The notes below the pieces were generated by a model. It saw only the letters and a program-made list of their open reading frames with translations. It did not search any database and was not told where the DNA came from. From the NCBI GenBank assembly GCA_025054655.1, contig JANWZL010000048.1:1-37876 (forward strand): a stretch of DNA of 37,876 nt, written 5' to 3'. The translations under genes were made by a program, and so were the position numbers. Shown piece after piece: positions 1 through 37,876 of this stretch. The DNA is from Thiobacillaceae bacterium. GTDB taxonomy: Bacteria > Pseudomonadota > Gammaproteobacteria > Burkholderiales > Thiobacillaceae. Each line of letters starts with the position of its first letter. Positions within the stretch are counted from its first letter, which is position 1.

Positions 1-1
1 C

Positions 2-199
2 ACCCCCTGCCCGCTGTGCCAGGCCAACACCGAGATCTATCAGGCGCAGATCAACAAGCGCTACGGCACCAAGTTCAACATGCCGGTGCTGTACTACTCG
101 CAGCTGATGGTGCTGGCCTACGGCGGCACGGCCAAGGAGGCCGGGCTGGACGGCAACGTCATCCGCGCGCGCAAGCTGGAGGAGTTCGCCGGGCGGTAG
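2..199 (+). CDS. HdrB-like heterodisulfide reductase subunit, C-terminal fragment
   Basis: Partial gene entering from the left edge; the last 65 codons are present, ending in TAG. The fragment begins with a CPLC motif followed by QANTEIYQ and later MPVLYYSQLM. This is the end of the second cysteine-rich CCG domain of HdrB-type proteins, which bind an unusual iron-sulfur cluster and act in thiol/disulfide electron transfer. In sulfur oxidisers the closest relatives are the HdrB subunits of the cytoplasmic sHdr complex (hdrC1B1A-hyp-hdrC2B2), which oxidises sulfane sulfur, and a C-terminal hdrB2 would fit here as the last gene of such a cluster. A subunit of an HdrB-containing succinate dehydrogenase is an alternative. 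The family call rests on one motif and the fragment length, so the exact complex is inferred. Confidence 0.7.
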   Translation, partial: TPCPLCQANTEIYQAQINKRYGTKFNMPVLYYSQLMVLAYGGTAKEAGLDGNVIRARKLEEFAGR

Positions 200-277
200 G
201 CGCAGCCTGCCGAAACAGCGCTCAGGGGTGCCCCCTTTCGCGTGTGCGCTCGCATGCGCGCTGGAGGACGCGGTCAG

Positions 278-486
278 GTCGCGGCTTACGCCGCTCCTAC
301 GACAACGTCCAGCGAGACCGTAGCAGCGATGTAGGAGCGACCCGCCAACCGCGATAGCGTATGCCCCGTGCCTAGGTCAGCGCCGCTTTTGTAGGAGCGA
401 CGTCAGTCGCGACCCGCCAACCGCGACCCCCAAGACCACGATCACCCCTGTTTGCATGCGCTGAAGGTCGCGGCTTACGCCGCTAC
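278..486. repeat. Cluster of REP-like GTAGGAGCG repeats in a 457-bp intergenic region
   Basis: Four copies of a short palindromic repeat with core GTAGGAGCG followed by a GCGAC-type inverted arm are visible at about 278-300 (minus), 331-354 (plus), 391-426 (plus) and 467-486 (minus, truncated head). The third copy contains the self-complementary GCGAC-GTCA-GTCGC hairpin. This is the familiar pattern of proteobacterial REP sequences mobilised by RAYT (IS200-like) transposases, but no RAYT gene is in the window. The cluster lies between the hdrB-like stop and the prfC stop, which converge, so it could act as a transcript end or mRNA stabiliser. I see nothing else recognisable in 200-277 or 487-656. 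Confidence 0.7.
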
Positions 487-656
487 CCTGACCTATGTCG
501 ACCGCGCGGCGAAGGGCCGTCAGCCGCATGCGTGCGCACGAGGTCCCGGTTCATCGTCAGGCAGCGGGTTCGGGGGAGTGCTATCGCGCGGTCTTGGGTA
601 CACAGCGGGAGGGGATCAGGGGCGAGGGATGGCCGGCACCGGTCCATCCCTCGTGC

Positions 657-2267
657 TCACCCTCCCAGCCGCTGCCCATGCTCGCGTGTGGCGTGGAAAC
701 CCACGCGCGGCCACTTCTCCATGGTGAGTTCCAGGTTGTAGCGGTTGCTGGCGAGATAGACCGGGTTGCCGTCCACGTCGGTGGCCAGGCGGTGGCCATG
801 TTCGCGCTCGAACTGGCGGCGCATGGCCTCGTCCGGGAAGCTGAGCCAGCGGGCGGTGTGGATGTCGGCGGGGGTATAGACCGCCTCGGCCTTGTACTCG
901 GTGCTGAGGCGATGGGCGACGATCTCGAACTGCAGCGCCCCCACCGCCCCCAGCAGCAGGGCACCGCCCGGCTGCTCGAAGACCTGGATCGCCCCTTCCT
1001 CGCCCAGCTCCTTGAGCCCCTGTCGGAGCTGTTTCGACTTGAGCGGGTCGCGCGGCCGCACGTTGCGGAAGAGCTCCGGGGCGAAATAGGGGATGCCCTT
1101 GAACTGCAGCCGCTCGCCTTCGGTGAGCGTATCGCCGATCTGCAGCTGCCCGTGGTTGTGGATGCCGATGATGTCGCCGGCGACCGCCTCCTGCATATGC
1201 GTGCGTTCGTTGGCCATGAAGGTCAGCGCCTGCATGATCTTCATCTCGCGGTTCAGACGCAGGTGCTGCACCTTGAGCCCCGGCGTGTAGCGGCCGGAGC
1301 ACACGCGCAGGAAGGCGATGCGGTCGCGGTGCCGCAGGTCCATGTTGGCCTGGATCTTGAAGACAAAGCCGGTGAAGGCGCCCTCCGTCGGCTCCACCCG
1401 GCGCACGCCGGCATCGCGCGGCTGCGGCGGCGGGGCCCACTCGACCAGGGCTTGCAGCACCTCGCGCACACCGAAGTTGTTGATGGCCGAGCCGAAGAGC
1501 ACGGGGGTCTGCCGGCCGGCGAGGAAGGCGGTGATGTCGAAGGGGTGGCTCGCCGCCCGGATCAGCTCCACCTCCGCGCGCAGGGGGCCCACCTCCATGG
1601 GGAAGCGGCGGTCGAGCTCCGGGTCGTGCAGGCCCGTGATCCGTTCCACCGCACCCTGGGCGTGCGCCTCACCGGGGGTGAACAGCAGGGTGTGGTCGTG
1701 CAGCAGGTGATACACCCCGCGGAAGGCCTTGCCGCTGCCGATCGGCCAGGTGACCGGCGCACAGTCGATCCTGAGCACCGCCTCGATCTCCTCGATGATC
1801 TCGACGGGCGGACGCACCTCGCGGTCCAGTTTGTTGACGAAGGTGATGATGGGGGTGGCCCTGAGCCGGCAGACCTCCAGCAGTTTCACGGTCTGCGCCT
1901 CCACCCCTTTGGCCGCGTCGATCACCATTACCGCGCAGTCCACGGCGGTGAGCACGCGGTAAGTGTCCTCGGAGAAGTCCTGGTGGCCGGGGGTGTCGAG
2001 CAGGTTGATGACATGACCGGCGTACTCGAACTGCATCACCGAGCTGGTGACCGAGATACCGCGCTGCTTTTCCACCTCCATCCAGTCCGAGGTGGCGTGG
2101 CGCGCGCTCTTGCGCGCCTTGACCGTGCCGGCCAGCTGGATTGCGCCGCCGAACAGCAGCAGCTTCTCGGTGAGCGTGGTCTTGCCCGCGTCGGGGTGGG
2201 AGATGATGGCGAAGGTGCGGCGGCGCTGCACGGCGCGCTGCAGGTCGGTCATGGCGGGGCTGGACAT
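657..2267 (-). CDS. prfC: Peptide chain release factor 3 (RF3)
   Basis: RF3 is a translational GTPase that removes RF1 or RF2 from the ribosome after peptide release. The 536-aa product has the full G domain: P-loop SHPDAGKT at residues 23-30, the switch region [10 protein letters not shown] near 68-77, DTPGH at 91-95 and NKLD at 145-148. The RF3-specific insertion and C-terminal domains follow, and the length matches the family (about 530 aa). I chose the ATG at 2267 because the in-frame ATG at 2318 would place the start inside the katG terminator hairpin. An ATG at 2252 gives an N-terminus nearly as close to E. coli RF3. The gene is transcribed away from katG's end with only about 35 bp after the terminator, so its promoter must be very close or the terminator must leak. 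Confidence 0.95.
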
Positions 2268-2302
2268 CGGGTCGCGCTGCTCAAACCGTGCATGATACGA
2301 CG

Positions 2303-2328
2303 AAAAAGGGCCGCCCATCGGGCGGCCC
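2303..2328 (-). terminator. Rho-independent terminator of katG
   Basis: A perfect 9-bp stem (GGGCCGCCC at 2308-2316 and GGGCGGCCC at 2320-2328) with a 3-nt loop is followed, reading on the minus strand, by five T residues (AAAAA at 2303-2307 on the plus strand). It lies 29 bp after the katG stop codon and in the correct orientation for katG. Confidence 0.85.
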
Positions 2329-2356
2329 GCTCAGCGCGCTGCGGTCAAGCCAGACC

Positions 2357-4669
<2,313 letters not shown>

Positions 4670-4721
4670 TCAGCATAGGCGCCAGTTTGCCCTGCGTGAA
4701 ATTGAATGTTATTTACGTATT

Positions 4722-4738
4722 AATCGAAAATTTCGATT
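4722..4738. promoter_or_regulatory. 17-bp palindrome between katG and a divergent small gene
   Basis: AATCGAAA-A-TTTCGATT is a perfect 8-1-8 inverted repeat in a locally AT-rich stretch of an otherwise GC-rich region. It lies 170 bp upstream of the katG start and 134 bp upstream of the small plus-strand gene, so it could be an operator for either. The rest of the 319-bp interval 4553-4871 holds a candidate plus-strand promoter (4786-4814) and nothing else I recognise. It does not match the four-part OxyR pattern convincingly, and its regulator is unknown. Confidence 0.5.
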
Positions 4739-4785
4739 GATCATTCAAGCTTTCGCCCGGTCTGACCGTAATGGTTGGACCTGCG

Positions 4786-4814
4786 TTGTCTGTACGAGAT
4801 GCTTATAGTATTTT
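4786..4814 (+). promoter_or_regulatory. Candidate sigma70 promoter for the small gene at 4872
   Basis: TTGTCT (4786-4791) and TATTTT (4809-4814) are separated by 17 bp and lie about 57 bp upstream of the ATG at 4872. Both hexamers match the consensus only partly, so this is tentative. Confidence 0.35.
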
Positions 4815-4871
4815 CGTAACATGGAGGCGTGATCATCCCGCCTCACACACAGGCAAAGGTGGAGGAACCCG

Positions 4872-5129
4872 ATGACCACCGAGACGCATCAGCCCGGCGT
4901 CTCCCCTGCACGGGTGGAAAGGCGCAGGAACCTTCGTCTGCGCAGCCGCTTCGACGAGGCGCGCCGGCTCTTGGAACCGCTGCTGGGGACCGACCCCATG
5001 GATCAGGGCGGCACCCGCCTCTATCGAGCGATGAACCGGTTACAGCAAGCCTTCCCAGAACTGAAACCGGTCGAGCTGGAGGCCCTGGTCGCTTCGGTCG
5101 TGCGTGCCATCGTCAACCGGGAGCGCTGA
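4872..5129 (+). CDS. Small conserved-looking protein of unknown function (85 aa)
   Basis: I do not recognise this family. The 85-aa product is Arg- and Leu-rich and looks largely helical, with no cysteines, signal peptide or membrane segment. It has a strong ribosome binding site (GGAGGA about 7 bp before the ATG), a candidate promoter upstream and a clean TGA end, so it is probably real. It is divergent from katG across a palindrome-bearing intergenic region, which suggests, but does not show, a shared stress-related control. It converges with the 324-aa gene downstream, leaving 26 bp between their stops. Confidence 0.65.
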   Translation: MTTETHQPGVSPARVERRRNLRLRSRFDEARRLLEPLLGTDPMDQGGTRLYRAMNRLQQAFPELKPVELEALVASVVRAIVNRER

Positions 5130-5155
5130 GCAGCTCGACCTGTCTGCGCGGCGGT

Positions 5156-6130
5156 TCAGAGATACTCGCCCACGCCGGGGTTGAGTTCGATGTAGAAGGT
5201 GGACAGGGCGTTATCCTCCCGCTCGCGCTTGGCCTGGCTCGACACCAGCATCGCCTCGACCAGTGCGGCATTGATCTGGGCCTGGTCCACCACCCTAGGA
5301 TAGAGCCTGTGCTGGCGCATGACCTCCTGCGCCTGCGCGCGGGCCTGGCGCTCCAACACGGCGCGCGTCTGCGTGTTCAGGCCCGGCAGGAGCAGCAACC
5401 AGGGCGCCAGCCAGGCATGATAGTCCTCGATCAGGCGCCGGTGTCTGGCGTCATGGCCTTGTTCGGCCAGGACAAAGCGCGGAAACGCACCGGCCGGCAG
5501 GCCCCGGCCGGCCAGCGCGTCTTTGCTGCTGGCCAGCCCCAGTCCGGAACCATCCGGCTGGCGGTGGAACCATTGCACCGTGGGGGTAGGGCCGGCCAGG
5601 GCGTTGACATAGGCGGTCAGATGGTCGGCCGCGGCGCCCGCCGCATCCTCCCCCATGGCGGTGCTACGGAAGCGTTCGCGCGCCGCAAAACCGGCCTGCC
5701 AGCGCGCAGTGGCCGGCTCCCGGGCCACGTCCTGGATGTTGCAGGCGCTCGCCAGCAGGGCGAGCGGCTGCTGGTCGCGGTCGAGCAGCCACAGCTCATA
5801 CTGGTCGGCATAGGCGAAGGGCACCTGTGCGTGTAGCTCCAGCAGGTGCGCATACACCTGTGCCCCCATCGCCTCCATGGCCAGGAAGTCCTCATACAGG
5901 TTGATCGGCCCGCGCTTGAGCCCTTTATCGGCCGACCAGCTGCCATAGCGGATGTCGTTCGTCTGCACCGCGCAGTCCTGCGGCAGGTCGCGCCTGAGGG
6001 CGTCGTTGCTGACATAGATGTCCCAGTGCACCCCATCCGTGGTCACCGCCTCGGCCGAGGCGTGGCGAATGACGTGCACCGCCCCGCGGAAGGGGTTGAG
6101 CAGGCGCTGGGCGTAGCACTCGATGGACAT
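5156..6130 (-). CDS. Conserved hypothetical protein, 324 aa
   Basis: I cannot assign this protein to a named family. It looks soluble: no signal peptide or membrane segment is evident, the middle is rich in aromatic residues (YELWLLDRDQQPLALLASA), and the last 60 residues are probably helical, rich in Gln, Arg and Glu, ending in ELNPGVGEYL. The start at 6130 (MSIECYAQRLLNPF) is chosen because the longer in-frame start at 6325 would run through the ribosome binding site and first codons of the divergent DsrC-like gene. No clear Shine-Dalgarno sequence precedes it. The gene shares a 132-bp divergent intergenic region with the DsrC-like gene, so joint regulation and a role near sulfur metabolism are possible but inferred only from position. 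Confidence 0.75.
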   Translation of the reverse strand: MSIECYAQRLLNPFRGAVHVIRHASAEAVTTDGVHWDIYVSNDALRRDLPQDCAVQTNDIRYGSWSADKGLKRGPINLYEDFLAMEAMGAQVYAHLLELHAQVPFAYADQYELWLLDRDQQPLALLASACNIQDVAREPATARWQAGFAARERFRSTAMGEDAAGAAADHLTAYVNALAGPTPTVQWFHRQPDGSGLGLASSKDALAGRGLPAGAFPRFVLAEQGHDARHRRLIEDYHAWLAPWLLLLPGLNTQTRAVLERQARAQAQEVMRQHRLYPRVVDQAQINAALVEAMLVSSQAKREREDNALSTFYIELNPGVGEYL

Positions 6131-6262
6131 GCTCGGCGGGCGGCTTGCGACCAGGCGAAAATCGACTAGCGTGATAGTAAACCCGACGCCGCCGGCCGCG
6201 AAGAGTTCCACTTTCGGCTGTCGGCGGCGGTCTGCCAACCACCGCAGTTCGAGGAGGAAGCC

Positions 6263-6628
6263 ATGACCGAGTATGTCCTGCCCGGACAAGAGGCCATCAT
6301 CGAGCAAGACCCGCAATTCCCGCATGCCCCCCTGGGCTGGAGCCGTGCAGAAGGCGAGCGCGTGGCCAGGGCGGAAGGCCTACAGATGACCGAGCTGCAC
6401 TGGCGCGTGGTGCGGGCGCTGCAGGAATACTTCCACCGCCACGAGGACGCACCCAGCATCCAGATCCGCGAGCTACACGACGCCCTAGACGAGGCCTTCC
6501 ATGCCGAAGGGGGACTGAAGCGCCTGTACGAGCTGTTCCCGGGCGGCCCGGTGGCACAGGGCTGCCGCATCGCCGGGCTCAAGCCGCCGCCGGGAGCGGT
6601 CAACCCCAGCTTCGGCAGCGTGGTGTGA
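6263..6628 (+). CDS. DsrC/TusE-family sulfur-carrier-like protein lacking CysA
   Basis: 121 aa, the DsrC/TusE size. Family features include TELHWRVVRALQEYF in the middle and the C-terminal arm LFPGGPVAQGCRIAGLK. DsrC carries two arm cysteines, CysB and then, after ten residues, the penultimate CysA; TusE keeps only CysA. Here CysB is present (C101), but the CysA position is alanine (A112), and the protein continues nine residues beyond it (VNPSFGSVV). It therefore cannot form the DsrC intramolecular disulfide or accept a persulfide at CysA, so a regulatory or altered carrier role is more likely than classical DsrC or TusE function. A strong GAGGAGG ribosome binding site precedes the ATG. It is divergent from the 324-aa unknown gene and converges with the DUF456 gene 13 bp away. 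Confidence 0.85.
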   Translation: MTEYVLPGQEAIIEQDPQFPHAPLGWSRAEGERVARAEGLQMTELHWRVVRALQEYFHRHEDAPSIQIRELHDALDEAFHAEGGLKRLYELFPGGPVAQGCRIAGLKPPPGAVNPSFGSVV

Positions 6629-6641
6629 TGGGCGCGGCGTC

Positions 6642-7133
6642 CTAGAAGAAGCGGGCCAGCAGGTAGATGCCGATCATCGCGCAGGCGAGCGCCAGCTTGA
6701 AGGCCACGCCCAGCGCGAGTCCCAGGGTGGCGCCCAGCCCGGCCTGTCCCGCAGCGGTGAGCGAGCGCTGACGGCTCAGCTCACCCAGCGCCGCGCCCAG
6801 GAACGGGCCCAGGATCAAGCCCGGCAGGCCGAAGAAGATGCCGATCACCGCCCCTACGGTGGCGCCGGTGATGGCGCGCGGTGAGGCCCCGAAGCGCTTC
6901 GCCCCCAGGGCGGTGGCGAGGAAATCGAGCCCGTAGCTCGCCGCCGCCAGCACACCCAGCACGGTGAGCGTCACCCAGCCCACATAGGTGAAGTCATCCG
7001 CCCAGGCGAGGACGAACAGCCCCGCATAAATGAGGGGGATGCCGGGCAGCACGGGCAGGACGAGCCCCGCCAGGCCGATGAGGATCAGCACGACCGCCAG
7101 CAATTCGGGCAGCAGCGCGATGATCGCATCCAT
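6642..7133 (-). CDS. DUF456 family membrane protein
   Basis: A 163-aa, very hydrophobic protein with about four to five predicted membrane segments. The N-terminal GLVLPVLPGIPLIYAGL, the central Gly-rich segment GATVGAVIGIFFGLPGLILG and the closing helix match the DUF456 family, whose function is unknown. It sits in the inner membrane. It is the last gene on this minus-strand stretch, with the MITE-like element (7164-7309) just upstream of its start, so any promoter must lie within or next to that element. It ends convergent to the DsrC-like gene with a 13-bp gap. Confidence 0.85.
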   Translation of the reverse strand: MDAIIALLPELLAVVLILIGLAGLVLPVLPGIPLIYAGLFVLAWADDFTYVGWVTLTVLGVLAAASYGLDFLATALGAKRFGASPRAITGATVGAVIGIFFGLPGLILGPFLGAALGELSRQRSLTAAGQAGLGATLGLALGVAFKLALACAMIGIYLLARFF

Positions 7134-7163
7134 GCTCTGTACCCTACACCCTGCCCAACTCAG

Positions 7164-7309
7164 GGAAACGCTGAATACATCTGCTGCGCGGCTTGATGGC
7201 TGCGTTGCGCACTGCTCGGCTGCCTCGCCTATTTAGCTGACATGTCTCGCAGCCTGCGCTGCGGGCGCCTTGCTCTCCACCCGCTCGCGACGATTTATTC
7301 AGCATTTCC
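7164..7309. repeat. MITE-like palindromic element, copy 1
   Basis: An approximately 146-bp element whose ends are imperfect inverted repeats: GGAAACGCTGAATACA at the left and TTTATTCAGCATTTCC at the right. The core contains CTGCTGCGCGGC, CTCGCCTAT, TGTCTCGCAG, CTGCGCTGCGGGCGCCTTG and CGCTCGCGACG. It matches copy 2 (15303-15449) and the reverse complement of copy 3 (32785-32927). It encodes no protein and its right end meets the stop codon of the broken methyltransferase gene. A palindromic non-autonomous element of this size is best called MITE-like, since no transposase partner is visible. Confidence 0.8.
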
Positions 7310-8355
7310 TCAAGCATCGGTTTCAGGATGTACGACGATCTCCCTACTCGAGATCAAAGCCGGGGTGTTCTTGTGCATGCGCGCACAGGCCATGCGGAAG
7401 TATTGCTCATCGACCTCCACGCCTATGCTATGGCGGCCACAACGAGCGGCGGCGAGGGTCGTCGTGCCGGTGCCCAGAAAGGGGTCGAGCACGGTATCGC
7501 CCACGAAACTGAACATGCGGATCAAACGTTCGGCCAGTTCCAGCGGAAAGGGGGCAGGGTGTGCACGGGTGGAGGCCCCGGTCAGCCCGGTCCAGACCTG
7601 CTGAAACCAGACGCGGTGTCTATCCGCGGGGATGACCGAGAGCAGGCGTGCGGCAGCGGAGGGTTTGCGATAACCGCCCGGCTTGCGCTGCATGAGGATG
7701 TACTCGATATCGTTCTTGATCACCGCGTTGGGCTCATAGGGTTTGCCGAGGAAACCGCCGCCGTTGCCCTGCGCCTCAAAAACGGCGTTGGCGATCTTGT
7801 GCCAGACGATGGGGGCCAGGTTGTTGAAACCGATCGCCCGGCAGCGTTCCTGGATGGAGGCATGCAAGGGCATGACGTTGTGCTCGCCGCGGTTTTTGCG
7901 CCGTGACAAACATACATCGCCCACCACGCAGACCAGGCGCCCGCCTGGAACCAGGATACGGTAGCAATGGCGCCAGACGCGATCCAGTTCATCCAGGAAG
8001 CGATCGTAGTCCGCGATGGCACCCAATTGCCCCACCGAAGGGTTGTATGTCTTCAGGGTCCAATAGGGGGGCGAGGTCAGGACCAGGTGCACGCTGTTGT
8101 CGGGTAGGAAGTCCAACGCGCGTGCGTCGCGTCGCCACAGTGCATGCCGCGTGGGATGCTGGGCAGCACCGCCTCGACCTCGCGCATGAGCGCGGCATCC
8201 TTGGCGATGCGCGGCAGCGTGGTCTGATCCAGTGTGAGACCGCGCAGGCGTAGGGGCAGCCAGCGCGTGAGGTCGGTGGCCAGTGTCTGATCTACCACCC
8301 GGCGGGGGCATGCGCCCTCATTCGGGTTGGATTCCGCAACAGTCACTCGTTCCAT
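7310..8355 (-). pseudogene. Beta-class DNA methyltransferase (N4-C or N6-A), frameshifted
   Basis: The C-terminal part has TSPPYW (motif IV) followed by a long target-recognition region and then DPFLGTGTT (motif I). This order defines beta-class amino-methyltransferases; the SPPY form is common in cytosine-N4 enzymes. The N-terminal about 75 residues (start ATG 8355, preceded by GGGGAAGG) are in a different frame. The frames meet at a tandem pentamer, GCGTC twice at 8124-8133 on the plus strand; removing one copy restores GDARALDF and a continuous protein of about 346 aa. The gene is therefore probably inactivated by a 5-bp duplication, or switched by it, unless it is a sequencing error. There is no restriction endonuclease gene beside it, so it was an orphan methyltransferase. 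It lies 85 bp downstream of nrdB on the same strand. Confidence 0.85.
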
Positions 8356-8440
8356 CTGCTGCCTTCCCCGCGGCCGCCCTTCATGTGCGCTCAAGCGCAC
8401 GTGGGCCTGCGCCGAAAGACTCTTCGCCTTACCTTCGGTT

Positions 8441-9652
8441 TCAGTCCCAGGCCAGGGTGCCGCCGGTCTGGTACTCGATCACCCGCGTCTCGAAGAAATT
8501 CTTTTCTTTCTTCAGGTCGATCATCTCCGCCATCCAGGGGAAGGGGTTGGTCGCTCCGGGGAAGAGTTCGTCCAGGCCGATCTGCACGGCGCGGCGGTTG
8601 GCGATGAAGCGCAGGTATTCCTTGAACATGGGGGCGTTCAGGCCCAGCACGCCGCGCGGCATGGTGTCCTCGGCGTAGGCGTATTCCAGCTCCACCGCGC
8701 GGTGGAACATGGCGCGGATCTCGTCGCGGAAGGCGGGTGTCCACAGCTGCGGCTCCTCCAGCTTGATCTGGTTGATCATGTCGATGCCGAAGTTGCAGTG
8801 CATGGACTCGTCGCGCAGGATGTACTGGTATTGCTCGGCCGCGCCGGTCATCTTGTTCTGCCGGCCCAGGGCCAGGATCTGCACGAAGCCGACGTAGAAG
8901 AACAGGCCCTCCATCAGGCAGGCGAAGGCGATGAGGCTCTTCAGGAAGGTCTGGTCGGCCTCCAGGGTGCCGGTGCGGTAGTTGGGGTCGGCCAGCACGT
9001 CGATGTAGGGCAGCAGGAACTCGTCCTTGTCTCGGATGGAGGGGATCTCGTGATAGGCGTTGAACACCTCGCCCTCGTCGAGCCCCAGGCTCTCCACGAT
9101 GTACTGGTAGGCATGGGTGTGGATGGCCTCCTCGAAGGCCTGCCGCAGCAGGTACTGGCGACACTCGGGCGCGGTGATCTGGCGGTAGGTGCCGAGCACG
9201 ATGTTGTTGGCGGCGAGGCTGTCGGCGGTGACGAAGAAGCCGAGGTTACGCTTGACGATGCGCCGCTCGTCCTCGGTGAGCGCATGGGGATCCTTCCACT
9301 GGGCGATGTCGCGGCTCATGTTGATCTCCTGCGGCATCCAGTGGTTGGCACAGGCGGCGATGTATTTGTCCCAGGCCCATTTGTATTTGAAGGGCACCAG
9401 CTGGTTGACGTCGGTCTTGCCGTTGATGATGCGCTTGTCCTCCACGCGCACCCGGCGGTACTTGTAGGCCTCGTCGCTCTCGGCGGCGGCCGAGCGGGTC
9501 GGCTGGGCGGGCGGAGTCCACGTCGGGGTGCTGACCCCTTGGCCGGCGAAGTTGAGCGCGCCGGTGGCCGGCTGCAGCCGCGGCGCGGCCGGCGGCAGGC
9601 CGGTCGGTTGCGGGCGGGCGGGGGGGGTGAGGTCGTCTTCGAAGATCAGCAT
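8441..9652 (-). CDS. nrdB: Class I ribonucleotide reductase, beta (radical) subunit
   Basis: The 403-aa small subunit holds the dinuclear metal site that generates the radical used by NrdA to reduce ribonucleotides. Metal ligands are visible as D144 (FVTADSL), E175 and H178 (EEAIHTHAY), E248 (LMEGL), and E282 and H285 (DESMHCNF). The radical tyrosine position is occupied by Y182, seven residues after E175, so this is not the Phe-containing class Ic form. The first about 60 residues are a Pro/Ala-rich extension before the conserved core. The start at 9652 has AGGAG at good spacing and overlaps the end of the upstream MNT gene by 7 bp, so translation of nrdB is likely coupled to the toxin-antitoxin pair. 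Probably transcribed from the NrdR-controlled promoter upstream of nrdA. Confidence 0.97.
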
Positions 9653-10011
9653 GACGGTGCTCCTGGCTCAATCGATGGGTGGGGTCGGTCAGGGGATGCA
9701 TACAGCAACAGCCCCTCGCGCCGGATCGCAGCGCGCAGGGCGGCATCCTGGATGTCCTCCAGCCGGTGGAGGTCGATCTTCAACGGCAGGTCGAGGTCAT
9801 CGAGCCGGTCGAGAAGGCGTGTGAGGGCGTCGAAGTCCAGCTCGCCCTCGACGGCGAGGTCGAGGTCGGAGCCGGGGCGGTACCGGCCGCGGGCGCGCGA
9901 GCCGTACAGCCACACCCGCTCGACCTCGGCACAGGCGGCGAACACGGCGCGCAGCCGTGCGAGCGTGGCGGCGTCCAGGCCGGTGTCCGCCAGGGTCAGG
10001 GTCTCAGCCAT
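9646..10011 (-). CDS. MNT-domain nucleotidyltransferase, MntA-type antitoxin
   Basis: A 121-aa minimal nucleotidyltransferase. The signature GS-X10-DXD is visible as G37-S38 ... D49-L-D51 in [19 protein letters not shown], typical of MntA antitoxins. In characterised HepT/MntA systems the MNT protein modifies the HEPN toxin with AMP and neutralises it. Here it overlaps the HEPN gene by 8 bp upstream and nrdB by 7 bp downstream, so the pair and nrdB form one translationally coupled unit. The Pro-rich tail after residue about 105 is probably disordered. Toxin-antitoxin function is inferred from family and pairing. Confidence 0.85.
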
Positions 10012-10432
10012 GGTCTCGCTGCGCCAGGCCGTCCATGCGGGCGGCCAGTTGCGCCAACAACGGTTGATAACGCTGCACGATGCGCCCGGCGATCTCGGCG
10101 GCGAGCGGTTCGTTGTAGGTGTGCACCGTGCGGTTGCGGTCCTGCAGCATACCCATCCACACCTCGCCCTGGTCGATCAGTCCGCGCGCATAGGCCTCGC
10201 GGATGGCGTCACGCGAGCCCGTCACCAGGCTCGCCCCTTGGTAGTCCAGATAGTCCTTGAGGAGATTCCAAGCCAGCTCGAAGGTGAACTCGAAGGCCTG
10301 GATCAGACCTTGCCGTTCGAGGTCGCTGAGCGGCCGGCTGCGGGCGAGGGCGACGGCCTCGTCGAGCCGGGCCAGCGCACGGCGGTAGTTGACCAGGCGC
10401 TGACGCCAGCGGGGAAGGGACTGATCCGTCAT
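10004..10432 (-). CDS. HEPN-domain protein, HepT-type toxin (HI0074-like)
   Basis: A 142-aa all-helical protein of the nucleotidyltransferase substrate-binding (HI0074/HepT) family. The HEPN ribonuclease motif RX4H appears as RNRTVH at residues 99-104, followed by TYNE, as in active family members. It is expected to be an RNase or tRNase toxin controlled by the MNT partner, whose start overlaps its end by 8 bp. The start at 10432 is chosen from the family N-terminus; an in-frame ATG at 10453 is also possible, and neither has a strong ribosome binding site. Its position inside an nrdA-nrdB operon is unusual. Confidence 0.85.
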   Translation of the reverse strand: MTDQSLPRWRQRLVNYRRALARLDEAVALARSRPLSDLERQGLIQAFEFTFELAWNLLKDYLDYQGASLVTGSRDAIREAYARGLIDQGEVWMGMLQDRNRTVHTYNEPLAAEIAGRIVQRYQPLLAQLAARMDGLAQRDHG

Positions 10433-10454
10433 CGCACTCGCATTTAGCGGCATC

Positions 10455-11099
10455 TCAAAACGGGATGTCGTCCTCGACGAAATCGGCAAAGCCGGCCGCG
10501 GGCGCGGCACCGCTCGCGGGGGCAAGCTCGGCGCTGCGTGTCGCGCGCAGTACAGTGGGCCGCAGGCTGGCGATGAGCCGCTCCAGCACCTGCGGCTGGC
10601 GCACGTCGGCGAGCAGTTCGCCGGCGGTGCGCCGGTCGCGTGGGTCGAAGAACTCGACGATGCGCATGGCGACCTGGGTGCGGCCCTCCCATTCGCGCTC
10701 CTCGCGCTGCAGCAGCACCCCCACCGGCTTGTGCATGAGGTCCGCGAACACCTCCACCTGCGCGGGCAGCCATTGACCGCTGGCCGGGTCCCACTCGTCG
10801 ATCACCGCCGGCTTCGACTCGATGGTGGACAGACCCAGGATGACCATGAGGGCAGAGAGCAGGCCGTAGCCGTAATCCAGCCGGCTGCCATCGGCGCGCG
10901 CGACCCACAGGGTGAGATAACGGGCGATGCGCCCGTCGTCGGCCTCGAAGGTGAACTCGATGCCGCGTGCGCCGGTGCGGGCGATGCGCTCGCGCGCCAG
11001 GGTGAAGCGGCCGGTGTAGGCGCCGGAGGTCTCGATGCGGCCGCCTATCCGGCCCTCGGCCTGGACGGCGAGCTGGTCGTCACGCTGGTAGGTGGTCAT
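10455..11099 (-). CDS. SSB-like, phage-type protein with acidic DDIPF C-terminus
   Basis: A 214-aa protein resembling phage and plasmid proteins of the pattern GxYTGxFTxAE...GIEFTFEADDG...YLTLWV...FGY-type core...KPVGVLLQ...FFD, which are often annotated as hypothetical or as single-stranded-DNA-binding. The C-terminus FVEDDIPF matches the acidic SSB tail that recruits replication and repair proteins. An Ala/Pro-rich linker before it (ASGAAPAAG) is also SSB-like. The resemblance is from motif memory, not a search. It overlaps the upstream 81-aa ORF by 20 bp and precedes the HEPN gene by 22 bp. In context a DNA-replication-related protein co-expressed with ribonucleotide reductase makes sense, but it may be a transferred phage gene. 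Confidence 0.65.
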   Translation of the reverse strand: MTTYQRDDQLAVQAEGRIGGRIETSGAYTGRFTLARERIARTGARGIEFTFEADDGRIARYLTLWVARADGSRLDYGYGLLSALMVILGLSTIESKPAVIDEWDPASGQWLPAQVEVFADLMHKPVGVLLQREEREWEGRTQVAMRIVEFFDPRDRRTAGELLADVRQPQVLERLIASLRPTVLRATRSAELAPASGAAPAAGFADFVEDDIPF

Positions 11100-11325
11100 C
11101 TAGGTCCTCCGGTTGTCGATGCGGTCTGTCTTGGACGGCTTGCGGCTTGCGCGCGTCCATATCCTCGTCGTCTAGGTCTGGCACGGGCTCTGGCAACGGA
11201 TCCGCCGGCGCCACGAGATCGAGGGCCCAAGGGCCCCACTCCGACTCAGGAAGGAAGAGGTCTGCGGCCGTACGCTGCAGCGGCTGCTCGGGCGTCGGCC
11301 CGCAGTGCTGGGGCTGTGAGCGCAT
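11080..11325 (-). CDS. Small ORF between nrdA and the SSB-like gene (81 aa)
   Basis: I do not recognise this product. It is an 81-aa, Pro- and Asp-rich, probably disordered chain with LFLPESEWGPWALDLV near the middle and an acidic stretch LDDEDMDARK. The ATG at 11325 is 5 bp after the nrdA stop, and its end overlaps the SSB-like start by 20 bp, so it fits an operon gene read by translational coupling. The ribosome binding site is weak. It is short and of biased composition, so it could be an untranslated spacer. Confidence 0.45.
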   Translation of the reverse strand: MRSQPQHCGPTPEQPLQRTAADLFLPESEWGPWALDLVAPADPLPEPVPDLDDEDMDARKPQAVQDRPHRQPEDLDDHLPA

Positions 11326-11330
11326 GACGC

Positions 11331-14219
11331 TCACTGGCACGCCTCGCATTCCTCGTAGCCCGCATCGCCCGGCCGCAGGCTGCAGAACTTGCCGGCCGCC
11401 TCGGGGGCGTGCAGGGGCTGGCGCAGGGGGGAGGCGGCGAGCCCCCCGCCGGCGGGCTGCGGCACGGTGCTGGGCACGGCGTTCAACTCGCCGCCGCGGC
11501 CGGTGGATTTCTCCGCATGTGTGGCGGCGAGTGCGCGCAGGTAGTAGGTGGTCTTCAGCCCCCGCACCCAGGCGAGCTTGTAGGTCTCGTCCAGCTTCTT
11601 GCCGCTGGCGCCGTGGAAGTAGAGGTTGAGGCTTTGCGCCTGGTCGATCCATTTCTGCCGGCGGGCGGCGGCCTCGATGAGCCAGGCGGGGTCGATCTCG
11701 AAGGCGGTGGCGTAGAGGGTGCGTAGCTCCTGAGGGATGCGGTCGATGCGGGCGAGCGAGCCGTCGAAGTACTTGAGGTCCGCCACCATCACTTCGTCCC
11801 ACAGGTTGAGCTGCTTGAGGTCACGCACCAGGTATTGGTTGACTACGGTGAACTCGCCCGAGAGGTTGGATTTGACGTAGAGATTCTGGTAGGTAGGCTC
11901 GATCGAGGCCGACACGCCGACGATGTTGGCGATGGTGGCGGTGGGGGCGATGGCGAGGCAGTTGGAGTTGCGCATGCCCACGGTCATGATGCGTTGCCGC
12001 AGCGCCGCCCAGTCGAGCCGTTCGGTCAGATCCACCTCCACGTAGCCGCCGCGCTCCTCTGCGAGCAGGCGCAGGCTGTCCTGCGGCAGGATGCCGCGGC
12101 TCCACAGCGAGCCCTGGAAGGTGGAATAGCGGCCGCGCTCCTCCGCCAGCTCCGTGCTCGCCCAGTAGGCATAGTAGGCCACCGCCTCCATGGAGCGATC
12201 GGCAAACTCCACCGCCTCGGGGCTCGCATAGGGGATGCGCAGGACGTGCAGGCAGTCCTGGAAGCCCATGATACCCAGGCCCACCGGCCGGTGGCGCAGG
12301 TTGGAATTGCGCGCCTTGCCCACCGCGTAGTAGTTGAGGTCGATCACGTTGTCCAGCATGCGCATGGCGGTGCGGATGGTACGGGCGAGCTTGTCCAGGT
12401 CCAGACCGCCGTCCTTCAAGTGGTTGACCAGGTTGATAGAACCCAGGTTGCACACGGCGATCTCCTGGTCGTTCGTGTGCAGGGTGATCTCGGTGCACAG
12501 GTTGGAGGAATGCACCACACCCACGTGCTGGTTGGTGTAGCGGATGTTGCAGGCGTCTTTGAAGGTGATCCAGGGGTGGCCGGTCTCGAACAGCATGGAC
12601 AGCATCTTGCGCCACAGGGCCACGGCAGAGACCTTTTTGTACAGCTTGATCTCACCGCGCGCGGCCTGCTCCTCGTAGCGCAGGTAGGCCTCCTCGAAGG
12701 CGCGGCCCACCTTGTCGTGCAGGTCCGGCACGTCCGAGGGCGAAAACAGCGTCCATTCGCCGTTTTCCATCACCCGTTTCATGAACAGGTCCGGCACCCA
12801 GTTGGCGGTGTTCATGTCGTGCGTGCGGCGGCGGTCGTCGCCGGTGTTTTTGCGCAGCTCGAGGAATTCCTCGATGTCCAGGTGCCAGGTCTCCAGATAG
12901 GCACACACCGCCCCCTTGCGTTTGCCGCCCTGATTGACCGCCACCGCGGTGTCGTTGGCCACCTTGAGGAAAGGCACCACGCCCTGGCTCTTGCCGTTGG
13001 TGCCCTTGATGTGTGAGCCCAGCGCCCGCACCCGCGTCCAGTCGTTGCCCAGCCCCCCGGCGAACTTCTGCAGCAGGGCGTTTTCCTTGATGCCCTGGTA
13101 GATGCCGTCGAGGTCGTCGGGGATGGTGGTGAGATAGCAGGAGGACAGCTGCGGGTGGCGCGTGCCGGAGTTGAACAGGGTGGGGGTGCTGGCCATGTAG
13201 TCGAAGCTGGACAGCACCTCATAGAACTCGATGGCGCGCGCCTCGCGGTCGATCTCGTTCAACGCCAGCCCCATCGCCACGCGCATGAAGAAGGCCTGTG
13301 GCAGCTCGATGCGCCGTTCGTTGACGTGCAGGAAATAGCGGTCGTACAGGGTCTGCAGCCCCAGGTACTGGAACTTGAGGTCGCGCTCGGGCTTGAGGGC
13401 CGCGGCCAGCCGTTCGAGGTCGAACTGGCCGAGACGCTCGTCGAGCAGTTCCGCCGCGATGCCCTGGCGGATGAACTGCGGGAAGTACTCGGCATAACGC
13501 GCGGCCATGTCGGCCTGGGAGACCTCCTCGCCCAGCACCTCGCGGCGGATGGTATGCAGCAGCAGCCGGGCGGTGACCTGGCTGTATTCGGGATCCTTCT
13601 CGATCAGGGCGCGCGCGGCGAGGATCAGGGACTTGTGCACCTCCTCCAGGGGCACGCCGTCGTAGAGATCACGCAGGCTCACCTGCAGGATGGCCTGCGG
13701 GTCGGTGTGCGGCAGACCCTCACAGGCCGCCTCGACCAGGCGCCTGAGCGCCGGCAGGTCGAGCGGGCGGCGCTCGCCCGCGACGGTGCAGGTCAGGGTC
13801 TGCTCCTGCACCTGCTGCTGCTTGAGCCGTGCCCGCTCCTCGGCGCGTTTCTCGCGATAGAGCACATAGGCGCGCGCCACCTCGTGCTCGCCCGAGCGCA
13901 TCAGCGCCAGCTCGACCTGGTCCTGGATGTCCTCGATGTGGAAGGTGCCGCCCTCGGGCTGCCGGCGCATGAGGGCGGCCACCACGTTCTGCGTGAGCTG
14001 CTCCACCAGCTCGCGGATGCGGGCACTGGCCGCGGCCTGGCTGCCGTTGACGGCGATGAAGGCCTTGGTCATGGCCACGGCGATCTTCGCAGGTTCGAAG
14101 CCCACCACCGCGCCATTCCTGCGGATGACGCGGTAGTTGGCGTAGGGCGAGGCAGGTGCGGGCGCGGCGACGGACAAGGCGGTGTCGGCCAGCGGCGGGT
14201 AATCGGTGGCGAGCTGCAT
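11331..14219 (-). CDS. nrdA: Class I ribonucleotide reductase, alpha (catalytic) subunit
   Basis: The 962-aa catalytic subunit reduces ribonucleoside diphosphates to deoxyribonucleotides together with NrdB. An N-terminal ATP-cone starts near YRVIRRNGAVVGFEPAKIA (residues about 28-120), with a second cone-like segment near 150-235, as in the long Pseudomonas-type NrdA. The catalytic core includes HSSNLCTEI and ASIEPTYQN, and the C-terminus ends with the redox-active pair in EECEACQ. The ATG at 14219 has a strong AGGAGG ribosome binding site. It is the first gene of an unusual operon that continues with the 81-aa ORF, SSB-like gene, HEPN, MNT and nrdB. Two NrdR boxes overlap its promoter, so repression by NrdR-ATP/dATP is expected. 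Confidence 0.97.
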   Translation of the reverse strand: MQLATDYPPLADTALSVAAPAPASPYANYRVIRRNGAVVGFEPAKIAVAMTKAFIAVNGSQAAASARIRELVEQLTQNVVAALMRRQPEGGTFHIEDIQDQVELALMRSGEHEVARAYVLYREKRAEERARLKQQQVQEQTLTCTVAGERRPLDLPALRRLVEAACEGLPHTDPQAILQVSLRDLYDGVPLEEVHKSLILAARALIEKDPEYSQVTARLLLHTIRREVLGEEVSQADMAARYAEYFPQFIRQGIAAELLDERLGQFDLERLAAALKPERDLKFQYLGLQTLYDRYFLHVNERRIELPQAFFMRVAMGLALNEIDREARAIEFYEVLSSFDYMASTPTLFNSGTRHPQLSSCYLTTIPDDLDGIYQGIKENALLQKFAGGLGNDWTRVRALGSHIKGTNGKSQGVVPFLKVANDTAVAVNQGGKRKGAVCAYLETWHLDIEEFLELRKNTGDDRRRTHDMNTANWVPDLFMKRVMENGEWTLFSPSDVPDLHDKVGRAFEEAYLRYEEQAARGEIKLYKKVSAVALWRKMLSMLFETGHPWITFKDACNIRYTNQHVGVVHSSNLCTEITLHTNDQEIAVCNLGSINLVNHLKDGGLDLDKLARTIRTAMRMLDNVIDLNYYAVGKARNSNLRHRPVGLGIMGFQDCLHVLRIPYASPEAVEFADRSMEAVAYYAYWASTELAEERGRYSTFQGSLWSRGILPQDSLRLLAEERGGYVEVDLTERLDWAALRQRIMTVGMRNSNCLAIAPTATIANIVGVSASIEPTYQNLYVKSNLSGEFTVVNQYLVRDLKQLNLWDEVMVADLKYFDGSLARIDRIPQELRTLYATAFEIDPAWLIEAAARRQKWIDQAQSLNLYFHGASGKKLDETYKLAWVRGLKTTYYLRALAATHAEKSTGRGGELNAVPSTVPQPAGGGLAASPLRQPLHAPEAAGKFCSLRPGDAGYEECEACQ

Positions 14220-14261
14220 CGGATGGACCTCCTGTGGATGTGCGGACGTGGTGTGCTCTCT

Positions 14262-14308
14262 TAACTAAATCTAGTGCTGTACACCTTGTTTGCACCTAAT
14301 TCTAGTGC
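14262..14308 (-). promoter_or_regulatory. Tandem NrdR boxes upstream of nrdA
   Basis: Two 16-bp sites read on the minus strand as GCACTAGAATTAGGTG (14293-14308) and GCACTAGATTTAGTTA (14262-14277), separated by 15 bp, giving 31-bp spacing or about three helical turns. This is the arrangement of NrdR boxes (consensus near ACACTATATATAGTGT). The upstream box covers the -10 element of the nrdA promoter and the second lies just downstream of it, which suits repression. The second box is degenerate in its 3' half. NrdR itself is not in the window. Confidence 0.8.
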
Positions 14309-14326
14309 CCGAGGCCTCGTTGTCAA
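14299..14326 (-). promoter_or_regulatory. Sigma70-type promoter of nrdA
   Basis: On the minus strand a perfect TTGACA (14321-14326) is followed after 16 bp by TAGAAT (14299-14304). It lies about 80 bp upstream of the nrdA ATG and overlaps the first NrdR box. Both hexamers and the spacing are good. Confidence 0.7.
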
Positions 14327-14447
14327 CCACCCTTTCTCGCCCCTGTAAAAGGTAAGCGGATCAGACGGTTGGCGTGGAGAAAGCAGTCATCCACATCCGA
14401 TTTCCCGTATCATCACAGCCGGCCCCGATCCCTGACCCCTGAACACC

Positions 14448-15302
14448 ATGCGCAACACCGCCGTGCTGCTCGTCTCCTGCCCCGACCGCAAGGGGCTGGT
14501 GGCGGCCATCGCCAACTTCCTCTACCAGCACGATGCCAACATCCTGCACGCCGACCAGCACCAAGACGCCGAGGCGGGCCTGTTCCTGATGCGGGTGGAG
14601 TGGGACCTGGCCGGCTTCGACTTGGGGCTGCACCGCTTCGGCGAGGCCTTCGCGCCCGTGGCTGCGCAGTACGAGCTGCGCTGGGAGCTCAAGCTCTCCA
14701 GCGTGAAGCCGCGCATGGCCATCTTCGTGTCCCGGCAGGACCATTGCCTGGCCGACCTGCTCTACCGCTGGCAGGCCGGCGAGCTCTACTGCGAGGTCCC
14801 CCTGGTCATCAGCAACCACCCCGACACCCATTGGCTGGCCGAGGCCTACCAGGTCCCTTTCCACCACCTGCCGGTCACCCGCGAGACCAAGGCCGAGGTG
14901 GAGGCGGCGCAACTGGCGTTGCTGGAGGCGCACCGGGTGGACTTCGTGGTGCTGGCCCGCTACATGCAGGTGCTCTCACCCGCATTCGTGGCCCGCTACC
15001 CCAACCGCATCATCAACATCCACCATTCCTTCCTACCCGCCTTCGACGGTGCGCGGCCCTACGAGCGCGCCTACGCGCGCGGGGTGAAGCTCATCGGCGC
15101 CACTAGCCATTACGTGACCGAGGTGCTGGACGACGGTCCCATCATCGAGCAGGACGTCACCCGCATCTCGCACCGCGACGACCTGGCCGACCTCAAACAG
15201 AAGGGGGCGGACCTGGAGAAGGTGGTGCTCTCCCGCGCGGTGCGCTGGCACATCGACAACCGCGTGCTGGTCTATGGTAATAAGACGGTGGTGTTCGATT
15301 GA
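14448..15302 (+). CDS. purU: Formyltetrahydrofolate deformylase
   Basis: PurU hydrolyses 10-formyltetrahydrofolate to formate and tetrahydrofolate, balancing one-carbon pools and supplying formate for PurT. The 284-aa protein begins with an ACT domain (VLLVSCPDRKGLVAAIANFL, residues about 5-85) followed by a formyltransferase-like domain with INIHHSFLPAF near residues 187-197 and DDGPIIEQDV near 227-236, as in PurU. The length matches the family. The divergent nrdA promoter region lies upstream. Copy 2 of the MITE-like element begins directly after its stop codon, so the element may shape the 3' end of the transcript. Confidence 0.95.
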   Translation: MRNTAVLLVSCPDRKGLVAAIANFLYQHDANILHADQHQDAEAGLFLMRVEWDLAGFDLGLHRFGEAFAPVAAQYELRWELKLSSVKPRMAIFVSRQDHCLADLLYRWQAGELYCEVPLVISNHPDTHWLAEAYQVPFHHLPVTRETKAEVEAAQLALLEAHRVDFVVLARYMQVLSPAFVARYPNRIINIHHSFLPAFDGARPYERAYARGVKLIGATSHYVTEVLDDGPIIEQDVTRISHRDDLADLKQKGADLEKVVLSRAVRWHIDNRVLVYGNKTVVFD

Positions 15303-15449
15303 GGAAAGGCTGCATCGATCTGCTGCGCGGCTGTATGGCTGTGTGGCGCGCTGCTCAGCTGTCTCGCCCATCCGTATGATGGGTGTCGCAGCTGGCGCTG
15401 CGGGCGCCTTGTCCTTGACCCGCTTGCGACGATTCATTCGGCTTTTTCC
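15303..15449. repeat. MITE-like palindromic element, copy 2
   Basis: A 147-bp element in the same orientation as copy 1, sharing CTGCTGCGCGGCT, GCTGCGGGCGCCTTG and TTGCGACGATT. Its ends GGAAAGGCTGCATCGAT and GATTCATTCGGCTTTTTCC are imperfect inverted repeats that differ from those of copy 1. It starts at the base after the purU stop and ends 64 bp before the DUF4160 gene. No coding potential of its own is evident, and I see nothing else in 15450-15513. Confidence 0.75.
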
Positions 15450-15513
15450 TGGAGTGTTCGTGCGCATGGGATACGACCTGACCCACGGACGGCCGCCTGG
15501 GTGATCGGACGGG

Positions 15514-15753
15514 ATGGCGCCGACCGTTGTGCGTGCGGGCCCCTTTCGGTTGTTCTTTTTCTCGCGCGAGGAGCCCAGGATGCATGTCCATGTCACTCAT
15601 CCCAACGGGGAGGCCAAGTTCTGGCTCGAACCGAGGGTCGCACTCGCGACGTACACCGGGTTGTCGCCCAGGGAACTCGCGGCAGCGGAGTCCGTCGTGC
15701 GCGATCATGTTGAGGAGATCATCGATGCCTGGCACCGTCACTTCGGCCGTTGA
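15514..15753 (+). CDS. DUF4160 domain protein
   Basis: A 79-aa protein matching the DUF4160 pattern: an N-terminal RLFFFSREE segment, then MHVHVTHPNGEAKFWLEP and LSPRELAAAESVVRDHVEEIIDAWHRHFG. Its function is not established. DUF4160 genes are commonly paired with DUF2442 genes, and the pair has been proposed to be a toxin-antitoxin-like module; the downstream gene here is DUF2442 and overlaps it by 29 bp. The start at 15514 gives the family N-terminus, but its ribosome binding site is weak. Confidence 0.8.
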   Translation: MAPTVVRAGPFRLFFFSREEPRMHVHVTHPNGEAKFWLEPRVALATYTGLSPRELAAAESVVRDHVEEIIDAWHRHFGR

Positions 15754-16069
15754 GGTCACACACGTCGGCAGACATGGATTCTGGCTCCTGCTTGGCGAAG
15801 AGGAGCTGTTGGTGCCCTTTGCGGCATTTCCCTGGTTTAGACAGGCCACCATCGATCAGCTATGCGAAGTCGAGCGTCCCAGCCCGGATCATCTATACTG
15901 GCCGCAGCTCGACATCGATCTGTCCATCGACTCCATACGCCATCCCGAGCGCTACCCCTTGGTGTCCAGGTTGACGCCCACGGGTGTGAAAGCGTCACCC
16001 ACGGCAATGCCCGATGCCGATCTTGGCGCAAACGGGGTGGATCACCCACTCTCGTCATCCAGCCGCTGA
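15725..16069 (+). CDS. DUF2442 domain protein
   Basis: A 114-aa protein whose first about 80 residues match DUF2442: VTHVGRHGFWLLLGEEELLVPFAAFPWF, then HLYWPQLDIDLSIDSIRHPERYPLV, the usual end of the family. About 30 further residues are atypical and may be a read-through tail gained by loss of the original stop. It overlaps the DUF4160 gene by 29 bp in another frame, the usual tight arrangement of this pair. Function unknown. The nitroreductase gene starts 12 bp downstream and may be co-transcribed. Confidence 0.8.
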   Translation: MPGTVTSAVEVTHVGRHGFWLLLGEEELLVPFAAFPWFRQATIDQLCEVERPSPDHLYWPQLDIDLSIDSIRHPERYPLVSRLTPTGVKASPTAMPDADLGANGVDHPLSSSSR

Positions 16070-16081
16070 TCTGTCGGAGCC

Positions 16082-16756
16082 ATGAGCGACCGCCATCTCG
16101 ACCCTGCAACCCTGATCAAGGCCTTCCATTTCCGCCACGCCTGCAAACAGTTCGACCCCGAGCGGGTGATCCCCGCCGAGGACTTCGCCGCCATCCTGGA
16201 GGCCGGGCGGCTGTCGCCCAGCTCGTTCGGCTTCGAACCCTGGCGCTTCCTGGTCATCCAGGACCGGGCGCTGCGCGAGGCACTGGCCGAGGTCTCTTGG
16301 GGGGCGCGCACCCAGTTCCCCAGCGCGAGCCACGTGGTGGCCATCCTCGCGCGCAAGGACCTGCGCTGGGACAGCGCCTACCTGGGCGAGCACATGCGCG
16401 AGGTCAAGGGCCTCGACGAGGCGGCGATCGGCGCCCGGCGTGAACGCATACGCGCCTTCCAGCAGCACGACTTCCGCCTGTTCGACTGCCCCGAGGGTCT
16501 GTTCGACTGGGCCTGCCGGCAGACCTATATCGCGCTGGCCAACATGATGACGGCGGCGGCGCTGTTGGGCATCGATTCCTGCCCCTGCGAGGGGTTCAAC
16601 CGGCGCGACGCGGAAGGGGTGCTCGCTGCACGCGACCTGCTGGATCGGCGCGTGTGGGGGCTGGCGGTGATGGTCTCTTTCGGCTACCGGCTCGCCCCCG
16701 CCCCGGCCAAGACACGCTGGCCGTCCGAGCGGGTGATCCACTGGATCGATGCGTAG
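16082..16756 (+). CDS. Nitroreductase-family NAD(P)H oxidoreductase (NfsB-like)
   Basis: A 224-aa FMN-dependent oxidoreductase of the NfsB/YdgI group. RHACKQFDP near the N-terminus, LSPSSFGFEPWRFLVI (residues about 45-60, FMN-binding), SASHVVAILARKD and the TYIALANMMTAAALLGIDSCPCEGF helix and loop match the family, and the length is typical. It transfers hydride from NAD(P)H to quinones, nitro compounds or flavins; the physiological substrate is unknown. It begins 12 bp after DUF2442 with GGAG before the ATG and ends 9 bp before the fatty-acid methyltransferase gene. The second spacing suggests an operon in which it could supply reducing equivalents to the lipid-modifying pair. Confidence 0.9.
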   Translation: MSDRHLDPATLIKAFHFRHACKQFDPERVIPAEDFAAILEAGRLSPSSFGFEPWRFLVIQDRALREALAEVSWGARTQFPSASHVVAILARKDLRWDSAYLGEHMREVKGLDEAAIGARRERIRAFQQHDFRLFDCPEGLFDWACRQTYIALANMMTAAALLGIDSCPCEGFNRRDAEGVLAARDLLDRRVWGLAVMVSFGYRLAPAPAKTRWPSERVIHWIDA

Positions 16757-16765
16757 GGGGCGGGC

Positions 16766-17971
16766 ATGGCCGGGGTGCGCAAGCTGCTCGCCGAGGCCGC
16801 CGAGCGCACCGACATCCCGTTCCGGGTGGTCTTCCCGGACGGGTCCGAATTCCGCCACGGGCGCGATGCGCCGGCCTTCAGCCTGATCCTGCGCAACCGC
16901 CGCGCCAGCCGGCGGGCGCTGCTGTACGGCCACACGGGGCTGATCGAGGCCTATTTCGCCGGCGACCTTACGGTGGAGGGCGACTTCGCCCTCGTCTTCC
17001 GCGCCGGCATGGACATGGACCTGGGCAAGCCGCCGTCGGGCCTGACCAAGCTGCGCAACGACTGGCACGAGTGGCGCCACAGCAACCGCTCGCGCGCCCA
17101 GGCCAAGGCCAACGCCCGCTTCCATTATGGGCTGGGCACCGAGTTCTACCGCCTGTGGCTGGACCGCGACTGGATGATGTACACCTGCGCCTACTGGAAG
17201 GAGGGCACGCACACGCTGGAGCAGGCGCAGTTGAACAAGATCGACCACGTGGCCCGCAAGCTCCGCCTCGCCGCGGGCGAGCGCTTCGTGGACATCGGCT
17301 GCGGTTTCGGCGGTTTCATGTTCCGTGCCGCAAGCGCTTATGGGGCGCAGGGGGTGGGGGTGAACACCACCACCGAGCAGGTGGTGTGGCTGCGCGAAGA
17401 GATCGCGCGGCGTGGGCTGGCCGACCGGTTGCAGGTCATCGAGGCCGATTTCCGCGACATCCCCGGCCAGTACGACAAGGTGGTGTCCATCGGCGTGCTG
17501 GAGCACGCCGGCCGCGACCAGCTCGCCGAGGTGGTGGCGGCGCACGCGCGCGCGCTCAAGCCGGGCGGCCTGGGCATGCTGCATTTCATCGGCCACGTGG
17601 GGGTGTTCGACACCGAGTATTACATCCGCGAATACATCTTTCCCGGCGGCTGGATCCCGAGTCTCGCCGAGACCTTGCAGGCGATGGAGGCGGCCGGGCT
17701 GGAGATCCTGGACGTGGAGAACCTGCGCCGGCACTACGCCCTCACCCTGGACGAGTGGGCGCGCCGCTTCGAGGCCAACTGGCCGCAGATCCAGGCGCTC
17801 GACCGCCGGCGTTTCGATGACCGCTTCTACCGCCAGTGGCGCACCTACCTGTGGTCCTGCGCGGAGATGTTCCGCTCCAGAAACAGCCGCACACACCTGT
17901 TCCAGGTGCTCTTCAGCCGCGGCAACGTGGGCTACGACCACCCCATGAGCCGCAGCTATATGTACGCATGA
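16766..17971 (+). CDS. Cfa/TmsB-like SAM-dependent fatty acid methyltransferase
   Basis: A 401-aa member of the cyclopropane fatty acid synthase superfamily, which methylates double bonds of phospholipid acyl chains with S-adenosylmethionine. Visible Cfa motifs are MMYTCAYW, the SAM-binding VDIGCGFGGFMF, GVLEHAG, LHFIGH, YIFPGGWIPS and the C-terminal RTYLWSCAEMFRSR. Because it is followed with an ATGA overlap by an FAD-binding oxidoreductase, it most resembles TmsB/BfaB, which makes 10-methylene fatty acids, rather than a plain Cfa. That assignment is by context. It is soluble or membrane-peripheral. Confidence 0.85.
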   Translation: MAGVRKLLAEAAERTDIPFRVVFPDGSEFRHGRDAPAFSLILRNRRASRRALLYGHTGLIEAYFAGDLTVEGDFALVFRAGMDMDLGKPPSGLTKLRNDWHEWRHSNRSRAQAKANARFHYGLGTEFYRLWLDRDWMMYTCAYWKEGTHTLEQAQLNKIDHVARKLRLAAGERFVDIGCGFGGFMFRAASAYGAQGVGVNTTTEQVVWLREEIARRGLADRLQVIEADFRDIPGQYDKVVSIGVLEHAGRDQLAEVVAAHARALKPGGLGMLHFIGHVGVFDTEYYIREYIFPGGWIPSLAETLQAMEAAGLEILDVENLRRHYALTLDEWARRFEANWPQIQALDRRRFDDRFYRQWRTYLWSCAEMFRSRNSRTHLFQVLFSRGNVGYDHPMSRSYMYA

Positions 17972-19290
17972 CCCACGCCGACAAGGTCGAGCGGCTGCTG
18001 GCGGCGGTTCGCGCGGCCGACGCCCCGCTGGGCCTGGCCAAGGACACCTCCAACCTGTTCCGCGACCGGCAGGAGGGCCGCAAGGCGCGGCTCGACGTGC
18101 GCGACTTCACCGCGGTCCTGGCGGTGGATGCGGCCGCCGGCTGGGTGGAGGCCGAGGGCATGGTGACCTACGAGCATCTGGTCGACGCCTGTCTGCCCCA
18201 TGGGGTGATGCCGGCGGTGGTGCCGGAGTTGAAGTCCATCACCCTGGGTGGGGCGGCGGCCGGGGTGGGGATCGAGGCCTCCTCGTTCCGCTATGGGCTG
18301 GTGCACGAGACCCTGGCGGAGATCGAGGTCCTGCTGCCCGACGGCCGGCTGGTGGTGGCCACGCCGGACAACGCCCAGGCCGATCTGTTCTTCGGCTTCC
18401 CCAACTCCTATGGCACCCTGGGCTATGCGCTCAGGCTCAGAGCGCGGGTGGTGCCGGTGCGGCCCTATGTGCGCCTGACCCACCACCATTACACCGACCC
18501 CGCGGCTTGCTTTGCCGCGCTGGAGCGCCTGTGCGCGGGGGAGGCCGATTTTCTCGACGGGGTGGTGTTCGGCCCGCGCGAGTTCGTGCTCACCGAGGGC
18601 CACTTCGTCGGGCACGCCCCCTATACCAGCGACTACGGCTTCGAGCACATCTACTACCGCAGCCTGCTCGAGCGCGACGAGGACTATCTCAGCGTGCGCG
18701 ACTTCATCTGGCGCTGGGACACCGACTGGTTCTGGTGTTCGAACAACCTGGGCCTGCAAAACCCCATCCTGCGCCGGCTCGTGGGGCGCAAGCGGCTCAA
18801 TTCGGTCTTCTACACCAAGCTGATGCGGCTCAACAGCCGCTGGCGGCTCACCCACCGCCTCGACCGGCTCATGGGCTGGCACCGTGAATCGGTGATCCAG
18901 GATGTGGACATCCCCATCGCGCACGCGGCCGAGTTCCTCGATTTCCTGCTCGCTGAGATCGGCATCCTGCCCGTGTGGCTGTGCCCCATCCGCCCGCAAG
19001 GCCGCACCTTCACCCTCTACCCGATGCGCAGCGACACCCTCTACGTCAACTTCGGCTTCTGGGACGTGGTGCGCCGGCGCGAGGCCTTCCCGCCCGGCCA
19101 CCACAACCGCCTGATCGAGGCCAAGGTGATGGCCCTGGGCGGCATCAAGTCGCTCTACTCCGACAGTTACTACGACCAGACCACCTTCTGGCGGCTGTAC
19201 GACGGCGCGGCCTACCGCAGGCTCAAGGCGCGCTACGACCCGCACGGGCGCGCACGCGACCTCTATCAGAAGTGCGTGCTCAGGCAGTAG
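17968..19290 (+). CDS. FAD-binding oxidoreductase, TmsA/BfaA-like
   Basis: A 440-aa protein with an N-terminal PCMH-type FAD-binding domain (DTSNLFRDR, then SITLGGAAAGVGIEASSF and the LVHETLAEIEVLLPDG strand), similar to DHCR24-like oxidases and the TmsA/BfaA reductase. In Actinobacteria that enzyme reduces the 10-methylene group made by TmsB to a 10-methyl branch (tuberculostearic-type acids). Related proteobacterial clusters make methylene or furan fatty acids. The start at 17968 overlaps the preceding stop as ATGA, so the two are translationally coupled; longer in-frame starts lie inside the methyltransferase gene. No DUF1365 (TmsC) gene follows. It ends 3 bp from the stop of the convergent arginase-OAT gene. 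Confidence 0.8.
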   Translation: MTHADKVERLLAAVRAADAPLGLAKDTSNLFRDRQEGRKARLDVRDFTAVLAVDAAAGWVEAEGMVTYEHLVDACLPHGVMPAVVPELKSITLGGAAAGVGIEASSFRYGLVHETLAEIEVLLPDGRLVVATPDNAQADLFFGFPNSYGTLGYALRLRARVVPVRPYVRLTHHHYTDPAACFAALERLCAGEADFLDGVVFGPREFVLTEGHFVGHAPYTSDYGFEHIYYRSLLERDEDYLSVRDFIWRWDTDWFWCSNNLGLQNPILRRLVGRKRLNSVFYTKLMRLNSRWRLTHRLDRLMGWHRESVIQDVDIPIAHAAEFLDFLLAEIGILPVWLCPIRPQGRTFTLYPMRSDTLYVNFGFWDVVRRREAFPPGHHNRLIEAKVMALGGIKSLYSDSYYDQTTFWRLYDGAAYRRLKARYDPHGRARDLYQKCVLRQ

Positions 19291-19293
19291 GGG

Positions 19294-21387
19294 TCAGGAG
19301 GCCGCGGGCGGTCCCGGCAGGCCGGCGAAGGCCCGCCGCAGGATGGCGAGGGCGCGCTCGATCTGGGCCGCGGTGATGATGAGCGGTGGGGCGAGCCGCA
19401 GCGTGTGGCCGTGCACCGCGCGGGTGAGCAAGCCTAGGTCCATGAGCCGCAGGGTGAAGGCCTCGGCGTCGATCTCTGGGGCGAGCTCCACCCCGATCAG
19501 CAACCCCTTGCCGCGCACCGCACGGATGGCGGGGTGTCTGATACTGAGCAGACCCTCCATCAGCCGGGCGCCAAGCTGGGCGGCCCGTGCCGGTAGGTCG
19601 AGCGCCTCGATGAGCTCCAGGGCGGCGAGCCCCACGGCGCAGGCGAGCGGGTTGCCGCCGAAGGTGCTGCCGTGGCTGCCGGGGGTGAACACCGCCATCA
19701 CCTCCGCGCGGGCGAGAAACAGCGATATGGGCACAAGCCCCCCGCCCAAGGCCTTGCCCAGGATGAGCCCGTCGGGACGCACCCCCTCGTGCGCGCAGGC
19801 GAGCAGGCGGCCGGTGCGGCCCAGGCCGGTCTGCACCTCGTCGGCAATGAGCAGCACGCCGTGGCGGCGGCAGATCTCGGCGCAGCGGGCGAGCCAGCCC
19901 GGCGGTGGCACGACGATGCCGGCCTCGCCCTGGATGGGTTCGACCAGGAAGGCGGCCGTGTAGGGCGTGATGACCGCCTCCAGGGCCTGCGCGTCGCCGT
20001 AAGGGATCAGCCTGAAGCCGGGCGCATAGGGGCCGAAGCCGTCGCGGTATGCCGGCACGCTGGAAAAACCGATGATGGTGGTGGTGCGGCCGTGAAAGTT
20101 GCCGGCGCAGACGATGATCTCGGCCCGATCCTCCGGCACCCCCTTGACCCGGTAGGCCCAGCGCCGTGCCGCCTTGATCGCCGTCTCCACGCCCTCCGCT
20201 CCGCTGTTCATGGGCAGGGCCCGGTCCATGCCGGTCATGGCGCAGGCGCGGGCGAGGAAAGGGCCCAGCCGATCGTTGTGAAAGGCGCGCGAGGTGAGCG
20301 CCAGCCGCCGCGCCTGTTGACACAAGGCAGCGGTCAAGCGCGGGTGGGCGTGGCCGAAGGCGAGCGCCGAATAGGCCCCCATCATGTCCAGATAGCGGCG
20401 CCCCTCGCTGTCCCACACCCATACGCCGCGCCCGCGTGTGAGCACCACCGGCAGCGGGGCATAGTTAGCGGCACCGAAACGCGCCTCCAGAGCGGGCGCA
20501 GGCGACGGCCCGGCGGGCGGGGCGAGCGCGGCGAGCACCTGAAGCAGCGTCTGCACGGTGCGCCCCTCGACGTCGCGCTGCGGGTTGAATTCGACGATCT
20601 CCACCGCCGTCAGGCGCGGGTCGTCGCGCACCTGTGTCAGCAAGGTGCACACCTCATCGGGGCCAAGCCCCCCAGGTACGGGGGTATTCACCCCGGGCAC
20701 GTAAACCGGATCGAAGGCGTCCAGGTCGAGGCTGATGCCGTAAGGCGCCGCGCCCACCCGCGCCAGCGCCTCGGCGAAGGCGGCGGCAAAACCGCGCCGG
20801 GCCACCTCCGCCGCCGCGATCACCCGCACCCCCAGGCGGTCGAGCAGGGCCCGTTCGGGCCCCTCCCAGGAACGTGCGCCGATCACGGTCACCCGCGCCG
20901 GATCGAGCCGCCGCACCCCTGCCAGCAGCCGGTTCTGGGCCCGCGGCCCCTCGCCCAGGACGAAGGCCAGCGCCATGCCGTGCGGGTTGCCGCTCACGCT
21001 GGTGGCGGGGGTGTGTGCGTCCAGGTGCGCATCGATCCAGATCAGGCCCGGCGCCTGCGCCAGCCCTGCCGCCACCCCCGTCCAGGTGCCCGGGGCGATG
21101 GCGTGGTCGCCGCCGACGATCACCGGCAACCCCTCGCGTTGCGCGATGAGCCTGCGCACCGCACGGGCGAGCCGCCGGTTGAAAGCGGCCAGGGCGCGCA
21201 GTTCGCAGCAGCGCATGGGCGCGGTGAGGATGCCGCGCCAGGCGAGCCGCCCCTGCGCCCACAGCGCAGCCGTGGCCAGGCGCAGCCGCTCGGGCGCGCC
21301 GGCGCTGCCGCCGTGCGGATAGCCCAGCCCGCTGGCCGCACCCAACAGGATGAGCCGGCGTGCCGGCGAATCTGCATCATGGGGCAT
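19294..21387 (-). CDS. Fused arginase - ornithine aminotransferase
   Basis: One 697-aa open frame encodes two complete enzymes. Residues about 10-290 are an arginase/ureohydrolase with GGDH at 92-95, DAHLD at 119-123 and SLDLDAFDP at 219-227 for the dimanganese centre. After an Ala/Pro linker (about 288-300), residues about 305-697 are a class III PLP aminotransferase of the ornithine/acetylornithine type, with NSGAEG at 394-399, EPIQGEAG at 483-490, D516 in IADEV and the PLP lysine K545 in LGKALGGG. Together they convert arginine to ornithine plus urea, then ornithine to glutamate-5-semialdehyde (P5C), which the adjacent PutA can oxidise to glutamate. The ATG at 21387 follows AGGAG; the frame continues upstream of it but would overlap putA. 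I do not know of a characterised fusion of this kind. Confidence 0.93.
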   Translation of the reverse strand: MPHDADSPARRLILLGAASGLGYPHGGSAGAPERLRLATAALWAQGRLAWRGILTAPMRCCELRALAAFNRRLARAVRRLIAQREGLPVIVGGDHAIAPGTWTGVAAGLAQAPGLIWIDAHLDAHTPATSVSGNPHGMALAFVLGEGPRAQNRLLAGVRRLDPARVTVIGARSWEGPERALLDRLGVRVIAAAEVARRGFAAAFAEALARVGAAPYGISLDLDAFDPVYVPGVNTPVPGGLGPDEVCTLLTQVRDDPRLTAVEIVEFNPQRDVEGRTVQTLLQVLAALAPPAGPSPAPALEARFGAANYAPLPVVLTRGRGVWVWDSEGRRYLDMMGAYSALAFGHAHPRLTAALCQQARRLALTSRAFHNDRLGPFLARACAMTGMDRALPMNSGAEGVETAIKAARRWAYRVKGVPEDRAEIIVCAGNFHGRTTTIIGFSSVPAYRDGFGPYAPGFRLIPYGDAQALEAVITPYTAAFLVEPIQGEAGIVVPPPGWLARCAEICRRHGVLLIADEVQTGLGRTGRLLACAHEGVRPDGLILGKALGGGLVPISLFLARAEVMAVFTPGSHGSTFGGNPLACAVGLAALELIEALDLPARAAQLGARLMEGLLSIRHPAIRAVRGKGLLIGVELAPEIDAEAFTLRLMDLGLLTRAVHGHTLRLAPPLIITAAQIERALAILRRAFAGLPGPPAAS

Positions 21388-21402
21388 ATGGCCTGCACTC
21401 CT

Positions 21403-21422
21403 GTCTATATTTCGATATAGAC
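21403..21422. promoter_or_regulatory. 20-bp palindrome between arginase-OAT and putA
   Basis: GTCTATAT-TTCG-ATATAGAC is a perfect 8-4-8 inverted repeat centred in the 52-bp gap between the two divergent starts (16 bp from the arginase-OAT ATG, 18 bp from the putA GTG). It is AT-rich in a GC-rich neighbourhood. It may be a shared operator, or an RNA hairpin with a UUCG loop in the putA leader. The binding protein is unknown, and no regulator gene is adjacent. Confidence 0.65.
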
Positions 21423-21439
21423 CTCGTGCGGGAGGCAGC

Positions 21440-24310
21440 GTGCCTGAGGGTATCGATCCGGTCGTGGACGAGGCGCTCATCCGGGCGATCGGCGAGCGCC
21501 TGCTGGCTGCCGCGCGCGCCGGCAGCGACCTGTTCGACCGCACCAGCCTGCGCGGCTGGCTGCTCACGCGGGCGCTGACGGATGCGCGGCTGCGCACCGG
21601 GCTGTTCCGCTTCGTCGATGTCCTGCCGCAGCTGGACAGCGACGCCCAGGTGGCGGAACACCTGCAGGCCTATCTGCAGGGGGTGGAACTGGCCGGTGCC
21701 ATGGGCCGACTCATCCGCCTGGGCGAGCGGCCGGGTTTCGCCTTCGCCGTGCGGCGGGCGGTGGCGCGTCTGGCCCGGCTGTTCCTGGTGGAGGAGACGC
21801 CGGCGGCCATCGCCCGCCTGCTCGCGCAGCTGCAGCGCCGCGGGCTGCAGGTGAGCCTGGACGCGGTGGGTGAGGCGGTGCTCACCGAGGCCGAGGCCGA
21901 GGCCCATGCGGCGCGGGTGCTCGGGCTCATCGACCGGCTCGCGGGTCGGCCTGGGGCGGACGTCTCGCTCAAGCTGTCGGCCCTGACCGCCCGCTTTGAG
22001 CCCATCGACCCCGAGGGCACGCTGGCGCGGCTGTGGCCGCGTCTGCAGACCATCGCGGCGGCGGCCCAGGCGGCCGGGGTGTCGCTCACCCTGGACATGG
22101 AGCAGTCCGAGTTCAAGCCCCTCATCCAGGCCGCGGCGGCGCGCCTGCGCGCGACCCGGCCGCAGCTGGACCTGGGCGTGGTGGTGCAGGCCTATCTGCG
22201 CGAGGCGCAGGCCGACCTGGAGACGGTGCTCGCCCTGGCGCGTACGGGCGGGCGCAGACTGCGCGTGCGGCTGGTCAAGGGGGCGTATTGGGACTACGAG
22301 CTCGCCTATGCCGCCCAGCGCGCCTGGCGACCAGCGGTACTGACCGAGCGGGCCGCCACCGACGCGCAGTTCGAGCGGCTCAGCCGCGCGCTCATGGCCG
22401 CGCGCGATGCGGTCTATCCCATGATCGCCAGCCACAACCCGCGCAGCCTCGCCCACGCCATCGCTTGCGCGCAGGCGCTGGGCCTCGCGGCCGAGGACTG
22501 GGAGGTGCAGATGCTGCACGGCATGGCCGGGCGGCTCGCCGCTGCAGTGCAGGCGGAGGGGGTGCGCGTGCGCCTGTACGTACCCAGCGGCGACTTGATC
22601 GGCGGCATCGCCTATCTCATCCGGCGGCTGCTGGAGAACACCGCCAACACCTCGGCCCTGCGCCTAGCCCTGCACGGGGCGGAGGCGGCGCTGCTGCTCG
22701 GCGCGCCCCGGCCTGAGCCGGAACAGGCGCAGGCGGCCGCCGCGGGCGGCTACACCCACGCGCCGCTGACCGACTTCAGCCGCGAACCGCAGCGTGCGGC
22801 CCTGCGTGCGGCGCTCGCCGCGGTGCGCACGCGGCTGGGCCAGGACTACCCCCTGCCCGGGCCCGGTGGTGGAGAATGGATCGTCTCCACCAACCCCGCC
22901 CGCCCGGCCGAGGTGGTCGGCCGCGTGCAGGCGGCCACGCCGGCGGCGGTGGCGCAGGCGGTGGAGGCGGCCACGGCCGCTTTCGAGGGCTGGCGTGCGC
23001 TCGGTTTTGCAGGCCGGTCGCGGCTTCTGGAGCAGGCGGCGGCCTTGCTTGAGCGACGCCGGCATGAGTTCGCGGCCTGGATCGTGCTGGAGGCGGGCAA
23101 GCACTGGCGCGAGGCCGACGCCGAGGTGGCCGAGGCGATCGACGCCCACCGCTATTACGCCGCCCAGGCCCGCGCCCTGGAGGGCTGGCGGCCGACCGAA
23201 CACCTGCCCGGCGAGCTGAACGACCTCCGCTACGAGCCGGTGGGCCCGACGGCGGTGATCGCGCCCTGGAACTTCCCGCTCGCCATCCTCGGCGGCATGA
23301 GCGCGGCGGCCCTGGCCGCCGGCTGCCCCGTGCTGCTTAAACCCGCGAGCCTCACCCCGGTCATCGCCTGGCACTACCGCCTATGCCTGCTCGAGGCCGG
23401 CATCCCGCCCGCGGTGGTGGGCTGGCTGCCCGGGGCCGGCGGCACGGTGGGCGAGGCGCTCGTCGCCCAGCCGCAGGTGGCAGCCGTCGCCTTCACCGGC
23501 TCGCGCGCCGTGGGGCTGCGGCTGCTCTCACGGGCGCACAGCCCCCAGCCCGGCCAGCGCCACATCAGGCGTGTGGCCCTGGAGCTGGGCGGCAAGAACG
23601 CCCTCATCGTCGATGACGACGCCGACCTGGACGAGGCGGTCGGCGCCATCCTCGCCTCCGCCTTCGGCTATCAGGGCCAGAAGTGCTCGGCCGCCGCGCG
23701 GCTGATCACCGTCGGCCGGGTGCACGGGCGTCTGCTCGAGCGCCTGGCGCAGGCCCTCGCCGCGCACGACCTGGGTCCGCCCGAGGAGCCGGCCTTCAGT
23801 TTCGGGCCGCTCATCGATGCCCAGGCCCTGTCCAAGGCACAGGGCTACCTGGACCTGGCCCGCGGCGCCGGGCATATCTACTACCAGGGCCCGCCGTTGC
23901 CGGTGGAGACGGAGGGCGGCCATTATTTTCCGCCCGTGCTGGTGACGGACGTCGATCCCGCCCACCGCCTCGCGCGCGAGGAGCTGTTCTGCCCTATCCT
24001 GACGGTGCTGGCCGCCCCGGACTTCGACACCGCGCTCGCCTGGGCGCTCGACTCCGACTATGCCCTCACGGGCGGGGTGATGAGCCGCCATCCGGGCCAT
24101 CTCGCGCTGGCGCGCGAGCGTTTTCGGGTCGGCAACCTCTACCTCAACCGCCGCATCACCGGCGCGCGCATCGGCATCCAACCCTTCGGCGGCACCGCCT
24201 TGTCCGGCAGCGGCATCCCCGCGGGTGGGCCCGATTACCTCAAACAGTTCCTGTGGTCGCGCTGTGTGGCGGAGAACACCGTGCGTCACGGTTTCGTCCC
24301 GCAGCTGTGA
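21440..24310 (+). CDS. putA: PutA: proline dehydrogenase / P5C dehydrogenase
   Basis: A 956-aa bifunctional enzyme that oxidises proline to P5C with FAD (quinone-linked, at the inner membrane) and P5C to glutamate with NAD. The proline dehydrogenase barrel covers about residues 90-430, with LVKGAYWDYE near 278-287 and LYVPSGDLIGGIAYLIRRL near its end. The aldehyde dehydrogenase half covers about 460-956, with APWNFPLAI, the general base in LELGGKN near 715 and catalytic C749 in GQKCSAAARL. It is a short-form PutA without the DNA-binding ribbon-helix-helix domain of the E. coli protein. The GTG start at 21440 has GGGAGG six bases before it; an upstream ATG at 21350 would overlap the arginase-OAT gene and lacks support. 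Divergent partner of the fusion gene. Confidence 0.95.
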   Translation: MPEGIDPVVDEALIRAIGERLLAAARAGSDLFDRTSLRGWLLTRALTDARLRTGLFRFVDVLPQLDSDAQVAEHLQAYLQGVELAGAMGRLIRLGERPGFAFAVRRAVARLARLFLVEETPAAIARLLAQLQRRGLQVSLDAVGEAVLTEAEAEAHAARVLGLIDRLAGRPGADVSLKLSALTARFEPIDPEGTLARLWPRLQTIAAAAQAAGVSLTLDMEQSEFKPLIQAAAARLRATRPQLDLGVVVQAYLREAQADLETVLALARTGGRRLRVRLVKGAYWDYELAYAAQRAWRPAVLTERAATDAQFERLSRALMAARDAVYPMIASHNPRSLAHAIACAQALGLAAEDWEVQMLHGMAGRLAAAVQAEGVRVRLYVPSGDLIGGIAYLIRRLLENTANTSALRLALHGAEAALLLGAPRPEPEQAQAAAAGGYTHAPLTDFSREPQRAALRAALAAVRTRLGQDYPLPGPGGGEWIVSTNPARPAEVVGRVQAATPAAVAQAVEAATAAFEGWRALGFAGRSRLLEQAAALLERRRHEFAAWIVLEAGKHWREADAEVAEAIDAHRYYAAQARALEGWRPTEHLPGELNDLRYEPVGPTAVIAPWNFPLAILGGMSAAALAAGCPVLLKPASLTPVIAWHYRLCLLEAGIPPAVVGWLPGAGGTVGEALVAQPQVAAVAFTGSRAVGLRLLSRAHSPQPGQRHIRRVALELGGKNALIVDDDADLDEAVGAILASAFGYQGQKCSAAARLITVGRVHGRLLERLAQALAAHDLGPPEEPAFSFGPLIDAQALSKAQGYLDLARGAGHIYYQGPPLPVETEGGHYFPPVLVTDVDPAHRLAREELFCPILTVLAAPDFDTALAWALDSDYALTGGVMSRHPGHLALARERFRVGNLYLNRRITGARIGIQPFGGTALSGSGIPAGGPDYLKQFLWSRCVAENTVRHGFVPQL

Positions 24311-24315
24311 GCGCT

Positions 24316-24332
24316 GCCCCCGTGCCGGGGGC
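24316..24332. terminator. Possible bidirectional hairpin terminator
   Basis: GCCCCCG-TGC-CGGGGGC forms a perfect 7-bp stem between the convergent stops of putA and the diguanylate cyclase gene. There is no T-run on either strand, so it may be a weak terminator or only a transcript-end stabiliser. Confidence 0.45.
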
Positions 24333-25352
24333 TCACTCCAGCACGGTGACGCGGTTGCGTCCGTTGCGTTTGGACGCATAGACCGCCTCGTCGGCGCGTT
24401 TGAACAGGTCTTCCGGGCCTTCCCCGGACCGGCGGGCGGCCACTCCCACCGAGATGGTGAAGGCGTCGATGGCCAGGTGGTCGGATTTGCGCACCAGCCG
24501 CAGCTTGGCCACACGGGCGCGGATGTTCTCCGCCACCTGGGCGGCCCCGGGGAGCCCGGTGTCCGGCAACAGGAGCACGAACTCCTCGCCGCCGTAACGG
24601 GCGGCATAGTCCTCGCCGCGGATCGTGCGCCTGAGGGTCTCGGCCACCTGGCGGATGACCACGTCGCCCACCTGATGGCCGTAGGTATCGTTGATCTTCT
24701 TGAAATGGTCGATGTCCGCCACCAGCATGGACAGCGTGGGTGTGGTGGGCCATAGCTCCTGCAGGACCTGCTCCAGCCCGCGGCGGTTGTATAGCCCGGT
24801 GAGGGGATCGGTCTGGGCGGCGCGGCGGTGATGCTCGATCTCCGTCTGCGCCTTTTTCAGCTCTTCACGCGCGCTGTCGAGTTCCTCCGCCAGCTTGCGC
24901 TGTTCGGCCTGGGCCTGCTGGGCAGCAGCGAGCAGCGACTGGGCGATCTCCTGCAGGCTAATGCTGTCCTCCGCCCGCGCCAGGGCCTCGATGTTCGCCT
25001 GCAGGGCCTGTTGGAAGCTCTGGTTACCGGCATCGGCCGTTTTCAGGGTCTTCAGCAGGGTCTTGAGCAGCCGCTCCAGATCGCTGCGCACGCTGCGGAT
25101 GCGCTCGTAGCCGTCGGGCAGGAGGTAGCGCTCGTAGAGCGTGCGCAACAGGGCCTCGGTGAGTGCCTCGCCCTTGTGGATGTACTCCTGGATGATCTCG
25201 TGCACCTCGGCCGGCAGGCCCTGGAAATAGGCGTAACTGACGGCATAATGCGGCGGTGTGGGTGGGATATGCGACTTGATGAGCAGGGCGAGGGCACGCT
25301 TGGCCAACTCCTGCGCTTGGAGGAAGGCATCCGCCGTGGTCGGCTCGGTCAT
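24333..25352 (-). CDS. Diguanylate cyclase (GGDEF)
   Basis: A 339-aa protein that would make cyclic di-GMP from two GTP molecules. The C-terminal GGDEF domain (about 175-339) has an intact GGEEF active site at 254-258, DIDHFKKINDTYGH for substrate and metal binding, and an inhibitory I-site RGED at 245-248, five residues before the active site. The N-terminal about 170 residues are helical, probably coiled-coil near 120-175 (AQAEQRKLAEELDSAREEL), with no membrane segment, and act as an unknown sensor or dimerisation region. The start at 25352 (MTEPTT) has a better-placed AGG than the ATG at 25370. It is divergent from miaA. Confidence 0.92.
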   Translation of the reverse strand: MTEPTTADAFLQAQELAKRALALLIKSHIPPTPPHYAVSYAYFQGLPAEVHEIIQEYIHKGEALTEALLRTLYERYLLPDGYERIRSVRSDLERLLKTLLKTLKTADAGNQSFQQALQANIEALARAEDSISLQEIAQSLLAAAQQAQAEQRKLAEELDSAREELKKAQTEIEHHRRAAQTDPLTGLYNRRGLEQVLQELWPTTPTLSMLVADIDHFKKINDTYGHQVGDVVIRQVAETLRRTIRGEDYAARYGGEEFVLLLPDTGLPGAAQVAENIRARVAKLRLVRKSDHLAIDAFTISVGVAARRSGEGPEDLFKRADEAVYASKRNGRNRVTVLE

Positions 25353-25422
25353 CGCGGACCTGGTGGCCATTGTTACATTTATTGCATCTTAGTCGACGGA
25401 CTCGTTCCGAGTACAGTGAATC

Positions 25423-26364
25423 ATGTCACATACACCGACCGGGGTCGTGGTCGCCATCATGGGGCCGACCGCCAGCGGCAAGACCGCCCTGGCCCTGCAA
25501 CTGGCGCAGCGCTATGCCGTAGAGGTCGTCAGCGTCGATTCGGCCCAAATCTACCGTGGGATGGATATCGGCACGGCCAAGCCTGGGCTTGAGCAGCGCG
25601 CCGCGGTGCCGCACCACCTGATCGACATCCTGGAGCCGACCGAGTCCTATTCCGCCGGCCGTTTCCGCACGGACGCCCTGCGCCTGGTGGGCGAGATCTG
25701 CGCGCGCGGGCGACTGCCCCTGCTGGTGGGCGGGACCATGCTGTATTTCCGCGCCTTGAAACACGGGCTCGACCCCCTGCCCCCCGCCGACCCCGCCGTG
25801 CGGGCCGATCTCGACGCGCGCGCCGCGCGTGAGGGCTGGCCGGCCCTGCACGCCGAGCTCGCCCGGCTCGATCCGGCGGCGGCCGCCCGCATCCGGCCGC
25901 ACGACGCCCAGCGCATCCAGCGCGCGCTGGAGGTCTGTCTCACCACCGGTCGCCCCTTGTCGCAGCTGCAGACGGCCAGGGCGCAGCCGCTGCCGTTCCG
26001 CCTCGTCGAGATCGCCCTGCTGCCCGCCGACCGGGCCGCGCTGGCCCGGCGCATCGCCGAGCGCTTCGAGGCCATGCTGGCGGAGGGGTTCCTGGACGAG
26101 GTGCGGCGGCTGCGCGCCGCTTATCCACTGCGGCCGGAGCTGCCCGCCATGCGCAGCGTGGGCTACCGCCAGGCCTGGGAACACCTGGAGGGGCGCATCG
26201 ATTACGCCACTTTCAAGGCCCAGGCCATCGCCGCCACACGGCAGCTGGCCAAGCGGCAGATGACCTGGCTGCGCAGCTGGCAGGGGGCGCAGATGTTCGA
26301 TGGCCTGCACCCGAACCTAGGGGATCAGGTCACGACCTGGCTGCGCGGTCTTCTAGTGGGGTGA
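25423..26364 (+). CDS. miaA: tRNA dimethylallyltransferase
   Basis: MiaA adds the isopentenyl group to A37 of tRNAs reading UNN codons. The 313-aa protein has the P-loop GPTASGKTA near residues 14-22, the [10 protein letters not shown] motif close behind it, [14 protein letters not shown] and the C-terminal [11 protein letters not shown]. Length and order are typical. It starts at 25423 with a weak ribosome binding site. Its 3' end overlaps that of the convergent xseA by 35 bp. hfq, the usual gammaproteobacterial neighbour of miaA, is absent here. Confidence 0.96.
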
Positions 26365-27682
26365 GGAGGCGGCGGATCTCACCCTCCGCCTCGCCCTGCG
26401 CGAAGGTCATGCGTACCGTCTCGCCCAGGGCAAGCTCGGCAGCGGTGCGCACGATGCGGCCGTCGGCATGGCGCACGAGGCTGAAGCCGCGGGCGAGTAC
26501 CGCGTGAGGGTCGAGGTGATTGAGGTGCGCGGCCAGGGTTTCCAGCCGCTCGCGCCGCCGGGCAAGCCCCATGGCCAGGGCGCGCGCGAGGCCCAGGCGC
26601 AGGTGTTCGAGCCGCATGCGCTGCGGGGTCAGGCGTGGGGCGGCGGCCCGCAGCCTCGTACGGGCGTGCTGCAGGCGCTGGCGCAGCTGCGCCAGGCGCC
26701 CCCCCTGCGCCAGGCCGAGCCGGGCGGCGAGCTGCTTGAGATGCCGGCGCTGCTCGGCCAGCCGCTCGGCCGGGTGACGCAGCCGGCGGGCGAGGCCGTC
26801 GAGCCGCTGGCCCAGGGTGTTGAGCCGGCGCTCGACGTCCATGTTGAGCCGGCGGGCGAGGTGGGCGAGATGCTGCCTCAATTCGGCCGCATCGGGGGTG
26901 GCCAGTTGCGCCGCACCCGTCGGCGTGGGGGCGCGGGCATCGGCGACGAAGTCGGCTATGGTGAAGTCGGTCTCGTGGCCGATGCCGCTCACCACCGGGA
27001 TGGGCGAGGCGGCGATGGCCCGCGCCACCACCTCCTCGTTGTAGGCCCATAGGTCCTCGAGACTGCCGCCGCCACGCACGAGCAGCAGCACCTCGCACTC
27101 GGCGCGTGCCCCGGCCAGGGCGAGCGCTGCGGCGATCTGCGTCGCCGCCCCCTCGCCCTGCACCGGCGTGGGGTAGAGGATCACCCGTGCGGCCGGCCAG
27201 CGGCGGGCGAGGGTGGTGAGGACGTCGCGCAGCGCTGCTGCCTGGGGCGAGGTGACGAGGCCGATCGCGCGCGGGTAGCGGGGTAGCGGGCGTTTGCGCG
27301 CGGGGTCGAACAGGCCCTCGCGCGCGAGCTTCTCCTTCAGCCGCAAAAAGGCCTCGTACAGCGCCCCCAGGCCGGCGCGGCGCATGCTCTCGACCATGAG
27401 CTGGAATTCGCCGCGCGGCTCGTACAGCGTGGGTTGGGCCCGCACCTCCACGCGCATGCCCTCGGCCGGGGTCCAGTCCAGCAGCTGGTTGCGGTTGCGG
27501 TACATGGCGCAGCGCACGGCGGCCTGCGCGTCCTTGAGGGTGAAATACCAATGGCCGGAGGCGGCGCGGGTGAAGTTGGACACCTCGCCTGCCACCCACA
27601 GCTGCGGCAGGGTGCGCTCCAGGGCCAGGCGGGCGAGGCGGTTCAATTCGCTTACCGTGATGACGGGGGCGGCGGGCTGCAT
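26330..27682 (-). CDS. xseA: Exodeoxyribonuclease VII large subunit
   Basis: XseA with XseB degrades single-stranded DNA in both directions and takes part in repair. The 450-aa protein has the N-terminal OB fold ([20 protein letters not shown], residues about 27-46), the catalytic core with [15 protein letters not shown] and [20 protein letters not shown], and the long Arg-rich coiled-coil region before the short C-terminal ARGFSLVR segment. The start at 27682 ([14 protein letters not shown]) gives the usual N-terminus; the frame continues upstream but would overlap rmuC. Only 36 bp separate it from the divergent rmuC start, so the promoters must overlap. xseB is not in the window. Confidence 0.96.
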
Positions 27683-27718
27683 GGCCCGATTATCGCACCG
27701 GGGCGCTATCATGCGCGG

Positions 27719-28882
27719 ATGGAGGCATGGCTTGTGTTCGCCTTGGGGCTCGCCCTGGGGGTGTTGGCGGGGCTCGCCGTGGGGTCTTTCCTGCGTGTGC
27801 GCGCCGATCGGCGCGAGGCCGCAGCATTCCGAGCGGCGGCGGCCGAGGCGCTGCACGAGGCGCAGGCGAGCTTCCTCGCCCTGGCCGAACAGCGCCTCAA
27901 TGCCCAACAGGCGGCGGCGCGCGGGGAACTGGAGGCGCGGCGGCAGGCGGTGGAGGCGCTCATCAAACCGATCGGCGAGGCCCTGCGGCGACTGGATGAG
28001 CGCGTGGGGCGCGAGTGGGGCGAGGTGCGGGCGGGGCTTGCCGAGCAGCTGCGTGGTCTGGCCGCCGCCCAGGACGCCCTGCGCCAGGAGACCGGGCGCT
28101 TGGTCAGCGCCTTACGCCGTCCCGAGGTGCGCGGGCGCTGGGGGGAAGTGCAACTGAAGCGCGCGGTGGAACTGGCCGGCATGCTGCCCCACTGCGACTT
28201 CGAGGAACAGAGGGCGGTGGCGGGCGGACAGCAGCGGCCCGATCTGATCGTCCATCTGCCGGGCGGCAAGACCGTGGTGGTGGACGCCAAGGCACCGCTC
28301 GCCGCCTATCTCGATGCGCTGGAGGCCGCGGACGAAGCCGCACGGCGCACGGCCCTGCAGCGTTACGTGCAGCATGTGCGCACGCATGTCCAGGCGCTCG
28401 CCGCCAAGGCCTACTGGCAGCGTCTGCAGCCGGCACCCGAGTTCGTGGTGCTGTTCCTGCCCGGCGAGGCCTTCTTCAGCGCCGCCCTCACCGAAGCGCC
28501 CGAGCTGATGGAGGAGGCGGCGCGGCACAACGTCATCCTCACCGGCCCCACTGGGCTCATCGCCCTGCTCAAGGCGGCCCATCACGGCTGGCGCGAGGCG
28601 GCCTTGGAGGACAACGCCCGCGCGGTGAGCGCCCTGGGTGCGGAGCTGTATGCGCGGCTCGCTAAACTCGCCGAACACTGGGCGGCCGCCGGCCGGGCCC
28701 TGGCCCAAGCCACCGAGGCCTACAACCGCGCCACCGGCAGCCTGGAAGCGCGCGTACTGGTGAGCGCGCGGCGGCTGGCCGAACTGCACGCCGCCCCGGC
28801 CGGGCAGCCCCTGCCCGAACTCTCACCGGTGGAGGTCAGCCCCCGCAGCCCGCAGGCACCCGAACTCACCTCCCCGCCCTGA
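27719..28882 (+). CDS. rmuC: DNA recombination protein RmuC
   Basis: RmuC is a putative nuclease-fold protein that limits rearrangements at inverted repeats. The 387-aa product begins with a membrane helix (residues 1-24, [20 protein letters not shown]), then a coiled-coil region (to about 130) and the conserved domain with [47 protein letters not shown] and [12 protein letters not shown]. It is somewhat shorter than E. coli RmuC (475 aa), mostly in the coiled coil. It is divergent from xseA, another DNA repair gene. The 30-bp gap to the transporter downstream suggests co-transcription. Confidence 0.93.
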
Positions 28883-28912
28883 CATCTCCTCACCCCTCAC
28901 CCCTCACCCCCA

Positions 28913-29779
28913 ATGTCCTCTGCCTGGATGCTGCTTGCCGGTCTGTCCTTCGCCCTCATGGGGGTGGCGGTCAAACTGGGCACGCCGTGGTTTTCCAGCC
29001 ATGAGCTGGTGTTTTACCGTTCCGCCTTCGGGCTCATCCTGGTCCTGGGCGCAGTCACCCTGCACGACGGGCTGCGCGGCCTGCGCGCGCTGTCCGGGGC
29101 GCACCTTGGCCTGCACGTGCGCCGTGGGCTGATCGGCTTCGCGGCGCTGGCGACTTATTTCTACAGCCTCACGCGGCTGCCGCTGTCGATGGCCGTGACG
29201 CTCAATTACACCTCGCCGCTGTTCTTGGCGCTGCTCGCCCCGCTGACCCTCGGGGAACGACTGCGTGCGGCACAGATCACCGCCGTGGCCCTCGGCTTTG
29301 CCGGGGTCGTCCTGCTGTTGCGGCCCTGGCAGGCGCAGGCCGAACTCGCTGCCGGCCTGATCGGCCTCGCCTCGGGTCTGCTGGCGGGGCTCGCCTACGT
29401 GCACGTGCGTGCCCTGGGGCGGCACGACGAGCCCGAGTGGCGCACGGTATTCTGGTTCTCCGCCATCTCCACCCTGGGCGCGGCCGCCCTGGCGAGCGCG
29501 CAGGGTTGGCAGCCGGCGGTCGCGCCGCACTGGGCGCTGCTGCTGGGAATGGGGCTCGCCGCCACGGTCGGGCAGCTCGCCATGACGCGCGCCTACCGCA
29601 AGGGGCACACCGCGGTGGTGGCGGCCTTCGCCTACAGTACGGTGATCTTTGCCACCCTGCTCGATGTCATAATCTGGCAGGTGCGGCTGCCGCCCGTGGC
29701 CTGGCTGGGCATCGCCTTGACCGTCGCCGCCGGCGTCTGGGCCGCCATACTCAATGTGCGCACGGAGGGCAGGGCATGA
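28913..29779 (+). CDS. EamA/DMT-family transporter
   Basis: A 288-aa inner-membrane protein with about ten hydrophobic segments in two EamA repeats: FALMGVAVKLG near the start of the first, and a second from about residue 150 (GLIGLASGLLAGLAYVHVRAL). Drug/metabolite transporters of this group export amino acids, nucleosides or metabolites; the substrate cannot be told from sequence. Its stop overlaps the start of the STAS-like gene as ATGA, so the two are coupled. Confidence 0.9.
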   Translation: MSSAWMLLAGLSFALMGVAVKLGTPWFSSHELVFYRSAFGLILVLGAVTLHDGLRGLRALSGAHLGLHVRRGLIGFAALATYFYSLTRLPLSMAVTLNYTSPLFLALLAPLTLGERLRAAQITAVALGFAGVVLLLRPWQAQAELAAGLIGLASGLLAGLAYVHVRALGRHDEPEWRTVFWFSAISTLGAAALASAQGWQPAVAPHWALLLGMGLAATVGQLAMTRAYRKGHTAVVAAFAYSTVIFATLLDVIIWQVRLPPVAWLGIALTVAAGVWAAILNVRTEGRA

Positions 29780-30123
29780 TCAGCATCACCACCCAGGGCA
29801 ATCTGGTCAGCGTCTCGGTGCTGGGGGAGTTCACCCTGGCCGATTACCGGGAGTTCGAGGAGCACGTCCTCTACACCCTGCAGTTTCAGGGCGGGGTGAA
29901 CCTGCTCATGGATCTGCGCGACATGGTCAGCTACACGCTGGACGTGGCCTGGGAGGAGATCCGCTTCGCCCGCGCGCACCGCTACGACTTCCGCAAGATC
30001 GCGGTGGTCACCACCGACCAATGGCTGGTGTGGATCGCCTGGCTCAACCGCCTGTTCGTCGAGGCCGAGCTGCGGGTGTTCGACGATCCGGGCACGGCAT
30101 TGGAATGGCTGCAGGAACCCTGA
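29776..30123 (+). CDS. STAS/SpoIIAA-like protein
   Basis: A 115-aa soluble protein resembling the SpoIIAA-like/STAS group: an N-terminal strand with LVSVSVLGEFTLADYREFEE, then NLLMDLRDMVSYTLDVAWEEIRFA and KIAVVTTDQWLVWIAWL. These proteins are often regulatory or lipid-binding; the role here is unknown. It is translationally coupled to the EamA transporter (ATGA overlap), so it may modulate it. A 66-bp gap, relatively AT-rich near 30160-30175, separates it from leuC and probably holds the leu operon promoter, though I could not define one. Confidence 0.75.
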   Translation: MISITTQGNLVSVSVLGEFTLADYREFEEHVLYTLQFQGGVNLLMDLRDMVSYTLDVAWEEIRFARAHRYDFRKIAVVTTDQWLVWIAWLNRLFVEAELRVFDDPGTALEWLQEP

Positions 30124-30189
30124 GGGCTGCACCTGCAGACTGCCGAGTGTTGTGCCAGAATATACGTTTTTTGCTGTGACTTTGAGCGC

Positions 30190-31605
30190 ATGAGCGGCCG
30201 CACCCTGTACGACAAGCTGTGGGACGCCCACGTGGTGCACGTCGAGCCCGACGGCACCGCGCTGCTGTACATCGACCGGCACCTGGTGCACGAGGTGACC
30301 AGCCCGCAGGCGTTCGAGGGCTTGCGGCTGGCCGGCCGGCGTGTGTGGCGCCCGGACAGCGTGCTGGCCGTGCCCGATCACAACGTCCCCACGCGCGATC
30401 GCGCCTCAGGCATCGCCGACCCCGTCTCGCGTCTGCAGGTGGCTACCCTGGACGAGAACTGCCGGACCTTTGGGTTGACCGAGTTCGGCATGGACGACCG
30501 CCGCCAGGGCATCGTGCACGTGATCGGTCCCGAGCAGGGTTTCACCCAGCCCGGCATGACCATCGTCTGCGGCGACTCGCACACCAGCACGCACGGCGCC
30601 TTCGCGGCGCTCGCCTTCGGCATCGGCACCTCGGAGGTGGAGCACGTGCTCGCCACGCAGTGCCTATGGCAGAAGAAGTCGAAGCGCATGCTGATCCGGG
30701 TGGAGGGGGTGCTTGCGCCGGGGGTGACGGCCAAGGACCTCGCGCTCGCCATCATCGGCCGCATCGGTACCGCCGGCGGCACGGGTCATGCGGTGGAGTT
30801 CGCCGGCAGCAGCATCCGTGCCCTCTCCATGGAGGGGCGCATGACCCTGTGCAACATGGCCATCGAGGCCGGGGCGCGGGTGGGGCTGGTGGGCGTGGAC
30901 GACAAGACCATCGCCTACCTGCGCGGCCGCCCCTATGCGCCCGAGGGCGAACAATGGGAGCAGGCGGTCGCCTACTGGCGGCAGTTTGTCAGCGACCCGG
31001 ACGCCGTGTTCGACCGGGTGGTGGAGATCGATGCGGCCACCATCGCCCCGCAGGTCACCTGGGGCACCTCGCCCGAGATGGTGGTGCCGGTGACCGGCCG
31101 CGTGCCCGATCCGGCCGAGGCACCCGACGAGGTACGGCGCCGCGACTGGGCCCGGGCGCTGGAGTACATGGGGCTCGAACCGCACACCCCGATCACCGAC
31201 GTGCGCGTGGACAAGGTCTTCATCGGCTCTTGCACCAATGCGCGTATCGAGGACCTGCGCGCGGCGGCGGCGGTGGCGCGCGGCCGGCGGGTGGCGCCGA
31301 ACGTGAAACTCGCCATGGTGGTGCCGGGTTCCGGCCTGGTCAGGGCCCAGGCCGAGGCCGAGGGGCTGGACCGGGTGTTCAAGGAGGCCGGCTTCGAATG
31401 GCGCGACCCCGGCTGCTCCATGTGCCTGGCCATGAACGCCGACCGGCTGGAGCCGGGTGAGCGCTGCGCCTCTACCTCCAACCGCAATTTCGAGGGCCGC
31501 CAAGGGGCGGGCGGGCGCACGCATCTGGTCAGCCCCGCCATGGCCGCGGCGGCGGCGGTGTTTGGTCGTTTCGTCGATGTGCGTCAGTTGGAGGGTGTGT
31601 CATGA
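30190..31605 (+). CDS. leuC: 3-isopropylmalate dehydratase large subunit
   Basis: LeuC with LeuD isomerises 2-isopropylmalate to 3-isopropylmalate in leucine synthesis. The 471-aa aconitase-family protein has the three [4Fe-4S] ligands at C348 ([11 protein letters not shown]), C409 and C412 (GCSMCLAMN), and the early [13 protein letters not shown] motif. It starts the leuC-lipoprotein-leuD-MNT-HEPN-leuB-asd-usg gene string. Its stop overlaps the next ATG as ATGA. No leuA or leader attenuator is visible. Confidence 0.98.
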
Positions 31606-31760
31606 CGGCGAAGAACTGGATCATCCTAGGTGTGGTGAAGGTGGTGCTGCTGGCAGTGGCCGTGGGCGTGGTCTTCTCCATCTACGGTTGCAATACCATC
31701 CGCGGCATCGGCCAGGACATCGAGCGTGCCGGCGAGGCGATCCAGAGGTCCACGCGCTGA
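31602..31760 (+). CDS. Entericidin A/B-family lipoprotein
   Basis: A 52-aa protein: a short N-terminus, a hydrophobic export helix ([19 protein letters not shown]), a lipobox ending in YGC (Cys30) and the entericidin-like tail [18 protein letters not shown]. Entericidin A/B form a lipoprotein antidote/toxin locus in enteric bacteria; homologues occur between leuC and leuD in some proteobacteria. The lipobox is not ideal (SIYGC). It overlaps leuC by ATGA and ends 9 bp before leuD, so its expression is tied to leucine synthesis. Confidence 0.85.
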
Positions 31761-31769
31761 GGTCCGCTC

Positions 31770-32408
31770 ATGCAAGCCTTCACACGCCACGAGGGGCTGG
31801 TGGCCCCGCTCGACCGCGCCAACGTGGACACCGATGCCATCATTCCCAAGCAGTTCCTGAAATCGATCCAGCGCACAGGTTTCGGGCCCTACCTGTTCGA
31901 CGAGTGGCGTTATCTGGATCGCGGCGAGCCGGGCATGGACTGTAGCCGTCGGCCGCTCAACCCCGATTTCGTGCTCAACCAGCCGCGTTACCGCGGAGCG
32001 AGCATCCTGCTCGCGCGTGAAAACTTCGGCTGCGGCTCCTCGCGCGAACACGCGCCCTGGGCCCTGGCCGACTACGGCTTTCGGGCGCTGATCGCCCCCT
32101 CTTTCGCCGACATCTTCTACAACAACTGTTTCAAGAACGGGCTGCTGCCCATCGTCCTGCCGGCCGCGACGGTCGATCGTCTGTTCCGCGAGGTCTACGC
32201 CCAGGAGGGCTATCGCCTGAGCATAGACCTGCAGGCGCAGACCGTGACCACCCCCGAGGGTGAGGTGTTGACCTTCGACGTGGACCCCGAGCGCAAGCAC
32301 CGTCTGCTGCATGGCCTGGACGACATCGGGCTGACACTCCAGCACGTGGAGGCGATCCGCGCCTATGAACAACGCCGGCGCCAGGAGGCGCCCTGGCTCT
32401 TCGCCTGA
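31770..32408 (+). CDS. leuD: 3-isopropylmalate dehydratase small subunit
   Basis: 212-aa swivelling domain subunit that completes isopropylmalate isomerase with LeuC. Visible are [19 protein letters not shown] near the N-terminus and [20 protein letters not shown] near residues 75-94, both typical of LeuD. It is separated from leuC only by the entericidin-like gene and is followed after 6 bp by the MNT gene. Confidence 0.97.
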
Positions 32409-32414
32409 TCGCCC

Positions 32415-32705
32415 ATGCGGCTCACACTCGAGCAGGTGCAGTTCATCAAGGCCACCGTCGAGCGGTATTTCGGTCCAGGGGCGCGGGTATGGTTGTTCGG
32501 CTCGCGCCTGGATGACGCCAAGCGGGGCGGTGACGTGGACTTGTACGTCGAGCCGTGCAAGCCCGGGGCGTGGTTCCAGCGGCGTCTGCTTTGTCTGGTC
32601 GAGTTGAAAGAGGGCCTGCCTTATCCCATCGATCTGGTGGTGGCCGAACCGGGGCTGCCCCGCGCTGTCGATCGGATCGCCCGCGCGGAGGGTGTGCGGC
32701 TGTGA
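32415..32705 (+). CDS. MNT-domain nucleotidyltransferase, putative antitoxin (second module)
   Basis: A 96-aa minimal nucleotidyltransferase with G29-S30 ... D40-V-D42 (FGSRLDDAKRGGDVDLYV) and a third acidic residue in PIDLVV. It is the likely neutralising partner of the HEPN protein encoded next, whose GTG start overlaps its stop (GTGA). It starts 6 bp after leuD, so the module is embedded in the leu operon. The gene order is MNT then HEPN, opposite to the module in the nrd operon, and its sequence is clearly different from that copy. Confidence 0.85.
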   Translation: MRLTLEQVQFIKATVERYFGPGARVWLFGSRLDDAKRGGDVDLYVEPCKPGAWFQRRLLCLVELKEGLPYPIDLVVAEPGLPRAVDRIARAEGVRL

Positions 32706-33343
32706 GCGATAGGCAACACAAGAGCGCATGGATCGCCGCCTTGCATGCGCAGGTCTCGAACCTGAAGCGCATGCGCAAACATTTGGGCACCTCGAAAAAC
32801 CGTCGCGAGCGGTTGGAGGGCAAGGCGCACGGAGCGCAGGATACGAGACATATCAAGCAGATAGGCGAGCATCCGAGCACCGCGCAACGCCGCCATCCGG
32901 CCACGCAGCAGGTTTTTCGAGGTGCCCTTCTGGACTACTCCCGTGGCAAGATTAGGGCTTGGTGGCATCAGGACAGCGAGGTCGACCAGCTTGACGAGGA
33001 CAGGTTGGAGTCGCTGGCAGCGTTCAAGGCGCGTTTCGCCGAATTGCAGGACCATTTGGGCGGGGCCATGCGGCTCGTGGCGCGCATCGAGGACGAGGAC
33101 ATCACCCGTTTCACCGATGTGCTGGATGACATGACCCGGCTCGGCGTCTCGGACGACATGGAAAACGGGCAGGCGGTGCGTGAATTGCGCAACGCCGCCG
33201 CGCACGACTATGCCGCGGCCAACGCCGAGAAGGTGCGTCATTTCGAGCAGCTGCTGCACTATACGCCCTATCAGTGCGAGACCCTCGAACGCCTTCGGCA
33301 TTTTGTGGAAACCGCTTATCCCCGAGTCACAGCGAACGAATGA
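32702..33343 (+). CDS. HEPN-domain protein, putative toxin, carrying an in-frame MITE-like insert
   Basis: A 213-aa product starting with GTG at 32702. The C-terminal two thirds form a HEPN-type helical domain with the RX4H motif RNAAAH at residues 163-168 followed by [10 protein letters not shown], as in MNT-associated HEPN toxins. Residues about 28-76 are encoded by a MITE-like element (32785-32927) inserted without stopping the frame; they are Arg/Gln/His-rich and unlike the rest. Without the insert the protein would be about 165 aa, near the family norm. Whether the protein still folds is uncertain. Its stop overlaps the leuB start as ATGA, so leuB translation is coupled to it. Confidence 0.75.
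32785..32927. repeat. MITE-like palindromic element, copy 3, inside the HEPN gene
   Basis: A 143-bp element bounded by a perfect 17-bp inverted repeat, GGGCACCTCGAAAAACC (32785-32801) and its reverse complement (32911-32927). Its interior matches the reverse complements of copies 1 and 2 (GTCGCGAGCGG, GGCAAGGCGC, TAGGCGAG and CGCAGCAG blocks), so it lies in the opposite orientation. Its terminal repeats are unlike those of the other copies. It adds codons in frame to the HEPN gene; no clear target-site duplication could be defined. Confidence 0.85.
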
Positions 33344-34407
33344 ACGCGAAAATCGCCATCCTGCCGGGCGACGGCATCGGCCCGGAGATCGTCGCCCAGG
33401 CGGTGAAGGTGCTGGATGCCCTGCGCCGCGAGGGTCTGAAGATCGAGACCGAGACCGCCCCCATCGGCGGGGCCGGCTATGACGCGGCCGGCGACCCCCT
33501 GCCCGAGGCCACCCTGCGCCTGGCCGAGGCGGCCGACGCCGTGCTGCTGGGGGCAGTGGGTGGGCCGCAGTACGACACCCTGCCGCGCGAGCTGCGGCCC
33601 GAGCGGGGTCTGCTGCGCATCCGCAAGGAACTCAACCTGTTCGCCAACCTGCGGCCGGCCCTGCTCTATCCGGAGCTGGCCGCCGCCTCCACCCTCAAAC
33701 CCGAGGTGGTGGCGGGGCTGGACCTGATGATCGTGCGCGAGCTCACCGGCGACGTCTACTTCGGCGCGCCGCGCGGGATCGAGACGCGCGCGGGCGAGCG
33801 GGTGGGGGTCAACACCATGCTCTACAGCGAGGGCGAGATCCGCCGTGTGGCACGGGTGGCCTTCGACATCGCCATGAAGCGCGGCCGGCGCTTGTGTTCG
33901 GTGGACAAGGCCAACGTGCTGGAGTGCTCGGAGCTGTGGCGCACAGTGGTGACGGAGGTGGCGCGCGACTACCCACAGGTGGAGTTGACCCACATGTACG
34001 TGGACAACGCCGCCATGCAGCTCGTACGCGCGCCCAAACAGTTCGACGTGATCCTCACCGGCAACTTGTTCGGCGACATCTTGTCGGACGAGGCGGCCAT
34101 GCTGTCGGGCTCCATCGGCATGCTGCCCTCGGCCTCGCTCGATGCGCACGGCAAGGGCCTGTACGAGCCCATCCACGGCAGCGCCCCGGACATCGCCGGC
34201 CAGGACAAGGCCAACCCGCTTGCCACTGTGCTATCGCTGGCGATGATGTTCCGCTACAGTCTCGATGACGCTGAGACCGCCGGGCGCATCGAGGCGGCAG
34301 TGCGCAAGGTGATCGCCGCCGGCTACCGCACCGGCGACATCTACAGCCCCGGCTGCCGGCTGGTGTCCTGCAGCGCCATGGGGGATGCGGTGGTGGCGGC
34401 TTTGTGA
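33340..34407 (+). CDS. leuB: 3-isopropylmalate dehydrogenase
   Basis: LeuB oxidises 3-isopropylmalate with NAD and decarboxylates it to 2-ketoisocaproate. The 355-aa protein begins [13 protein letters not shown] and has [19 protein letters not shown], the metal-binding [16 protein letters not shown] and the NAD-binding [15 protein letters not shown]. The start at 33340 overlaps the HEPN stop (ATGA). The next gene, asd, begins 23 bp after its stop. Confidence 0.98.
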
Positions 34408-34430
34408 GTCTTCACGCGAGGAGTACGGAC

Positions 34431-35543
34431 ATGAAACGGGTAGGACTGATCGGCTGGCGCGGCATGGTGGGCTCCGTGCTGATGGGGCGCATGCGCGAGG
34501 AGGGGGATTTCGACCTCATCGAACCGGTGTTCTTCTCCACCTCCAACGCCGGCGGCCAGGGCCCCGACATTGGCCGCGAGCTGCCGCTGCTCAAGGATGC
34601 GATGTCCATCGAGGAGCTCAGGGCGATGGACATCATCCTCACCTGCCAAGGCGGCGACTACACCAAGGAGGTCTACCCGAGGCTCAGACAGGCGGGCTGG
34701 CAGGGCTACTGGATCGACGCCGCCTCCACCCTGCGCATGCAGGAGGACGCCATCATCATCCTCGACCCGGTCAACCTGCACGTCATCCGCGAGGCGTTGG
34801 CACGCGGGGTGAAGACCTACGTAGGCGGCAACTGCACGGTGTCGCTCATGCTCATGGCTATGGGCGGCCTGTTCGCGGCCGATCTCGTCGAGTGGGTCAG
34901 CCCCATGACCTATCAGGCCGCCAGCGGCGCGGGTGCGCGCAACATGCGCGAACTCCTCGTGCAGATGGGGGCCATCCACGCCGAGGTGAAGGACCTGCTC
35001 GACGACCCCGCCAGCGCCATCCTGGAGATCGACCGCAAGGTGACCGCCTTTCTGCGCTCCGATCGCTACCCGCTGGAGGCGTGGCCCGTGCCGCTGGCAG
35101 CTAGCCTCATCCCCTGGATCGACAGCCAGCTCGACAGCGGCCAGAGCCGCGAGGAATGGAAGGCGCAGGTGGAGGCGAACAAGATCCTCGGCCGCGCCCA
35201 CGACCCCATCCCCATCGACGGGCTGTGCGTGCGTATCGGCGCCATGCGCTGCCACAGCCAGGCGCTCACCATCAAGCTCAAACGCGACGTGCCGCTGGCC
35301 GATCTCGAGGCCCTCATCGCCCAGCACAACGCCTGGGTCAAGGTGGTGCCTAACGACCGCGAGATCACCCTACGTGAGCTGACCCCGGCGGCGGTGACCG
35401 GCACGCTGACCGTGCCCGTGGGACGGCTGCGCAAGCTCAACATGGGGCCGCAGTACCTCACCGCCTTCACGGTGGGGGATCAGCTGCTGTGGGGGGCGGC
35501 CGAACCCCTGCGGCGCATGCTGCGCATCCTGCTGGAGGCTTGA
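34431..35543 (+). CDS. asd: Aspartate-semialdehyde dehydrogenase
   Basis: Asd reduces aspartyl phosphate to the semialdehyde, the branch point to lysine, diaminopimelate, threonine and methionine. The 370-aa protein has the N-terminal [13 protein letters not shown] nucleotide fold, the catalytic cysteine C135 in [10 protein letters not shown] and the active-site histidine H275 in [12 protein letters not shown], as in the gram-negative E. coli type. The ATG at 34431 is preceded by GAGGAG. The leuB-asd-usg order is common in gammaproteobacteria. Confidence 0.97.
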
Positions 35544-35551
35544 GCGCGCGC

Positions 35552-36508
35552 ATGTCGCGCCCCTGGCGGCTGGCCATCCTCGGAGCCGACAGCCCGGTCG
35601 GCGAGTCCCTGCTCGCCGAGCTGGCCGAGCAGGACTGGGCACCGCAGGCGATCCTGCCGGTGAGTCTGGGCGAGGCCGACAGTGCCGTGACCTGGCAGGG
35701 CGAAGACTGGCCCTGCCAGCCCGTGGATGGGGTGGATTGGACCGCGGCCGAGGCGCTGGCCGTGGCCCTGCAGGGCCCGGCCGCGCAACGTGCGCTCGCC
35801 ACCCTGCCGCTGAGCGAACTGCCACTGGTGGTGATCGGCAGCGGCCTGACGACAGCGGGGCAGGCGCCCGTCATCGAGGTGGCCGAGGCCGCGGCCGAGG
35901 CCATCCAGCGCGTCCTCAGGGCACTCGCCGCAGGTGGGCGGATCGAGCGTCTGAGCGGCTTCATCGGCCTACCAGTGGCCGCCCTGGGGCGCGAGGGCGT
36001 GGAGGAGCTGGCGCGGCAATCGCGTGCCCTGTTCGCTCTGGAAGCGATCGAGGTGCACGCCTTTCCGGTACAGATCGCCTTCAACCTCAACCCACAGGTC
36101 GGGCCGATCGGGCAGGACGGCCGTTCGGCCTATGAGTCCGCGCTGCAACGCGCCCTGTCTGCCGCCTTCGGCCCCGGCCTCGTCACCCAGCTCACCGCCG
36201 CCTGGGTACCCACCTTCCATGGCGCCGTCGCCGACCTGCACGGGTTATGCCAAAACCTCCAGTCCACGGACGAGATTCGGGCGCGCCTGCGGCACGTGCC
36301 GGGGCTGATGCTGATGGATGCCGCGCTGCCTGGAGCGGCCCCCACGCCCGCCACCGACGCGGTGGACAGCAGCGAGGTGGCCGTGGGCCGATTGCGTCTC
36401 GACCCGGAGGGTGGATTCTCGTTGTGGCTCGCCTTCGACTACTGCCGACTGCAGGCCCATTTGTTGTGTGCGGGGCTGGAGAAACTGATTGAATTTAAAC
36501 CCGAATGA
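35552..36508 (+). CDS. Usg-like Asd paralogue, probably non-catalytic
   Basis: A 318-aa protein of the Asd fold found between asd and fimV or truA in many gammaproteobacteria (Usg-1 type). It has the N-terminal LAILGADSPVGESLLAEL nucleotide-binding start and the central dimerisation-like region with PVQIAFNLNPQVGP and AWVPTFHGAVADL. The catalytic Cys motif of Asd is not present (there is no GGNC segment), so it is probably not a semialdehyde dehydrogenase; its role is unknown. It begins 8 bp after asd. The 111-bp gap after it shows no clear promoter. Confidence 0.85.
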   Translation: MSRPWRLAILGADSPVGESLLAELAEQDWAPQAILPVSLGEADSAVTWQGEDWPCQPVDGVDWTAAEALAVALQGPAAQRALATLPLSELPLVVIGSGLTTAGQAPVIEVAEAAAEAIQRVLRALAAGGRIERLSGFIGLPVAALGREGVEELARQSRALFALEAIEVHAFPVQIAFNLNPQVGPIGQDGRSAYESALQRALSAAFGPGLVTQLTAAWVPTFHGAVADLHGLCQNLQSTDEIRARLRHVPGLMLMDAALPGAAPTPATDAVDSSEVAVGRLRLDPEGGFSLWLAFDYCRLQAHLLCAGLEKLIEFKPE

Positions 36509-36619
36509 AGTTACTGTTCAACATGGCCTCAGGTTGAGCGTATAAGCCTTGGGGAGTAAAGCGAAAAGGGTGTCCTGACGATAAAACTGGATCAACCCTG
36601 AAATGCGTTGAAAATCTCG

Positions 36620-37876
36620 ATGAGCGGAGCGATGCGGAATAAGCGACGGATCGGAGGTTTGTTGGCGGCGCTCACACTGGCCTGGGGCGCACACGCAGCA
36701 GGGCTGGGGCGGCTGACGGTCCACTCGGCCCTGGGTCAACCCCTCAAGGCCGAGATCGAATTGCTGGCGGTGCAGCGCGACGAGTTGGCCTCGCTCAGCG
36801 TCCGGCTGGCCAGTGCCGAGGCCTTCCGCCAGGCGCGCATGGAACGCGCCGAGGCACTGTCGGGTCTGCGTTTCGAGCTAGACCAAAGGCCCAACGGCCA
36901 GCCCATCGTGCGCATCACCTCGTCCGCCCCGATCAACGATCCCTTCCTCGACCTGCTCATTGAACTGAGCTGGAACACCGGGCGGCTCATCCGCGAATAT
37001 ACCCTGCTGTTCGATCTGCCCCCGGACGCTCGCCCCCGTGCTGAGACCCCGCCGGTCGCACCGGTGGTGGCGGAACGGCCGGCGGCGCAGACGGGCACCG
37101 CAGCCGCCGCGCCAGCGCCGGCCAAACCGGCTGCGCCGACGCGATACGGTCCCGTGCGCCCCGGTGAGACCCTGCAGGCCATCGCCCGCAAGACGCGGCC
37201 GGCGGACGTGACCGTGGAGCAGATGATGGTGGGGATCTACCACCACAATCGCGCGGCCTTCCTCGGCAACAACATGAACCGGCTCCGACAGGGGACGGTG
37301 CTCAACCTGCCCGACCGCGATCTCGCCCTGCGGGTGGATCCGCAGCGGGCTGCGCGCGAGGTCAGGCAGCACGCATCGGCCTGGGCATCCTATCGCAGCC
37401 GCTTGGCCGAGGCGGTGGCGCAGGCGCCGGCGCGGGCGGCGCCCGAGGCGGAGGCCGGACGCCTGGTCACGGCCGAGCCGCCCAAGGCACCCGCGCCGCC
37501 GGCCAAGACGGAGGACGTGCTCAAGCTGTCCAAGGGGGCCCCCGCCTCACCCCAGGCCCTGGAGCGCATCCAGTCCCTGGAGGAGGAGCTAGCCGCCAAG
37601 GGCAGGGCGCTGCAGGAGGCGCAGGAACGGGTGGCGCAGCTCGAACGCACGGTCAAGGACCTGCAACGCCTGTTGGAACTGAAGGCGGCGGCTCCGTCTG
37701 CCTCGCCGGCCCCTGCGCCAGCACCCGAACCGCCCGCCCCGCCGGCCGAGGCGGTGCCAGCCGCCCCCGCACCAGCCCCGCAAGCGGCGGCCGTCGCGTC
37801 CAAGCCACCGGCCCAGCCGGCCACACCCAAGGTCGCCGCACCCCCGCCCAGTCCTGAGGACGAGGGGCCGAGCTGG
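36620..37876 (+). CDS. fimV: FimV/HubP-type protein, N-terminal part
   Basis: Partial gene: 419 codons with no stop before the right edge. FimV is a large inner-membrane peptidoglycan-binding polar scaffold that controls type IV pili and cell-pole organisation. Visible are a signal peptide (GGLLAALTLAWGAHA, cleavage after AHA), the FimV N-terminal domain beginning LGRLTVHSALGQPLKAEIEL with RITSSAPINDPFLDLLIELSW, a LysM domain at about 174-233 (RPGETLQAIA to QGTVLNLPD), a coiled coil at about 313-354, and Pro/Ala-rich linkers. The start may be 36620 or 36632; neither has an ideal ribosome binding site. It follows usg, the usual location. Confidence 0.95.
   Translation, partial: MSGAMRNKRRIGGLLAALTLAWGAHAAGLGRLTVHSALGQPLKAEIELLAVQRDELASLSVRLASAEAFRQARMERAEALSGLRFELDQRPNGQPIVRITSSAPINDPFLDLLIELSWNTGRLIREYTLLFDLPPDARPRAETPPVAPVVAERPAAQTGTAAAAPAPAKPAAPTRYGPVRPGETLQAIARKTRPADVTVEQMMVGIYHHNRAAFLGNNMNRLRQGTVLNLPDRDLALRVDPQRAAREVRQHASAWASYRSRLAEAVAQAPARAAPEAEAGRLVTAEPPKAPAPPAKTEDVLKLSKGAPASPQALERIQSLEEELAAKGRALQEAQERVAQLERTVKDLQRLLELKAAAPSASPAPAPAPEPPAPPAEAVPAAPAPAPQAAAVASKPPAQPATPKVAAPPPSPEDEGPSW

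Follow-up and report, generated by a model that had tools for sequence, protein, structure and literature searches.

A BfaA/TmsA-type reductase gene paired with a Cfa-family methyltransferase gene of another lineage in a Thiobacillaceae bacterium: a predicted hybrid route to methyl-branched fatty acids

The window, by which we mean the whole stretch of DNA analysed (37,876 nucleotides of contig JANWZL010000048.1 from a Thiobacillaceae bacterium, assembly GCA_025054655.1), contains a Cfa-family methyltransferase gene (product P0002) followed by a gene for an FAD-dependent protein (P0003), with a nitroreductase gene directly upstream (Table 1). These three open reading frames had been named in an earlier sequence-only reading, and the Pfam matches agree with the assignments. 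The junctions described there can be read directly in the sequence: the nitroreductase stop codon TAG ends at position 16756 and the methyltransferase ATG begins at 16766, leaving a 9-bp gap, and the methyltransferase TGA overlaps the ATG of the FAD gene by 4 bp (ATGA). The remark that no DUF1365 gene follows the pair holds more widely, as none was found in a search of the organism's whole 84%-complete assembly.

Table 1. Features of the methyltransferase-reductase locus and its surroundings in the window
Feature	Position	Strand	Pfam match
Ribonucleotide reductase large subunit, conserved flank	11331..14219	-	PF02867, PF00317, PF03477
purU-type gene (formyltetrahydrofolate deformylase), upstream neighbour of the pair	14448..15302	+	PF00551 + ACT
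DUF4160 protein, in the block between purU and the methyltransferase	15580..15753	+	PF13711
DUF2442 protein, in the block between purU and the methyltransferase	15725..16069	+	PF10387
Nitroreductase-family NAD(P)H/FMN oxidoreductase	16082..16756	+	PF00881, 3.5e-26
Cfa-family SAM-dependent acyl methyltransferase (P0002), proteobacterial window clade	16766..17971	+	PF02353 CMAS, 9e-74
Putative BfaA/TmsA-type FAD-dependent methylene-acyl reductase (P0003), VAO-like fold	17968..19290	+	PF01565 FAD_binding_4, 1.8e-13

P0003, whose only Pfam match is FAD_binding_4, aligns over its full length with 10 actinobacterial BfaA-type proteins at 45-58% identity (45% for BfaA of the Tsukamurella locus and as much as 58% for the others), compared with 27-28% to five outgroup relatives. 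In a quick tree of 69 hand-picked rows, 64 rows including the actinobacterial BfaA proteins were separated from the five-row outgroup with a support of 100; two rows of 38-39% identity (L039 and L040) branched between them, and the deeper internal order was mostly poorly resolved. The structural model (pLDDT 88.1) matched best the folds of cytokinin dehydrogenase and DprE1. The Tsukamurella locus used as reference has the order recR, YbaB, Rv3717-type amidase, SRPBCC, FAD gene, methyltransferase, DNA polymerase III, and these neighbours agree with those drawn for bfaAB in the accessible part of PMC5660069. The earlier identification of the FAD protein as TmsA/BfaA was thus borne out, and by family P0003 is predicted to be a methylene-acyl reductase using NADPH. 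According to the part of PMC7791843 available to us, crude extract containing BfaA of Thermomonospora curvata reduced methylene chains when given NADPH but not when given NADH. Since P0003 groups with BfaA/TmsA, the locus is best read as encoding a pathway of the 10-methyl type.

The methyltransferase has a different affiliation. Its model (pLDDT 91.5) most closely resembles Cfa structures (7qos, 5z9o, and 6bqc), and its identity to BfaB is 33-37%. In the careful tree, built from 62 of 109 hand-picked rows (the quick trees comprised 69, 69, and 109 hand-picked rows), the BfaB clade (100/100) and the clade of P0002, termed here the window clade (100/100), stood apart. The window clade was sister to a TmpB-type clade (95/86), and P0002 was placed outside the latter as well as outside the DUF1365-adjacent clade; both groups were defined by gene neighbours and not by published sequences (a GGR-like neighbour for TmpB-type), whereas the BfaB group was defined by gene order and identity to the Tsukamurella gene. 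The DUF1365-adjacent sample omits L234, which is the same gene as L009, and L245, which has no methyltransferase of 280 residues. Forcing the window and BfaB clades together, a constraint that followed from the earlier claim, was rejected (p-AU 0.0017); a test of a single clade of all BfaA-linked methyltransferases was chosen after a tree had been seen. Given this separate placement and the rejected grouping, P0002 is not BfaB/TmsB, so that the phylogenetic comparison proposed in the sequence-only reading confirmed the first of its two assignments, for the FAD protein, and overturned the second. P0002 is instead predicted to be a Cfa-family methyltransferase that converts monounsaturated chains of phospholipids to methylene-branched ones.

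Residues C141, E246, H273, I275, and Y324 of P0002 correspond to C139, E239, H266, I268, and Y317 of E. coli Cfa, and all five are kept in 22/22 sampled members of the window clade. We take Cys139 and Ile268 to be bicarbonate-site residues of the E. coli enzyme. The ligands of bicarbonate named in the accessible portion of PMC11387697 are Glu239, His266, and Tyr317. Just before the catalytic Glu, at the position of E. coli Phe238, P0002 has Leu245. Phe was found at this position in none of the 45 sampled BfaA-linked methyltransferases vs 35/35 comparison Cfa-type enzymes, counts that refer to sequences and reflect perhaps three independent events, with 29 of the 35 being the top CMAS scorers of the class search and hence biased to canonical Cfa, and four of the 35 loci being shortened by contig ends with their neighbours partly visible. 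A looser check of the 35 comparison loci placed L088 one gene away from an FAD gene and revealed a weak DUF1365-type match near L230 and L207. Within the E. coli-type clade, Phe occurred in 13/13 comparison enzymes vs Cys or Met in 11/11 BfaA-linked ones, and a second Cfa encoded elsewhere in the organism's genome has the Phe. It is also present in two of 14 DUF1365-adjacent methyltransferases, possible makers of methylated non-cyclopropane chains. We propose that Phe (Cfa) vs Leu (P0002) before the catalytic Glu may act as a cyclopropane/methylene switch, a marker put forward in this analysis and not a published definition.

The locus shares features with several described systems and differs in some respects from each. 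With bfaAB/tmsAB of Actinomycetota (Machida 2017; Blitzblau 2021) it has in common a BfaA-homologous reductase and two adjacent genes with a 4-bp overlap; it differs in the clade of the methyltransferase, in its proteobacterial host, and in having the methyltransferase gene first. The latter point corrects the claim of a tmsB/tmsA (bfaB/bfaA) layout, since in Actinobacteria, as drawn in the consulted part of PMC5660069, the FAD gene precedes the methyltransferase gene. In tmpBA of Desulfobacteraceae, Marinobacter, and Thiohalospira (Blitzblau 2021), the methyltransferase also comes first and the reductase second, and TmpB-type enzymes are the sister group of the window clade; however, TmpA is geranylgeranyl-reductase-like and, as stated in the accessible text of PMC7791843, not homologous to BfaA, whereas the window reductase is BfaA-type. 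The ufaM-ufaD-ufaO system (Lemke 2020) likewise combines a Cfa-family methyltransferase with a flavoprotein acting on phospholipid chains, but it includes a DUF1365 protein (UfaO), not found here in the 84%-complete assembly, and differs in its flavoprotein family; P0002 also lies outside the DUF1365-adjacent methyltransferase clade. P0002 resembles E. coli-type Cfa in its fold and at the positions that align with the bicarbonate site; Leu in place of Phe, the linked reductase, and the separate Cfa in the genome set it apart.

Beyond the window, the pair is present in many families, among both Beta- and Gammaproteobacteria; cultured carriers include Zeimonas arvi and Variovorax paradoxus VAI-C. 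Among the best 80 of 593 confirmed stretches from a contig scan for FAD-protein loci, to which these frequencies apply, a same-strand methyltransferase gene lay directly upstream of the FAD gene in 43, directly downstream in 15, and in neither position in 22; because of these 43 and 15 cases, we regard the adjacency as not due to chance. At BfaB-type loci within the same best 80 of 593, the FAD gene came first in 13/13. The purU neighbour was also found in L011 and in L010, there cut by the contig end, and the ribonucleotide reductase flank is common to L011, L077, and L079. This flank was the single useful match of a search for a conserved third gene, in which the largest clusters were apparent shadow reading frames of the two genes. 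An arginase-aminotransferase neighbour was rejected as a synteny marker because its aminotransferase half was matched at just 35-44% in five related genomes.

The nitroreductase (closest solved sequence 7jh4, 2.7e-67) had been suggested to recycle flavin or an electron donor for the pathway. Such a three-gene cassette, in which it would provide the FAD reductase with electrons or reduced flavin, finds some support in the shared strand and the 9-bp spacing, which suggest co-transcription, and in the window's genus, where both bfa carriers (G000 and G002) have the gene next to the pair and both non-carriers (G001 and G003) have only a 42-43% paralogue. Nevertheless, we consider the cassette distinctly unlikely. 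Conservation of the nitroreductase neighbour, when checked, was not found: of all loci examined, only those of the window and the sister genome G002 have it next to the pair, and no match occurred in any of the 80 named loci (the best 80 of 593 stretches), at least 700 nt beyond the upstream methyltransferase being covered in 40 of the 43 loci of that type. Relative G025 keeps the order ribonucleotide reductase, purU, methyltransferase, FAD gene without it. Conversely, an orthologue of 53-59% identity is present in nine related genomes with no bfaA match; in G013 and G016, orthologue and bfaA lie on separate contigs, and the bfaA carrier G046 gave no nitroreductase match. Furthermore, in the accessible part of the published work, bfaAB yielded 10-methyl acid in E. 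coli with two genes only. The nitroreductase therefore looks incidental, since a relative keeps the flanked pair without it and nine genomes carry it without bfaA, and it is probably a late, lineage-specific insertion that is now likely co-transcribed rather than a conserved pathway part.

Two other readings concern the product. In the first, P0002 would simply make cyclopropane acids, and the FAD protein would act on another substrate, such as a polyprenyl or sterol-like lipid, in the manner of its fold relatives DprE1 and cytokinin dehydrogenase; the complete set of bicarbonate-site-aligned residues, the Cfa-like fold, and the fact that the listed FAD fold relatives are oxidases or dehydrogenases fit this reading. 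It is nonetheless unlikely given the other Cfa in the genome, the missing Phe, the far closer similarity of P0003 to BfaA-type proteins than to the outgroup, and the adjacency of the pair in many families. The alternative of a furan fatty acid (Ufa-type) or methylene end product, also raised in the sequence-only reading, could draw on the methyltransferase-flavoprotein neighbourhood itself and on a DUF1365-adjacent methyltransferase locus in all three other searched genomes of the genus. We judge it highly improbable, as the search of the 84%-complete assembly gave no DUF1365, the methyltransferase lies outside the DUF1365-adjacent clade, and the flavoprotein family is different. In the part of PMC7380195 consulted, DUF1365 is UfaO, and UfaD is described as NAD-FAD-binding and phytoene-desaturase-like, unlike the FAD_binding_4 protein P0003; in addition, the Cfa His266 position is Gln in the 14 sampled DUF1365-adjacent methyltransferases and His in P0002.

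The explanation we favour with good confidence is methylene formation followed by flavin-dependent reduction to a methyl branch. The two-gene unit at 16766-19290 would introduce a methyl branch in the middle of membrane fatty acids by two successive reactions. The methyltransferase would methylate a phospholipid-bound monounsaturated chain, and the resulting cation would lose a proton without cyclopropane closure, giving an exo-methylene branch; the BfaA-type flavoprotein would then reduce the methylene to a methyl branch, by homology to Thermomonospora BfaA probably with NADPH. The predicted product is 10-methyl-hexadecanoate (10-methyl-16:0) and/or the corresponding branched C18 acid, and the nitroreductase, as an upstream insertion, would be dispensable for the chemistry. 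The source of the monounsaturated substrate is assumed, fabA giving a weak, sub-cut-off match in the assembly. The pathway would be a hybrid, with a reductase of the actinobacterial bfa type and a methyltransferase sister to that of tmp-like operons. Of the 10-methyl fatty acid cassette originally put forward, the TmsA-type reductase is retained, and the TmsB identity, the actinobacterial layout, and the nitroreductase role are not.

Literature searches turned up no fatty acid profile of the organism itself or of any carrier of a window-type methyltransferase, and no fatty acid data for Zeimonas; for 10-methyl acids in Betaproteobacteria, they found, in the accessible parts of the sources, only MIDI "summed feature 9" values, in which isomers are not separated. 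10-Me-C16:0 has been reported in Thioalkalivibrio versutus and 11-methyl-16:0 in Nitrospira, and no branched fatty acids in T. nitratis ALJ2. BfaA pairs are present in one Thioalkalivibrio locus and two Nitrospira loci, with which the two positive phenotypes agree at genus level, the methyltransferases being of a different clade from P0002 and the profiled strains differing from those compared. TmpA was inactive in E. coli (PMC7791843, in its accessible part); the inferred activity is therefore not borne out for every such pair.

Across the loci studied, BfaA adjoins methyltransferases of four groups, which together are not a single clade. There is roughly an even chance, in our estimation, that BfaA/TmsA serves as a portable second step which evolution has coupled with no fewer than three, and probably four, lineages of methyltransferase (BfaB, window clade, TmpB-type, and E. 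coli-Cfa-type), all lacking the Cfa Phe, that this Phe is part of the cyclopropane/methylene switch, and that many Beta- and Gammaproteobacteria as well as Nitrospira make mid-chain methyl acids via undescribed hybrid pathways. A pathway combining a BfaA-type reductase with a non-BfaB methyltransferase was not found in the literature searched. This reading would extend a pathway described from Actinobacteria, in hybrid form, to a broad proteobacterial range and Nitrospira, and it offers a one-residue hypothesis for cyclopropane vs methylene formation in the Cfa family. It would also affect the use of lipid markers: according to the parts of the sources available, 10-methyl fatty acids in soil are taken to indicate Actinobacteria (PMC3893180) and 10Me16:0 to indicate Desulfobacter (PMC4737920), and both Burkholderiales and Thiobacillus-like bacteria are among those that carry the gene pair.

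P0003, the FAD protein of the window, shares 45-58% identity with BfaA-type rows (n=10). Its full-length matches among actinobacterial proteins come from Nonomuraea (51%), Nocardia (45%) and Tsukamurella (45%), and a Prescottella match (about 47%) lies in two pieces. In the tree, all BfaA-type rows group together against five relatives of 27-28% identity, with weak internal order, and the P0003 structure model (pLDDT 88.1) is closest in fold to cytokinin dehydrogenases and DprE1. The Tsukamurella FAD gene is accompanied by genes for recR, YbaB, an Rv3717-type amidase, an SRPBCC protein, a methyltransferase and DNA polymerase III, the neighbors drawn for bfaAB in the accessible part of Machida et al. 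(PMC5660069). T. curvata BfaA reduces 10-methylene chains with NADPH, as stated in the available text of PMC7791843. A 38-kb Prescottella plasmid (L049) carries the bfaA-bfaB region twice, as divergent copies in which both FAD genes and one methyltransferase gene are split over two reading frames.

The methyltransferase P0002 shares 33-37% identity with BfaB, 34-39% with three Cfa proteins and 33-40% with the TmpB-type set. The careful tree, built on 62 rows, recovers the window clade (support 100/100) as sister to the TmpB-type clade (95/86) and places BfaB with another Cfa set that includes the window genome's own Cfa. The sequence-only reading of a TmsB/TmsA-like cassette holds for the FAD protein, which groups with actinobacterial BfaA, but not for the methyltransferase, whose union with BfaB in one group was rejected (p-AU 0.0017). 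A single group of all BfaA-linked methyltransferases was likewise rejected (6e-9), so one reductase family is paired with four methyltransferase groups: the window type in Pseudomonadota, BfaB in Actinomycetota, the TmpB type at loci L035 and L036, and the E. coli-Cfa type in Nitrospira, Thioalkalivibrio and relatives, a Deltaproteobacteria MAG and several candidate-phylum contigs. With the window and TmpB types forming sister clades, the pairing would have at least three separate origins, not surely four. BfaA-methyltransferase pairs occur on contigs labeled Patescibacteria, Woesearchaeota, unclassified bacterium and Magasanikbacteria (L115, L119, L124, L133), which may reflect gene transfer or a binning error.

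Features of the window around the methyltransferase-FAD pair
Feature	Coordinates	Strand	Domain or position
DUF4160/DUF2442 overlapping gene pair	15580-16069	+	block between purU and methyltransferase
Nitroreductase gene	16082-16756	same as pair	Pfam nitroreductase
P0002 methyltransferase gene	16766-17971	same as pair	Pfam CMAS
P0003 FAD gene	17968-19290	same as pair	Pfam FAD_binding_4
Arginase-aminotransferase ORF	19294-21396	-	arginase domain and class-III aminotransferase, fused
putA	21350-24310	+	

Among the best 80 of 593 stretches (named loci encoding the FAD protein), the methyltransferase lies directly upstream of the FAD gene in 43 (33 window-type, nine E. coli-Cfa-type, one TmpB-type; split or partial at L087 and L113), downstream in 15 (13 BfaB, two E. 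coli-Cfa-type contigs) and in neither place in 22. These 22 include several that stop at a contig edge and L117, where a window-type gene lies 1.3 kb upstream of the FAD gene. One locus (L082) has two divergent window-type methyltransferases beside one FAD gene. Four genomes (G142, G115, G173 and G224, the last with an FAD gene only 38% identical) lack an intact adjacent methyltransferase and carry a TmpB-clade gene elsewhere, with Leu before the catalytic Glu in all four. In G173 (L031/L068), a methyltransferase gene without its middle adjoins the intact FAD gene.

All 22 sampled window-clade rows conserve the positions that correspond to the bicarbonate site of Cfa, including those of Cys139 and Ile268. 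The Cfa ligands are Glu239, His266 and Tyr317, according to the accessible part of PMC11387697. None of 45 BfaA-linked enzymes has Phe at the position preceding this Glu (Leu245 in P0002); 24 have Leu, ten Thr, six Cys and five Met, with L117 counted despite its 1.3-kb distance from its FAD gene. Phe stands there in all 35 comparison enzymes, comprising 29 CMAS matches at new loci (the top scorers of the class search), three Cfa of the genus, the window genome's own Cfa, E. coli Cfa and the Cfa of L088. At loose thresholds, none of the 35 adjoins a visible geranylgeranyl-reductase-like gene; a single gene separates the Cfa of L088 from an FAD gene, and weak DUF1365-type matches lie near the enzymes of L230 and L207. 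Within the E. coli-type clade, the split is Phe (13/13) versus Cys or Met (11/11), and a residue favoring ring closure may, we infer, have been lost repeatedly. Nine TmpB-type methyltransferases have Leu or Ile. Since two of 14 DUF1365-adjacent enzymes have Phe (Ile 7, Val 4, Leu 1 in the others), Phe alone may not determine ring closure. DUF1365-adjacent, furan-type loci occur in three other genomes of the genus, G001 (L243), G003 (L244) and G002 (L246); none was found in the window's own 2.2-Mb assembly, which is 84% complete.

In the available text of PMC8092127, Thioalkalivibrio versutus makes 10-Me-C16:0 and T. nitratis ALJ2 no branched acids; Nitrospira makes 11-methyl-16:0 (PMC5516240, accessible part). 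BfaA carriers with another methyltransferase clade are consistent with these phenotypes at genus level, the profiled strains differing from the sampled loci. For window-type carriers, the literature searched yielded no fatty acid profile. Blitzblau et al. (PMC7791843) report the bfa genes of actinomycetes and a tmp system whose TmpA is unrelated. The chemistry is already known; in the literature searched, outside patents and most subscription journals, neither a paper on proteobacterial BfaA nor the gene combination was found.

The nitroreductase gene ends 9 bp before the methyltransferase gene, which overlaps the FAD gene as ATGA, and had been proposed as a pathway partner. Speaking against this proposal are G025, where ribonucleotide reductase, purU, methyltransferase and FAD genes follow one another without it, and nine genomes with the nitroreductase and no bfaA match. 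A match of at least 53% identity was present in 13 of 41 genomes searched (the window's own included; bfaA carriers G025, G032 and G059 left out), four of them with bfaA; G013 and G016 carry nitroreductase and bfaA on separate contigs, and the carrier G046 had no such match. The window order is ribonucleotide reductase, purU, DUF4160, DUF2442, nitroreductase, methyltransferase, FAD; in G032 the pair follows the end of purU, and in L077 and L079 ribonucleotide reductase is separated from the pair by about 0.9 kb that matches none of the window's genes. In the simplest history, the DUF genes, possibly (as a guess) a toxin-antitoxin-like or mobile pair, and the nitroreductase would have entered the window's lineage by insertion downstream of purU, ahead of the methyltransferase-FAD pair. 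Alternatively, the nitroreductase may have been gained or lost with the pair as one block, with a recent accessory role: within the genus, two bfa carriers have it beside the pair and two non-carriers lack it. One of the two carriers is the sister G002, whose nitroreductase gene is cut by a contig end (80% identity over the cut end).

The arginase-aminotransferase ORF is divergent from putA, with an apparent overlap at the putA start, and together they possibly form a compact arginine-to-glutamate route; in five related genomes the ORF has matches of just 35-44%, to the aminotransferase half alone.
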